From the NCBI RefSeq assembly GCF_011745145.1, contig NZ_CP050191.1, positions 5,248,147 to 5,312,146 of the forward strand: a stretch of DNA of 64,000 nucleotides, given 5' to 3'. A model generated the notes under the pieces. That model did no database searches, was not told where the DNA came from, and worked only from the letters and a program-made list of their open reading frames with translations. Source of the stretch: Mycobacterium sp. DL440. Lineage in GTDB: Bacteria > Actinomycetota > Actinomycetes > Mycobacteriales > Mycobacteriaceae. This document shows positions 1-64,000 of this stretch, in pieces. A program made the translations under genes and the position numbers. Within the stretch, counting starts at the first letter, position 1; each line of letters starts with the position of its first letter.

Positions 1-60
1 GATCGTTGCGGTCCCGTCCGGGTCACCCAGGCAATAGTCCATGACTGATCAGACGCACGA

Positions 61-1530
61 TCAGCTCCTGGCGTTCCACCATTTCAGCAATTCGTCGATC
101 GCCTGCTCGCGGGACAACGGCCCGTGATCGAGCCGCAGCTCCTTGAGGTGCTTCCAGGCCTCGCCGACCTGGGGGCCCGCCGGGATCCCGAGGATCTCCA
201 TGATCTCGTTGCCGTCGAGATCCGGCCGCACCCGCTGCAGGTCCTCCTTGGTCGCCAGTTCGGCGATCCGGTTCTCCAGATCGTCGTAGTTGGCCTGCAG
301 CCGTGCGGCGCGGCGCTTGTTCCGCGTCGTGCAGTCGGCCCGGACCAGCTTGTGCAGCCGGCTCAGCAGCGGACCCGCATCGGTGACATACCGCCGCACA
401 GCCGAGTCGGTCCACTTCCCCGTGCCCTTGTCGTCGGCGTAGCCGTGGAACCGCAGATGCAGGTACACCAGCTGCGACACGTCGTCGATCATCTGCTTGG
501 AGTACTTGAGCGCCCGCAACCGCTTGCGGGCCATCTTCGCGCCGACCACCTCGTGGTGGTGAAAGCTCACGCCGCCGTCGGATTCGTGCTTGCGCGTCCC
601 CGGCTTGCCGATGTCGTGCAGCAATGCGGCCCAACGCAATACGAGATCCGGGCCCTCGTCTTCGAGATCCACTGCCTGCCGCAACACCGTCAGCGAATGC
701 CAGTACACGTCCTTGTGCTGATGGTGTTCGTCGATGGCCATCCGCATCTCGCCGACCTCGGGTAGCACCACCTCACCGAGCCCGGTCTGCACCATCAGAT
801 CGACCCCGGCCACCGGATCGGCACCGAGCAGCAGCTTGTCGAGTTCAGCCGCCACCCGCTCGACAGTGATGCGCTGCAATTGCGGCGCCATCTCCAGCAG
901 CGCCTCCAGCACCCGCGGTGCCACCCCGAACCCGAGCTGCGAAACAAACCGGGCCGCGCGCAACATCCGTAGCGGATCGTCCCCGAACGACACCTCCGGC
1001 GCCGACGGGGTGTCGAGCACCTTGGCCTGCACCGCCGCCAAACCGCCCAGGGGATCGTGGAATTCGGCCGGACCGTCGGCCGTGATGCGCACCGCCATGG
1101 CGTTCACGGTGAAGTCGCGGCGCACCAGGTCGTCAGCGAGGTTGTCGCCGAACTCCACCGTCGGATTCCGCGACACCTGGTCATAACTGTCAGCCCGGAA
1201 CGTGGTGATCTCAAGGCGGTGCTCCACCCCGCCCACCCGCTTGCCCACACCGATCGTGCCGAACGCGATCCCCGTATCCCACAGCGCATCGGCCCACGGC
1301 CGCAGGAACGTCAGCATCTGCTCTGGACGGGCATCGGTGGTGAAATCGAGATCACTGTCATCGGTGAGCCGGCCCAGCAGCGCATCGCGCACACTCCCGC
1401 CGACCAGATACAGCTCGTGGCCCGCTGCAGCGAACGCCGCACCGAGCGCGCGCAGCACCTCGGCGCGGTGGTTCAGCGCGACCAGCGCGCCGGCCAGCAA
1501 TTCGGCATCAGTAACAACAGCGTCGGACAC
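61..1530 (-). CDS. pcnA: CCA-adding tRNA nucleotidyltransferase
   Basis: This enzyme adds or repairs the 3' CCA of tRNAs from CTP and ATP. The N-terminal pol-beta nucleotidyltransferase head is visible as LVGGSVRDALLG followed by the DLDF metal-binding motif. An HD phosphohydrolase-type domain (LLHDIGKPGTRK) lies in the second half, as in the actinobacterial Rv3907c family. I start it at the GTG at 1530 (VSDAVVTDAELL), giving 489 aa, close to the usual ~480. The frame stays open far upstream, but that extension is antisense to mutT4 and has no family resemblance. It is divergent from mutT4, with about 60 bp between the starts. Function is confident; the exact start is inferred. Confidence 0.93.
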   Translation of the reverse strand: MSDAVVTDAELLAGALVALNHRAEVLRALGAAFAAAGHELYLVGGSVRDALLGRLTDDSDLDFTTDARPEQMLTFLRPWADALWDTGIAFGTIGVGKRVGGVEHRLEITTFRADSYDQVSRNPTVEFGDNLADDLVRRDFTVNAMAVRITADGPAEFHDPLGGLAAVQAKVLDTPSAPEVSFGDDPLRMLRAARFVSQLGFGVAPRVLEALLEMAPQLQRITVERVAAELDKLLLGADPVAGVDLMVQTGLGEVVLPEVGEMRMAIDEHHQHKDVYWHSLTVLRQAVDLEDEGPDLVLRWAALLHDIGKPGTRKHESDGGVSFHHHEVVGAKMARKRLRALKYSKQMIDDVSQLVYLHLRFHGYADDKGTGKWTDSAVRRYVTDAGPLLSRLHKLVRADCTTRNKRRAARLQANYDDLENRIAELATKEDLQRVRPDLDGNEIMEILGIPAGPQVGEAWKHLKELRLDHGPLSREQAIDELLKWWNARS

Positions 1531-1593
1531 GTTCGATGAGCCTAATGCTCGCGGTGTGGTCACAACCGGCGAGTGCGGCAGGAGGCCAACCCC

Positions 1594-2430
1594 ATGGCAG
1601 CTACTATCGCTTGGGTGTCGGACGGCGAACAGGCCAAACCACGACGGCGCCGCAGCCGGCGTCGTGGCCGTCGTCGTGCACAAAGGGCGGCGGGGCCACC
1701 GACGGACGATCAGGGCAAGGATGCCGAAGCCCACGCCGACGGCACCGGCGACGCTCCCGTCGGCACGGCAAGTTCCGCCCCGTCCCCACGTGACCAGTCC
1801 AAGCAACGCAAGACGCGTCCCCGTCGACCACCGGAACGGCTGCGCACCGTTCACGAGACGTCGGCCGGCGGCCTGGTCATCGATGGAATCGACGGCCCCA
1901 AGGACACTCAGGTGGCGGCGTTGATCGGCCGGGTCGACCGGCGCGGCCGGATGCTGTGGTCCCTGCCCAAGGGGCATATCGAACTGGGCGAGACAGCCGA
2001 GCAGACCGCGATCCGCGAGGTTGCCGAAGAGACCGGCATCCGCGGCGATGTGCTGGCCGCGCTCGGCAGCATCGACTACTGGTTCGTCACCGAGGGACGC
2101 CGCGTCCACAAGACCGTGCACCACTATCTCTTGCGCTTCCAGGGCGGCGAACTGTCCGACGATGACGTCGAGGTGACCGAGGTCGCCTGGGTTCCGCTGC
2201 AGGATCTGGCGTCCCGCCTGGCCTACGCCGACGAGCGCAAGCTCGCCGAGGTGGCCGGAGAGCTCATCGACAAGCTGCACACCGACGGGCCCGGCGCCCT
2301 GCCGCCTCTGCCCCCCAGCGCGCCCCGGCGGCGTCCCCAGACCCACTCGCACGCCCGCAGTCACCGCCGCGACGAATCTGCACAGCCCCAGCCCCGCCGG
2401 CGCACGAACGGATGCGGACAGGGGCCGTGA
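1594..2430 (+). CDS. mutT4: Nudix hydrolase, MutT4-like
   Basis: This is a Nudix-family diphosphohydrolase of about 278 aa. The complete Nudix box is present as G-x5-E-x7-REVAEETGI (GHIELGE...REVAEETG), so the catalytic site looks intact. The first ~80 residues are an Arg/Lys/Pro-rich, probably disordered segment, and a Pro-rich tail follows the fold. I chose the ATG at 1594 because an AGGAGG-like ribosome binding site lies 8 bases upstream. A GTG at 1573 would add seven residues with no such site. Orthologues (Rv3908) sit in the same place between pcnA and the DUF6049 gene. The substrate cannot be read from sequence. The end overlaps the next gene, so coupled translation of mutT4, the DUF6049 gene and murJ is likely. 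Confidence 0.88.
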
Positions 2431-4916
2431 CCGCCGCCCCGGCGGTGCGCCGAGGATTTACCCTCCTGGCGCACACAGTGGTGCTTGTGGCGGTGGTGTT
2501 GTTGTTCTCGGTGTGGTCCACCGCCGCGCTGCCCGTCCTTCTGCCCCGCGCAGGCGCAAGTGAACCGGGGGCGATGCCGTTCCTCCAGATCCGTATCGAC
2601 CGCGTCACCCCCAACGTCGTCACCACCACCAGTGAAACCGTGCTGACGGTCAGCGGGGCCGTGCTCAACGTCGGTGACCGGCCGGTGCGCGATGTGGACA
2701 TCCGGATGGAGCACGCGCGGGCGGTCACCTCATCGAGTCAGTTGCGCACCGACCTCACCGGGGATGTCGACCGGTTCGAGCCCGTGGCCGACTTCGTCAC
2801 CGTGGCACCCGAGATGCAGCGCGGCCAGTCCGTGGACTTCACGCTGTCCTATCCGCTGCGCGCCGAAGGCCCCGGGTCGCTGCACATCAGCGAACCCGGT
2901 GTCTACCCCGTGCTGCTCAACGTCAACGGGACGCCGGACTACGGTGATCCGGCCAAACTGGACGACGCCCGCTTCCTCCTGCCGGTCCTCGGGGTGCCGC
3001 CCGACCGGCCTGAAGGCAATCCGCCTGACTCGATGTCGGCAGCCGACACCCTCAACTCGGTGGTACCGCCGGACACCTCTCAGCCGGTGCGGATGACGAT
3101 GCTCTGGCCCCTGGCCGACCGGCCGCGGCTGGCCCCGGGCGCCCCCGGTGGCACCACACCGGTGCGGTTGGTCGACGACAGCCTCGCCGCGTCGCTGGCC
3201 CCGGGCGGACGGCTCGACACCCTACTGTCGGCCGCCGACTTCGCCACCGGGCCGACTGTCGACTCCGGCGGCCAGATGCGTGCCACCTTGTGCCTCGCCG
3301 TCGACCCCGATCTGCTCGTCACGGTCAACGCGATGACCGGCGGCTACGTCGTCAACGACGGACCCGACACCGGTGCCGGCACCCCGACGCGGCCCGGCAC
3401 CGGCCAGGAAGCGGCCGTCGGTTGGCTGAACCGCCTGCGCGCCCTGGCCGGGCGGCTCTGCGTCGCGCCGACCAACTACGCGCAGGCCGACCTGACCGCG
3501 CTTCAACGGGTCGGCGATGCGGGTTTGAGCGCGATCGCGACCAACGGTGCCGGCGACATCGTCGATCAGATCCTGGGTGCCACCTCGATCCGGGGTGCCA
3601 GCATCCTGGGCGACGGTCCGCTCACCCACCCCGCCCTGGACCTGCTGGCGGCCCAGGGCCAGACAGTCGCCATCTCGGCCACCCAGATCAGCGCCCAGGA
3701 TTCGGTGACCGGCGCCCCCGAGACCGCCGATGTCACGCCGCTGCGGTACCGGCCCGAGGTCGTGGCGGCAGGATTCGACCCGGCGGTCGGTGCCGCCCTG
3801 GCCGGTGCGGGCACCGACCCGGTGGCGCCGTCGTACCTGGACCCGTCGCTGGAGATCCCGGTCCATCACGACTCGCAGACCGCGCGCCGCCAGGATGCAC
3901 TGGGCGCGCTGCTGTGGCGGGGGCTCACGCCCACCGAGGAACCCCGGACCCAGATCCTGATGCCACCGTTGGTGTGGTCGCTGGACGCTGACGACGCGCA
4001 GGCCATCCTGACCTCGGTGGCCACCACGATCCACGCCGGGCTGGCCGTGCCGCGCCCGCTGCCCGCGTTGATCGCCGAGAGCAACGCCGTACCGCCCGAA
4101 CCCCTGCAACCCCCGCCGCCGGATTCCCTCGGCAACCCGCACAGCAGCATCGACGAGAACATCAACGGCGGCATCGCCGCGGTGATCAGCCGGCTCTGGG
4201 GGCTGACGGCCGCGTTGACCACCGACGAGCGCACCGGGCTGACCGGCATGCAGTACACCGCGCCGCTACGGGAGGACATGCTGCGGGCGCTGAGCCAGTC
4301 GGTGCCGCCGGAAGCCCGCGAAGGGCTGGCCGAGCAGCGGTTGCAGACCGTCAGCCGCAGTGTGAACGACATGTTCGGCGCGGTGACGATCGTCAACCCG
4401 GGCGGGGCCTACACGCTGGCCACCGAGCGCAGCCCGCTGCCGCTGGCCCTGCGTAACGACCTGCCGGTGCCGGTCCGGGTCCGGCTGCACGTCGACGCAC
4501 CACCCGGGATGACCGTCACCGACCTGGGCGAGATCGAGCTGCCGCCCGGCTATCTGCCGCTACGGGTGCCGATCGAGGTGCACTTCACCCAACGAGTGGC
4601 CGTCGACGTCAGCCTGCAGACCACCGACGGCCTGACGCTCGGTGAGCCCGTCCGGTTGTCGGTGCATTCCAACGCCTACGGCAAGGTGCTGTTCTTCATC
4701 ACGCTGTCGGCCGGGGCCGTGTTGGTGGCGCTCGCCGGACGCCGGTTGTGGCACCGCTTCCGCGGCCAGCCCGACCGCGCGGACCTCATCCCGCCGGGTG
4801 AACACCCCGACCCGCTCGACGTCGCGATGGCATTCAACAACGACGGCGGCACCGACGATGCGTCTGCCACCCCGCCTTCCCCGCCGGCGCCTGCGACGAG
4901 TCCGGACCGACCCTGA
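2412..4916 (+). CDS. DUF6049-family exported membrane protein (Rv3909-like)
   Basis: An exported protein of 834 aa with no assigned biochemical role. A signal or anchor helix lies near residues 18-40 ([20 protein letters not shown]). A long extracytoplasmic part with beta-rich stretches follows, then a single C-terminal transmembrane helix ([18 protein letters not shown]) and a short Pro-rich cytoplasmic tail. The start is either the ATG at 2412 or the GTG at 2427; the latter overlaps the mutT4 TGA in a GTGA arrangement. Its stop overlaps the murJ start by one base (TGATG), so it is translationally coupled to the lipid II flippase. That conserved pairing suggests an envelope role, which is inference. 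Confidence 0.8.
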
Positions 4917-7900
4917 TGACCTCGCCCGACCAACCAGCGGCCCGCCCACCAGGCCCGCCGCGGATTCCGCATGCGACGGGTCCGATCCGCCCCGCCGGGC
5001 GCGCGGAGCTGTCCGACGCCGCAGTGGTGTCGCGGTCGTGGGGCATGGCCTTCGCCACGCTGATCTCCCGCATCACCGGGTTCTTCCGGTTCGTGCTGCT
5101 CATGGCCCTGCTCGGCGGAGCGTTGACCAGCTCGTTCTCGGTGGCCAACCAGCTCCCCAACATGGTGGCCGCGTTGGTATTGGAAGCCACCTTCACCGCG
5201 ATCTTCGTGCCGGTACTCGCCCGCGCCGAACGCGACGACCCCGATGGCGGTACCGCGTTCGTGCGGCGGCTGGTGACCCTGGCCACCACGCTGCTGTTGG
5301 TCACCACGGTGCTCTCCGTGCTGTGCGCGCCACTGCTGGTGCGGCTGATGCTGGGCAGCGATCCGAAGGTCAACAATCCGCTGACCACCGCGTTCGCCTA
5401 CCTGTTGTTGCCGCAGGTGCTGTTCTACGGCCTGTCGTCGGTCTTCATGGCGATCCTCAACACCCGCAATGTGTTCGGTCCGCCGGCCTGGGCTCCGGTG
5501 GTCAACAACGTGGTGGCGATCGTGACCTTGGGCGTCTTCGTCCTGGTCCCCGGTGAGTTCTCGATCGATCCGCCCCACATGGGCACGGCCAAGCTGTTGG
5601 TCCTCGGAATCGGCACCACCCTGGGCGTGGTCGCGCAGGCCGCAGTGCTGCTCGTGGCGATCCGCGCTGAGCGGGTCAGCCTGCGGCCGCTGTGGGGCAT
5701 CGACGCGCGCCTCAAGAAATTCGGCACCATGGCCGCGGCCATGGTGCTCTACGTGCTGATCAGCCAGATCGGCCTGATCGTCGGTAATCAGATCGCCAGC
5801 GGGGCAGCTGACACCGGGCCCGCCATCTACAACTACACCTGGCTGGTGTTGATGCTGCCGTTCGGGATGATCGGCGTCACGGTGTTGACCGTGGTGATGC
5901 CGCGCCTGAGCCGCAACGCGGCCGCCGACAACATTCCGGCCGTGCTCGACGATTACTCCCTGGCCACCCGGCTCACGATGGTGACGCTGATCCCGGTGGT
6001 GGCGATGATGACGGTCGGCGGACCCGCGATCGGCAGCGCACTGTTCGCCTACGGCAACTTCAGCGCCACCGATGCCGGCTACCTCGGCATGGCGATCACG
6101 CTCTCGGCCTTCACGCTCATCCCCTACGCGCTGGTCCTGCTGCAGCTGCGGGTGTTCTACGCGCGGGAGAAGCCGTGGACACCGATCGCCATCGTCGTGG
6201 TGATCACCGCCGTCAAGATCGTCGGCTCGATCATCGCGCCCCACCTGACCGGCGATCCCAACATGGTGGCCGGCTACCTCGGACTGGCCAACGGGTTGGG
6301 GTTTGTCGCCGGGGCCGTGATGGGTTACGTGCTGCTGAAGTCCGACCTGCGTCCCCGCGGGGGCCGGCTGCTGCGCGACGCCGTGATCCGCACGATCCTG
6401 GTGACCGTCGCGGCGTCGTTGATCGCCGGCCTGGTGGCCCATGCCGCCGACCGACTGCTGGGGTTGGACTCGCTCACCGAGCATGCCGGCGCCGCGGGTT
6501 CGTTGCTGCGCCTCGTTGCGCTCGGCGTGATCATGGTCCCGATCATCGCCGGCGTGATGCTCGCCGCCCGGGTTCCGGAGGCGCAGTCGGCGCTGGCCAT
6601 GGTCCGCCGCCGGCTCGGGCGGGGGCGACGCGCACCTCAGCCGGGAGCCGGACAGGTAGCCATACAAACAATTGCGCCGCCCGTCGCGCCTCATCCGCCC
6701 ATGCCCGTCACGTACCCTGATCAGAGGAATTCTTCTCCCACTGAGTGGCCGTCAAGCCCGGCAGCCGCCGGGGACGGGACTTCGGCAGGCGTTGCCGGAG
6801 CGGGGATGTGGAAAGGATCACCGGTGACCGACGAATCTGCGGACGGCCCGGCACTGGACGACACCTCGAGTTCCGGGATGACAACCGATACGACGAAGTT
6901 GCCGCGCCCGGCCGCCGATGAGTTCCAACCCGACGTGCCACCCCCCGGTCCGGCCACCCCGTCGGACGAGGGCCCGGGATCCGGCGAACCCGCCGCGAAC
7001 CGGGCGAACGGGGCGAACGGGGCGACCCGGTCGGCCACCGACTACGGTGGCGACCCGACTCGCGAGCCGATTTCGTTCGCTCCGCCGCACGAGGCCGCCC
7101 TGGAATCGGCCGACGACGATGTGCACCTCATCCCCGGGGCCACCATCGCCGAGGGCCGCTACCGCCTTCTGGTGTTCCACGGCGGTCCGCCACACCTGCA
7201 GTTCTGGCAGGCGCTCGACACCGCGCTGGACCGCCAGGTGGCGCTGACCTTCGTGGACCCGGATGCCACCATGCCCGACGCGCAGGTGCAGGAGATCCTC
7301 TCGCGCACCCTCAAACTCAGCCGCATAGACGTTCCCGGTATCGCGCGGGTGCTCGACGTCGCGCACAGCGGATCGGGCGGCCTGATCGTCGCGGAGTGGA
7401 TTCGCGGCGGCTCGCTTGCCGAGGTCGCGGACACCTCTCCCTCCCCGATCGGCGGGGCCCGCGCCATCCAGTCGCTGGCCGCTGCCGCCGAGGCCGCCCA
7501 CCGCGCCGGGGTGGCCCTGTCCATCGATCACCCCAGCCGGGTGCGGGTGAGCATCGAAGGCGATGTAGCACTGGCCTTCCCGGCCACCATGCCCGACGCC
7601 ACGCCCGATGACGACATCCGCGGCATCGGCGCGGCGCTGTACGCGCTGTTGGTCAACCGCTGGCCACTGCCGGAGTCCGGATCACGCGGCGGGCTGGAGC
7701 CTGCCGCCCTGGATCCGGCCGGACAGCCGGTTGAACCGCGCGCTGTCGACCGCGATATCCCGTTCCAGATCTCGGCGGCGGCAGCCCGTGCCGTCCAGCC
7801 CGGTGGCGGAATTCGTAGCGCTCCAACCCTTTTGAACCTGCTACAACAGGCCACCGCAATCGCCGATCGGACCGAGCTGCTGGGTTCGGTCGAGGAGACA

Positions 7901-8608
7901 CCCGCCCCGGCCGCTCCGGTCCGCGCGCACGAGACCCCCGAGGAACACGAAGCCGCCGAGGCCCGGCGTCGCAAGGGCGTCATCATCGGGGTGAGCGTCG
8001 GCGCCGCCATCATCCTGGTGGCGCTGCTGGTACTGGCGTCCGTCCTCAACAGCATCTTCGGCGACGTCGGCGGCGGTCTCAACCGCGACGAACTCGGCCT
8101 GAATGCGCCGTCGTCGAATAGCGAAGAGAATCAGGACAATTCGTCGGCCGCCACCGGAAGCACAGTCAAACCCGTTCGAGCGACGGTATTCTCACCTGAG
8201 GGTGAAGCCGATTCACCGGCTACCGCCGGGCAGGCCATCGACGGCAATACCGGCACCGCGTGGTCCACCGACACGTATTCCGATCCCGCCCCGTTCCCCG
8301 GGTTCAAGAACGGCGTCGGCCTGATGCTGCAACTGCCGCAGCCGACCACGATCGGCTCGGTCACCCTCAACGTGACCAGCACCGGCACCTCGGTCCAGAT
8401 CCGCTCGGCCCAGTCGGCCACGCCGTCATCGCTGTCGGACACCACCGAACTGAGCCCCTCCACCGCGCTCAAGCCCGGCTCCAACACCATCTCGGTGAAC
8501 AAGGCGTCGTCCACCTCCTACGTGCTGGTGTGGATCTCGACGCTGGGCACTGTGGACGGCAAGAGCCGCACCGACATCTCCGAGATCACCCTCAAAGCAG
8601 CGTCCTGA
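4916..8608 (+). CDS. murJ: Lipid II flippase MurJ (MviN) fused to a pseudokinase domain
   Basis: This 1230-aa fusion translocates lipid II for peptidoglycan synthesis. Residues ~30-540 are a polytopic MviN/MurJ domain (SRITGFFRFVLL motif near the N-terminus). A disordered Pro/Ser/Gly linker follows, then a kinase-like domain at ~740-950 (IPGATIAEGRYRLLVFHGG) that lacks the HRD and DFG motifs, hence a pseudokinase. A transmembrane helix (GVIIGVSVGAAIILVALLVL) and an extracytoplasmic beta-rich domain come last. In M. tuberculosis (Rv3910) PknB phosphorylates the pseudokinase, which then recruits FhaA. Both partners are encoded elsewhere in this window. The 1-bp overlap with the preceding gene indicates an operon. 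Confidence 0.93.
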   Translation: MTSPDQPAARPPGPPRIPHATGPIRPAGRAELSDAAVVSRSWGMAFATLISRITGFFRFVLLMALLGGALTSSFSVANQLPNMVAALVLEATFTAIFVPVLARAERDDPDGGTAFVRRLVTLATTLLLVTTVLSVLCAPLLVRLMLGSDPKVNNPLTTAFAYLLLPQVLFYGLSSVFMAILNTRNVFGPPAWAPVVNNVVAIVTLGVFVLVPGEFSIDPPHMGTAKLLVLGIGTTLGVVAQAAVLLVAIRAERVSLRPLWGIDARLKKFGTMAAAMVLYVLISQIGLIVGNQIASGAADTGPAIYNYTWLVLMLPFGMIGVTVLTVVMPRLSRNAAADNIPAVLDDYSLATRLTMVTLIPVVAMMTVGGPAIGSALFAYGNFSATDAGYLGMAITLSAFTLIPYALVLLQLRVFYAREKPWTPIAIVVVITAVKIVGSIIAPHLTGDPNMVAGYLGLANGLGFVAGAVMGYVLLKSDLRPRGGRLLRDAVIRTILVTVAASLIAGLVAHAADRLLGLDSLTEHAGAAGSLLRLVALGVIMVPIIAGVMLAARVPEAQSALAMVRRRLGRGRRAPQPGAGQVAIQTIAPPVAPHPPMPVTYPDQRNSSPTEWPSSPAAAGDGTSAGVAGAGMWKGSPVTDESADGPALDDTSSSGMTTDTTKLPRPAADEFQPDVPPPGPATPSDEGPGSGEPAANRANGANGATRSATDYGGDPTREPISFAPPHEAALESADDDVHLIPGATIAEGRYRLLVFHGGPPHLQFWQALDTALDRQVALTFVDPDATMPDAQVQEILSRTLKLSRIDVPGIARVLDVAHSGSGGLIVAEWIRGGSLAEVADTSPSPIGGARAIQSLAAAAEAAHRAGVALSIDHPSRVRVSIEGDVALAFPATMPDATPDDDIRGIGAALYALLVNRWPLPESGSRGGLEPAALDPAGQPVEPRAVDRDIPFQISAAAARAVQPGGGIRSAPTLLNLLQQATAIADRTELLGSVEETPAPAAPVRAHETPEEHEAAEARRRKGVIIGVSVGAAIILVALLVLASVLNSIFGDVGGGLNRDELGLNAPSSNSEENQDNSSAATGSTVKPVRATVFSPEGEADSPATAGQAIDGNTGTAWSTDTYSDPAPFPGFKNGVGLMLQLPQPTTIGSVTLNVTSTGTSVQIRSAQSATPSSLSDTTELSPSTALKPGSNTISVNKASSTSYVLVWISTLGTVDGKSRTDISEITLKAAS

Positions 8609-8707
8609 GCTGTCATCCCCAGCCCGGATACGTTCGTGACCTGGTGTTACGCCATGCCGGGCAAACAAGTGTCCGGGCCGCTCCCGCACAGCGTTTAAGT
8701 TCAGCGT

Positions 8708-9370
8708 GTGGGAAGGTTCGGGGGAGCCGGTAAGCCGGTCACGATGCAGCTGCGGGGGCACCGGGAAGATGGGGCCGCCACCCGTTCTGATGCCGAACTG
8801 CTGGCCGCCCACGTCGACGGGGACCGTTACGCGTTCGAGGAACTCGTCCACCGGCACCACGGCCAGCTACGCCGGTTGGCGTTTCTCACCAGCCATCACC
8901 ACGAGGACGCCGACGACGCCGTCCAGGATGCCCTGTTGTCGGCTCATCGCACGGCAGCGTCGTTCCGCCACGACTCGGCCGTCAGCAGCTGGCTGTACCG
9001 CATCGTGGTGAACGCCTGTCTGGACCGGGTGCGCCGGTCACGCAACCAGCCCACCGCGTCCGCACACGAGCTCGACCATCTCGTTCACCTTCACGACCCG
9101 GCCGGCGACCCAGCGCCCCGGGTGGCGACCTCGATCGTGGTGGAGCGGGCACTCATGCAGCTTCCGCTGGAGCAGCGCGCCGCGGTGGTGGCCGTTGACA
9201 TGCAGGGCTATTCGGTGGCCGAGACGGCGCTGCTCCTCGGGGTGGCGGAAGGCACCGTGAAGAGCCGCTGTTCCCGCGCCAGGCACAAGCTGGCCGGCCT
9301 GCTCCAGTATTTTGAAGCCGATGAACGGCAGCACACCCCGAGTGCCGTCGGACGGTCCGATTCCTGCTGA
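8708..9370 (+). CDS. sigM: ECF RNA polymerase sigma factor SigM
   Basis: An extracytoplasmic-function sigma factor of 208-220 aa. Region 2 is seen at AFEELVHRHHGQLRRLAFL with the DADDAVQDALL segment. Region 4 is a helix-turn-helix (YSVAETALLLGVAEGTVKSRCSRAR). The GTG at 8708 gives the longest form. The ATG at 8744 begins closer to conserved sequence and is an equally reasonable start. The 3' end overlaps the anti-sigma gene by about 50 bp, the usual arrangement for co-translated sigma/anti-sigma pairs. M. tuberculosis SigM controls ESX-related genes and surface lipids. Whether that holds here is not visible in the sequence. Confidence 0.92.
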   Translation: MGRFGGAGKPVTMQLRGHREDGAATRSDAELLAAHVDGDRYAFEELVHRHHGQLRRLAFLTSHHHEDADDAVQDALLSAHRTAASFRHDSAVSSWLYRIVVNACLDRVRRSRNQPTASAHELDHLVHLHDPAGDPAPRVATSIVVERALMQLPLEQRAAVVAVDMQGYSVAETALLLGVAEGTVKSRCSRARHKLAGLLQYFEADERQHTPSAVGRSDSC

Positions 9371-10073
9371 GCTGCTCGCCGACCTGCAGGCCGGGATCCT
9401 CGACGATGACACCGCCGCGCGTATCCGCCGACGTGTGCGCACCGACCCGCTGGCCGGACCGGACGCCAAGACCGCACTGGCCGCCCTGGATCGGGTGCGC
9501 CGCGATCTGGCCGAGTTAGGTCAGGACACCTCGTCGGCTCCCCCGGTGCCCGCCGAGGTGAGTGCCCGGCTGTCCGAGGCACTGCGGGCCGAGCCGGCCC
9601 CGCAGGCGCCGTCCGCCCGCCGCTGGAAATCGATTGCCGCCGTCGCGGGGGCAGGTGCAGCCGTGGTGGCCGCCATGGTCGGCGGGTTGGTCCTGGTGCG
9701 CGCCCCCGACCACGGCCCTTCGACGATGACCAGCCTCGGCCGGATCACAGTCTCACCACCGCGTGCCGCGATCGGCCTGTCCGACCCCCAGCTCCAGGGG
9801 CTGTTGTCGGTCCCGCCCGAGCTGGGCCCGCTGACCGACCCGCAACGCCGCACCGCCTGCCTTTCCGCACTGGGCTACCCCTCCGGCGTCCAGATTCTCG
9901 GCGCTCGCCCGATGGACGTGGCCGGTCGGCACGGTGTGCTGGTGTTGGTGCCCCCCAGGGCGCCAGGCACGACCGACACGATTGACGCCGTGGTCCTCGC
10001 CGCGGATTGCGACGCTGCTCATGCCGGGTCGTTGGCCGACACCGTGGTGAAACGCCCGCTGAAGCGCCCGTAG
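9321..10073 (+). CDS. rsmA: Anti-sigma-M factor RsmA
   Basis: A single-pass membrane protein of ~250 aa that would hold SigM inactive. The cytoplasmic N-terminal part (ELLADLQAGILDDDTAARIRRRV) resembles anti-sigma domains. One transmembrane helix is clear (IAAVAGAGAAVVAAMVGGLVLV, about residues 105-127), and the rest would be outside the membrane. The position overlapping the sigM 3' end supports the assignment (Rv3912 orthologue). The start is the ATG at 9321, with a TTG at 9312 as alternative. No ZAS zinc-binding motif (HxxxCxxC) is visible, so it is not the redox-sensing zinc type. Confidence 0.85.
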   Translation: MNGSTPRVPSDGPIPAELLADLQAGILDDDTAARIRRRVRTDPLAGPDAKTALAALDRVRRDLAELGQDTSSAPPVPAEVSARLSEALRAEPAPQAPSARRWKSIAAVAGAGAAVVAAMVGGLVLVRAPDHGPSTMTSLGRITVSPPRAAIGLSDPQLQGLLSVPPELGPLTDPQRRTACLSALGYPSGVQILGARPMDVAGRHGVLVLVPPRAPGTTDTIDAVVLAADCDAAHAGSLADTVVKRPLKRP

Positions 10074-10092
10074 TCTGTCCTTGAACTCACCT

Positions 10093-10120
10093 GGGAACAC
10101 ATCGGGCCTAGGCTGACGTT
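10093..10120 (+). promoter_or_regulatory. SigH-type promoter of trxB-trxC
   Basis: GGGAACA at 10093-10099 is followed after exactly 17 bases by CGTT at 10117-10120. This fits the mycobacterial SigH/SigE-type consensus GGGAAYA-N16-18-CGTT. It lies 34 bp upstream of the trxB start. The M. tuberculosis trxB2-trxC operon is a known SigH target under oxidative and heat stress, so both motif and context agree. Confidence 0.75.
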
Positions 10121-10153
10121 GCAACCCGTGCCGAGTACGGCAGAAAGGCTTAC

Positions 10154-11089
10154 ATGTCCTCCTCAGCGACGGTTCACGACGTCATCATCATCGGTTCCGG
10201 CCCCGCCGGATACACCGCAGCCATCTATGCCGCCCGCGCCCAGCTCAAGCCGCTGGTGTTCGAGGGCACGCAGTTCGGCGGCGCGTTGATGACCACCACC
10301 GAGGTGGAGAACTACCCGGGGTTCCGTGAGGGCATCACCGGCCCCGAATTGATGGACGAGATGCGTGAGCAGGCGCTGCGCTTCGGTGCGGATCTGCGCA
10401 TGGAGGACGTCGACGCCGTAGACCTCACCGGCCCGGTGAAATCGGTCACCGTCGGCGACGAGACCCACCAGGCCCGGTCGGTGATCCTGGCCATGGGTGC
10501 CGCGGCGCGGCACCTCGGTGTGCCCGGCGAGGAAGCCCTGACCGGCATGGGCGTGAGTACCTGCGCCACCTGCGACGGCTTCTTCTTCCGCGACGAGGAC
10601 ATCATCGTGGTCGGCGGCGGCGACTCGGCGATGGAAGAGGCGACGTTCCTCACCCGGTTCGCACGTTCTGTGACCCTGATCCACCGTCGCAACGAGTTCC
10701 GCGCCTCCAAGATCATGCTGGAGCGGGCCCGCGCCAACGAGAAGATCACCTTCCTGACCAACACCGAGATCACCCAGATCGAGGGCGATCCGAAGGTCAC
10801 CGGTGTGCGGCTGCGTGACACCGTCACCGGCGAGGAGTCCAAGCTCGAGGTGACCGGGGTGTTCGTCGCGATCGGTCACGACCCCCGCTCGGAACTCGTG
10901 CGCGGTCAGATCGATCTCGACGACGAGGGCTACGTGAGCGTGATCGGCCGTACCACCGCGACCACGCTCGACGGTGTGTTCGCCGCGGGCGACCTCGTCG
11001 ACCACACCTACCGCCAGGCCATCACCGCCGCGGGCAGCGGCTGTTCGGCGGCCATCGACACCGAGCGCTGGCTCGCCGACAACGACTGA
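10154..11089 (+). CDS. trxB: Thioredoxin reductase (NADPH)
   Basis: A flavoenzyme of 311 aa that transfers electrons from NADPH to thioredoxin. The N-terminal FAD-binding [10 protein letters not shown] motif, the redox-active CATC (in [11 protein letters not shown]) and the NADPH-binding [12 protein letters not shown] motif are all present in the order typical of low-molecular-weight TrxB. A C-terminal FAD-contact segment ([21 protein letters not shown]) completes the fold. The ATG is preceded by GCAGAAAGGCTTAC. trxC follows after 34 bp, and the SigH-type promoter precedes the pair. Confidence 0.97.
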
Positions 11090-11123
11090 CCCCCAATAGA
11101 TTTCGACCCGACAGGAGAGCTCC

Positions 11124-11456
11124 ATGAGTGCGGACAGCGCAACAGTAACCGTCACCGACGATTCGTTCTCGGACGATGTCCTGACCAGCAGCACGCCGGT
11201 GCTGGTGGATTTCTGGGCCACCTGGTGCGGGCCGTGCAAGATGGTGGCCCCGGTGCTCGAGGAGATCGCCGGCGAGAAGGCCGGTGAGTTGCGGGTCGCC
11301 AAGATCGACGTCGACGCCAACCCGGCCACCGCGCGTGACTTCCAGGTGGTGTCGATCCCGACGCTGATCCTGTTCAAGGACGGCGCCCCGGTCAAGCGCA
11401 TCGTCGGTGCCAAGGGCAAGGCCGCCCTGCTGCGGGAACTCGCCGACGCTCTCTGA
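11124..11456 (+). CDS. trxC: Thioredoxin
   Basis: A 110-aa thioredoxin that reduces protein disulfides and is recycled by the adjacent TrxB. The active site WCGPCK is intact near residue 35, followed by the cis-Pro segment (VVSIPTLILFKDG) and the conserved C-terminal helix. A good ribosome binding site (CAGGAGAG) precedes the ATG. The length and sequence are those of the Rv3914 family. Confidence 0.97.
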   Translation: MSADSATVTVTDDSFSDDVLTSSTPVLVDFWATWCGPCKMVAPVLEEIAGEKAGELRVAKIDVDANPATARDFQVVSIPTLILFKDGAPVKRIVGAKGKAALLRELADAL

Positions 11457-11576
11457 GTTCACACACACCACACACACCCCGGGTACGCCTGGCGTTTTCC
11501 GGATTGTGGCCGAAATCTGAGACAATGCTGGCTAGCTAGACCGGCAGATGGCCGGAAACCAGCATGGAGGGGCCGA

Positions 11577-12770
11577 ATGTCGAGTCTGCGTCGCGGTGAC
11601 CGTGGCGGAGCAGTCACCGAGATCCGGGCAGCCTTGGCCGCGTTAGGTCTGATCGACAACCCTGACGCCGACCTGAGCACCGGCAGACACGTTGCGCTCG
11701 ACGCATTCGATGACGAGCTCGACAGCGCCGTCCGGGCATTTCAGCAGCACCGGGGCCTGTTGGTGGACGGAATCGTCGGAGAGGCCACCTATCGCGCCCT
11801 GCGCGAGGCCTCCTACCGGCTCGGTGCCCGCACCCTGACCCATCAGTTCGGTGCGCCTATGTACGGCGACGATGTGGCGACCCTGCAGGCCCGCCTGCAG
11901 GACCTTGGTTTCTATACCGGCATGGTCGACGGGCATTTCGGTCTGCAGACCCACAACGCGTTGTCGTCCTACCAGCGTGAGTACGGGCTGTACCCCGACG
12001 GTATCTGTGGACCGGAAACCTTGCGCTCGTTGTATTTCCTGGGTTCGCGGGTGACCGGTGGTTCGCCGCACGCGATCCGAGAGGAAGAGCTGGTGCGACG
12101 CTCGGGTCCACAGCTCTCCGGCAAGCACGTCATCATCGATCCGGGCCGCGGCGGCTCCGATCACGGGATGATCATGAACGGGCCCGACGGGCCGATCAGC
12201 GAAGCAGACATCTTGTGGGACTTGGCAAGTCGGCTGGAAGGCCGGATGACCGCGATCGGCATGGAGACGTTCATCTCACGGCCGGCCAACCGCAGCCCAC
12301 TGGACGCCGAACGTGCCGCCACTGCCAACCGGGTCGGTGCGGATCTGATGATCAGTCTGCGCTGTGAGAGTCAGCGCTCCCCCTCCGCAAATGGCGTGGC
12401 CTCGTTCCACTTCGGGAATTCCCATGGTTCGGTGTCGACCATCGGCCGCAACCTCGCCGACTTCATTCAGCGGGAAGTGGTGGCCCGCACCGGATTACGT
12501 GACTGCCGGTCCCACGGCCGGACCTGGGATCTGCTCCGGCTGACCCGGATGCCCACCGTCGAGGTGGACATCGGCTACATCACCAATCCGCATGATCGCG
12601 GGCTGCTGCTGTCCAACCACACTCGTGACGCGATCGCCGAGGGCATCCTGGCTGCGGTCAAGCGCCTGTATCTGTTGGGCAAGAACGACCGTCCGACAGG
12701 CACTTTCACCTTCGCCGAGCTGTTGGCTCACGAGTTGTCGGTGGAGCAGCAGGCGGGCCGCGGCGCGTGA
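11577..12770 (+). CDS. cwlM: CwlM, regulatory amidase-like protein
   Basis: This 397-aa protein has two N-terminal peptidoglycan-binding-type repeats (LRRGDRGGAVTEIRAALAALG and GDDVATLQARLQDLGFYTG) and a C-terminal amidase_3 fold. It has no signal peptide, so it should be cytoplasmic. The usual zinc-ligand motif DPGHGG reads DPGRGG here, so one ligand His is replaced by Arg, consistent with a non-catalytic regulator. In M. tuberculosis CwlM (Rv3915) is phosphorylated by PknB and stimulates MurA; an unphosphorylated form interacts with MurJ and FhaA. A GGAGGGG ribosome binding site precedes the ATG. Confidence 0.92.
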   Translation: MSSLRRGDRGGAVTEIRAALAALGLIDNPDADLSTGRHVALDAFDDELDSAVRAFQQHRGLLVDGIVGEATYRALREASYRLGARTLTHQFGAPMYGDDVATLQARLQDLGFYTGMVDGHFGLQTHNALSSYQREYGLYPDGICGPETLRSLYFLGSRVTGGSPHAIREEELVRRSGPQLSGKHVIIDPGRGGSDHGMIMNGPDGPISEADILWDLASRLEGRMTAIGMETFISRPANRSPLDAERAATANRVGADLMISLRCESQRSPSANGVASFHFGNSHGSVSTIGRNLADFIQREVVARTGLRDCRSHGRTWDLLRLTRMPTVEVDIGYITNPHDRGLLLSNHTRDAIAEGILAAVKRLYLLGKNDRPTGTFTFAELLAHELSVEQQAGRGA

Positions 12771-12780
12771 GCGCCAGTTC

Positions 12781-13060
12781 TGCTTGATACGCCGCCTGCT
12801 GCCTGACGACAAGCCCGCTGACCTCGCAGTGCGCCAGGGGCAGTTTCACACCGTGATCATCGGCTCCGACCGTGCCGGCACCGATCATGCGGTACGCGCA
12901 GTTCTCCCTCAGAAATCGCAGGGCCGGTGGAGACGATTCTCGGCGAGCGCCTACGTGCCGGCCGTGAGCTCGCGGCTCTCGAGGGCGTTCCTCATCTGAC
13001 CAGTGCGGTGGTGCATGGTGATCTCGGTGCCGCGAATGTGCCGTGGGAGACGGCCTTGCC
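12781..13060 (+). pseudogene. Remnant of an APH-type phosphotransferase gene
   Basis: No intact gene lies between cwlM and the next minus-strand gene, but two fragments look like one decayed gene. In one frame, from about 12785, the sequence reads LIRRLLPDDKPADLAVRQG then QFHTVIIGSDR, resembling the N-lobe of aminoglycoside-phosphotransferase-fold enzymes. In another frame, from about 12927, it reads LGERLRAGRELAALEGV then VVHGDLGAANV, matching the catalytic HGDLGxxNV loop. The ~200 residues normally between these elements are missing, and the frames differ. I infer an internal deletion plus frameshift. Boundaries are approximate and the substrate class is unknown. Confidence 0.6.
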
Positions 13061-13192
13061 GGCTACCGCTGACGCTCGCACGATGCCTCATCACAATTAC
13101 TTGCAAGACAGTGCACTTGAACTCAGCCATGACGCGGTGGGCGGTACCGCGGCCACACCATCGGTTCGACGCGAGCGATGCCGCCTCGGTTT

Positions 13193-14053
13193 CTACTGTG
13201 GGCCAGAGCTTTTGACGCCGACGCCGGACATTCCGGCACCGATCGGCAGCTCGATCCGGGCATTCTCCAGGAGCCGCTCGAGCGCGGCTTCGACCTCGGC
13301 TTTCCAGCCCAGTCCCTTGTCGAGTTCCAGGCGCAGCCGCGGGAAGTACGGGTGCGGCGCCACAACCGTGAAGCCCACGTCTTCGAGAAAATCGGTTGTC
13401 AGCATGCACTCGTCGACCGAGCAGTCCCCCAGCACCGCCACGACCGGAGACAACTCGTCGGGAAGCGTGCTGCCGTCGTTCATTTCGGCCGCGGCCGAGG
13501 TGTAGCCGAACGCCTCCAATGCCCGAACGCCTCGCCGCACCAGGTCGTTGACCACGGCGGCCAGCAGACTCTGCGACAACAGCTCGCGGTCTTCGGCACA
13601 CTCGACACCGATCGCGGTCAACAGAATCGCGTCAGCGCTGACCGGCGCGGTCGGAAACAGCCGGGCCCGCGGCACCGCCCCCGGGGGCGCATAGAACGCG
13701 AAGCCCAGACACGGATCGTCCACGACGGCCGGAGCTGTCCACCCCTCCCCTGCCGGCACCGTCAAGTCAGCTACGTCGGCTGGAACGACCAGATTGATCT
13801 CGACGTCGGCGCCTGGCCCAGCACTTGGCTCGTCGCCCGTTGCGTCGTCCGCACGAGCGGTGACCGCAAGCTGCCCGCAGGACCCCCACTCGAGCATCAC
13901 CATCGAGAGCCAGGCTTCTTTCTCGAATTCGGGATCGGTCAGGTGGGCGTCACCGATGGTGGACGGATCGACTTCCCAGAACACACAGCGCCGCGCATGC
14001 TTGGGCAGCTGCTCGAAGCCCTCGAGCCGAAGCGGCGTTATTCGTGCTGTCAC
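13193..14053 (-). CDS. Conserved hypothetical protein (Rv3916c-like)
   Basis: A predicted soluble protein of 286 aa with no signal peptide or membrane segment. It starts MTARITPLRLEGFEQLPKHARRCVFWEVDP. That phrase and the later AWLSMVMLEWGSCGQLA resemble actinobacterial proteins at the same locus, sometimes noted as acetyltransferase-like. The C-terminal part (LVRRGVRALEAFGYTSAAAE, then DFLEDVGFTVVAPHPYFPRLRLEL) has the pattern of a GNAT fold (a paired helix, then a VGF strand), but this is inference. It lies upstream of parB with 222 bp between the parB stop and this gene's start side. Function is not known. Confidence 0.75.
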   Translation of the reverse strand: MTARITPLRLEGFEQLPKHARRCVFWEVDPSTIGDAHLTDPEFEKEAWLSMVMLEWGSCGQLAVTARADDATGDEPSAGPGADVEINLVVPADVADLTVPAGEGWTAPAVVDDPCLGFAFYAPPGAVPRARLFPTAPVSADAILLTAIGVECAEDRELLSQSLLAAVVNDLVRRGVRALEAFGYTSAAAEMNDGSTLPDELSPVVAVLGDCSVDECMLTTDFLEDVGFTVVAPHPYFPRLRLELDKGLGWKAEVEAALERLLENARIELPIGAGMSGVGVKSSGPQ

Positions 14054-14275
14054 TGAGGTCCCTGGCTTTCACACTGTGTGCGTGGCTGCCCTTCAAGGAT
14101 AGGAGAGTCCGCCGGGGTCAGCCCACTGCGCCCTGAAAATCTCATCGAGTTCCGCCTCCGAAGTGAAATGCTATGCCGCACAGATGCTTTGCGCTACACG
14201 GCGCTCGCGGCGGCAGGCTCTGATCACTGATGTGTCACAGTGACGGAACAACCTGGTGTCGTTGGTCGTGGGTCC

Positions 14276-15301
14276 TCAGTGCTCTTCGGCACTCATAATG
14301 TCGACAATTCGCTGTAGGTCGTCGACCGACCCGAACTCGACCACGATCTTCCCTTTTCGTTTGCCGAGACTCACAGTGACCCGGGTATCGAAGGCCGACG
14401 AGAGCCGTTCAGCAACGTCTTGAAGGCCCGGCATCTGGATCGGCTTACGCCGCGGTGCCGGCGGCGCGGTGTTGCCGTCACGGTTGGCCAGGGTCACGGC
14501 CTCCTCAGTGGCGCGCACCGACATACCCTCGGCGATGATGCGGGCAGCCAACTCCTCCTGCTTCTCCGCTCCCCCCTCCAGGGCGAGCAACGCGCGTGCA
14601 TGGCCCGCGGACAGCACTCCGGCCGCGACGCGCCGCTGCACGGCGATCGGAAGTCGCAACAGCCGGATCATGTTGGAGATCAATGGCCGCGAGCGACCTA
14701 TCCGGGCAGCGAGTTCATCGTGCGTGACGTCGAATTCGTCGAGCAGCTGTTGGTAGGCGGCGGCCTCTTCCAACGGGTTGAGCTGTACCCGGTGGATATT
14801 CTCCAGCAGCGCGTCGCGCAACATGTTGTCGTCACCGGTCTCCCGGACGATCGCCGGGATAACCTCCAAGCCGGCCTGCTGCGCTGCTCGCCAGCGCCGC
14901 TCCCCCATCACCAGCTGGTAGTGGGGTTCACCGTTCTCCTCGACGACACGGACGACGATCGGCTGCATCAATCCGAACTCGCGGATGGAGTGCACCAGCT
15001 CGCTCAGCGCCTCCTCGTCGAACACCTGGCGAGGCTGGCGCGGATTCGGCTGGATCAGGCTGGGGTCGATCTCGCGGTAGGTCGCGCCGACATCACTGGC
15101 GAGGAGCGGGTCGGACCCATCGGGTGCCGGGGGCGTCGTGGCCGTTGTCCCCGTGCTGGACGGCGGGCCGAGCAGGACGTCGGCTGCGGTTGCGCCGATC
15201 TTAGGGCTCAGGACGTCGGTACCGTCCTCAGCGGGACCGGTCGGAATGAGGGCTGCCAGTCCCCTGCCCAAGCCACTCCGCTTCCGTGCCGGCTGATTCA
15301 T
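14276..15301 (-). CDS. parB: Chromosome partitioning protein ParB
   Basis: A 341-aa CTP-dependent DNA clamp that loads at parS and spreads to organise the origin. A basic N-terminus ([15 protein letters not shown]) for ParA contact is followed by a disordered linker. The ParB/Srx CTPase motifs are GERRWRA and ENIHR, then a helix-turn-helix ([25 protein letters not shown]), then a C-terminal dimerisation region. It lies 61 bp downstream of parA on the same strand. Three perfect-core parS sites occur 1-2 kb upstream. Annotation is secure. Confidence 0.97.
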
Positions 15302-15362
15302 GGTCGTCTCCTGCTCATTGCTGCCGTCCGCTGTCTGTCTACTGGCTGTTGGTTACTGGCAC

Positions 15363-16352
15363 CTACTGAGCGCGGGGCGGTGCCCCGCGCTCTGCGATCT
15401 CGCGGCTCGCGTCGAGATAGCTCAAGGCCCCGCGGGATCCCGGATCGTAATCGAGGATCGTCATCCCGTACCCGGGGGCTTCCGACACCTTCACGCTCCG
15501 CGGGATGACCGTGCGCAACACCTTGTCGCCGAAGTGCTCGCGCACATCTTCGGCGACCTGATCCGCCAGCTTGGTCCGCCCGTCGTACATCGTCAGTATC
15601 ACGGTGGACACCGACAGCTCCGGGTTGAGATGCGCCTTCACCATCTCGATGTTGCGCAGCAGCTGCCCCACACCTTCCAGCGCGTAGTACTCGCACTGAA
15701 TCGGGATCAACACCTCGGGCGCGGCCACCAGAGCGTTGATGGTCAACAACCCGAGGGACGGCGGGCAGTCGATGAAGACGTAGTCGAAGTTGTGGTTGGC
15801 CAGCGCCGCGAGGGCCGACCGCAGCCGCCCTTCGCGAGCCACCATGCTGACCAACTCAATCTCAGCGCCGGCCAAGTCGATGGTCGCGGGAATGCAGAAC
15901 AACCGATCACTGTGCGGGCTCTGCTGAAGAGCTTCCTCCACCGGGATGTCTCCGATGAGCACCTCGTACGACGACGGGGTGCCGGGACGATGCTCGATGC
16001 CCAACGCGGTGCTGGCGTTGCCCTGCGGGTCGAGATCGATCACCAACGTCCGCAACCCCTGCAGCGCAAGCGCGGCGGCGACGTTCACCGCGGTGGTCGT
16101 CTTGCCGACGCCACCCTTTTGGTTCGCGATCGTGAACACCCGCTGATGGGACGGCCGAGGAAGCTGACCGTGTGAGGTGTGGAGCACGCGGGTCGCCTGC
16201 TCCGCCTCCGCGGCTATCGGGGTGTCCATGCTGGCGTCAGTGGACCACGCGGCGGCGGCGCCGCTGTTTGGCCATGTTTCACGTGAAACCGTTTCACGTG
16301 AAACGGCGGGCGTGCCTTTGGTCTCGGCCGCTACCTGCCGATTAGAACCCAT
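15363..16352 (-). CDS. parA: Chromosome partitioning ATPase ParA
   Basis: A deviant-Walker ATPase that drives segregation of ParB-bound origins and interacts with the polar protein Wag31 in mycobacteria. The deviant Walker A reads KGGVGKTT, with the Walker B region DYVFIDCPPSLGLLT. Two start codons compete. The ATG at 16358 forms an ATGA overlap with the rsmG stop. The ATG at 16352 sits six bases after AGGAG and is my choice, giving 329 aa. The N-terminal extension contains VSRETVSRET, which is the translation of two adjacent parS palindromes, so the site dictates the peptide. Confidence 0.95.
   Translation of the reverse strand: MGSNRQVAAETKGTPAVSRETVSRETWPNSGAAAAWSTDASMDTPIAAEAEQATRVLHTSHGQLPRPSHQRVFTIANQKGGVGKTTTAVNVAAALALQGLRTLVIDLDPQGNASTALGIEHRPGTPSSYEVLIGDIPVEEALQQSPHSDRLFCIPATIDLAGAEIELVSMVAREGRLRSALAALANHNFDYVFIDCPPSLGLLTINALVAAPEVLIPIQCEYYALEGVGQLLRNIEMVKAHLNPELSVSTVILTMYDGRTKLADQVAEDVREHFGDKVLRTVIPRSVKVSEAPGYGMTILDYDPGSRGALSYLDASREIAERGAPPRAQ
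16275..16290. promoter_or_regulatory. parS site 1
   Basis: TGTTTCACGTGAAACC carries a perfect 14-bp palindromic parS core (GTTTCACGTGAAAC, 16276-16289). It lies within the 5' part of parA and shares its last base with the next site. It is a ParB nucleation site by family knowledge. Confidence 0.92.
16290..16305. promoter_or_regulatory. parS site 2
   Basis: CGTTTCACGTGAAACG has a perfect parS core at 16291-16304 and is a palindrome over all 16 bases. It directly abuts site 1, with core centres 15 bp apart. Both are inside parA. Confidence 0.92.
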
Positions 16353-16354
16353 CC

Positions 16355-17083
<729 letters not shown>

Positions 17084-17129
17084 CTACGGCACCGTCGCCG
17101 CAAATGAACTACACCGTTGTAACTAGAAC

Positions 17130-17672
17130 TCAGCCAAGCAGAACGACGACGCGGCGCGACGGCTCCACGCCCTCGCTCTCGCTGCGGACACCATCGACCG
17201 CGGCCACTGCATCGTGAACAATCTTCCGCTCGAACGGAGTCATAGGCGCCAGCTCCTCGCGCTCACCGGATTCCAGCACGCGATGGGCCACCTTGTCGCC
17301 CAGCGCAGCGAGCTCGTCGCGGCGACGGCGCCGCCACCGCGCGATGTCCAGCATCAGTCGACTGCGCTCGCCGGTCTTCTGGTGGACCGCCAGCCGGGTC
17401 AGCTCCTGGAGGGCATCCAGCACCTCGCCCTTGCGGCCCACCAGCTTGCTCAGATCGCCGCCGCCGTCGATGCTCACCACCGCCCGGTCACCTTCGACAT
17501 CCAGATCGATATCGCCATCGAAGTCCAGCAGGTCGAGCAGATCCTCGAGATAGTCGCCGGCGATCTCGCCTTCCGCGACCAGTCGCTCCTCCAGGTCGGC
17601 CTGACTCTTGGGCGCGGACTGGGTGTCCTCCTCCAGCTCGGTGCCGGGTTCGGTCGTCTGTGCGTCCGTCAT
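17130..17672 (-). CDS. jag: Jag/KhpB-type KH-R3H RNA-binding protein
   Basis: A 180-aa single-stranded nucleic-acid-binding protein of the Jag family. An acidic N-terminus precedes a KH domain (DLSKLVGRKGEVLDALQELTRL, with the GRKG loop) and an R3H domain ending ELAPMTPFERKIVHDAVA and SEGVEPSRRVVV. It lies between rsmG and yidC, its conserved place. The Jag/KhpB family is linked to cell envelope and division control in Gram-positive bacteria. The precise role in mycobacteria is not established here. Confidence 0.9.
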   Translation of the reverse strand: MTDAQTTEPGTELEEDTQSAPKSQADLEERLVAEGEIAGDYLEDLLDLLDFDGDIDLDVEGDRAVVSIDGGGDLSKLVGRKGEVLDALQELTRLAVHQKTGERSRLMLDIARWRRRRRDELAALGDKVAHRVLESGEREELAPMTPFERKIVHDAVAAVDGVRSESEGVEPSRRVVVLLG

Positions 17673-17711
17673 ATCCGTCTTCTCCCTACTTGTAGCCAGT
17701 GTGAGAACTGG

Positions 17712-18785
17712 TCACCGTTTCCGCTTCTTGGGGCGTGCACCGGGCTTGGGCGTGCGGTTCACGCTCGGGGCTGCCGATTCACCTGCCGCGTCCGTTTCGT
17801 CTTTGGTCTGCGCCGGATCCGGATCCGCCTCGACATCCTCCGTAGCGGCCGCCGCACTCGCGGGTTCGCCCTTACGTGCGCGGTTGGGTTTCGCTCCGGG
17901 CGCCGGTGCGTTCGCCGAACGACGCTCGATCGCCTCGGCCTTCTTGGCTTCTTCTTCCTTCTCGATCATCCCGAAGACGTAATGCTGCTGACCGTAAGTC
18001 CAGATGTTGTTGGACAGCCAGTAGATGATCACGGCCAGGGGCAGGAACGGTCCACCGACCACCACACCGAGCGGGAACACGTAGAGCGCGAGCTTGTTCA
18101 TCATCGCGGTCTGCGGGTTGGCCGCGGCCTCGACGCTCTGGCGGGCCACCGACGCCCGGCTGTTGAAGTGCGTGGCGATGCCCGCCAGGATCATGATCGG
18201 TACGCCGACCAGAACCACGGCGAACCGGTTGAATTCCGTGAATGCCTCCAGGCCGTGCTGCTGGACCATCGTCGCGCCCAGTGGTGCACCGAAAAGGTTG
18301 GCGTCGAGGAAGTGGCTCACGTCGGTCGCGCTGAAGACATAGTTCGCGAGGCTGCGGTTCTCCTCCACGGACAACCCCAACCGGCCGATGCCGGTCTGAG
18401 TCCGGTTGAAGGACATCAACACGTGGTACAGGCCGAGGAACACCGGCACCTGAGCCAGCATCGGCAGGCAGCCGAGGATCGGGTTGAATCCGTGCTCGCG
18501 TTGCAGCTTCTGCATCTCCAGCGCCATGCGCTGGCGGTCCTTGCCGTACTTCTTCTGCAGCGCCTTGATCTGTGGCTGCAGTTCCTGCATCTGCCGCGTG
18601 GTGCGGATCTGCTTGACAAAGGGCTTGTAGAGGATCGCGCGCAGCGTGAACACCAGGAACATCACCGACAGCGCCCAGGCGAAGAAGTTCTCAGGGCCGA
18701 GCAGGAAGGCGAATGCCTTGTACCAAACCCACATGATCGCCGACACCGGGTAATAGATGACATCCAGGCTGAACCAATTAAACAC
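17712..18785 (-). CDS. yidC: Membrane protein insertase YidC
   Basis: Inserts and folds inner-membrane proteins, alone or with Sec. The ~357-aa protein has the YidC/Oxa1 fold, including the conserved [12 protein letters not shown] segment, [21 protein letters not shown] and [19 protein letters not shown], and ends in a basic disordered tail (RPKKRKR). I chose the GTG at 18785 ([14 protein letters not shown]) because a GGGGAGAG ribosome binding site lies 8 bases upstream. An ATG 42 bp further up would add unrelated residues. The start overlaps the yidD stop by about 8 bp. Confidence 0.95.
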
Positions 18786-19134
18786 GCGACTTGCTCTCCC
18801 CTCGCTTCGCTGGGGTATCCCAGACAAGGTTTTCGGCGGCGGCGATCCCGCCAGAGACGGACTCGTCAGAACTGACGGACTCGTGATCGTGAGGGCACCG
18901 GTCGGGGATGGGATCCCATCCCCCCGGGTGCCACGGGCCGCATTTCAGCAGTCGGATCAATGTCAGCCACGCACCGCGGAACAAGCCGTACTCGGTGAGG
19001 GCATCGACCGCGTACTGACTGCAGGTCGGCATGAACCGGCACGACGGCAGTCGAAGCGGAGAGACGGTGTGGCGGTAGAGCTGAATCAGGAAGATCGCAC
19101 CGCGGGCTGCACCGGCACCCGCCCTGCGGATCAT
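18778..19134 (-). CDS. yidD: Membrane protein insertion efficiency factor YidD
   Basis: A 118-aa YidD family protein, thought to assist YidC. The family signature is clear: [27 protein letters not shown], then [24 protein letters not shown], with the conserved Cys residues. It overlaps rnpA upstream by 4 bp (ATGA) and yidC downstream by 8 bp, so all three are probably translationally coupled. Confidence 0.94.
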
Positions 19135-19487
19135 GGTGAAGTCCTGCGCCGCGCCTCGAGGCGCTCGAGAGCGCGCTGTAATTGCTGCTCCAACCGTGGC
19201 GACGGCGCTTCACTGCTGCCGGCGCGAGCCCGGATCACCACGAGGTCCGTGGCATCCAGACGCGGTATGACGGTACGGGCGGCATGACGCAGCCGCCGAG
19301 ACACCCGATGACGCTCCACGGCATTCCCGACGGCTTTGGACACGATCAGACCGACCCGCGGGCCGGTTGCATCCGTTCCCTCGTGTAGCGCGTGTACGAC
19401 AACGTCAGGTTGAACCGCACGCACGCCACGACTGACGGTGGCACTGAACTCCGCGGACCGCCTCATCCGGTATCGAGCCGGAAGCAC
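19131..19487 (-). CDS. rnpA: Ribonuclease P protein component
   Basis: The 118-aa protein subunit of RNase P, which trims the 5' leader of pre-tRNAs together with the rnpB RNA (not in this window). It begins [14 protein letters not shown] and carries the basic RNR-type motif region ([24 protein letters not shown]). It lies directly downstream of rpmH, the universal arrangement, with 21 bp between. Confidence 0.96.
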
Positions 19488-19508
19488 CGCGCTAGATCCT
19501 GCGTCGAA

Positions 19509-19652
19509 TCACGCAGTAAGTGCGCGACGGCCCTTGCCACGACGGTTGGCGACGATGGCGCGGCCGGCGCGAGTGCGCATCCGCAGCCGGAACCCATGCA
19601 CGCGCGCACGGCGGCGGTTGTTGGGCTGGTAGGTCCGCTTGCCCTTGGCCAC
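19509..19652 (-). CDS. rpmH: 50S ribosomal protein L34
   Basis: A 47-aa, strongly basic ribosomal protein (begins [20 protein letters not shown]). The GTG at 19652 is chosen because AAGGAGAG lies six bases upstream and the resulting length equals that of the family. A longer upstream extension in frame has no L34 similarity. It is divergent from dnaA across a 510-bp region. Confidence 0.96.
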
Positions 19653-19899
19653 GGCAATCTCTCCTTGTTCCGTTTGGCACCCGCCCCCGCCGACACCGAG
19701 GTGTCGCCGAAAACGGTTACCGTGCAAGCTCTGTTTAAGCTCGTCCGTCGTGCTTTACTAACCGGCGCGTTCTCCGGAACCTCCCGGGCGCAGCCGTATC
19801 GCCACGTGCGGGCGACTGCTCGAGGGTACTGATGAGATTTCCCTCGGTCAAACCTGCCCCGACCCGCACACATGGCAAGTATCCGATGTTGCAGAACTG

Positions 19900-19928
19900 T
19901 TGGCACATCGAGAGAAAACTGTTAGCTT
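19900..19928 (+). promoter_or_regulatory. Putative sigma-A promoter of dnaA
   Basis: TTGGCA (19900-19905), a 17-bp spacer and TAGCTT (19923-19928) form a reasonable SigA promoter about 235 bp upstream of the dnaA start. The 510-bp rpmH-dnaA region must hold promoters in both directions. I did not find an equally clear one for rpmH. This is pattern matching only. Confidence 0.4.
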
Positions 19929-20064
19929 CTGGCAATGCCGTTCCGAGCCTGGACCGGCCCCGGAAAATGAAACGAGAGATCGCGGCGCGGCGCACCCTCG
20001 CAGCATGTGACGAAGCCGGCCACGACGCTCTCAGAACAGACAACAGAGCGACGACGACTGTCCT

Positions 20065-20097
20065 TTCTCCACAAGCTGTGGATAAATATGTGGACAG
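20065..20097. promoter_or_regulatory. DnaA-box cluster upstream of dnaA
   Basis: Three DnaA-box-like 9-mers are spaced 12 bp apart: TTCTCCACA (20065-20073, one mismatch), TGTGGATAA (20077-20085, the reverse of perfect TTATCCACA) and TGTGGACAG (20089-20097, one mismatch to TTGTCCACA on the other strand). Their position 65-100 bp ahead of dnaA suggests autoregulation or titration of DnaA. Confidence 0.7.
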
Positions 20098-20162
20098 TTC
20101 GTCATCGTTCTTTTTGGTCGTCACCGGGTCGACCGCGAAGCACCTCAAAGGGGGAACAGTCG

Positions 20163-21689
20163 TTGCCAGCTGACCCCGATCCACCGTTCGTCGCGATCTG
20201 GAACAGCGTCGTCGCCGAACTCAACGGCGATCGTGATGCAGATGGTGATCCGGCTCTCCCGCCACTGACTCCTCAGCAAAGGGCCTGGCTCAAGCTGGTG
20301 AAACCCCTCGTCATCGCCGAGGGGTTTGCTCTGCTCTCCGTTCCCACCCCGTTCGTTCAGAACGAGATCGAACGGCACCTTCGTGAGCCGATCATCAATG
20401 CACTCAGCCGCAAGCTGGGTGAGCGGGTCGAGCTGGGCGTCCGCATCGCCACTCCGCCCGAGGAACCCGAGGACTCCCCCGCCGCTGCGGCTGACAATGG
20501 GTCCACCGCCGACGCGCGGCCGAACGCGACCGCGTCAGCACCGCCTGCCGACACCGATGAGATCGACGACGACCGCGCCGCCAAGGCCAGCGCCGAAGAG
20601 ACCTGGCCGACCTACTTCAGCAGTCCGCAGCGTGATTCCACGGTCAGTGACGACAACGCCGTCAATCTCAACCGGCGCTACACGTTCGACACGTTCGTCA
20701 TCGGTGCGTCCAACCGCTTCGCCCATGCCGCGACCCTCGCCATCGCCGAGGCACCAGCGCGGGCTTACAACCCGTTGTTCATCTGGGGTGAATCCGGCCT
20801 CGGCAAGACGCATCTGCTGCACGCCGCCGGGAACTATGCGCAACGACTCTTTCCGGGCATGCGGGTGAAGTACGTCTCCACCGAAGAATTCACCAACGAC
20901 TTCATCAACTCGCTGCGCGACGACCGCAAGGCCTCCTTCAAGCGCAGTTACCGCGACATCGACATCCTGTTGGTCGATGACATCCAGTTCATCGAGGGCA
21001 AGGAAGGTATCCAGGAAGAGTTCTTCCATACCTTCAACACCCTGCACAACGCCAACAAGCAGATCGTCATCTCCTCGGATCGCCCGCCCAAGCAGCTGGC
21101 CACGCTCGAGGACCGGCTGCGTACCCGCTTCGAATGGGGGCTGATCACCGATGTGCAGCCGCCCGAGCTCGAGACGCGCATCGCGATCCTTCGCAAGAAG
21201 GCGCAGATGGATCGCCTCGACGTCCCCGATGACGTGCTCGAGCTCATCGCGAGCAGTATCGAACGCAATATCCGCGAGCTCGAGGGTGCGCTGATCCGCG
21301 TCACCGCGTTCGCGTCGCTCAACAAGACCCGGATCGACAAGTCTCTGGCCGAAGTGGTGTTGCGCGATCTGATCGCCGACGCCACGACCATGCAGATCAG
21401 CACTGCCGCGATCATGGCGGCCACCGCCGAGTACTTCGAGACCACGGTCGAGGAGCTGCGCGGGCCAGGCAAGACCCGGGCGTTGGCGCAGTCCCGCCAG
21501 ATCGCCATGTATCTGTGCCGCGAGCTCACCGACCTGTCCCTGCCCAAGATCGGCCAGGCATTCGGGCGTGATCACACCACGGTCATGTACGCGGAGAAGA
21601 AGATCCGCGGCGAGATGGCCGAGCGACGTGAGGTTTTCGACCACGTCAAGGAACTCACCACCCGGATTCGTCAGCGCGCCAAGCGCTGA
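20163..21689 (+). CDS. dnaA: Chromosomal replication initiator DnaA
   Basis: Initiates replication by binding DnaA boxes and melting oriC. Domain I ([12 protein letters not shown]) is followed by a variable linker, an AAA+ domain with Walker [14 protein letters not shown] and Walker B LLVDDIQF, and domain IV with the DnaA-box signature [14 protein letters not shown]. The TTG at 20163 is chosen: AAAGGGGG lies 8 bases upstream, and the resulting 508 aa begins where the family does. Upstream in-frame codons contain the DnaA-box region and are not protein-like. Confidence 0.97.
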
Positions 21690-22311
21690 ATCACCCCCGC
21701 AGTCCCGTCCGGATCGGTGCTCGAGCACCGGGCGCCGGCGGTCGATCCTGCGCGCCTGGGCGCCTCCGCGTCTCACATCGTGGTCTCTTCAGGCCTGTCC
21801 GGCGAAAAATCTTGTAACAACTTTCGCCCCAGAACGCATCACTTGTCACAGCCGACCGCTGTGGATACTGCTGTGCACAACCTGCGGGCAAACCACGGGA
21901 TGAATGACAAAATCATCCACACGATGTCATCTGTCCACACTCCGCGCCGGGTCCATGCACCGGTCTCCACAGCCGACTCACATTCCGACACACCTGGGGT
22001 ACTGGGCAAACACCCGTTCATCCCCAGTTTTCACAGGACCTAATACTGTTACTCATATATCTTCTAAGAGTTCTTTCTAGAAGAAGGGGCTTGGGGACAC
22101 CGAACGAAACTCCCGTCCGTCCGGGCTCGAGAAGCACATGCAAGTCCCCATGTCACCCCGGTCGATTAGCTTTCAAGTTGATGCGGAAAGCTCTACGGTG
22201 GTTCATCGACAGCGGTTTCAGCTTTGTCATTCAGTGCGATGCTGTGTGGCGGTGTTCTGGGAAGACGCTGGTAGAGCTCGTTATGGGGATCATCGAAGGG
22301 GCGCATAGCAC
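21690..22311. other. Chromosomal origin of replication (oriC)
   Basis: The 622-bp dnaA-dnaN intergenic region has no gene and has the hallmarks of mycobacterial oriC. Degenerate DnaA boxes are TGTGGATAC (21860-21868), TGTGCACAA (21872-21880), TCATCCACA (21913-21921), CTGTCCACA (21931-21939) and GTCTCCACA (21963-21971). An AT-rich segment follows at ~22039-22085. A 16-bp palindrome, CGGTGCTCGAGCACCG, at 21715-21730 just after dnaA may end its transcript. Gene context (dnaA-oriC-dnaN) makes the call strong; individual boxes are less certain. Confidence 0.9.
22039..22085. other. AT-rich putative DNA unwinding element
   Basis: A run beginning CCTAATACTG at 22039 and extending through ACTCATATATC to the TTTCTAGAAGAAG end is by far the most AT-rich part of the dnaA-dnaN region. 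It lies on the dnaN side of the DnaA boxes, where unwinding elements usually lie. Function is inferred from composition and position. Confidence 0.55.
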
Positions 22312-23505
22312 GTGGCGACGACGACGGCTGGGCTGACCGACTTGAAGTTCCGCGTGGTGCGTGAGGACTTCGCGGACGCGGTGGCCTGGGTGGCCCGCAA
22401 TCTGCCGACCCGACCCACCATCCCGGTCCTGGCCGGGGTGCTGTTGACCGGCACCGATGATGGTCTGACCATCTCCGGCTTCGACTACGAAGTTTCCGCC
22501 GAGGTGCGTGTCAGTGCCGAAATCGCTTCTCCTGGAAGCGTTTTGGTGTCCGGACGGCTGCTTTCCGACATCACCAAGGCATTGCCGGCCAAGCCGGTGG
22601 AGCTCAGCGTCGAAGGCACCCGGGTGGCCCTCACCTGTGGCAGCGCCCGGTTCTCGCTCCCGACCCTGGCGGTGGAGGACTACCCGGCATTGCCGACCCT
22701 GCCCGAGGAGACCGGGGTGGTGTCGTCCGATCTGTTCGCCGAGGCCATCGGCCAGGTGGCGGTCGCGGCCGGCCGTGATGACACCCTGCCGATGCTGACC
22801 GGCATCCGTGTCGAGATCTCCGGTGAATCAGTGGTTTTGGCGGCCACCGACCGGTTCCGGCTGGCGGTGCGTGAGCTGACCTGGGAAACCAATGCCACCG
22901 ACGTCGAGGCGGCCGTCCTGGTCCCGGCGAAGACGCTGGCCGAGGCGGCCAAGGCCGGCACCGACGGCAACCAGGTGCACCTGTCGCTGGGCTCCGGCGA
23001 GTCGGTCGGGAAGGACGGTCTGCTCGGTATCCGCAGTAACGGCAAGCGCAGCACCACCCGGCTGCTGGATGCCGAGTTCCCGAAATTCCGTCAGTTGTTG
23101 CCGAGCGAGCACACCGCCGTCGCGACGATCGGAGTGGCCGAGCTCACCGAGGCGATCAAGCGTGTGGCGCTGGTGGCCGATCGGGGAGCCCAGATCCGAA
23201 TGGAATTCGGCGAAGACGTGCTGCGTCTTTCGGCCGGCGCCGACGATGTGGGTCGCGCCGAAGAGGATCTGCCGGTCGAGTTCGCCGGTGACCCATTGAC
23301 CATCGCGTTCAACCCGACCTACCTCACCGACGGGCTGAGCTCTCTGCATTCGGACCGGGTGACTTTCGGTTTCACCACGCCGAGTCGCCCTGCCGTGTTG
23401 CGTCCTACGGACGAGGATGGTGGTACCGGCGGTGGTTCGGGTCCGTTCCCGGCCGCCAAAACCGATTACGTCTATCTGTTGATGCCGGTTCGCCTTCCTG
23501 GCTGA
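22312..23505 (+). CDS. dnaN: DNA polymerase III beta subunit (sliding clamp)
   Basis: The 397-aa ring-forming processivity clamp. Three successive clamp subdomains are recognisable, beginning [22 protein letters not shown] and ending with the conserved C-terminal LLMPVRLPG peptide-binding edge. A GTG start with GAAGGGG upstream fits. It follows oriC and precedes gnd. Confidence 0.97.
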
Positions 23506-23530
23506 CCGGCGCGGTCGAGAAAGGGCGCAC

Positions 23531-24424
23531 ATGCAACTGGGGTTGGTCGGCCTGGGCAAGATGGGCTTCAACATGCGCGAGCGCCTGCGCGGGGGTGGCC
23601 ACGAGGTCGTGGGCTACGACCCTCGTCCGGAAGTCAGCGACGTGGCCGGCCTGGCGGACCTGGCCGGCGCCCTCGAGACGCCGCGGGTGGTCTGGGTGAT
23701 GGTGCCCTCGGGCACGGTGACGCACGAGACCATCGTCGCGCTCGCCGATGTGCTGGGTCCCGGTGATCTGGTGATCGACGGCGGGAACTCGAGATACACC
23801 GAAGATGAGCCGCACGCAAAGTTGTTGGGCGAGAAAGGGATCAACTTCATCGACGCCGGGGTGTCGGGTGGTGTCTGGGGTCTGAAGGAAGGATATGGGC
23901 TGATGGTCGGTGGCAGTGACACCGACGTGGCTCGAGCCATGCCGATCTTCGACACGTTGCGTCCCGAGGGCGAGGTGGCCGATGGTTTCGTCCACGCCGG
24001 TCCCGTAGGCGCCGGTCATTACGCCAAGATGGTGCACAACGGTATCGAATACGGTCTGATGCACGCCTACGCCGAGGGCTACGAGCTGTTGTCGGCCGAG
24101 GAGCTGATCACCGATCCCCAGGCAGTGATCCAGGCCTGGACCAACGGCACGGTGGTGCGGTCGTGGCTGCAGCAGCTGCTGGCCCAGGCGCTCAAGGAAG
24201 ACCCCGGCTTCGCTGCGATCAGCGGGTACACCGAAGATTCCGGCGAAGGCCGCTGGACCGTGGAAGAGGCCATCAGCCACCGGGTTCCGATGCCGGTGAT
24301 CGCCGCGTCGTTGTTTGCCCGGTTCGCCTCGAGGCAAGAGGACTCCCCCACCATGAAAGCAGTGTCGGCGCTGCGCAACCAGTTCGGTGGCCATGCTGTG
24401 CACCGGATCAGTGAGTCCGGTTAG
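23531..24424 (+). CDS. gnd: 6-phosphogluconate dehydrogenase, decarboxylating (short form)
   Basis: Oxidises and decarboxylates 6-phosphogluconate to ribulose 5-phosphate. The Rossmann N-terminus ([13 protein letters not shown]), the substrate-binding [10 protein letters not shown] and the catalytic [13 protein letters not shown] motif (Lys and Asn) are present. At 297 aa it is the short YqeC/GndA-type enzyme rather than the ~480-aa form. It lies only 25 bp after dnaN and 11 bp before recF, so it is part of the dnaN-recF transcript. M. tuberculosis lacks a gene here; M. smegmatis-type genomes have it. Confidence 0.92.
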
Positions 24425-24435
24425 GTGCGATTCCG

Positions 24436-25590
24436 ATGTATGTCCGCCACCTGGGGCTGACCGACTACCGGTCCTGGGCACACGTCGAGCTCGAGCTGGA
24501 GCCCGGGCGGACCGTATTTGTCGGCCCAAACGGTTTCGGTAAGACGAATCTTGTTGAGGCACTGTGGTATTGCGCCACGCTGGGGTCACATCGGGTGGCT
24601 TCCGATGCGCCGCTGATCCGGGCCGGCGAGCAGCGTGCGATCGTCTCGAGCATCGTGGTCAACGAGGGCCGCGAACTGGCGGTCGATCTCGAGATCACGA
24701 ATGGCCGGGCCAACAAGGCCCGGCTGAACCGGTCACAGGTGCGGTCCCCGCGCGAAATTCTGGGCGTCTTGCGCGCGGTGCTGTTCAGCCCGGAGGACCT
24801 CGCACTGGTGCGTGGTGATCCAGGTGAACGACGCCGCTATCTCGACGAGTTGGCCACCACCCGCCGCCCGACCATCGCCGGTATCCGGGCCGACTATGAC
24901 AAGGTGGTCCGTCAACGCACCGCATTGCTGAAAACCGCTGCGGGAGCACGCTATCGGGGTGATTCCAGCGTGCTGGACACCCTCGATGTGTGGGATGGGC
25001 ACCTGGCTGCCCACGGTGCGGCGCTGACCGCCGCGCGCATCGCGTTGGTCGAGCAGCTGCACCCGGAGGTGCAGAAGGCCTATCAATTGTTGGCTCCCTC
25101 GAGCCGGCCCGCGGCAATCCGGTACCGCTCCGGCGTGGAGGCCATCGCGAATGCTCCCGGTCCCGAGCCCGTCGAGTTCTATGAGGCAGCACTGCTGGAC
25201 GCACTGAGTCGTCGTCGCGACGCGGAACTTGACCGCGGGGTCTGTCTGGTGGGCCCGCACCGCGACGATCTCGAGCTGTGGCTGGGTGACCAACCCGCGA
25301 AAGGCTTTGCCAGCCATGGTGAATCGTGGTCGATGGCGTTGGCACTGCGGTTGGGCGCCTACGGGTTGCTACGGTCGGACGGGGTCGATCCGGTGCTGCT
25401 GCTCGACGACGTCTTCGCGGAGTTGGACACCGCTCGTCGCCAGGCCTTGGCCGCGGTGGCCGGCGAGGCCGAACAGGTTCTGGTCACGGCGGCGGTCGGT
25501 GAGGACATCCCGCAGGACTGGGAGGTCAACCGCGTCGAGATCAGGATGACCGAAGGGGACCAGGGCCGGATATCGGTGGTGCAGGCATGA
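24436..25590 (+). CDS. recF: DNA replication and repair protein RecF
   Basis: An SMC-like ATPase of 384 aa that helps load RecA at gaps. Walker A is [16 protein letters not shown], and the signature and Walker B regions are [20 protein letters not shown] and [13 protein letters not shown]. Its stop overlaps the next gene by 4 bp (ATGA). Position between gnd and the DciA-like gene is conserved. Confidence 0.96.
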
Positions 25591-26180
25591 CGGACAATCC
25601 CGCGGAATCCCCAGACCAGGTATCTCGGGACCTCACTCCCGCGGTGTCGCCCGATGATCTCGCCCGCATGCGGGGGATGGATCTGGTGCGGCGGACGCTC
25701 GAGGAGGCCCGGGGCGCAGCCCGGAGCCAGGGTAAGGACGTCGGCCGGGGGCGTAGTGCCCCGGTACGTCGGGTGGCCGGCAATCGCGGCCGACGACGCG
25801 CCTGGTCAGGGCCGGGTCCGGACGGCCGCGATCCACAATTGCTGGGCTCTGCGACCCAGGATCTGGCCAAGGTGCGGGGCTGGGGCTCGAGGGTCGCCGA
25901 GGGTTCGGTCTTCGGCCGGTGGCGGACCGTTGTGGGAGACCAGATCGCCGACCATGCCGATCCCACGGGCCTGAACGAGGGGGTGCTGACCGTCTCGGCG
26001 GAGTCGACCGCGTGGGCCACCCAGCTTCGAATGGTGCAGTCCCAGTTGCTGGCCAAGATCGCGGCCGCCGTCGGCGACGGGGTGGTGACCTCGTTGAAGA
26101 TCGTGGGTCCAGTCGGCCCGTCGTGGCGGAAGGGTCGTTATCACGTGGCAGGCCGCGGTCCCCGCGACACCTACGGGTAG
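25587..26180 (+). CDS. DciA-family (DUF721) helicase-loader-like protein
   Basis: A 197-aa Rv0004-type protein. The C-terminal DUF721/DciA domain ([19 protein letters not shown], then [22 protein letters not shown]) is of the class shown to act with the replicative helicase DnaB in bacteria lacking DnaC. The N-terminal half is Arg/Gly-rich and probably disordered. It is translationally coupled to recF. The loader role in this organism is inferred from family knowledge. Confidence 0.85.
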
Positions 26181-26274
26181 GACTGCGCTCAGGAACGCCG
26201 AGACGCGCGAAATGGATCGCCTCAAGCGTCCGGAGACACCGATGCCCGAGAAATTCCGCGCACGGCGCAGTTAG

Positions 26275-28404
<2,130 letters not shown>

Positions 28405-28438
28405 GACATTCACCGGCTAGATCAAAACCGAGGATCAC

Positions 28439-30943
<2,505 letters not shown>

Positions 30944-30950
30944 CGCTGTC

Positions 30951-30975
30951 GCCGAGGCCCGACCCGGACCTCGGC
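30951..30975. terminator. Possible hairpin after gyrA
   Basis: GCCGAGG (30951-30957) pairs with CCTCGGC (30969-30975) in the 52-bp gyrA-to-DUF3566 gap. No T-run follows, so it may be an attenuating or processing hairpin rather than a true terminator. Confidence 0.35.
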
Positions 30976-30995
30976 CTGAGCTAAGGAGCTGTTAG

Positions 30996-31898
30996 GTGAG
31001 TTCACCGAACGAGCCGGGGTACCCGCGAGCGGGCGACCGGCCCGGCAGCAGCTCCAACGGCTCAGGTACCGGGGCCGAGGCGAGCCCGACCCCGAGCAAA
31101 GCCGCCGGGACGCAGCCCCGCGCCGCCGCCGGCGGCGGCGGCCAGATCACCGAGACCGGTGAGGCGCCGCCGTGGCAGCGCGGTACCGCCCGCACCACGC
31201 CCCAACCGGCAGCCGAGACGCGTGAGGAGAACGCCCGCACTCCGGGGTCCCACTCCCCCGGTGTGGAAGCCCGGCTGCAGCGCTTCGTAGCAGGCACGGA
31301 GACCAACGACACCGAGCAGCAGGCCCGTCCGGCCCGTCCGGCAACTCCTGCTCCATCGGCCACGCGCAAGGAACCGGTGCGGCCGGAGGCCTATGCGAGC
31401 GAGATCCCGGACCTGTCCGGGCCCGCACCGCGTACCCCGCAACGCAAGACAGCCACCGAAGCGCCGGCGGCCAGAAGCTCGAGCAACAGCCCGACCACCC
31501 GGATCCAGGTCGCCAACCGCGGCTCGCATCAGGGTCCGGTCCGCGCCAGCATGCAGATCCGCCGCGTCGACCCGTGGACTGTGCTCAAGGTCTCGCTGGT
31601 GCTGTCGGTGGTGCTGTTCTTCGTGTGGATGATCGCGGTGGCATTCCTATACCTGGTGCTCGGCGCCATGGGTGTGTGGAGCAAGCTCAACAGCAATGTC
31701 GGCGACCTCCTGACCAGCGCGAGCGGCGCCTCGGGAGGCGAATTGGTCTCCAGCGGAACGATCTTCGGCGGGGCGGCGCTGGTCGGCCTGGTGAATATCG
31801 TCGTGCTGTGTGCGATGGCGACCATCGGGGCCTTCATCTACAACCTGACCACCGATCTGGTCGGCGGGGTCGAGGTCACGCTGGCCGACAGGGATTGA
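30996..31898 (+). CDS. DUF3566 membrane protein (Rv0007-like)
   Basis: A 300-aa protein with a long Pro/Ala/Thr-rich disordered N-terminal part (~residues 1-185) and a C-terminal DUF3566 domain. Two transmembrane helices are visible: [20 protein letters not shown], and [26 protein letters not shown] precedes the GTG start at 30996. It always follows gyrA in actinobacteria and precedes tRNA-Ile. The function is not established. Confidence 0.85.
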
Positions 31899-31955
31899 TT
31901 TGGGACTCTGCGCCCCGGTGCGGTAATCTCTGCGCTCGGTCGATCCCAAATTTTC

Positions 31956-32029
31956 GGGCCTATAGCTCAGGCGGTTAGAGCGCTTCGCTGATAACGAAGA
32001 GGTCGGAGGTTCGAGTCCTCCTAGGCCCA
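31956..32029 (+). tRNA. ileT: tRNA-Ile (GAT)
   Basis: A 74-nt cloverleaf. The acceptor GGGCCTA pairs with TAGGCCC. The anticodon stem CTTCG/CGAAG encloses CTGATAA, with GAT at 31990-31992, and the T arm has GGTTCGAGTCC. The discriminator is A; CCA is not encoded. Confidence 0.97.
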
Positions 32030-32069
32030 CGACACCCGGTGTAGCCGGTGATCACCGAGAGGTTGTGCC

Positions 32070-32192
32070 ATGCGGTTGATGCTTCTGGCAGGCATCACGG
32101 CCGTGGCGGTGATCATATGGCGATCACGACACGGTGAAGAAGTTTGGCATGACTTGGCAGATGCGCCACCTCGGCCAAATGAGGGGCCTTAG
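32070..32192 (+). CDS. DLW-39-like small membrane protein
   Basis: A 40-codon gene between the two tRNAs, too short for most callers. It begins MRLMLLAGITAVAVIIW, a single hydrophobic helix, continues RSRHGEEVWHDLADAPP and ends RPNEGP. The size, single helix, acidic E-x-W-x-D-L-A motif and position after the gyrA/DUF3566/tRNA-Ile block match the actinobacterial DLW-39 family of small proteins. Its TAG stop lies inside tRNA-Ala: the last 10 bases overlap the tRNA 5' end. The biological role is unknown. No strong ribosome binding site is seen beyond GAGAGG 8 bases upstream. Confidence 0.6.
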   Translation: MRLMLLAGITAVAVIIWRSRHGEEVWHDLADAPPRPNEGP

Positions 32193-32255
32193 CTCAGTTG
32201 GTAGAGCGCTGCCTTTGCAAGGCAGATGTCAGGAGTTCGAATCTCCTAGGCTCCA
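32183..32255 (+). tRNA. alaT: tRNA-Ala (TGC)
   Basis: A 73-nt cloverleaf. The acceptor GGGGCCT pairs with AGGCTCC (one G-T). The anticodon stem CTGCC/GGCAG encloses TTTGCAA, with TGC at 32216-32218. The T arm is GAGTTCGAATCTC. The 5' end overlaps the stop of the preceding small gene. Confidence 0.97.
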
Positions 32256-32568
32256 CAAGTCAAGACAATCACGAGCGGTTCCGGTGTTGGCCATCGGAGC
32301 CGCATTCTCATTCTTCATCCGGCGCCCTACCGCACGGCCAATCCGCCACAACAATGCCGACGTGGTGAAGAAGGGTCAGGGCGATCGAAATCACCCAAAC
32401 AAGAGGATGTTTCGTTCCCGCAGGGGCGAAGCCGAACCCCGGCCCGTCGTCGTATTCCCGCGGGTGCGGCGCTTCCGCAGTACGCTCATGCGGTCCGGGG
32501 GGCGGTACTTCCCGGCCCGGAATGTCCACATCCAAGTCTCGCGCCAATGCGCAAGAGGGAGAACGCTT
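32256..32568. other. Intergenic region without a recognised gene
   Basis: 313 bp between tRNA-Ala and the lipoprotein gene. An open frame continues through it into the lipoprotein but has no signal peptide, homology or ribosome binding site of its own. I see no convincing terminator; the lipoprotein promoter must lie here. Confidence 0.5.
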
Positions 32569-33183
32569 GTGAAGCGACCAGTCCTTGTCGGCCTGTCTGT
32601 TCTGGTAGTAGGTCTGGCCGGTTGTAGTTCGGAGAACGCACCCGAGGCGACGTCCACTCCGGCCACCAGCTCGGTGGCGGCCGCAAGCGACGAACAACAG
32701 ATCCGCGAGCTGGTCGCCAAGCAAGAAGCCGCGATTGCCGGCTACAACTTCGCCAAGATGGCGGAACTGACCTGTGCGCAGTACCGCGATGCCGTTTTGA
32801 GTCAGCCGGACACGATGTTCCCGCCGCTCAGCCAAGCCGGGACGCCGGAAGAATTGGCCGCCAAACCCGCCGATGTCCTGACCGAAGCGCTCAAACGGAA
32901 GTATCCGGCCGCATCGGACGCCGTCATCGGTCAACTGGTGGACGCGTTGATCCGGTACGACGAGCCGGCCTACAAGGCCGCCAACCTTGAGCTTCTTCGG
33001 CAGTCCAGCAAGCTGACGATCGACAAGGTGGAGAACATCACGGTCACCGGGGACAGCGCCACGGCCGACATCACCACCACGTGGGCGTTGACCGGCCAAC
33101 CACCAGCGACCGACACCAAGCCCAACGCGTTCCGCAAAGAAGGCGGTCGATGGCTGGACTGTCAGGACCCGTCGTCGGAATAG
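32569..33183 (+). CDS. Putative lipoprotein of unknown function
   Basis: A 204-aa exported lipoprotein. A type II signal peptide with basic start and hydrophobic core (KRPVLVGLSVLVVGLAGC) ends in the lipobox LAGC at Cys19. A Ser/Thr/Ala linker follows, then a helical domain (DEQQIRELVAKQEAAIAGYNF) and a beta part, a pattern like the SnoaL/NTF2-type folds of many mycobacterial lipoproteins (inference). I chose the GTG at 32569, which has GAGGGAGA upstream and places the signal peptide at the N-terminus. M. tuberculosis has no equivalent between alaT and cwsA. Confidence 0.75.
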   Translation: MKRPVLVGLSVLVVGLAGCSSENAPEATSTPATSSVAAASDEQQIRELVAKQEAAIAGYNFAKMAELTCAQYRDAVLSQPDTMFPPLSQAGTPEELAAKPADVLTEALKRKYPAASDAVIGQLVDALIRYDEPAYKAANLELLRQSSKLTIDKVENITVTGDSATADITTTWALTGQPPATDTKPNAFRKEGGRWLDCQDPSSE

Positions 33184-33193
33184 CCCAGCGGCG

Positions 33194-33592
33194 TCAGGGC
33201 TTCGGGTTGACTTCGACGCTGGGCGGCAGCGGTGAGGGCTCGGGCCGGGTGGACCGCCGCACGATCGAGAATGCCACGGCCCCACCGGCCAGGACGGCTG
33301 CGGCGACGCCGGCGATCACCAGCCGCCGGTGACGCCGTTTGGGCTCCGGGGCTGCGGCCGCCTCTTGCAGTACCTCGGGCAGAGCGGCCACGGCCTGTGC
33401 GGCCGCGGCGAGTTGGCGGCGCAGCTTGCCCGATTCGTAGCCCTTGCGCAGACCGGCGGCAACGGCGGCCGCGGTGTTGGCGCTGAGGCCCACCACGCCG
33501 CGGGTCACGTCGACCGGACCGACCGTGCTGTATTTCAAGCCGCGGGCTAGGCGCTGACGGGGGGCCAACCGGGTATCGACGTTCGCGGTCAT
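33194..33592 (-). CDS. cwsA: Cell wall synthesis protein CwsA
   Basis: A 132-aa Rv0008c-type protein, reported to interact with CrgA and Wag31 and to affect pole and septum growth. It starts MTANVDTRLAPRQRLARGLKYS, contains an Ala-rich helical region and has a single transmembrane helix near the C-terminus (LVIAGVAAAVLAGGAVAFSI), followed by a short Pro-rich tail. It is convergent with the lipoprotein gene (10 bp between) and close to crgA. The longer upstream open frame lacks family similarity. Confidence 0.85.
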   Translation of the reverse strand: MTANVDTRLAPRQRLARGLKYSTVGPVDVTRGVVGLSANTAAAVAAGLRKGYESGKLRRQLAAAAQAVAALPEVLQEAAAAPEPKRRHRRLVIAGVAAAVLAGGAVAFSIVRRSTRPEPSPLPPSVEVNPKP

Positions 33593-33727
33593 CTGGCACC
33601 TTTCTGGGCACTGGCGGGACGTGGGCGACGGACCTGAGTGGGCCGTTTGTCGGCTCAGATCCAGACTGCCATCTCTGCGCGAGTCTGGGGCGCTTGGTGG
33701 GGTATCTGACTGTTGCCGCGGGCCGGG

Positions 33728-34273
33728 ATGGCAGACTGGGTAGCCGTGACGAGCCCCATTCAGACCGCGACGGCGACACTGCACACCAACCGCGGCGACA
33801 TCAAGATCGCACTGTTCGGAAACCACGCTCCCAAGACCGTGGCCAACTTCGTCGGCTTGGCGCAGGGGACGAAGGACTACACCACCGAGAACGCCTCGGG
33901 CGGTACGTCCGGTCCGTTCTACGACGGCGTCGTCTTCCACCGGGTGATCGACGGCTTCATGATCCAGGGCGGCGATCCGACCGGCACCGGCCGTGGCGAC
34001 GCCGGCTACAAGTTCGCCGACGAGTTCCACCCCGAGCTCCAGTTCGACAAGCCCTACCTGCTGGCCATGGCCAACGCCGGGCCGGGCACCAACGGCTCAC
34101 AGTTCTTCATCACGGTCGGCAAGACGCCGCACCTCACTCGCAAGCACACCATCTTCGGTGAGGTTGTCGATCCCGAGTCGCAGAAGGTGGTCGACGCCAT
34201 CGCGTCCACGCCCACCGATCGCTCTGACCGCCCGACCGATCCGGTCGTCGTCGAATCGATCACCGTGTCGTAA
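33728..34273 (+). CDS. ppiA: Peptidyl-prolyl cis-trans isomerase (cyclophilin)
   Basis: A 181-aa cytoplasmic cyclophilin that catalyses proline isomerisation. The family core is intact: TNRGDIKIALF, APKTVANFVGLA, VFHRVIDGFMIQGGDPTGTG and MANAGPGTNGSQFFITVG, including the catalytic Arg in FHRV. The ATG at 33728 (MADWVAVTS) matches the M. tuberculosis start; the GTG at 33746 is an alternative. Transcription runs into a strong shared hairpin. Confidence 0.94.
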   Translation: MADWVAVTSPIQTATATLHTNRGDIKIALFGNHAPKTVANFVGLAQGTKDYTTENASGGTSGPFYDGVVFHRVIDGFMIQGGDPTGTGRGDAGYKFADEFHPELQFDKPYLLAMANAGPGTNGSQFFITVGKTPHLTRKHTIFGEVVDPESQKVVDAIASTPTDRSDRPTDPVVVESITVS

Positions 34274-34300
34274 CGGGTATCCCCCCGCACATACCAATGC

Positions 34301-34329
34301 GCGACGCCCCCGGGAGCCGGGGGCGTCGC
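34301..34329. terminator. Bidirectional hairpin between ppiA and the PH-domain gene
   Basis: A perfect 13-bp stem, GCGACGCCCCCGG (34301-34313) with CCGGGGGCGTCGC (34317-34329), encloses a GAG loop between two convergent genes. There is no long T-run, which is typical for mycobacterial terminators. Confidence 0.75.
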
Positions 34330-34359
34330 GTGTTGTGTGGGGTGTTTCCTTTACCGGGC

Positions 34360-34776
34360 TTACCGGGCCGCGAAACCGGCCTGGGTGAGCGCGTCGAGGA
34401 CATCGAGAGGGTCTGTTCCTAGATCCCACCGCGTGAGGACGACCAGACGGTCATCGACCGTGTCGATCTCCAGTAGCCGGACCTTGCGGGCGATGCGGCG
34501 GAACTCGGTGATGCGGATCTGTCGGATCTCATCACGGCTATATGTCCGGGCGTGCCACCAACCGGCGACCGTGAGACTGTCTTGGTTGATTGCCAGTTTC
34601 GGCCGGGCTCGCCACGACAATGTTGCGAACGTGAGCAATCCCACCCCAGCTATGCCGGCAAGAACACGTCCGGGCGGGTCTGTGATCACGGTCACAGCTG
34701 CGATAGCCATCGCTAGTCCGGCTATGGCGCAACCTGCGACTCCAGCGGCGGGTGCGCTCCAATGAGTTTGCTGCAC
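34360..34776 (-). CDS. PH-domain membrane protein (Rv0010c-like)
   Basis: A 138-aa protein with two N-terminal hydrophobic helices (VAGCAIAGLAMAIAAVTVI and RVLAGIAGVGLLTFATLSW) and a bacterial PH-like beta domain (LAINQDSLTVAGWWHARTYS, then DEIRQIRITEF). The same gene lies between ppiA and crgA in M. tuberculosis. No function is established. Confidence 0.8.
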   Translation of the reverse strand: MQQTHWSAPAAGVAGCAIAGLAMAIAAVTVITDPPGRVLAGIAGVGLLTFATLSWRARPKLAINQDSLTVAGWWHARTYSRDEIRQIRITEFRRIARKVRLLEIDTVDDRLVVLTRWDLGTDPLDVLDALTQAGFAAR

Positions 34777-34931
34777 GGGTTCTTTACACCCTCTTACCGC
34801 GACTAATGGAGTTATCCACAGGTGCTATCCCCAATGGGGATGAATCACAACGATGTGATTGAGCATCGTCGACGTTGCTGAGCTGGTAACGCTGAAAACG
34901 TAAGATGAATTCATTATCGCTGGGTTTCCGA

Positions 34932-35216
34932 TCAGCGCCAGCGCATCGTGAGCAACAGCCCACTGATCATGAAGGCAAATGCGACCGCGTAATTCCACGG
35001 ACCCATATCGGCCATCCACTGAAGGAAGGACGGGGTGTCCACGGGATTCGTCGCGGCCAGCTGGAAAACCAGCAGCCACAACAGGCCGAACAGCATGAGA
35101 CCGATGAACAGCGCGACGAACCACACACTCGACGGTCCGGCTTTCACCTTGACCGGAGTCCGGCTCACCTGCTTGATGGTGAAATCGTTCTTCTTACGGA
35201 CTTTGGACTTGGGCAT
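34932..35216 (-). CDS. crgA: Cell division protein CrgA
   Basis: A 94-aa membrane protein that interacts with FtsZ, FtsQ, FtsI, Wag31 and CwsA. The basic N-terminus ([12 protein letters not shown]) precedes two transmembrane helices ([36 protein letters not shown]) and ends at RWR, as in the family. It is divergent from the DUF881 gene with 94 bp between starts. Confidence 0.95.
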
Positions 35217-35310
35217 GGGTACCTTCGCGGACAGTCGGCGTCACACGGTGCGACGATGAGGCAGGATGCCTCACGAGCCTAACGTAGCTGCACGTCCAGG
35301 AGAGACTGCG

Positions 35311-36060
35311 ATGGACCAACCGGATCGATCCCCCTGGCGCTTCGGCGTCCCGGTGGTCTGCCTCGCCGCCGGCCTGCTGCTGGCTGCCACGCACGGGGTC
35401 TCCGGTGGTGACGAGATTCGCCGCAGCGACGCGCCCCGACTCGTCGACCTGGTGCGTGAGGCCCAGCAGTCCGTCGACCGGCTGATGGTCCAGCGCGATG
35501 CCCTGGCCACCGAGATCGACAGCCATCACGGCGGATCGCCCAGCTCACACGCGGCGCTCGAGGCCATCACCCGCCGTTCGGCACAGTTGGCCGCCGACGC
35601 AGGCACGGTGCCCATGCGCGGGCCGGGCCTGGTGGTCACACTGAACGACGCGCAGCGCGACGCCCAGGGCCGCTTCCCGCGCGATGCCGCCCCCGACGAC
35701 CTCGTGGTGCACCAACAGGACATCCAGGCCGTCCTGAACGCACTCTGGAGTGCCGGTGCCGAAGGCATCCAGATGCAGGACCAACGCATCATCGCGACCT
35801 CGGCGCCCCGCTGCGTCGGCAACACCCTGCTGCTCAACGGCCGCACCTACAGCCCGCCCTACGTCATCACCGCGATCGGCGATGCCCCGGCCATGCAGGC
35901 GGCGCTGGCCGGCGCGCCGTACGTCACGCTCTACAAGCAGTACGTGGTCCGCTTCGGATTGGGCTATGTCGAGGAACCGCGCGCCGAGGTCGAGCTGACC
36001 GGGCACACGGAGCCGGTGCGGATGCGCTACGCGAAACCCGCGGGCCGAGTCGGCTATTAA
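35311..36060 (+). CDS. DUF881 family protein (Rv0012-like)
   Basis: A 249-aa membrane-anchored protein with one N-terminal helix (FGVPVVCLAAGLLLAATHGV) and an extracytoplasmic DUF881 domain (GPGLVVTLNDAQ, then DDLVVHQQDIQAVLNALWSAGAEGIQMQDQRI). An AGGAGAG element lies upstream of the ATG at 35311. DUF881 proteins are common beside division genes in Gram-positive bacteria; the role is unknown. trpG/pabA follows after 32 bp. Confidence 0.88.
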   Translation: MDQPDRSPWRFGVPVVCLAAGLLLAATHGVSGGDEIRRSDAPRLVDLVREAQQSVDRLMVQRDALATEIDSHHGGSPSSHAALEAITRRSAQLAADAGTVPMRGPGLVVTLNDAQRDAQGRFPRDAAPDDLVVHQQDIQAVLNALWSAGAEGIQMQDQRIIATSAPRCVGNTLLLNGRTYSPPYVITAIGDAPAMQAALAGAPYVTLYKQYVVRFGLGYVEEPRAEVELTGHTEPVRMRYAKPAGRVGY

Positions 36061-36092
36061 GTCCCTTTTGTTCGGGCCGGTAGCCTAAGTCA

Positions 36093-36744
36093 ATGCGGGT
36101 TCTGGTCGTCGACAACTATGACAGCTTCGTGTTCAACCTGGTCCAATACCTGGGCCAGCTCGGGGTGGACGCGCAGGTGTGGCGCAACGACGATCAGCGC
36201 CTGGCCACCGACGCCGACCTCGCCACGGTGGCAGCCGATTTCGACGGCGTACTGCTGAGCCCCGGTCCCGGCACCCCCGAACGAGCCGGTGCGACGATCC
36301 CTCTGGTCCACGCGTGCGCTGCGGCAGGCACTCCCCTACTGGGCGTCTGCCTCGGCCACCAGGCCATCGGGGTGGCGTTCGGCGGCACCGTCGACCGCGC
36401 ACCCGAACTGCTGCACGGCAAGACCAGCGTCGTCCACCACTCCGGCGCCGGGGTGCTCAAAGGTCTCCCCGACCCGTTCACTGCCACCCGCTACCACTCG
36501 CTGACGATCCTGCCCGAGACGGTGCCGGATGAGCTCGAGGTGACCGGGCAGACTGACAGCGGGGTCATCATGGCCGTGCGCCACCGCGAGCTGCCGATTC
36601 ACGGTGTGCAGTTCCACCCCGAGTCGATCCTGACCCAGGGCGGGCACCGCATGCTGGCCAACTGGCTGGGCGTGTGTGGTGCCGCTCCCGAAGAGCGCCT
36701 GGTAGCCGCCCTCGAAGACGAGGTGGCTCGCGCCGTGGCGGCCG

Positions 36745-36767
<23 letters not shown>
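36093..36767 (+). CDS. trpG: Glutamine amidotransferase of anthranilate/aminodeoxychorismate synthase
   Basis: Class I glutamine amidotransferase of 224 aa that supplies ammonia to the TrpE or PabB partner. The oxyanion segment LLSPGPGTP, nucleophile LLGVCLGHQAIG and His-Glu pair in GVQFHPES are all present. The gene is named trpG or pabA in mycobacteria, because it probably serves both tryptophan and folate pathways; the partner is not in this window. Its last 23 bp overlap the convergent 3' end of pknB. Confidence 0.92.
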
Positions 36768-38612
<1,845 letters not shown>

Positions 38613-38616
<4 letters not shown>

Positions 38617-39884
38617 CGCAGTATCTGTTCCGGTGCTTTCGGGACTGCCTGAGCGTCGGCTCCCGTAGGCACGATCACGTGGAATGCCAGATCCGGCAAC
38701 GCTGCCGGCGTCTGGTAGGGCGTCGTCTGGGTCACCGTGTCGGTGACCGTGGGCGGTGGTGACTGCTGCTGATCCTTGCGGTCCTGAGCATTGAGGACGA
38801 TCAGGATGGCGATCACGATAGCCAGCGCACCGAGTACCCCGGCGGCCCACAGCAGTGCCCGTTGACCCGACGAGAACGTGCGCCGCGGAGCCGGTGCAGG
38901 CCGATGGGCGGCCGTGGTCGGCCTGGCCCGGGTGGCGGTCACCGGGGTGCGGCCGGTGAGGTCGGCTGCGGCGCGGGCCTGCGCCGCTGACGGAACCGCG
39001 GCCGGAGCGGCCCGACCGAGCGTCGGGGCCTGGTTCGGACGCGGGGGACGACGGCCGGAACGCACCGCGGCAACGGCGTCGGCGAACGGACCACCCGACT
39101 TGTAGCGCATCCCCGGGTTCTTCACCAGGGTGATCTCGATCAGCTCGCGCACGTTGGGTGGCAGATCGGCCGGTAGTGGCGGTGGGGTCTCTTTGATGTG
39201 TTTCATCGCGACCGTCAGGGCACCGTCACCGGTAAACGGGCGCTTGCCCGAAACTGATTCGTAGCCAACGACTCCCAGCGCATAGACGTCGCTGGCGGCG
39301 GTGGCATCGTGGCCCAGGGCCTGCTCCGGGGCGATGTACTGGGCGGTGCCCATCACCATGCCGGTCTGGGTGACCGGGGCGGCGTCGACGGCCTTGGCGA
39401 TGCCGAAGTCGGTCAGCTTCACCTGGCCGGTCGGGGTGATCAGGATGTTGCCGGGCTTGACGTCGCGGTGGACGAGCCCGGCGGTGTGGGCCACCTGTAG
39501 CGCGCGGCCGGTCTGCTCGAGCATGTCCAGGGCATGCCGCAGTGACAGCCGCCCGGTGCGCTTGATCACCGAGTTCAGCGGCTCACCGTTGACGAGCTCC
39601 ATCACCAGGTAGGCGGTGCGGCCCTCGCCGTCGATATCGGTCTCGCCGTAGTCGTACACGCTGGCGATGCCCGGGTGGTTGAGCATGGCCACCGTGCGGG
39701 CCTCGGCCCGGAACCGCTCGACGAACTCGGCATCGGTGGAGAACTCAGCCTTGAGTACCTTGACCGCGACACGTCGGCCGAGCCGGGAGTCGACAGCCTC
39801 CCAGACCTGACCCATGCCGCCCGTGGCGATCAGCCGCTGCAGCCGGTACCGACCGGACAGCGTGACTCCCACGCGCGGGCTCAT
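38613..39884 (-). CDS. pknA: Serine/threonine protein kinase PknA
   Basis: A 423-aa membrane kinase regulating cell shape and division. The Gly-rich loop ATGGMGQV, catalytic Lys42 in [15 protein letters not shown] and DFGIAKA motifs are intact. A Pro/Ala-rich juxtamembrane region and one transmembrane helix ([22 protein letters not shown]) follow, with a short external tail and no PASTA domains. The ATG at 39884 matches the family start; the longer in-frame extension is Arg-rich and unlikely. It is coupled to pknB by a 4-bp overlap. Confidence 0.96.
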
Positions 39885-39906
39885 TTCTCGCCTCCGGCGA
39901 GGTGAC

Positions 39907-41385
39907 TCATGACGCCTCCCGCAGCGCCGCCGCAATGGTGGCGCGTCCGATCGGGGCGGCGAGTGCGCCGCCGGTGGCCGACAACCGGTCCCCGCCGTCC
40001 TCGATCAACACCGAGACCGCGACCTTGGGGTCGCTGGCCGGTGCGAATGCGATGTACCAGGCATGCGGCGGAGTGTTACGGGGATCCGTCCCGTGCTCTG
40101 CCGTACCGGTCTTAGAAGCGATCTGCACGCCGGCGATGGCTCCCTTCTGCTGAGTCACCTGCTCGGCGGCGACCATCAAGTCCGTAAGTGTAGCTGCGAC
40201 CTGGGGTGACACCGCCCGGCGCTCTTGAGCGGGCGCAGTGGTGGCGATCGTGGCCAGGTCGGGTCCTTTCAGGCTATCCACAAGATACGGGCGCATGGCG
40301 ATGCCGTCATTCGCAATGGTGGCGGCCACCTGCGCGTTCTGCAGGGGCGTCAACGCGACATCACGCTGCCCGATGCTGGACATACCCAGTGCCGCCGCAT
40401 CCGCAATGGGTCCGGTGGTCGATTCGGCCACCTGCAGCGGAATGGCCGGCGGTGTTTCGTCGAGTCCGAACGCCTGGGCGGTGGATTTGAGTTTGTCGGC
40501 GCCGGTGTTGAGGCCGAGTTGAACGAAGGCGGTGTTGCACGATTTGGCGAACGCCTCCCGCAGCGATGCGGTGGGACCGGGACCGCAGGAAGACCCGCCG
40601 AAATTCTCCAGCGTCGCGGTGCTGTCGGGCAGCGGGATCCGCGGCGCCGCGGTGAGCTGGGTATCCGGGGTGGCGCCGGACTGAAGGGCCGCCGCCGTGG
40701 TGATCACCTTGAACGTCGAGCCCGGCGGGTAGGTCTCCGAGATGGCGCGGTTCAGCAGCGGGGACTGCTCGTTGTCGCGCAACTGCTGCCAGGCCTGGCT
40801 CTGGGCGCCCAGATCGTGTGTGGCCAACTGGTTGGGGTCGTACGAGGGAGACGACGCCATGGCAAGGATCTTGCCTGTCGACGGCTCCAGGGCCACCACA
40901 GAGCCCTTGCAGGGGCCGTCGCTGCAGCCGTGCTGCAACGCATCCCAGGCCGCCTGCTGTACCTGTGGGTTGATCGTGGTGTCGACATTGCCGCCGCGCG
41001 GGTCGCGACCGGTGAAGAAATCTGCCAGCCGACGGCCGAACAGCCGCTCATCGGAGCCGTTGAGGATGGTGTCCTCGGCCCGCTCCAGCCCGGTGCTGGA
41101 ATAACCCAGCGAGTAGAACCCGGTGATCGGGGCGTAGACCTCGGGGTTGGGGTAGGTGCGCAGGAAGCGGAACCGGCCGTCGGTGGCCTCCGAGTAGGCC
41201 AGCAGCTGGCCACCGGCGGTGATCTGGCCCCGCTGCCGCGAATACTCGTCGAGCAGCACCCGCTGATTGCGCGGGTCGGCGCGTAGGCCGTCGGCCGTGA
41301 AGACCTGGGTGATCGTGGCATTGGCCAACAGCAGCACGATCAGCACCATGATCGTGACTGCCACCCGGCGCAGGGAGGTGTTCAT
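39907..41385 (-). CDS. pbpA: Penicillin-binding protein PbpA (transpeptidase)
   Basis: A 492-aa class B penicillin-binding protein that cross-links peptidoglycan with RodA. An N-terminal membrane anchor ([19 protein letters not shown]) precedes the dimerisation region and a transpeptidase domain with the active-site tetrad STFK ([15 protein letters not shown]), SCN (KSCNTAF) and KTGT ([10 protein letters not shown]). I start at the ATG at 41385, which overlaps the rodA stop (ATGA). A known PknB substrate in M. tuberculosis. Confidence 0.95.
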
Positions 41386-42797
41386 ACCTTCTCGATCACC
41401 TCGGTGCCGGCCGCGGCGATGGGGGTGGGGTTCGGCGCCGGTGTCGTCGTGATCGGCCGGCGTGCGGCGTGAGAGATGCGCACCAGGATGGCCAGCAGGA
41501 TGTAGTTGGCCAGCAGTGAGGACCCGCCGTAGGACATCCACGGCGTGGTCAGACCGGTCAAGGGGATCAGCTTGGTGACACCGCCCACCACGATGAACAA
41601 TTGGATCGCCAGGGTCGCGGCCAGCCCGGCGGCCAGCAGCTTGCCGAAGCTGTCGCGAACGGCGATCGCGGTCCGCATACCGCGGATGATGAAGATCGTG
41701 TAGAGCATGAGAACGCCTGCGAGCCCGACTAATCCGAGCTCCTCGCCGACCGCGGCGATGATGAAGTCAGTGGCTGCGGCGGGCACCGTTCCGGGTTGTC
41801 CGTTGCCCAGACCGGTGCCGAAGATGCCGCCGGTGGCGAAGCTGAACAGGGACTGCACGATCTGGTAACCGGCGCCGTCAGGATCGGCGAACGGGTCGAG
41901 CCACGTCTCCACCCGCACCCGGACATGACCGAAAACCTGGTACGCCACAACGCTTCCCACGGCGAACAGGGCCAGACCGATCACCACCCAGCTCAGCCGC
42001 TCGGTAGCCACGTAGACCAGCACCAGAAACGATGCGTACAGCAGAAGTGAGGTGCCCAAATCCTTTTCGAAAACCATCACGCCCACCGAGGCGGCCCAGG
42101 CCAGCAACAGGGGAGCCAGGTCGCGGGGCCGCGGCAGATCGAGTCCGAAGAAATGTTGTCCCGCACTGGTGAAGAGATCGCGCTTGGCCACCAGCACCGC
42201 GGCGAAGAAGATCAGCAGCAGAATCTTGGAGAACTCGGCAGGCTGAATCGAGAAGCCGGGGAACTGGATCCAGATCTTGGCGCCGTACTGTTCGGAGTAC
42301 CTCGCCGGCAGCAACGCCGGAATGACAAGCAGCACAAGGCCGGTCAGCGCACAGATGTATCCGTACCGGGCCAGCATGCGGTGATCGGTCAGCAACGCGA
42401 CCACGACGGAGAAGCCGATCACGCCGACCAGCAGCCACATCATCTGCTGGTTGGCGGTGCCGCCGAGCCCATCGGTTGCGGTTTCACCCTTGGCCAGATC
42501 GAGCCGGTGGATCATCACCAGGCCCAGCCCGTTGAGCAGCGCCACGACCGGCAACAGCAGCGGATCGGCGTAGGGCGCGAACCGTCGGATTGCCAGGTGG
42601 GCGATGCCCATCAGGGCAATGAAGGTGACCACGTAGCCGACCAGGTCCCAGCTCAGACCCTGCTCCTGGTTGGCCTCGACGATCAGCAGCGCGATGGTGG
42701 TGATGAAGGCTGCAAACCCCAGAAGCAGAAGTTCCGCGTTGCGCCGATTGGGTAGCGGCGGCATGACGGTGACCGGCGACTGGGGTTGAGTCGTCAT
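41382..42797 (-). CDS. rodA: SEDS peptidoglycan glycosyltransferase RodA
   Basis: A 471-aa polytopic SEDS-family protein (about ten hydrophobic helices) that polymerises lipid II, paired with PbpA. Conserved SEDS features include GSEFSKILLLIF-like AEFSKILLLIFFAAVLV, FEKDLGTSLLLYASFLVLVYVA and the C-terminal GGVTKLIPLTGLTTPWMSYGG. It overlaps pstP and pbpA by 4 bp each, so the block is tightly coupled. Confidence 0.95.
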   Translation of the reverse strand: MTTQPQSPVTVMPPLPNRRNAELLLLGFAAFITTIALLIVEANQEQGLSWDLVGYVVTFIALMGIAHLAIRRFAPYADPLLLPVVALLNGLGLVMIHRLDLAKGETATDGLGGTANQQMMWLLVGVIGFSVVVALLTDHRMLARYGYICALTGLVLLVIPALLPARYSEQYGAKIWIQFPGFSIQPAEFSKILLLIFFAAVLVAKRDLFTSAGQHFFGLDLPRPRDLAPLLLAWAASVGVMVFEKDLGTSLLLYASFLVLVYVATERLSWVVIGLALFAVGSVVAYQVFGHVRVRVETWLDPFADPDGAGYQIVQSLFSFATGGIFGTGLGNGQPGTVPAAATDFIIAAVGEELGLVGLAGVLMLYTIFIIRGMRTAIAVRDSFGKLLAAGLAATLAIQLFIVVGGVTKLIPLTGLTTPWMSYGGSSLLANYILLAILVRISHAARRPITTTPAPNPTPIAAAGTEVIEKV

Positions 42798-44317
42798 GAC
42801 ACGGCTCGGCAGTTTTTCCCCGGTTCTTGTGGTGGGGGCGGCAATGCAGTGACGGTCGGCGACGGTGTCGGTAGAACCGGGGCCGGGACAACGGCGGTCC
42901 CGGGCGCCCCAGGCACCGGGGATTCAGGCGCGGGTGTCTCGGGTGCCGGCGTCTCCGCGCCGGGTGCCGGAGTCGGTGCGGGTGCAGCGCCGGGTGACGG
43001 TGACGGGCTCGGCGGCGGCGAGGTCTTGGATGTCGTCGGCGCGGTACGCGGTGCGCACACCGGGAGGACGGAGCCGTGGGCCATGTCGTTGATCTGCTTG
43101 ATGGCCTCGTCCTGCGTGCCGCCGGGCAGGCCCGCGGTCACCGAGGTGCGCTCGGACGGACGCAGGTCGTCGACCGCCATCAACCGGCAGTCGAGACGGC
43201 TCTGGTCCTGATCGACGCTGATCAGCGACAGTTCATTGCGGGCGTTGAGACAGCCCAGGCGGTACGGCTCCTGCAAGGAGATGCCCAGAAACGAGCCCTG
43301 TACCCCGCGCATGATCGACACCGTGCCGTCATGTTCGGCGACGTAGTAGTTGTTGCGGATGATCTCCCGGCCGATCGCCAGCCCGCCGATGAGCACCAGC
43401 ACGAGCAGCACCGCGGCGAGGACGAACCGGCGTCGTGACCGTGGCTTGCGGTCGGGCTCGGCCGGCTGGGGAACCACCCGCTTGGGCTCGTTGCGGCGCG
43501 GGTTGAACGCCGAAGCCCGGCCGGCAGCCGTGTCCGGTGGCACGCTCTGGTCGTCGTCCCCGGACACCGCGCCCGCCAGGATGGGTTGGGTCTGTCCGTA
43601 GTCGTAGTCGACGACGTCGGCGACCACCACGGTCACGTTGTCCGGTCCGCCGCCGCGCAGCGCCAACTCGATCAACCGGTCGGCGCTCTCGGCGACGTCC
43701 TCGATCTGGAGCGCCTCGTGGATCGTCTCGTGGCTGACCGGATCGGACAGACCGTCCGAGCAGAGCATGTAGCGATCGCCGGCCTTGGCCTCGCGCACGA
43801 TCAGGGTCGGCTCAACCTCGTGGCCGGTCAGCGCCCGCATGATCAGCGAGCGCTGTGGATGGCTGTGAGCCTCCTCGGCAGTGATCCGACCCTCGTCGAC
43901 CAGAGTCTGGACAAAGGTGTCGTCCTTGGTGATCTGGGTGAGCTCACCATCGCGGAGCAGGTAGCCCCGGGAATCGCCGATGTGGAGCAGGCCGAGCCGG
44001 TTGCCTGCGAACAGGATCGCGGTAAGCGTGGTGCCCATGCCCTCGAGTTCCGGATCAGCCTCTACGTGGGCCGCGATCGCGGAGTTACCCTGGGCGACTG
44101 CCGTGTTGAGCTTGCCCAGCAGGTCGCCGCCGGGCTCGTCGTCGTCGAGGTGCGCCAGCGCCGCGATGACCAACTGTGAGGCCACCTCACCTGCGGCGTG
44201 GCCGCCCATGCCGTCGGCCAGCGCCAGCAACCGCGCCCCGGCGTACACCGAGTCCTCATTGTTGGCACGAACCAGCCCGCGATCACTGCGCGCGGCATAT
44301 CGGAGTACGAGGGTCAT
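42794..44317 (-). CDS. pstP: PP2C-type serine/threonine phosphatase PstP
   Basis: The phosphatase counteracting PknA/PknB, 507 aa. PP2C metal-binding motifs are RANNEDSVY, ALADGMGGHAAGE, LHIGDSRGYLL, LCSDGLSD and GGPDNVTVVVA. A transmembrane helix (RFVLAAVLLVLVLIGGLAIG) at ~305-325 precedes an extracytoplasmic domain and a low-complexity Pro-rich tail (TSPPPSPSPSPGAAPAPTP). The tail is a codon-level repeat likely to vary between strains. The stop overlaps the rodA start (ATGA). Confidence 0.96.
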   Translation of the reverse strand: MTLVLRYAARSDRGLVRANNEDSVYAGARLLALADGMGGHAAGEVASQLVIAALAHLDDDEPGGDLLGKLNTAVAQGNSAIAAHVEADPELEGMGTTLTAILFAGNRLGLLHIGDSRGYLLRDGELTQITKDDTFVQTLVDEGRITAEEAHSHPQRSLIMRALTGHEVEPTLIVREAKAGDRYMLCSDGLSDPVSHETIHEALQIEDVAESADRLIELALRGGGPDNVTVVVADVVDYDYGQTQPILAGAVSGDDDQSVPPDTAAGRASAFNPRRNEPKRVVPQPAEPDRKPRSRRRFVLAAVLLVLVLIGGLAIGREIIRNNYYVAEHDGTVSIMRGVQGSFLGISLQEPYRLGCLNARNELSLISVDQDQSRLDCRLMAVDDLRPSERTSVTAGLPGGTQDEAIKQINDMAHGSVLPVCAPRTAPTTSKTSPPPSPSPSPGAAPAPTPAPGAETPAPETPAPESPVPGAPGTAVVPAPVLPTPSPTVTALPPPPQEPGKNCRAVS

Positions 44318-44348
44318 GTTGTTTCTCGTGCTCCTCGCATGCGCGCGG

Positions 44349-44816
44349 TCACGGGCGCAACTCGATTACCGTTTTACCGATTCGGACCGGCGTCCCGATC
44401 GAAACCCTTACCGCTGTTGTCACCTTCGCCCTGTCAAGGTATGTGCCGTTGGTCGATCCTAGGTCCTCGACGTACCACTCCGAACCTCGTGGCGAGAGCC
44501 GGGCGTGGCGCGTCGAAGCGTAATCATCGGTGAGCACCAGAGTGGAGTCGTCGGCGCGGCCGATCAGCACCGGCTGGGCACCCAACGTGATGCGGGTACC
44601 GGCCAGCGCGCCCTCGGTGACCACCAATTGCCGCGCGATATGACGACGGTCACGACTCGGTAGCAGAGAGCCCCGGAGAGCCAACCCCCGGCGCACCATC
44701 ACCGCGCCCGTGGGCGCATAGATATCGGTCCGCAGGATGCGCAGCACCGACCAGATGAACAGCCACAACAGGAGGAGGAATCCGACGCGCGTCAGTTGCA
44801 GCACTAACCCCTGCAT
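44349..44816 (-). CDS. fhaB: FHA-domain membrane protein FhaB (FipA)
   Basis: A 155-aa protein with an N-terminal hydrophobic helix (FLLLLWLFIWSVLRILR) and a C-terminal FHA phosphothreonine-binding domain (PVLIGRADDSTLVLTDDYASTRHARL, STNGTYLDR). The start MQGLVLQLTRVG at 44816 matches the family. FipA links FtsZ and FtsQ in M. tuberculosis. It is the second gene of the operon, between fhaA and pstP. Confidence 0.95.
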   Translation of the reverse strand: MQGLVLQLTRVGFLLLLWLFIWSVLRILRTDIYAPTGAVMVRRGLALRGSLLPSRDRRHIARQLVVTEGALAGTRITLGAQPVLIGRADDSTLVLTDDYASTRHARLSPRGSEWYVEDLGSTNGTYLDRAKVTTAVRVSIGTPVRIGKTVIELRP

Positions 44817-44948
44817 CTGACGTCCTCTCCGTATCCGCCCCACTGGTACCGCTCAGCTACCGTCGGCAACGTCACGATACTTGGACGGCGTTCGCCGTGA
44901 GGGCGAAGCGGGGTGCTTGCCACTCAGGTGTGTCCGGTCTCGCCAGGC

Positions 44949-46406
44949 TCAGTGCACGCGCACGATGATCTCGGAATGGCCCAGCCGGATCACGTCACCG
45001 TCGGCCAACTGCCACTCCTGCACCGGCGCGTTGTTCACCGTGGTGCCGTTGGTGGAGTTGAGGTCTGACAGCAACGCGACCTGACCGTCCCACCGGATCT
45101 CGAGATGCCGGCGTGACACCCCGGTGTCGGGCAGACGGAACTGGGCGTCCTGACCGCGGCCGATCACGTTGGCGCCTTCGCGGAGCTGGTAGGTGCGGCC
45201 ACTGCCGTCGTCGAGCTGGAGGGTGACCGCAGCGCCACCTGCGGCATAGTCACCGCCGCCGTAGCCGCCCTGCTGGGCGCCGTAACCGGGCTGGCCGCCC
45301 TGGGGTGCGCCGTAGTCGCCACCGCCGTAGCCACCCGGCTCGGCATAACCTTGCTCGGGGTAGCCCGGCTCCGCGTAACCGCCGCCCTGCGGAGGCTCGG
45401 CGTAACCGCGGCCGTAATCCTGCGGCTGGCCGTAGTCCTGGCGCCCGTAGGGCTGGCCCCCGCCGTAGCCGCCCTGCTCGGGATAGCCGCCGCCTTGGCG
45501 GGGGTCCTGACGTCCGTAGTCGGGTTCGCCGCCGTAACCGGGCTGACCACCCTGCGGGGGTTGAGGGGGCTGGGCGTAGCCGCCACCCTGCGGGCCGCCG
45601 TAGCCACGGTCATAACCGCCGCCCTGCGGGCCGCCGTAGCCGGCGGGCGGGCGCGGCTGCTCGTAGGACTGCGGGGGATAGCCACCCTGGTCCGGGTAGC
45701 CGCCTTGATCGGGATACCCAGCTTGATCGGGATAGCCGCCCTGGTCCGGGTAACCACCCTGGTCGGGGTAGCCACCGCGCTCGCCGCCGTATCCACCGCG
45801 CTGCGGGGGGTAGCCGCCCTGATCCTGCGGGGGGTAGCCGCCTTGATCCGGCGGGTGCTGCCCGCCGCGGGGGTCATCCTGCGGGTGGCCATAACGGTCG
45901 TCGTAATAGTCGTCGCCGGGCCGCCCTTGTCCCTGGCCGCCGCGGTAATTCGGGTTATCGGTCATAGGTGGTTCTCCTGATTCTGCGGTGAACGCATGGT
46001 CGCCCCGGGCTCGCGCGGATTCGCCAGCGTTCGAATCGGGGTTAACCGCGCCATGTGCGCGGAACTGTCCGGTGTGCAAGTTCGGTGATTGCTCGAATCT
46101 AACGACCACATCACCATACGTTTGCCACCCCTGGTCACGAATGAATCCCCCCAGATGTTTGGCGAACGCCGACGAGGTCAGGTCAGTATCGGCGCTCACC
46201 TTCTGATAGTCAGTGCCACTGAGCGTAATTACGTAGTCGTTCGGTGCCAAAACTTGTCCACCGGCCACGGTACGGGCCCGGGACTCGGCTTCCCGGCACA
46301 ACGCCGTCTCTACTTCCTGGGGCACTATCGAGCCGCCGAAGACCCGGGCGAACGCATCGCCGACGGTCGACTCGAGTTTGCGTTCGATGCGGTCGACCAG
46401 ACCCAT
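44949..46406 (-). CDS. fhaA: FHA-domain protein FhaA
   Basis: A 485-aa cytoplasmic protein that binds phosphorylated MurJ. The N-terminal FhaA-specific domain ([25 protein letters not shown]) spans ~125 residues. A long Gly/Tyr/Gln/Pro repeat region (units such as DQGGYP and PQGGGY) follows, then a C-terminal FHA domain ([36 protein letters not shown]). First gene of the fhaA-pknB operon; the 273-bp region upstream should hold its promoter. The repeats run at DNA level from about 45230 to 45960. Confidence 0.96.
45230..45960 (-). repeat. Low-complexity Gly/Tyr/Pro-rich coding repeat in fhaA
   Basis: Imperfect tandem units coding for QGGYP-type and PQGGGY-type peptides run through the middle of fhaA, with several near-identical consecutive copies (for example four [12 protein letters not shown] units around 45690-45780). 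Such a tract can expand or contract. Confidence 0.8.
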
Positions 46407-46679
46407 GTCACCGCCCGCCTTTTCTCGTTGTCGTACGTCGCCTCGGCACGGCCACCCGTGCTCCCGCGTGTCGCTCTGGCCACACTGCTCACAAGCATGG
46501 TATCGGCCTGGTGCCGTAATGCGGGACCAACAGAACTCTGAGAATCCGATTGATGCAGGTCAGTGACCTGATCTAGATGAGGTTAAGGATTGCCTGACAG
46601 TCTGAGGCCGCCCGATCGGCCCGCTGATCGGGCGGTTTGGGAACGGCGCGCTCACAGTGTTACGCTCCCTCGGTCATTC

Positions 46680-46762
46680 GGGCGAGTGGCGGAATGGCAG
46701 ACGCGCTGGCTTCAGGTGCCAGTGTCCTTCGGGACGTGGGGGTTCAAGTCCCCCTTCGCCCA
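46680..46762 (+). tRNA. leuT: tRNA-Leu (CAG)
   Basis: An 83-nt class II tRNA. The acceptor GGGCGAG pairs with TTCGCCC. The anticodon stem CTGGC/GCCAG encloses TTCAGGT, with CAG at 46713-46715, and a variable arm GTCCTTCGGGAC is present. CCA is not encoded (the genome reads CAC after the discriminator). Confidence 0.95.
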
Positions 46763-46791
46763 CAGAGAGCGGTTCGACGAACTGCGACACC

Positions 46792-46825
46792 AAAGGCCGT
46801 GAACTCAGTTGAGTTCACGGCCTTT
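46792..46825. terminator. Strong hairpin terminator after tRNA-Leu
   Basis: A perfect 15-bp stem, AAAGGCCGTGAACTC (46792-46806) with GAGTTCACGGCCTTT (46811-46825), encloses loop AGTT, 30 bp after leuT. The A- and T-flanks make it work in either direction. Confidence 0.9.
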
Positions 46826-46924
46826 GTGTTTGGCCCGGCGCGGCACCCGTAGCTGGTACTGAGGCCTCAGGACGACCGAGATCACCTCGGCGACGAATAG
46901 TGCGCCCAGGATGATGGCCAGCAT
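46805..46924 (-). CDS. Possible small membrane protein
   Basis: A 39-codon open frame beginning MLAIILGALFVAEVISVVL and ending in a basic tail (RRAKHKGRELN), which would be a single transmembrane helix with a positive C-terminus. No clear ribosome binding site is visible, and its 3' end runs into the leuT terminator hairpin. Reported at low confidence; it may be a chance frame. Confidence 0.25.
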   Translation of the reverse strand: MLAIILGALFVAEVISVVLRPQYQLRVPRRAKHKGRELN

Positions 46925-46965
46925 CTCGGTGCGACTGGTCAGGTATGGCGGATCCGCTGTGGGTC

Positions 46966-47370
46966 TCACGCCACCGTCGTGTAAAGCCACTTGGACGTTC
47001 GATGATCGAAGGCCATACGCAGGGCGGTCCCAGTTGAGTGGTGGGCCGCAGTCTGAGCCATGGCGCTGATTAGGTCTTCCGCCAAAATTTCGAGTTCGGC
47101 CGAATTCTCGACAACGGCGGCCCACTGACTGGAATCGAGATGCGACCGGCATGCCGCGATCAGGACGCCTGGAGAGGAATCCACCTCGCGTACCTCAACT
47201 TCGGTTGAGTAGCCGTGCGAGATGACGCCTTGATGCACTCGATCGCAGTGACAGCCGCGGTCCCGGCACACGAGCGGTGCCACGACGATCTCTCCTTGTA
47301 TGGCTGACCAAGTGTCATCGGTTTGGCGCGGCGGCGTCGGCCTCTTGGCGACAAGAACTTTCATCTGCAT
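46966..47370 (-). CDS. Hypothetical protein with a C-x5-C-x-C motif
   Basis: A predicted 134-aa soluble protein beginning MQMKVLVAKRPTPPRQTDDTW, then IQGEIVVAPLVCRDRGCHCDRVHQG. The Cys cluster followed by a His, and a later VLIAACRSHLD, suggest a small metal-binding or structural site. The overall pattern recalls a family of short mycobacterial proteins annotated as DUF7715, but I am not sure. The start is uncertain: ATG at 47370 or 47364, only a few bases after the stop of the DinB-fold gene, implying co-transcription. Confidence 0.55.
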   Translation of the reverse strand: MQMKVLVAKRPTPPRQTDDTWSAIQGEIVVAPLVCRDRGCHCDRVHQGVISHGYSTEVEVREVDSSPGVLIAACRSHLDSSQWAAVVENSAELEILAEDLISAMAQTAAHHSTGTALRMAFDHRTSKWLYTTVA

Positions 47371-47374
47371 TGGA

Positions 47375-48160
47375 TCATTCGATGAGGTCGTCGGTTGGCG
47401 GTCGTAGTCCGTCATTGCTGAAGGCGGGCAGCAGGTGGGTGAAGGCGGGGAACAGGTGTGTCGGATCTCCATCCCAGGGTAGTTGGGACAACTGTCGGAG
47501 ACTGCGTCGTCCGCCGAAGGATCGGAGGGCTTCGAAATCAGAGATATCGAGGGCGATCTGACCATGCGCGGTGTGCGGTTGGCCGAGTTGGACGGTACCA
47601 ACGGCCGGGGTGGTCAATAGGAGCGCTGGCAGCTTCCCTTGTCGGATGAATTGGTCGCCCATGGCCGTGACGAATGCGAGTGCAGCGTTGAACGCGAGAT
47701 CGCCTGTGCGCGAACCCGGCTCGCCCAGAGCACCGCGGATGTCGTGCTCATGGGTCAGGGTATCGAAAACCAGCTGGCACGCGGACGCTTCGGGGGCCAT
47801 GGTGAGGGTCGATGTCACCGAGTCGATGGCCTGCTGCCATTGGTCGAGTAGTTCGTCGATGCTGTGTCCATCGAGACGGTCGACCTGCGCTTGCGTCCAG
47901 GAGTCGGCGGCCTTGTTTTCCAAGTTGAGTGACACGATGTCGTGGGCGACGCCGGTCAGATGTGCGACGGTCTGGCGGACGGTCCAGGCGGGACATGCCG
48001 GCACCGGCAGTGGAGCGACGTCGGCGCGGCCGCGGAGCAGTGCATCGATACGTTTGTAGACGAGGCGGTAGGCCGATGCGGCGGCGGGGATCGGCAGCAG
48101 CTGGGGCGTGCGGCCGCGTTGTGCCCTGCCGTCGTCGCGTATCCCATTGTTCGGGTCCAC
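47375..48160 (-). CDS. Maleylpyruvate isomerase N-terminal / DinB-fold protein
   Basis: A 261-aa protein of the mycothiol-dependent isomerase-like (DinB four-helix) superfamily. Seen motifs are the helix with CPAWTVRQTVAHLTGVAHDIV (metal-His position), DELLDQWQQAIDS and THEHDIRGALGEPG (second His region). Many actinobacterial members act with mycothiol, but the substrate is unknown. It is followed on the same strand by the Cys-rich small gene. A very AT-rich stretch lies just downstream of its 5' end side, between it and rmlA. Confidence 0.78.
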   Translation of the reverse strand: MDPNNGIRDDGRAQRGRTPQLLPIPAAASAYRLVYKRIDALLRGRADVAPLPVPACPAWTVRQTVAHLTGVAHDIVSLNLENKAADSWTQAQVDRLDGHSIDELLDQWQQAIDSVTSTLTMAPEASACQLVFDTLTHEHDIRGALGEPGSRTGDLAFNAALAFVTAMGDQFIRQGKLPALLLTTPAVGTVQLGQPHTAHGQIALDISDFEALRSFGGRRSLRQLSQLPWDGDPTHLFPAFTHLLPAFSNDGLRPPTDDLIE

Positions 48161-48174
48161 AGGTAGCGACCCTA

Positions 48175-48225
48175 CACATAACTTAAGAAAAATAAGAGAA
48201 ATTTAAGGTAACTCTAAGGTTCATG
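48175..48225. promoter_or_regulatory. AT-rich intergenic stretch
   Basis: About 50 bp with runs such as AACTTAAGAAAAATAAGAG and AATTTAAGG, far more AT-rich than the surrounding ~67% GC sequence. It lies directly ahead of the DinB-fold gene, so it may be its promoter, and it follows rmlA. AT-rich tracts of this kind are also where Lsr2 binds in mycobacteria. No specific box is claimed. Confidence 0.45.
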
Positions 48226-48233
48226 CTTCGCAG

Positions 48234-49100
48234 CTACTTGCGCGCCAACAGCTCCAACAGATAGTTGCCGTATCCGGATTTGGGCAGTTCTTTGGCGCGC
48301 GCGGCCAGTTGGGCGTCGTCGATGTAGCCCTCCCGCCACGCGATCTCCTCGGGGACACCGATTTTGAGCCCCTGGCGGCGTTCGATGGTGCGGACGTAGT
48401 CACTGGCGTCCAACAACGAGTCGAAGGTGCCGGTGTCCAGCCACGCGGTGCCGCGGGCCAATACCTCGACGGAGAGCCGGCCCTGGCTCAGGTAGGTCTG
48501 ATTGATCCCGGTGATCTCGTATTCGCCGCGGGCTGATTTATGGAGCGATCGCGCTATTTCTATGACGTCGTTGTCGTAGAAGTACAGCCCGGGCACCGCG
48601 TATTGGGATTTGGGGACGACCGGCTTCTCCTCAAGCGACAGCGCGGACCCGTCCGAGTCGAATTCGACGACGCCGTAGGCCGTCGGGTTCGCCACCCAGT
48701 ACGCGAATATCGCTCCACCGCTGACGTTTTGGAACCGCCGCAGGCTCGTTCCCAGACCAGGGCCGTAGAAGACGTTGTCGCCCAACACAAGTGCCACTGA
48801 ATCGGTGCCGATGTGCTCGGCACCGATGATGAATGCCTGAGCCAGGCCCTCGGGCTGTTGTTGGACTGCGTAGGTCAGGTTCACCCCGAAGGCCGAGCCG
48901 TCACCCAGAAGCCGTTGGAACGCTGGGGCATCGACCGGTGTGGTGATCACCAGGATGTCGCGAATGCCGGCCATGATCAGGGTGGACAGCGGGTAATAGA
49001 TGAGCGGCTTGTCGTACACCGGCAGCAGCTGCTTGCTGACGCCCGTCGTGATCGGATGAAGTCGTGTGCCGGAACCGCCGGCGAGGATGATTCCGCGCAC
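48234..49100 (-). CDS. rmlA: Glucose-1-phosphate thymidylyltransferase
   Basis: Makes dTDP-glucose from dTTP and glucose 1-phosphate, the first step of dTDP-rhamnose synthesis for the mycobacterial cell wall linker and glycolipids. The nucleotide-binding signature [32 protein letters not shown] and [20 protein letters not shown] are intact in 288 aa. The other rml genes are not adjacent, and mycobacteria usually carry an essential rmlA elsewhere. Whether this is the main or a second copy cannot be told from the window. Confidence 0.92.
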
Positions 49101-49199
49101 GTTCGCCTACACCCCGACGGGGTTCACTCGCTTGTCATGGCCCAACACGCCCGTCACCATAGCGTGCGCGTCCGCGTGGGTTCGACGAATTGAGCTGCC

Positions 49200-50018
49200 T
49201 CAGCGCAGTACATGGGACGTCATCGACAACGACCCGTAGGTGTAGCCGGTGACCAGGGTGTCTACCGACCCACCGGAATCTGCTGCGGCACCGGCAAGCC
49301 CGGCGAAGTACAGCATCGGGATGAAGTGGTCCGGGGTGGGAACGGCGGCCGCGTAGTCCGGATGTGCCTCGAGATTGAGGACACCGGCGGGGGAGTGGGT
49401 GAGTTGTTCTCGTGCGGCGTCGTCGAACCGCTCGGCCCAGGCGAAGCCGTCCGAGGGACGGGCGGGGTCCATGCCGGCGAGGTTGTGCACGATGTTGCCG
49501 CTGCCCACGATCAGCACGCCGCGCGCACGTAGCGGCGCCAGCTTGGCGCCGAGTTGCAGGTGGTATTCGGCCGGCTCGTTGGCGTTGATCGCCAGTTGCA
49601 CAACAGGTATGGACGCGTCGGGAAAGGCGTGCACCAGCACCGACCAGGTGCCGTGGTCGATGCCCCAGCTGTCCACATCGGCACCCACCCAGGTCGGCTT
49701 CACCACGTCGCTGACCTCCTCGGCCAGCTCCGGCAACCCCGGGGCCGGGTACTGGACCTCGAACAGCTCACGCGGGAATCCGTAGAAGTCGTGGATGGTG
49801 CGCGGACGCGCCATCGCCGTGACCGCGGTCGCATTGATGTACCAGTGCGCACTGATCACCAGGATTGCCCGGGGCCGCGGCGCGGTCTGTCCGAATCGGC
49901 GCCAGGCCGCGGTGAAGCGGTTGGACTCGATCGCATTCATCGGGCTGCCATGACCGATGAACGCCGCGGGCATCACTTCCCACACGTCGTCGCCGGCCGA
50001 CGAGCTGGCAGAAGGCAT
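49200..50018 (-). CDS. DODA-type extradiol aromatic ring-opening dioxygenase
   Basis: A 272-aa protein of the YgiD/LigB-like class III extradiol dioxygenase family. Metal-ligand motifs include [10 protein letters not shown] (N-terminal His), ISAHWYI (second His) and [11 protein letters not shown]. The C-terminal part has [10 protein letters not shown]. Such enzymes open catechol-type rings; the physiological substrate is unknown. The start may be the ATG at 50018 or an internal ATG near 49973 (MPAAFIGHG), which matches many relatives better. Confidence 0.82.
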
Positions 50019-50024
50019 GTACCG

Positions 50025-50063
50025 AACTTATGCCGTGGCGCAAGAAACTTATGCCGTGGCGCA
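50025..50063. repeat. 18-bp direct repeat upstream of the dioxygenase gene
   Basis: AACTTATGCCGTGGCGCA occurs at 50025-50042 and again at 50046-50063, a period of 21 bp (two helical turns), just upstream of the longer dioxygenase start. It could be a regulator-binding repeat or a recent tandem duplication. Confidence 0.7.
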
Positions 50064-50134
50064 GAAACCATCGCATCGGCCCGGCCCACCATGTGGCGGT
50101 GACCAGGCCGCCGCTGCGGTAGCGTTTCTGGGGT

Positions 50135-52162
50135 GTGCAGGCCAGTGTGGGCCTGACACCTCAGGAGTTCGCGCTGTTCGAGCTGCCGGAGCAGGTGACG
50201 CGTAGCGCTCATGTCCGGCGGGGATTTGGTGTTCTGATGCCCGATCTGTATCCCGTCGAGGATCCCGACGACGCGGATCCCCGGCTGGCGCCGTTGCTGG
50301 CCTGGCGTCAGCAACTGGTCGATTCCGGCGCGGTCGCGGCTCGCAGTTTCAAGGAAGCCCACCTGCGGCTCGTGCTGCGGTCCGGGCGCACCGAAGTTGA
50401 GCAGATTCGCGAGATGTTGCCGGGTTCGGTCGCCGAGCACGCCGAAGAGATGGCCCGATTGCTCGCCGAGCTGGAAAACCGGGCCCCGGACAGCCCGCCG
50501 CAGCAGGCGCCGTCCGCAGCCGGTGTGCACCCGATCGCGTTCCGCCACGGCGAGTCCCGCCCCGGGGTCGTCGAATTGAGTTGGCCGGACTATCAGGCCA
50601 ACGGGGGAGTGGTGCTGTACCGGGTCGTCAGCGCCGAGGACCGGGCGCCCAGATCATCGGAGAACGCCGACCTCGTCGCCGCGACACCGTTGTCGGCAGC
50701 CAGTGACGACCGGCCGTTGACCGGGCCGGTGCGCTACTACCAGGTCTGGGTCATCACCGGAACGTCGCGCGCGGATGCCCTGAGCACCCGGCCGGTGCTG
50801 CATGCAGGCGGGGTGCTGGTCGCCCAGCCGGGTGATGTCTCCATCCGGGAGGACGGCGGCCTGGTGATCGGGAAGTGGACGGCACCGCCCGCGGCGAGCT
50901 CCGTACACGTGTACCGCATCCCGCGCGATGAGGCCGACGGATCCGTGATCGACGAGGCGCGCTACCGGATCCTGGCCGAAGGCGAGCACCGGACCGGGTT
51001 CGTCGACTCGGGGGCGGCCCGGGGTATGCGTTATCGCTACCGGGTGCGGTGCGTGGTCGAGGTCGACGGTGGCGTGCAGCAGTCCGAGCCGGTTGACGCC
51101 GACATCGAGGTGTCGGCGGTGCTCGCCGCGGTCACCGACATCTCGGTGGACACCGCGTTCGACGGCGAGTCGTTCGACGTGTCCTGGGAGTCACCCGGGG
51201 CGGAGGTGTCCATCTATCTGAGCCAGACCGGTCCGAGCGCCGGCGGTGTCTCCACCGAACTTCCCGAGAACGCCCTCGAGCAGGTGGGGCTGGCCCCGGA
51301 CCTGCGGCTGCGGCAGCCGGTGGCCACTCAGGCACAACCCGACGGCAGCAACCGCACGCTGATGACCGGGGTGCCCTGGCCCCAGGGCTGGAGCCGGGCC
51401 TACGTCACGCCGGTGACAATCCTGGCCGGACGGGCTGTGCTGGGCCGCACCGTGTCGGCGGTCCACACCGGAACCATCCGCGATGTCGAACTCGTCGAGT
51501 ACTGCAACAAGCAGGTGTTGACGTTCGAATGGCCGGCCGGTGCGGCGGGCGTGGTGGCGACTCTCGCGTCCAAGGGGCATGACCCCCGGGCCGGCTTGAC
51601 CGGCCGGTCCTTCGAGATCTCGCTGGAGGACTACGAAAAGTACGGCGGCATGCACCTGACCGGTGCGCTTCCGGTGAGCGGATGTTCACTGCACCTGGCG
51701 CCGGTGGCGTTCTCCGGCGGGCGACGGGTCACCGGACCGGTGGCCAGCATCGAGTACGCGGGCATGTTGAGGCTGCAGTACGCGGTGCGGATCGGGCGCG
51801 ACGCCGGTGGCTACCCCACCACGGCCACCGTCGCGGTGCGTTCGGAATACGAAGTGCCGGGCTCGCCGGCGTTCGTTCTGGTCAACAATCCGCAGCGGAT
51901 GCCGTTGAGCGTGCATGACGGGCAGCCCGTCGACGTCGCTCCGCTGGACGCACAGGGACAGCTGGCGGATCACCCGTCCAAGCACCTGCGCTGGACGGCG
52001 GCGACGGCGTCGGGCGCCGGCGAACTGTGGGCCGCCAACGTCAGTGGCTTGCACGGCTGGATCCGGCTGTTCCTGAACATCACCGACCCGCTCCAGCTGC
52101 GCACGGTCGCGCTGCTGGACCCGCCGGCGCAGACCTTGCAGCTCACCACGACGGTGTTATGA
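50135..52162 (+). CDS. Fibronectin III-like beta-sandwich protein of a GTPase/GAP1 operon
   Basis: A 675-aa protein with no signal peptide. After a helical N-terminal region (~1-120) it shows repeated beta-rich blocks resembling fibronectin type III modules: GVVELSWPDYQANGGVVLYRVV, LVIGKWTAPPAASSVHVYRI and SFDVSWESPGAEVSIYL. It is coupled to the next gene by a 4-bp ATGA overlap. Similar proteins sit with GAP1 and GTPase genes in actinobacteria, where they are predicted adaptors. The start is a GTG at 50135 with no clear ribosome binding site; the GTG at 50147 is possible. Function is inferred from context. Confidence 0.65.
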   Translation: MQASVGLTPQEFALFELPEQVTRSAHVRRGFGVLMPDLYPVEDPDDADPRLAPLLAWRQQLVDSGAVAARSFKEAHLRLVLRSGRTEVEQIREMLPGSVAEHAEEMARLLAELENRAPDSPPQQAPSAAGVHPIAFRHGESRPGVVELSWPDYQANGGVVLYRVVSAEDRAPRSSENADLVAATPLSAASDDRPLTGPVRYYQVWVITGTSRADALSTRPVLHAGGVLVAQPGDVSIREDGGLVIGKWTAPPAASSVHVYRIPRDEADGSVIDEARYRILAEGEHRTGFVDSGAARGMRYRYRVRCVVEVDGGVQQSEPVDADIEVSAVLAAVTDISVDTAFDGESFDVSWESPGAEVSIYLSQTGPSAGGVSTELPENALEQVGLAPDLRLRQPVATQAQPDGSNRTLMTGVPWPQGWSRAYVTPVTILAGRAVLGRTVSAVHTGTIRDVELVEYCNKQVLTFEWPAGAAGVVATLASKGHDPRAGLTGRSFEISLEDYEKYGGMHLTGALPVSGCSLHLAPVAFSGGRRVTGPVASIEYAGMLRLQYAVRIGRDAGGYPTTATVAVRSEYEVPGSPAFVLVNNPQRMPLSVHDGQPVDVAPLDAQGQLADHPSKHLRWTAATASGAGELWAANVSGLHGWIRLFLNITDPLQLRTVALLDPPAQTLQLTTTVL

Positions 52163-54624
52163 CGTCGCGCTACGGCCAGCTCGCCTACACGTCGTTCGAT
52201 GCCGTCGGGACTGTCGGTGGCTGGCAGCTCAAGGAAACCAGCGGTGGGCTCACGCCCGCGGAGACGCAGGTGTTGATGGCTGGGGTACACACGGTCTTCC
52301 GACCGGTGGGGCAGCCGCCTGATTTCCCCACCCCGGAGCAGCTCGAGCAGGGGCCGCGTCGCCTGGCGTACCGCGACGGCCCTGACGGCGCAGGCTACTG
52401 GCACACCTTCCCGGCCGGGTCGGACAGCACGGGCCGGCCGGGCAACGTGTTCGCCCACGTATTGTTGGATCGCGCACCCGACACCCACCCGCGCTGCCGG
52501 GCCATCCAGCGATGGCGGTCACCGCACTGGCTCCATCCATACGGCGCCGCCGCGGTGGCCCGTGCCGAACTCCCCGGGGACCTGCCGGAGCTGGGCGAGG
52601 CGGTGACCAAGGACAGTGTGGTCGCGTTCGCGCTGGACACCACCACCTGGCGGCTGGCAACGCTGTTCGCGCTCCTGGATGCGGTGGCTGCGGCGCTGGG
52701 AGGTGGGCCGCCGGTGGTGCTGGGCGTGCAGTCCCCGGATGCGGCAGCACAGTGGATCGGGTTGGTGAGTTTCCTGATGTCGCCGGGAACCGCGGCGAGA
52801 CTGAGCTTTTCCACGTTCGATCGGGCCGAGCAGATTGCGCTGCACGGCGGGCAGGTGCTGAGCGCGGTGCCGATCGAAGACCTTCCTGCGGTCGAACCGG
52901 GCCTGGTGGTGATCAGCGAATCCGAGACCGTGTCGCTGGGTGAGCTCGGCGGCGATCCGCACCGCACTGCGGGCGGGCACCGGATCGAGGTGACCCGGTG
53001 GTCGGTGATGGCGCAGGTGGTGCTTCTCGACGTGGCCTCGGCGCGCGGGGTTCTCGACGACATCGACACGTTGTCCAGCCAGGTACGCGATGACGGGCTG
53101 CATCCGGCCTGGCCGATCGCGATGGCGGTGGCCGGACACCCGGAATTCGCCGACGCGCAGGCCGAGGCCCACGAGGTGATCGCCGCGCATTCTCCGGCGG
53201 GTGCACTGGTCGGGTCCGAGGCGGCCCACATCATCGCCGATGTGCTCGCGGCGGTGGTCGGTGTCACCACAGCCGACGCCTGGCGGGCGCGGCACGAGTT
53301 GCCGGACGGAGCCGGGGCGACGTACGCCGACGCCACCTACTTCGCCCGGGCCATCGTCGACGACGCGTGGATGGCCCAAGACGGACCAATCCCGTTGGGG
53401 CCGAGAATGTTTCACGGGAAACCAACCCCTTCGTCACTGCGGGTGGCCATCGGGCCGGCCCTGGATCGCGGCCGGCAGCAGGGCGCCGACCGGTTGCTGA
53501 GGGTCGTTGACCTGCTGTTACGGGCGGGGGTCGTCGATGACCGGCTGCAGGCGGCGTTGGTCGCCGATGTGGTGCCCGGCCTGGCCGATCCGGGGGTGCG
53601 CGGTTTGATCAGTACCGCCGATCGGCTGTCGTTGGGCGTCTGGTTGCTAGGCGAGGGCGACACCGACGGCAGCGCCATCGGTGACGATCTCCTGGACTGG
53701 CTCGCCGAGGCCGGCCCGGTGCCCGAGCCTGCCGAACTCGCCCGCGCCCAGCCCTGGGATGCGGTGTGGATCCGGGCTGCGCTGCGCGGGCTGCGGTCGC
53801 GTCGTCGCGGAGCGCGGCAGCCGGGCGATGCCGGTGCGCAGTTGTGGTGGCTGCGGGTGACCGATCCGGAGAATTTCGAGGCCGCTGCGTCGGCCTCAGT
53901 CTGGAATCCGTCGGACCTGCTGCTGGCGGTCGGGGCCGCCCCGCTGCCGGGCCGGGCTGCGGTGCGCACGCTCGTGGGTGCTGCGGATTCGGCCGTGCTG
54001 CAGCAGTTGGCCGGCAAGGTGATCGACGACAACGATGACGGCGACGGTGTGGTGGTGGCTTGCGCGGCGGTTCGCCACATCGAGCCGCGGGACTGGCTGC
54101 AGCAGCGCTACCTGCACACCCACCAGGGCTCCTATGCGCCGCTGTGGGATCAGGTGCTGGCCGAGGTGGAACCGGAGTCGGTCCACAAGGATTTCTCGGT
54201 GCGGCTGCTGGCGTTCGCGCTGTTGGGCGTGCTCGCCGGGCAGCCCTATCCGCAGGCCTGCAACGCGTTGGCTGCCGAAACCGGTTGCGGCACACAGGCG
54301 GTGGATCGAGTACTACCGTTGGTCGACGGCGGTCTGTTGGCGCCGGTGACGGTGGTGGCGATCAGCCTGCTGCGCACCGCGGCAGCCGAGTCCGCCGCTT
54401 ATGTCCTTGATCCGGTGGATGAGCTCGCGGGCGTGCTGGCCGGCAAGCTGGCTGCCACCATGGGGGGCGCCGACGCCGAATCCGTGGTGGTGTTGATGGC
54501 GCAGTTGTCGGGTGATTCCTCTGAGGGGACGATGCGCGGGTACCGCAAGATGGTGAACAGGCTGCTGACGCGGCGGAGTGAGAGTCCGTCGCTGGCGGAG
54601 CGACTGAGGGGGAGCCGGGGCTGA
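52159..54624 (+). CDS. GTPase-associated protein 1 (GAP1)-like protein
   Basis: An 821-aa protein, second of three coupled genes. The N-terminus (YGQLAYTSFDAVGTVGGWQL, ETSGGLTPAE, then GYWHTFPAGSDSTGRPGNVFAHVLLDR) fits the GAP1 N-terminal domains described with bacterial GTPases in comparative analyses of regulated NTP-dependent systems. The remainder is long and helical with no catalytic motif I can identify. A one-mismatch parS-like sequence lies inside it at 53408-53423. The following GTPase gene starts 2 bp after its stop. The biological role is unproven. Confidence 0.65.
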   Translation: MTSRYGQLAYTSFDAVGTVGGWQLKETSGGLTPAETQVLMAGVHTVFRPVGQPPDFPTPEQLEQGPRRLAYRDGPDGAGYWHTFPAGSDSTGRPGNVFAHVLLDRAPDTHPRCRAIQRWRSPHWLHPYGAAAVARAELPGDLPELGEAVTKDSVVAFALDTTTWRLATLFALLDAVAAALGGGPPVVLGVQSPDAAAQWIGLVSFLMSPGTAARLSFSTFDRAEQIALHGGQVLSAVPIEDLPAVEPGLVVISESETVSLGELGGDPHRTAGGHRIEVTRWSVMAQVVLLDVASARGVLDDIDTLSSQVRDDGLHPAWPIAMAVAGHPEFADAQAEAHEVIAAHSPAGALVGSEAAHIIADVLAAVVGVTTADAWRARHELPDGAGATYADATYFARAIVDDAWMAQDGPIPLGPRMFHGKPTPSSLRVAIGPALDRGRQQGADRLLRVVDLLLRAGVVDDRLQAALVADVVPGLADPGVRGLISTADRLSLGVWLLGEGDTDGSAIGDDLLDWLAEAGPVPEPAELARAQPWDAVWIRAALRGLRSRRRGARQPGDAGAQLWWLRVTDPENFEAAASASVWNPSDLLLAVGAAPLPGRAAVRTLVGAADSAVLQQLAGKVIDDNDDGDGVVVACAAVRHIEPRDWLQQRYLHTHQGSYAPLWDQVLAEVEPESVHKDFSVRLLAFALLGVLAGQPYPQACNALAAETGCGTQAVDRVLPLVDGGLLAPVTVVAISLLRTAAAESAAYVLDPVDELAGVLAGKLAATMGGADAESVVVLMAQLSGDSSEGTMRGYRKMVNRLLTRRSESPSLAERLRGSRG
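53408..53423. promoter_or_regulatory. Degenerate parS-like sequence
   Basis: TGTTTCACGGGAAACC differs at one core base from parS (G for T in CACGTG). It lies ~36 kb from the parAB sites, within a coding region. A ParB role is possible but not established. Confidence 0.35.
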
Positions 54625-54625
54625 C

Positions 54626-55783
54626 ATGAGTAAGTGCCCGCGTTGCTTCACCCTGTTGAGTCCCAACAACCACCTGTGGACCCTGCCCGCCCAGGCCGGC
54701 GGTACCCGGTACCGCGACGACGTCGCCTCGGCCTATGTGGGTGCACCCGCCGACTGCGGTCCGCTGTACACCTGGACCCGAAGCCCGGGCTACAACGGTC
54801 CGCCGCCGCCGACGTCTGAGGCCAACCGGGCGTTGCAGGGCGCCGCGGTGGAGATCTGTCCCGTCTGCCACTTCACCCTCCCCGAGGGTTTTCGGGAGGG
54901 CCACGCCATCTGTATCGCGCTGGCCGGCGCGCGGGCGACCGGCAAGAGCCTCTACATCGCGGTGCTGATCAAGCAGTTGGAATTGCTCTGCGAGCGCTTC
55001 GGTGTGGTGTTGGAACCGGTTACCCGGGCCACCGCCCAGAACTACGCCACCAACTACGAGGGGCCGCTGTACGTGCAGCGGGGCCTGTTGCCTCCCACCC
55101 CGACAGTGCACACCCAGGCCCCGAATCAGCGTGAGCCCCTGGTGTTCTCGATCGGTGTCTGGCATGGCGTGCGCCGGTTCTTGGTATTGCGCGACGTGGC
55201 GGGCGAGGACTTGGAGAACGGTGACCTGCGCGCGCCACCCTTTCAGTTCTTCGGCCACGCCGATGCGGTGTTCTTCATGTTCGACCCGCTACGGGTCAAG
55301 GCCATCCGCGATCAGTTGCAGGATCTGCTGCCGCCCCAGCCGTTCAGCGGTGGGGAGCCGCGGTCGGTCCTGGGCAATCTGCTGGTGGCGGTCAACCCCG
55401 GTCAGCCCAAGCTCGCGGTGATCCTGTCCAAGTTCGACGTGCTGCGGGCGCTGCGCGACGTGCAGGGTTCGGAATGGGCCCTCGTCATGTCCAACGGGGG
55501 AGCGGCCTTCCTGCGGGACACCTCCGACGGCAAGCAATACGACGACGTCGACGGTCAACTGCTGGACCAGGAGGTGCGCAGCCTGCTGGTCCGTCTGCAC
55601 GGCGGCTCGATCGTGGCGGCAGTGGAGAACCCGTCCGCAGGTGCCCGGCTGGCCAGCCGGTACTTCGCAGTCTCCGCGCTCGGGCATCCGCCCACCGGAA
55701 ACCGGTTGCACGCCAGGGGTATTGCCCCGTTCCGGTGTGTGGATCCGGTCCGTTGGGTGACCTCACAGTTCGGCGTCCTGTAG
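54626..55783 (+). CDS. Zinc-ribbon TRAFAC-type GTPase
   Basis: A 385-aa protein starting with two CxxC zinc-ribbon pairs (SKCPRCFTLL and EICPVCHFTLPEGF), then a P-loop GTPase domain: G1 GARATGKS, G3 DVAGE and G4-like SKFD (NKxD variant). It closes a three-gene unit with the fibronectin-like and GAP1-like genes and has GAGGGGGAG as ribosome binding site. Such zinc-ribbon GTPases partner GAP1 proteins in a predicted, mostly uncharacterised signalling or conflict system of multicellular actinobacteria. Strong domain call, functional call speculative. Confidence 0.75.
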   Translation: MSKCPRCFTLLSPNNHLWTLPAQAGGTRYRDDVASAYVGAPADCGPLYTWTRSPGYNGPPPPTSEANRALQGAAVEICPVCHFTLPEGFREGHAICIALAGARATGKSLYIAVLIKQLELLCERFGVVLEPVTRATAQNYATNYEGPLYVQRGLLPPTPTVHTQAPNQREPLVFSIGVWHGVRRFLVLRDVAGEDLENGDLRAPPFQFFGHADAVFFMFDPLRVKAIRDQLQDLLPPQPFSGGEPRSVLGNLLVAVNPGQPKLAVILSKFDVLRALRDVQGSEWALVMSNGGAAFLRDTSDGKQYDDVDGQLLDQEVRSLLVRLHGGSIVAAVENPSAGARLASRYFAVSALGHPPTGNRLHARGIAPFRCVDPVRWVTSQFGVL

Positions 55784-55867
55784 CCGGCAGGTCCGGTTAC
55801 CGACCGCGTTCGCAGGTCGCTGTGAGGCCGTGGCTATGGTGGGCTGACCGATCAGAGAGGTGACCAG

Positions 55868-56377
55868 GTGGGCACGAACGAGCGCACGAAGATCGTCATG
55901 AGCGACGACGAGATCGCCGAATTCATCGAACGCAGCCGGACCGCGACGATGGCCACGGTGCTGCCCAGTGGCCGACCTCACCTGGTCGCCATGTGGTACG
56001 CGGTGCTCGACGGTGAGATCTGGTTCGAGACAAAAGCCAAGTCGCAGAAGGCGGTCAACCTGCGTCGCGACCCCACGATCACGGTGATGATCGAGGACGG
56101 CGACACCTACAACACCCTGCGCGGGGTGTCGATCGACGGCACCGCCGAGATCGTCGACGATCCGGAAACCATTCTGCGGGTGGGCATCAGCGTGTGGGAG
56201 CGCTACACCGGCCCCTACACCGACGAGATGCGCCCGTTTGTCGACCAGATGATGAACAACCGCATCGCGGTGCGGGTGGTGCCCAGCCGGCTGCGCAGCT
56301 GGGACCACCGCAAGCTCGGACTGCCCGAGATGCCGGTGGGCGGCAGCACGTCGGAGTATTTGAACGCGAGTACCTGA
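55868..56377 (+). CDS. PPOX-class (pyridoxamine oxidase-like) F420/flavin-binding protein
   Basis: A 169-aa split-beta-barrel protein of the PPOX/FDOR type: TATMATVLPSGRPHLVAMWYAVLDGEIWFET and KAVNLRRDPTITVMIEDG. Mycobacteria use many such proteins with F420, flavin or haem; the cofactor cannot be decided here. GTG start at 55868 with GAGAGGTGA upstream. It may share a transcript with the preceding GTPase gene (84 bp gap), or be independent. Confidence 0.8.
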   Translation: MGTNERTKIVMSDDEIAEFIERSRTATMATVLPSGRPHLVAMWYAVLDGEIWFETKAKSQKAVNLRRDPTITVMIEDGDTYNTLRGVSIDGTAEIVDDPETILRVGISVWERYTGPYTDEMRPFVDQMMNNRIAVRVVPSRLRSWDHRKLGLPEMPVGGSTSEYLNAST

Positions 56378-56381
56378 ATCT

Positions 56382-57347
56382 CTAGCCCGCCGGGCGCGGC
56401 CGCGGCTTGAGCCGTCCATTCGGCAAGGGCGGTGCGGGTAGCCGCGGGATGTTGCCGCTGTAGCCCTGTACATCGCCGAAGCGTGCATCGTTGGCCTGCC
56501 AGAGTTCGCGGTAGGCCGCGATGTCGTCGTGGCTGCGGCCGACGAAGTTCCACCACATCACCAGTTCCTCGGTGAACGGTGTCCCGCCGAGCAGAAGCGC
56601 CCGGGCCGGGTCGCCGCCGCGGTTGACCAAATGCAGCTGGGTACGCCCGGGGGCCTGATATCCCAGATCGGCGACGGCCAGCGTGGTGCCGCACACCTCG
56701 ATCGCACCTTGATCGAGCAGCACGCCATGTTCGAAGGCCGGATCGACGTCGAGCGTCAACTCGGCACCCGGGTCGAGGTCGATCTGTGCGCCCAGCAGCG
56801 GAGTGAAGGTGTGCACCGGCGACTGCGACTGGGCCAGCTCGCCGAGGAACACCCGGACGGTGGCGCCGTCGACGGTCCGCGGCGGCGGCGCGTAGTGGGC
56901 GAAGTCGCGGCCGGTGTCGCGGGCGGCACCGGGCAGCGCGACCCACAGCTGCACGCCGTGCAGGATCGGCGCCTCGGGCATCGAGACCTCCGAGTGGCAG
57001 ATCCCAGCTCCGGCCGTCATCAGGTTGAGCTCGCCGGGTCGGACCATGGCGTGGACTCCGGCGCTGTCGCGGTGTTCGATGAGGCCCTCGAAAAGCCAAC
57101 TCACCGTTTGCAAACCGGTGTGCGGATGGGGCGGCACATCCATGCCTCTGCCGGTTCGGGTGTCGTACGGGCCGTAGTGGTCGGCGAAACACCAGGCACC
57201 GATCATGGACCGGTCCCGTTGCGGCAGGGTGCGCCGGACCAGGATCGCGCGCGGTCCACCCAGCGGCACCTCGCGCGGGTGCAGCACCCCGGTGAACTCC
57301 GAGTTGGCGCACGTGACTTCGGTAGGCGCCGTATCGGTGTTGCTCAT
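56382..57347 (-). CDS. Pirin family protein
   Basis: A 321-aa bicupin pirin-like protein. Motifs include FADHYGPYDTRTGRGMDVPPHPHTGLQTVSWLFEG with the metal-binding His pair in PPHPHTG, and LNLMTAGAGICHSE. Members are quercetinase-like dioxygenases or regulators; function here is unknown. The ATG at 57347 begins MSNTDTAPTEV. It is convergent with the PPOX gene and divergent from the small DivIVA-domain gene. Confidence 0.87.
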   Translation of the reverse strand: MSNTDTAPTEVTCANSEFTGVLHPREVPLGGPRAILVRRTLPQRDRSMIGAWCFADHYGPYDTRTGRGMDVPPHPHTGLQTVSWLFEGLIEHRDSAGVHAMVRPGELNLMTAGAGICHSEVSMPEAPILHGVQLWVALPGAARDTGRDFAHYAPPPRTVDGATVRVFLGELAQSQSPVHTFTPLLGAQIDLDPGAELTLDVDPAFEHGVLLDQGAIEVCGTTLAVADLGYQAPGRTQLHLVNRGGDPARALLLGGTPFTEELVMWWNFVGRSHDDIAAYRELWQANDARFGDVQGYSGNIPRLPAPPLPNGRLKPRPRPAG

Positions 57348-57392
57348 GAACCTGACGGTAACCGCGTTCGGCTGAACCGGCGCGCGGTTAGC

Positions 57393-57659
57393 ATGACGGG
57401 CATGACCGGGGGATTGACTGCCGAAGCTGTTCGGACCACCGAATTTTCGAAGCCGCCGCTGGGCAAGCGAGGTTACGACAAGAAGTCGGTCGACGATTTT
57501 CTGGCGTTGGTCGCCCGCAGGCTCGACGGGCGCGGGCACCTCGGACCCGATGATGTCCGCAACATCGTGTTCCCGAAGCCGCCGATGTTTCAGCGCGGGT
57601 ATGACGAAGACGAAGTGGACCGGCTGCTCGATGCGGTGGTCGTCACGCTCGAGCGGTAG
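57393..57659 (+). CDS. Small DivIVA-domain protein
   Basis: An 88-aa protein with two tandem DivIVA N-terminal-like units, EFSKPPLGKRGYDKKSVDDFL and VFPKPPMFQRGYDEDEVDRLL, each of the F-x-KPP-x3-RGYD-x2-VD-x-LL form, and no long coiled coil. Such small proteins could interact with Wag31 at the pole (inference). The ATG at 57402 is an alternative start. Confidence 0.8.
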   Translation: MTGMTGGLTAEAVRTTEFSKPPLGKRGYDKKSVDDFLALVARRLDGRGHLGPDDVRNIVFPKPPMFQRGYDEDEVDRLLDAVVVTLER

Positions 57660-57822
57660 GCGAAAAAGAAGTTCGGGGACGGTGCCGTCACTGCGCCTCG
57701 CGGCGAGTGGTCGCTCGAAGCGACGGTTCTGGTGTGGGGCCCGGGGCAATGCCCGGCACCGTCTGCGGGTGTAACGACATACCCCGGGCCCCTATTCCTC
57801 CCCCGGTGGAAACTCGCCCTCG

Positions 57823-57849
57823 CCCTGCCGTCCCCTCGAATCGGCAGGG
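57823..57849. terminator. Possible hairpin beyond the WhiB gene
   Basis: CCCTGCCG (57823-57830) pairs with CGGCAGGG (57842-57849) around an 11-base loop, in the 230-bp gap between the DivIVA-domain gene and the stop of the WhiB gene. It is short and lacks a T-run. Confidence 0.35.
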
Positions 57850-57889
57850 AAAGGGCCAGACAAAAAGATCTGGTGTTGCGCGAGCGGGA

Positions 57890-58183
57890 TCAGGCGGCTT
57901 CGGGGAAGACCAGGCCGAGCTTGCGCACCGGGTAGCCGTTGCGCTCGGCCAGCGATCGCAGCTGCTTGAGCGCGAAGCTGCGGCCACGGCCGGCCTCGGG
58001 AACCATGATGCCGGCCCAAAGCCCTTCGGCGCGGGGCAGTTCGCAGGCCTCCCGGGCGCACAGCCAGCGCCGCGGGCATTCCCGGCAGATGACCTTGGCC
58101 TGATCGTCGGGCGTGGAGGTCCACCGCTCCGGGTTGCTGGTGCAGACACCGAGTGGGATGCCGTTGGCCATGAGTGCGTTCAT
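57890..58183 (-). CDS. WhiB-family iron-sulfur transcription regulator (WhiB5-like)
   Basis: A 97-aa Wbl protein. The four cluster-ligand Cys are at CTSNPERW (C14), ICREC (C33, C36) and WLCARE (C42), followed by the GLWAGI turn (G[VI]WGG-like) and a basic C-terminus. Its divergent partner is an Rv0023-type regulator, which is the whiB5-Rv0023 arrangement of M. tuberculosis; WhiB5 there is linked to virulence and secretion genes. An ESX-1 cluster follows within 3 kb. Confidence 0.85.
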   Translation of the reverse strand: MNALMANGIPLGVCTSNPERWTSTPDDQAKVICRECPRRWLCAREACELPRAEGLWAGIMVPEAGRGRSFALKQLRSLAERNGYPVRKLGLVFPEAA

Positions 58184-58249
58184 GCTGCTGCTCCTGTTGG
58201 GGCTCCTGTTGCGGTGTGTACCGCGTTGAGGGGAACGCTATAACAAGAA

Positions 58250-58475
58250 CCGTAGCAATGCAACAGTTTGGCTCCAACCGCAGCGGTGCAACGCTACGGA
58301 AATTTGCATTGGTAACGATGCGGAACCACCAGGGGAAAGTCGCTATGGATCTAAATGCGCACGTCAGGCCCCGACAGGTACTTCGATGTACCCGTAGCAG
58401 GGCTGCGGTTTGTCCGGCTGAGAAGCCGTAGCGTCGAAGTTGTTTGCTACAGATGAGAAAAACCCAAGGTGTAGC
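58250..58475. promoter_or_regulatory. Cluster of CCGTAGC heptamers in the whiB-HTH intergenic region
   Basis: Within the 385-bp divergent region, CCGTAGC occurs at 58250-58256, 58392-58398 and 58426-58432, and inverted as GCTACGG at 58293-58299. Looser GCTAC/GTAGC copies occur at 58446-58450 and 58471-58475. A heptamer should occur roughly once per 8 kb by chance, so this looks like an operator array for one of the flanking regulators. Unproven. Confidence 0.55.
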
Positions 58476-58568
58476 GGTGCTGCAGTCTGGGGTTAGGATT
58501 GAGAGGTCCCGGCAACCGCTTCGGCACGTGCGCTGAAGCTGAGCACATCGGCGAGGAAACAGCCCCGT

Positions 58569-59360
58569 ATGACCGACGCTGAGTACGATCTCGCCACTGG
58601 CGAGTTCGATGTCGGACTCATCCGCGCTGGTGCTGCAGCCGCAGCCAGGCGCCGCGAACTGGACATCAGCCAGCGCAGCCTCGCCGCCGACGGAATCATC
58701 AACGCCGGGGCGCTCATCGCGTTCGAGAAAGGCCGCAGCTGGCCCCGCGAGCGCACTCGGCTCAAGCTCGAAGAGGTGTTGCGCTGGCCGCCGGGCACCA
58801 TCGCCCGCTTGCGACAGGGCGGGCCGGTACCCGATCCGACCATGCCCGCTCCGGCACACGTCGAGCCGCCCACCGTGGTCACCGCGATACCGGGCGCCGT
58901 GCCATTGGCCACCACACCGCCGGCCAGCGACGAGGTACCGCTGATCGCCCAGGCGGTCCTCACCGCGGTGAACACCCTCGAGTCGACGATCGCCACCTTG
59001 CCCGCCGTCGGGGAACCGGAGTTCACGCCGCGGGTCACGTCGGTACTGGCTGACCTGCGTCAGCTCGAGGCGGTGGCCGCCCGTGCGGCGCGGCTCAGCA
59101 TGGTGACCCCGGCACTGATCAAGGCGCTCAGTGCGGTGCGGCGCCAGATCGATGAGCTGACCACCCTTGCCGCCACCGCCCCCGGCGCCACGCTCGGGCA
59201 GCGACTGTATGCCGCCCGTCGGCAGTCGAATCTCACGATCAGTGAAACCGCAACGGCCGCCGGCGTTTCCGAGGACATCGTGGCGCGCGCCGAGGCGGAG
59301 TACCCGGTCGACGCGCCCGCAGTCCACGCCCTGGAGGCGCTGATCGGCGCGATGCGCTGA
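58569..59360 (+). CDS. HTH-type transcriptional regulator (Rv0023-like)
   Basis: A 263-aa regulator with an N-terminal XRE-type helix-turn-helix (ARRRELDISQRSLAADGIINAGALIAFEKG), a Pro/Ala-rich linker, a helical middle segment (VLADLRQLEAVAARAARLS) and a second HTH at the C-terminus (QRLYAARRQSNLTISETATAAGVSEDIV). It is divergent from the WhiB gene, as Rv0023 is from whiB5. Likely binds the shared upstream region. The ligand and targets are unknown. Confidence 0.82.
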   Translation: MTDAEYDLATGEFDVGLIRAGAAAAARRRELDISQRSLAADGIINAGALIAFEKGRSWPRERTRLKLEEVLRWPPGTIARLRQGGPVPDPTMPAPAHVEPPTVVTAIPGAVPLATTPPASDEVPLIAQAVLTAVNTLESTIATLPAVGEPEFTPRVTSVLADLRQLEAVAARAARLSMVTPALIKALSAVRRQIDELTTLAATAPGATLGQRLYAARRQSNLTISETATAAGVSEDIVARAEAEYPVDAPAVHALEALIGAMR

Positions 59361-59370
59361 TCAGACCCGG

Positions 59371-60832
59371 CTAGCGGTCCCGCCGCTCGTCATGCGTCGG
59401 GAAGTGCTCGGCCAGCGCCGCGGCGATCTCCAGGAACCGGCGCCGCGTCGGGGTCGACATCTCCCGCGGGTCCACGACGCCACCGGGCCGCAGATGCCCG
59501 TCGAACGGGACCTCGATCACCCGCTGACCCTGACCCGAAAACTGCCCGGCCAGGATCGTCCGCGTGCGTTTGTCGGCGTGGCCGTCGGAGTCGTTGAGCA
59601 CCACGACGGTGCGCTGCAACAGGTCCGTCATCTCGTGGGCGGCCAGCCAGTCCAGGGTCTGCCCGGCAGTCGCGGCGCCGTCGACCCACGGGGAGGACAC
59701 CACGATCAAGCCGTCGAGATCGCGCAGGACCTCCTGGGTCACCGGCGAGTCCATGGTCGAGCTGCAGTCCACCACAGAGATGGAGAAGTGCCTGTCGAGC
59801 CGGGTGGTGGCCTCGCGGTAGATGGCCGCGTCGAGCACCCGGCGGCGGGCCGGGGTGCCCTCGCCCGCGAGGACGAAAAGCCCCGCGGCGTTGGTGCCGA
59901 CCCGGCTGCGCACGTCGGCGAACGAGTCCAGGTGTTTGTCGTTGGCCAGCTCCCAGTACGAGCTCTGGGCCCCGGGATCAACGCGGCTGCCGAGCTTGCC
60001 GAATGACGTGTCGGCGTCGATGGCCACCACGCGATCGTCCTGGCGCAACTGGGCGAAGATCGATCCGACGCTGGCCGAGACGGTCGTCTTGCCGACCCCG
60101 CCCTTGCCCATCACCCCGACCTTGTAGTGGCCGCGCAGGAGACCCTTGATCTTGGTCTCCAACTCGGTCATCCGAAGGTCTTCCGGCGACGGGCCGGGAT
60201 TGATCATCCCGAAACTGGCCCGGTACACGAACAATCGCCAACCGCTGCCCGGTGGCTGACGCTTCGGCGGAACCAGGTCGTTGACCCGGATGCGATCGGC
60301 GTATGACCCGGTCGGCAGGGGCGGCACGCCGGGTGCGGCCGCACCCGGATCCGGTGCGAATCCGCCCTCGGCGGGCCAGGGCTGACCGGGTGGTGGCCCG
60401 TACGGACGCTGCGGTGGGCCCCCGGGTCCGGGCGGACGCTGCGACGGAAGCTGCCAGCCGGGCGGGTTCTGCTCCCACGCATCCGGCCGGCGGCTGTCTC
60501 TTAGACACCTCTGACGCGGCCTACGATGCGGCGAGTGTATCTCTCCGCCGGCACTGTACGCTCCAACACAGCATCCGTCCGTGCCGTTGGCATACACCTG
60601 AGGCGCGCTCGGCGTCACGGTCGACGGGTACGACCTGCGATTGGCCGGAATCGTCGGAGTCGGAACCGGCCGGGGCCTTCGACGGTATGAAATCCACCGG
60701 CGGCCGCCCAGGTATCGACGGCGGCGGCTCTGGGGGTTTGCGGCGGGTCGGCCGGGTGTCGGGTTCGAAGTGTGATTCCTCCGGCCCCGTCCAGCCGAGC
60801 TCTCTACGCAAGGTGTCGTCGGGGTCGGGCAC
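59371..60832 (-). pseudogene. espI: EspI-like MinD/ParA-type ATPase, reading frame broken (probable assembly artefact)
   Basis: The C-terminal part is a P-loop ATPase of the MinD/EspI type: VGVMGKGGVGKTTVSASVGS (deviant Walker A), VVAIDADTSFGKLGSRVD and VVDCSSTMDSPVTQEVL. Upstream, a Pro-rich N-terminus starts at the GTG at 60832 (VPDPDDTLRRELGW, GGAGGAG 8 bases upstream) and runs in a different frame to a stop at ~60521. The two parts look like one gene. The break coincides with a Nextera adapter-like stretch at 60494-60563, so the damage is probably not in the genome. It is divergent from espE. EspI affects ESX-1 secretion in M. tuberculosis. Confidence 0.8.
60494..60563 (+). other. Probable Illumina Nextera read-through adapter in the assembly
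   Basis: 60494-60526 matches the 33-base Nextera read-2 adapter (mosaic end CTGTCTCTTATACACATCT then GACGCTGCCGACGA) at 29 positions. 60527-60534 (TGCGGCGA) sits in the 8-base index slot. 60535-60563 begins GTGTA and matches the following P5-side sequence at about 17 of 29 positions. The order and spacing are exactly those of a library molecule. The substitutions are those of a low-quality read end. Flanking sequence to about 60600 is also suspect. Confidence 0.88.
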
Positions 60833-61041
60833 GCCTGAATCTCCTCCGGAACTCACACAAGGGAACTTGGACCGTGTTCAAGTATCGACTACAACCCGTC
60901 CGGCTTGCAGGATCCGTCCGTAATCCGGCGGAACTAACGTCGCAGCAAATTCGGATGGCAAATCCCGCAGCAGGTCGCGGAGCGCGTGGGCGGCGCGCTC
61001 GGCGACACCCCGAAGTGCCCTTGGGTCGGTGCCCCGGGGAT

Positions 61042-61059
61042 GCCGCACTGTAGTGCGGC
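61042..61059. promoter_or_regulatory. Palindrome in the espI-espE divergent promoter region
   Basis: GCCGCACTGTAGTGCGGC is an inverted repeat (8-bp arms, GT centre) in the ~390-bp gap between the espI-like gene and espE. It has no T-run, so it is more likely an operator than a terminator. I see no other defined element in this gap. Confidence 0.5.
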
Positions 61060-61224
61060 CCACCCCCTCGGATGCTTCCGGAAAAACGACCAATCAACTG
61101 CAATAGGTGGTGGTCGGAGCGAGTTCTGGGGCTGTCGTCCGGAGGCCGTCGGAGACGCGAAATTGGTGCGCTGACCGGGTCGGATGCGCTGGTAATCTCT
61201 GTTCCGGCGAAGGGGATACGGGGC

Positions 61225-62733
61225 ATGGGACTGCTGGGGGATATTGCCGATTTCGGCAAAGGCGTGATCGAGAACAATCTCAAGTGGACCGAGCATGCCG
61301 CGAAGGTCGGAGAGTTCATCGCATCGCAGATCGGCCGGCGTCTGATCAGAGCCGCCCGGTCGCCCATCCTGGTCGCCGGTCAGCAGACCATCGAGTCGAT
61401 GAAGCACAGCACCGGAGTCGGCGATCCGGAGAACGGGCAACGTTTCGGTGAGGGGGCCGACAAGATGGGCGCGGTAGGGCAGGTGCTGGTATCGGCCTTC
61501 CCGGACGACAGCTGGGACAGCAGCGGGGCCAGTGCCTACGCGGGCCGCAACAGCGAACAGGTCGGCCGGGTCCAGACGATGCTCGGGTTGGACAACGTGG
61601 TGGCCGGGGTGCTGTCCACCGAAGCCGGCCAGATCGCGGCCACCCGCGACAGCCTCGACGGACACTCGGACTGGCTGGGCGCGATGAGCCTGCTCACCAC
61701 GACCGCGGGAATCGTTCCGGGTTTCGGGACGGCGGCCCAGATGGCGGCCGAGTTCGCGATGGTGGCCAAGGCCGTCGGCGACTCGAACAGCGATCTCCGA
61801 ACTCTGTGCGGCCACATCGATGAGAACGCGGCCGTATTGCAGACCACGGTGGCGCAGTACGAGACCCTGGCCGGCGGCGCCACCTCCACCGCTGCGGAGT
61901 TCCAGCCCCCGGCCGGCGAGCCCCAGGTGCCGACCGCACCGGGGGATCCCGGAGCCAAGGATCCGGGCGGTCCCACGGGCGACGATGCTCCGTCGGGCGA
62001 CGATGCTGAGTCGGGCGGCCTCCCGTCGGGTGGCGGTGGCGGTGTCCCGTCGACCGGCGGTGGGGGAGGCACTCCGTCGGGCTCCTCGTCGGCGCCGTCG
62101 ATGCCCACCGGCATGTCAGGTACGGGATCCCCGTCGCCCGATGCGGCCTCAAATGCGGCCGGTGCCCTCGGCGGGATTCTGGGCTCGCTGGTGAGCCCGC
62201 TCAGCGGAATCCTCGGCGGGATCACCCAGGCTGCCGGACAGGCGGCGCAGGCGGCCACTCAGGCCGGGACCCAGGCTGCGCAGATGGCCAGCCAAGCGGC
62301 CGGGCAGGCGGGCGGCCCCGCCGCCGATGCCGGCCAGCTCGACAAGGCGTCGGGCAGCACCGGCGTCGACCCCGACGACCGAGACGACGAGGATCGGAAC
62401 GGCCGCGACGAGGACGACGAGAAAGACGAGCACGCCAAGGATCGCGAGAAGGACGGCGAGGACCAGGTGGGCGAGCCCGAAGAGGGCGAGGCCGGTGGTC
62501 TGCCTGCCACGGATTCTGTGGGTGGGCCGGCCGATCCGCTGGGCGCCGGTGAGGATGACGAAGCCGCCAAGACACTGCCTCCCGACCTGGAAGCCATGGC
62601 CGCCGGCGGTGCCGCGGCGGGTCCGGCTCCGGTGCATGTCGGGGCGGATTTCGAGCAGGGCCAGCTGCATGTGGCAGCGGCGGCTACATTAGATCGCGGT
62701 GTACCCGGATCTGCAGCCGTAATCGACAGGTAA
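61225..62733 (+). CDS. espE: ESX-1 associated EspA/EspE-family effector
   Basis: A 502-aa type VII secretion effector. The N-terminal helical EspA/EspE domain begins MGLLGDIADFGKGVIE and includes AFPDDSWDSSGASAYAGRN (WxG-like turn in the helical hairpin). Then come a Gly/Ser/Pro-rich tract, an Ala/Gln-rich region (AQAATQAGTQAAQMASQAAG) and an acidic low-complexity tract (DPDDRDDEDRNGRDEDD). The ATG at 61225 has AAGGGGAT upstream. Position before espF-espG1-espH matches the M. tuberculosis order espE-espF-espG1-espH. Confidence 0.85.
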   Translation: MGLLGDIADFGKGVIENNLKWTEHAAKVGEFIASQIGRRLIRAARSPILVAGQQTIESMKHSTGVGDPENGQRFGEGADKMGAVGQVLVSAFPDDSWDSSGASAYAGRNSEQVGRVQTMLGLDNVVAGVLSTEAGQIAATRDSLDGHSDWLGAMSLLTTTAGIVPGFGTAAQMAAEFAMVAKAVGDSNSDLRTLCGHIDENAAVLQTTVAQYETLAGGATSTAAEFQPPAGEPQVPTAPGDPGAKDPGGPTGDDAPSGDDAESGGLPSGGGGGVPSTGGGGGTPSGSSSAPSMPTGMSGTGSPSPDAASNAAGALGGILGSLVSPLSGILGGITQAAGQAAQAATQAGTQAAQMASQAAGQAGGPAADAGQLDKASGSTGVDPDDRDDEDRNGRDEDDEKDEHAKDREKDGEDQVGEPEEGEAGGLPATDSVGGPADPLGAGEDDEAAKTLPPDLEAMAAGGAAAGPAPVHVGADFEQGQLHVAAAATLDRGVPGSAAVIDR

Positions 62734-62762
62734 TTCGGGGACAGGGATCGAGGGGAATATTC

Positions 62763-63074
62763 ATGGCGGGTGATTTGCGGGTTGCCACCGCGCATTTGCA
62801 CGAGCTATCGGCCAAACAAGGCCAGGCTGCGACCAGCCTGACCGTCGCTACCGGCGTGGTCGAAGGTGTCGACACCGCGGTGCGCCTGACGCATGGGCCG
62901 ATTTCGTCGTCGACGGCCTCAGCCGTCGCGGCTGCACTCAACGCGCGTCGAGCCGCGGGAACTTGTATCGCCAGTGTGTCGCGAGACCTCGGGGCGAAGC
63001 TCTCCCGTGCAGCGATCGGGTACGACCGGGCGGATTCGACGATGTCCGGCGCCCTCCACGGGACCGTTCGGTAG
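62763..63074 (+). CDS. espF: ESX-1 secretion-associated protein EspF
   Basis: A 103-aa EspC/EspF-fold (DUF2580) protein, probably a co-secreted partner of EspE. It begins MAGDLRVATAHLHELSAKQG and has the TGVVEGVDTAVRLTHGPISS helix-turn region, which matches the M. tuberculosis EspF pattern (VQLTHG). Length equals EspF of M. tuberculosis. 29 bp separate it from espE and 14 bp from espG1. Confidence 0.85.
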   Translation: MAGDLRVATAHLHELSAKQGQAATSLTVATGVVEGVDTAVRLTHGPISSSTASAVAAALNARRAAGTCIASVSRDLGAKLSRAAIGYDRADSTMSGALHGTVR

Positions 63075-63088
63075 AGGCGGAGCGGACG

Positions 63089-63937
63089 ATGAGTACTCCC
63101 TATGGCGCCGACGCGAATGCTGCGGCGATCGACGATGTCGTCGGGGTCGAGCTGACCATCGACGGGATCCTGGTGGTCGCCGACAAGCTGGGGCTGAGCG
63201 ATTTCCCGCCATCGATGGGAATCCGGTTGAACATCCCGCAGCCCGACTTGCGCAACATCGTGTGGGAACAGGTGACCCGTGATCTCACGTCCCAGGGCGT
63301 GCTGGATGTCTTCGGCAACCCCCATCCCGAGGTGGCGGCGATGCTCGACACCCTGAGCCGGCCCGAGCGCACGCTGGAAGGGCGGTGGTGGCGTCGCGAC
63401 TTGGGCGGCAAGATGATCCGGTTCGTGGTGTGCCGCAAGGGTGGTCGGCATGTGGTCGCGGCCCGCGACAACGACATGCTGGTGCTGCAGCGGGTGGCCG
63501 CACAGGTGGGCCTGGCCGGCATGGTGATGACCGTGCTCGGCGAGGGTCTGCCGGCCAGCGTCGAGCCGTTGACCGGGGTCGCGGCGACGCTCGCCAATTG
63601 CCGGACCGCCGACGAGCTGGCGGGCTACGGGATCCCACCGACCTCGGCGCGGGTCTACGCGAACATCATCTCCGAGCCCGAGAGCTGGGTGGAGCTGGTG
63701 GTGTCCGAGCGGAATCCAGGCGGCACCATCGCTCAGGTCGACGTGGCCGCAGGCGTGCTCGACTCGAAGCAGGGACGCATCGTGTCCATCCCGCGCCGGG
63801 TGAACGGGGAGCTCTACGGCAGCTTCCTGACCGGGACCAAGGACAACCTGCAGCGGGCTTTGGACGGTTTGATCGAATTCCTGCCGTCGGGTTCGTGGTT
63901 CGACAAGTCTGATCCGGACAGCTCCTACGCGTACTGA
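63089..63937 (+). CDS. espG1: ESX-1 chaperone EspG1
   Basis: A 282-aa EspG protein, a cytosolic chaperone that binds PE/PPE-type substrates of the type VII system. Family-typical stretches are VVGVELTIDGILVVADKLGL, LRNIVWEQVTRDLTSQGVLD, LEGRWWRRDLGG and ELYGSFLTGTKDNLQRALDGL. The ATG at 63089 follows GGCGGAGCGGAC. The near-colinear match with Rv3866 identifies it as EspG1 rather than EspG2-5. Confidence 0.92.
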   Translation: MSTPYGADANAAAIDDVVGVELTIDGILVVADKLGLSDFPPSMGIRLNIPQPDLRNIVWEQVTRDLTSQGVLDVFGNPHPEVAAMLDTLSRPERTLEGRWWRRDLGGKMIRFVVCRKGGRHVVAARDNDMLVLQRVAAQVGLAGMVMTVLGEGLPASVEPLTGVAATLANCRTADELAGYGIPPTSARVYANIISEPESWVELVVSERNPGGTIAQVDVAAGVLDSKQGRIVSIPRRVNGELYGSFLTGTKDNLQRALDGLIEFLPSGSWFDKSDPDSSYAY

Positions 63938-63951
63938 AAGAGGCCGCCACG

Positions 63952-64000
63952 GTGGGTGACTTTCCGCCACATTCTCCGGACGACGATGACGACTATGACG
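63952..64000 (+). CDS. espH: EspH, 5' end only
   Basis: A GTG at 63952 after GAAAGAGGCC opens a frame reading VGDFPPHSPDDDDDYD before the window ends. The acidic N-terminus and place after espG1 fit EspH. Incomplete, so confidence rests mostly on gene order. Confidence 0.65.
   Translation, partial: MGDFPPHSPDDDDDYD

Follow-up and report, generated by a model that had tools for sequence, protein, structure and literature searches.

Does the broken reading frame near position 60494 of this stretch of the Mycobacterium sp. DL440 assembly (64,000 nucleotides, termed the window below) record the decay of a gene beside a presumed ESX-1-type locus, or was the break produced when the genome was assembled? 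A first-pass annotation, made from the letters alone, had proposed the second, reading the site as a Nextera sequencing adapter with read errors that interrupts an "espI-like" gene. From the adapter match itself, the DNA of relatives, the remainder of the contig and samples of other public assemblies, we consider it nearly certain that the feature at 60494-60563 is a sequencing adapter built into the assembly, a technical artefact and not biology.

On the forward strand, bases 60494-60563 follow the order of parts of a Nextera read-2 read-through: mosaic end, adapter arm, eight-base index slot and P5 sequence (Table 1). Scored against that arrangement, the interval agrees at 46 of 62 fixed positions, and the runner-up among all offsets on both window strands reaches 33. 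The opening 33 bases (60494-60526), comprising the mosaic end and GACGCTGCCGACGA, carry exactly four substitutions, as had been remarked at the outset, and the eight index-like bases and the P5-side match described after them lie where they had been placed. A mosaic-end scan of the whole window returned one match, with 2 mismatches, against 0.01 expected; this figure and the score of the complete arrangement sustain the original view that the resemblance is not fortuitous. Taken alone, the 29-base P5-side segment scores 17/29, a value equalled at 42 of 127,944 offsets on both window strands, 60535-60563 itself included. Substitutions climb along the adapter, from 4/33 in the first part to 12/29 thereafter, as in a read losing quality. 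The index slot agrees at 4 of 8 bases with AGAGGATA, the i5 index of three other sites described below, which leaves the case for an artefact neither proven nor weakened. The 33-mer formed by the mosaic end and GACGCTGCCGACGA appears in published papers.

Table 1. Features of the interrupted gene and its foreign stretch (window positions), and further adapter sites in the same assembly (contig positions).
Feature	Coordinates	Position	Strand	Evidence
MinD/ParA-type ATPase gene, C-terminal part, genomic	window	59371..60493	-	DNA identity of relatives; Pfam CbiA 2.9e-8
Tn5/Nextera mosaic end	window	60494..60512	+	17/19 matches
Nextera read-2 adapter arm	window	60513..60526	+	12/14 matches
8-base i5 index slot	window	60527..60534	+	4/8 agreement with AGAGGATA
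P5-side sequence	window	60535..60563	+	17/29 matches
Further foreign stretch, 38 bases	window	60564..60601		homology of relatives resumes at 60602/60603 in 12/19
MinD/ParA-type ATPase gene, N-terminal part, genomic	window	60602..60856	-	80/85 residues identical to L060
R1 read-through	contig	730512-730558	730558 on -	41/58
Two facing mosaic ends	contig	1094316	both strands	within 3 mismatches
R1 read-through, then A-rich tail	contig	2788251		52/58
R2 read-through, mosaic ends facing	contig	2929154	both strands	48/62
R2 read-through	contig	4155178		39/62
R2 positions 11-36 facing a mosaic end	contig	4225056		partner gapped/truncated, read by eye
R2 read-through, then eight A	contig	4460626		50/62
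R2 adapter, then exactly 100 N	contig	5472339 (L053)		31/33 bases before Ns
Adapter remnant	contig	5965507		22/24

The open frame at 60521-60856 terminates within the foreign stretch, and the gene frame is thus lost at the adapter in the assembly as it stands, in agreement with the first reading. The extent first given, 60494-60563, holds for the adapter; the foreign sequence runs further, to 60601, homology resuming at 60602. Neither adapters nor the corresponding stretch of relatives matched bases 60564-60601 convincingly: when a gene relic was sought there, the lowest shuffle counts among 12 relatives were 2/200 and 3/200, unconvincing after 12 tries, and the whole foreign stretch compared with relatives gave a lowest shuffle count of 6/200 (L060). 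No recognisable adapter was found at the right edge. These bases are probably the low-quality tail of the same read, or of a read from the opposite side.

The sequence that the foreign bases displaced can be judged from 19 relatives, taken from 74 related loci and compared at the DNA level. Left-side homology ends at 60477-60493 in 15 of the 19 and at 60390-60404 in the other four, the left alignment end falling at 60490 in ten relatives, at 60493 in one and earlier in eight. Right-side homology starts at 60602 or 60603 in 12 and at 60668-60747 in five; the contigs of the remaining two (L059 and L067) begin at that place. Between the alignment ends, on which these lengths depend, 12 relatives have 116-168 bases where the DL440 assembly has 108 foreign ones, so that bases were swapped in rather than inserted, as in a badly filled gap. 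The stretch of the relatives opposite the foreign bases has a GC content of 0.71-0.81. The left flank shares 83-93% DNA identity with 15 of the 19 relatives, and 88-93% with the seven relatives L059-L065; the right flank, including the intergenic stretch, shares 76-86% with the five of these seven that have it. The comparison with relatives that had been suggested as a check showed the gene to be uninterrupted, as one open frame of 460-572 codons, in each of the 17 examined (the 19 minus L059 and L067, which start at a contig end), and no mosaic end at three or fewer mismatches occurs in any of the 74 related loci.

Contigs also begin or end close to this locus in other assemblies. Using a distance of about 210 bases, chosen after seeing the table, a contig starts within that distance upstream of the match, or inside it, at 7 of the 74 related loci (L059, L067, L080, L097, L105, L110 and L130), and ends within 210 bases on the opposite side at one (L118). 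Three of these contigs, those of L059, L067 and L097, have their starts 6-89 bases upstream of the match, within the stretch of the ATPase gene considered here or next to it. The region looks hard to assemble for other groups too. In M. tuberculosis, according to PMC4744016, it is above all regions of high GC that Nextera XT fails to cover.

The interrupted gene encodes a MinD/ParA-type ATPase, matching Pfam CbiA (PF01656) at 34.1 bits, above the curated cut-off of 25.4. Its ATPase part has 95-97% protein identity to Mycolicibacterium peregrinum, M. septicum and M. setense, near which the genome is placed on sequence similarity, and for its N-terminal piece the protein identity to the M. peregrinum locus L060 is 94%. 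The neighbours, read divergently, are EspA/EspE-, EspC- and EspG-family genes followed by eccA, eccB, eccCa and eccCb, which we take, from gene order, to be an ESX-1-type locus. The broken gene resembles EspI, an ESX-1-associated ATPase, in adjoining this locus and in its ATPase part, which shares 32% identity over 296 residues with the EspI-domain protein of the genome. It differs from EspI in that the EspI N-terminal domain (NF047907) has no match in the piece at 60602-60856, nor in the intact relatives L060 and L061, and is carried instead by a separate, open gene of 476 codons (L163:14963-16390; contig 5322462-5323889) that sits between eccCb and eccD, directly before eccD and about 13 kb from the break. 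The label "espI-like" is accordingly apt in pointing to a likeness but misnames the broken gene, which is not espI and is only distantly paralogous to the one with the EspI domain.

Interrogation of the complete contig revealed further copies of the adapter. At three or fewer mismatches the mosaic end occurs at 12 places in the 6,381,854 bases, against 0 for the reversed control, and these group into ten sites, that of the window included; the nine others (L050-L058 of G000:C1) are listed in Table 1. None of the 12 mosaic ends is exact, one having one mismatch, four having two and seven having three. The threshold for a full-length adapter was 34 matches, and L050, L054 and L057, which fall below it, were counted on shorter matches. 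At four sites adapter pieces face each other, as mosaic ends at 1094316 and 2929154 and, read by eye, with a gapped or truncated partner at 730512 and 4225056. Barcodes recur among the sites: AGAGGATA fills the i5 slot at three R2 sites (2929154, 4155178 and 4460626), while the i7 slot holds TAGGCATG at one R1 site and TAAGCAGG, a copy with two mismatches, at the other. Among the amplicon primers of PMC7589761, TATCCTCT, of which AGAGGATA is the reverse complement, is the index named S503, and TAGGCATG that named N706. Searched genome-wide as patterns, the P5 part gave no match at three or fewer mismatches, which fits a high error rate late in reads, and the P7 part matched at one place, 2788293; the R1 and R2 arms alone (10 vs 7 and 87 vs 31 matches, against their controls) were too unspecific and were left out of the site counts.

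The flanks of the ten sites have a mean GC content of 0.714, a value that none of 5000 random sets of ten window sites attained, and 16 of the 20 150-base flanks exceed the window mean of 0.666, compared with 53% of all such window stretches; in this test the bounds were set by eye and the background was the 64,000-nucleotide window only. Site 4155178 was compared with 12 other genomes. The match to G001 breaks off with the onset of the adapter at query position 301 and picks up again at 378, and those to G004, G008, G003 and G591 begin only past the adapter; BLAST alignments to G006 and G007 pass through the site at 67-68% identity, short matches elsewhere were found in G002, G005, G589 and G590, and none in G588. 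The comparison supports an artefact there, though not cleanly. Runs of exactly 100 N occur in L016 (1750-1849) and L053 (335-434), representing at least two such gaps, which give the single contig the look of a scaffolded pseudochromosome rather than a finished chromosome.

It is the order of the parts, the shared barcodes, the adapter that ends in 100 N and the replacement of gene sequence that lead us to read the site as adapter read-through, and on these grounds the proposal that an adapter was built into the assembly stands. To account for its arrival we infer thin coverage, escape from trimming and a gap-filling step. Fragments of a Nextera library, perhaps of the XT type, that were shorter than the read length would have been sequenced through into their own adapter; clean tails would have been trimmed, and error-laden ones may have slipped past. 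In a GC-rich, thinly covered part of the ATPase gene an assembler or gap filler would have had no honest reads and may have bridged the hole with an adapter tail, at the cost of the bases seen in relatives. Extending from both edges, a gap filler could have joined two noisy tails, or left them flanking Ns. Such a course would yield gene sequence on either side, to 60493 and from 60602, with the mosaic end, the arm, the index, P5 and finally noise filling 60494-60601 between them. The sites resemble Illumina Nextera and Nextera XT read-through contamination in the order of parts (to a P5 or P7 end), the position at gap edges and the sharing of barcodes within an assembly; they differ in being buried in a single-contig pseudochromosome and rich in errors, and with 0 of 12 mosaic ends exact, an exact-match screen would miss these copies.

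The 19-base mosaic end is a genuine substrate of the Tn5 transposase, and a Tn5-type element, introduced by mutagenesis or by natural insertion, could have left one in the gene as a real scar. The mosaic end is followed here, however, by the Illumina-only arm, index slot and P5 sequence; the 108 bases take the place of 116-168 in 12 relatives, whereas a Tn5/IS50 insertion would have added DNA; and adapters of both R1 and R2 types, with barcodes, occupy ten sites of the assembly, one of them running into Ns. A search for the Tn5 transposase family (PF02281) found no match in the genome, an uninformative result in that it also gave none in 14 control genomes. The order of parts and the replacement of gene sequence exclude a natural or laboratory Tn5 insertion to the point that we regard a transposon scar as vanishingly improbable, in keeping with the initial judgement that this is no natural Tn5.

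Taken at face value the assembly shows a broken frame, and true decay of the gene in this strain, with a likeness to the adapter arising by chance, must also be weighed. Chance resemblance is discounted by the score of 46 against 33 at the next-best offset and by the one window match where 0.01 were expected, and the same layout recurs elsewhere in the assembly; nor does decay sit well with the identities of the left flank to L059-L065 and of the N-terminal piece to L060, or with the open frame in every relative examined. We judge this explanation very improbable. A variant accepts the adapter as an artefact and supposes that a natural deletion or rearrangement beneath it also broke the gene; bases under a bad fill cannot be read from the assembly, but both flanks are conserved up to the fill and the corresponding stretch of relatives is open, which leaves such a hidden lesion a small chance. 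Adapter read-through thus remains the reading we adopt.

We extended the search to other public assemblies, using the 19-mer mosaic end at two or fewer mismatches. Of 297 Mycobacterium assemblies sampled, 36 contained it (reversed control 0/297 genomes), a count of sequence matches rather than of proven adapters, only part of which were checked one by one; so did 18 of 296 assemblies of a phylum sample (reversed control 3/296 genomes). Once the DL440 genome is removed, and from the phylum sample those assemblies that belong to the genus, the counts are 35/296 vs 16/291 (Fisher p = 0.008). Of the 35 other genus assemblies that gave a match, 11 were sampled further, yielding 20 stretches for inspection. 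Past the mosaic end, 15 of the stretches run on into an arm of the adapter, into Ns or up to the end of a contig, two (L174 and L175) have a facing mosaic end, and three (L171, L173 and L178) have no clear arm; L179 carries a near-perfect R1 adapter (55/58), and two facing mosaic ends were seen in five stretches (L164-L166, L174 and L175). Exact copies occur in some assemblies (e.g. G233, G150, G074 and G080), and among the places listed others, such as G134, G170 and G244, have mismatched copies only, like the DL440 assembly.

Some genus assemblies hold dozens of mosaic-end-like copies (105 in G041, 97 in G150 and 60 in G109). At L174 (G231:C1:1936690-1936990) further adapter-like sequence, which we take to be the TruSeq adapter, adjoins the two facing mosaic ends. 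Among the titles listed by a literature search none dealt with gaps of mycobacterial assemblies being filled by adapter tails, from which we do not claim that such work is absent. We see about an even chance that a sizeable share of public mycobacterial assemblies holds adapter tails that survive through errors or scaffold gaps and accumulate in coding sequence of high GC content, among it genes next to type VII secretion loci, so that some reported pseudogenes and strain-specific losses would be assembly products; the GC enrichment that enters this proposal was computed for the ten sites of the DL440 assembly only.

The DL440 assembly looks finished, being a single contig; with nine more adapter sites and at least two 100-N gaps, other frameshifts near its GC-rich genes deserve the same doubt, and approximately one in eight of the Mycobacterium assemblies sampled has the 19-mer at two or fewer mismatches. 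Bases 60494-60601 should be masked. The adapter finding is a warning about databases and not a biological result, and the apparent pseudogene beside the presumed ESX-1-type locus is no evidence of gene loss.
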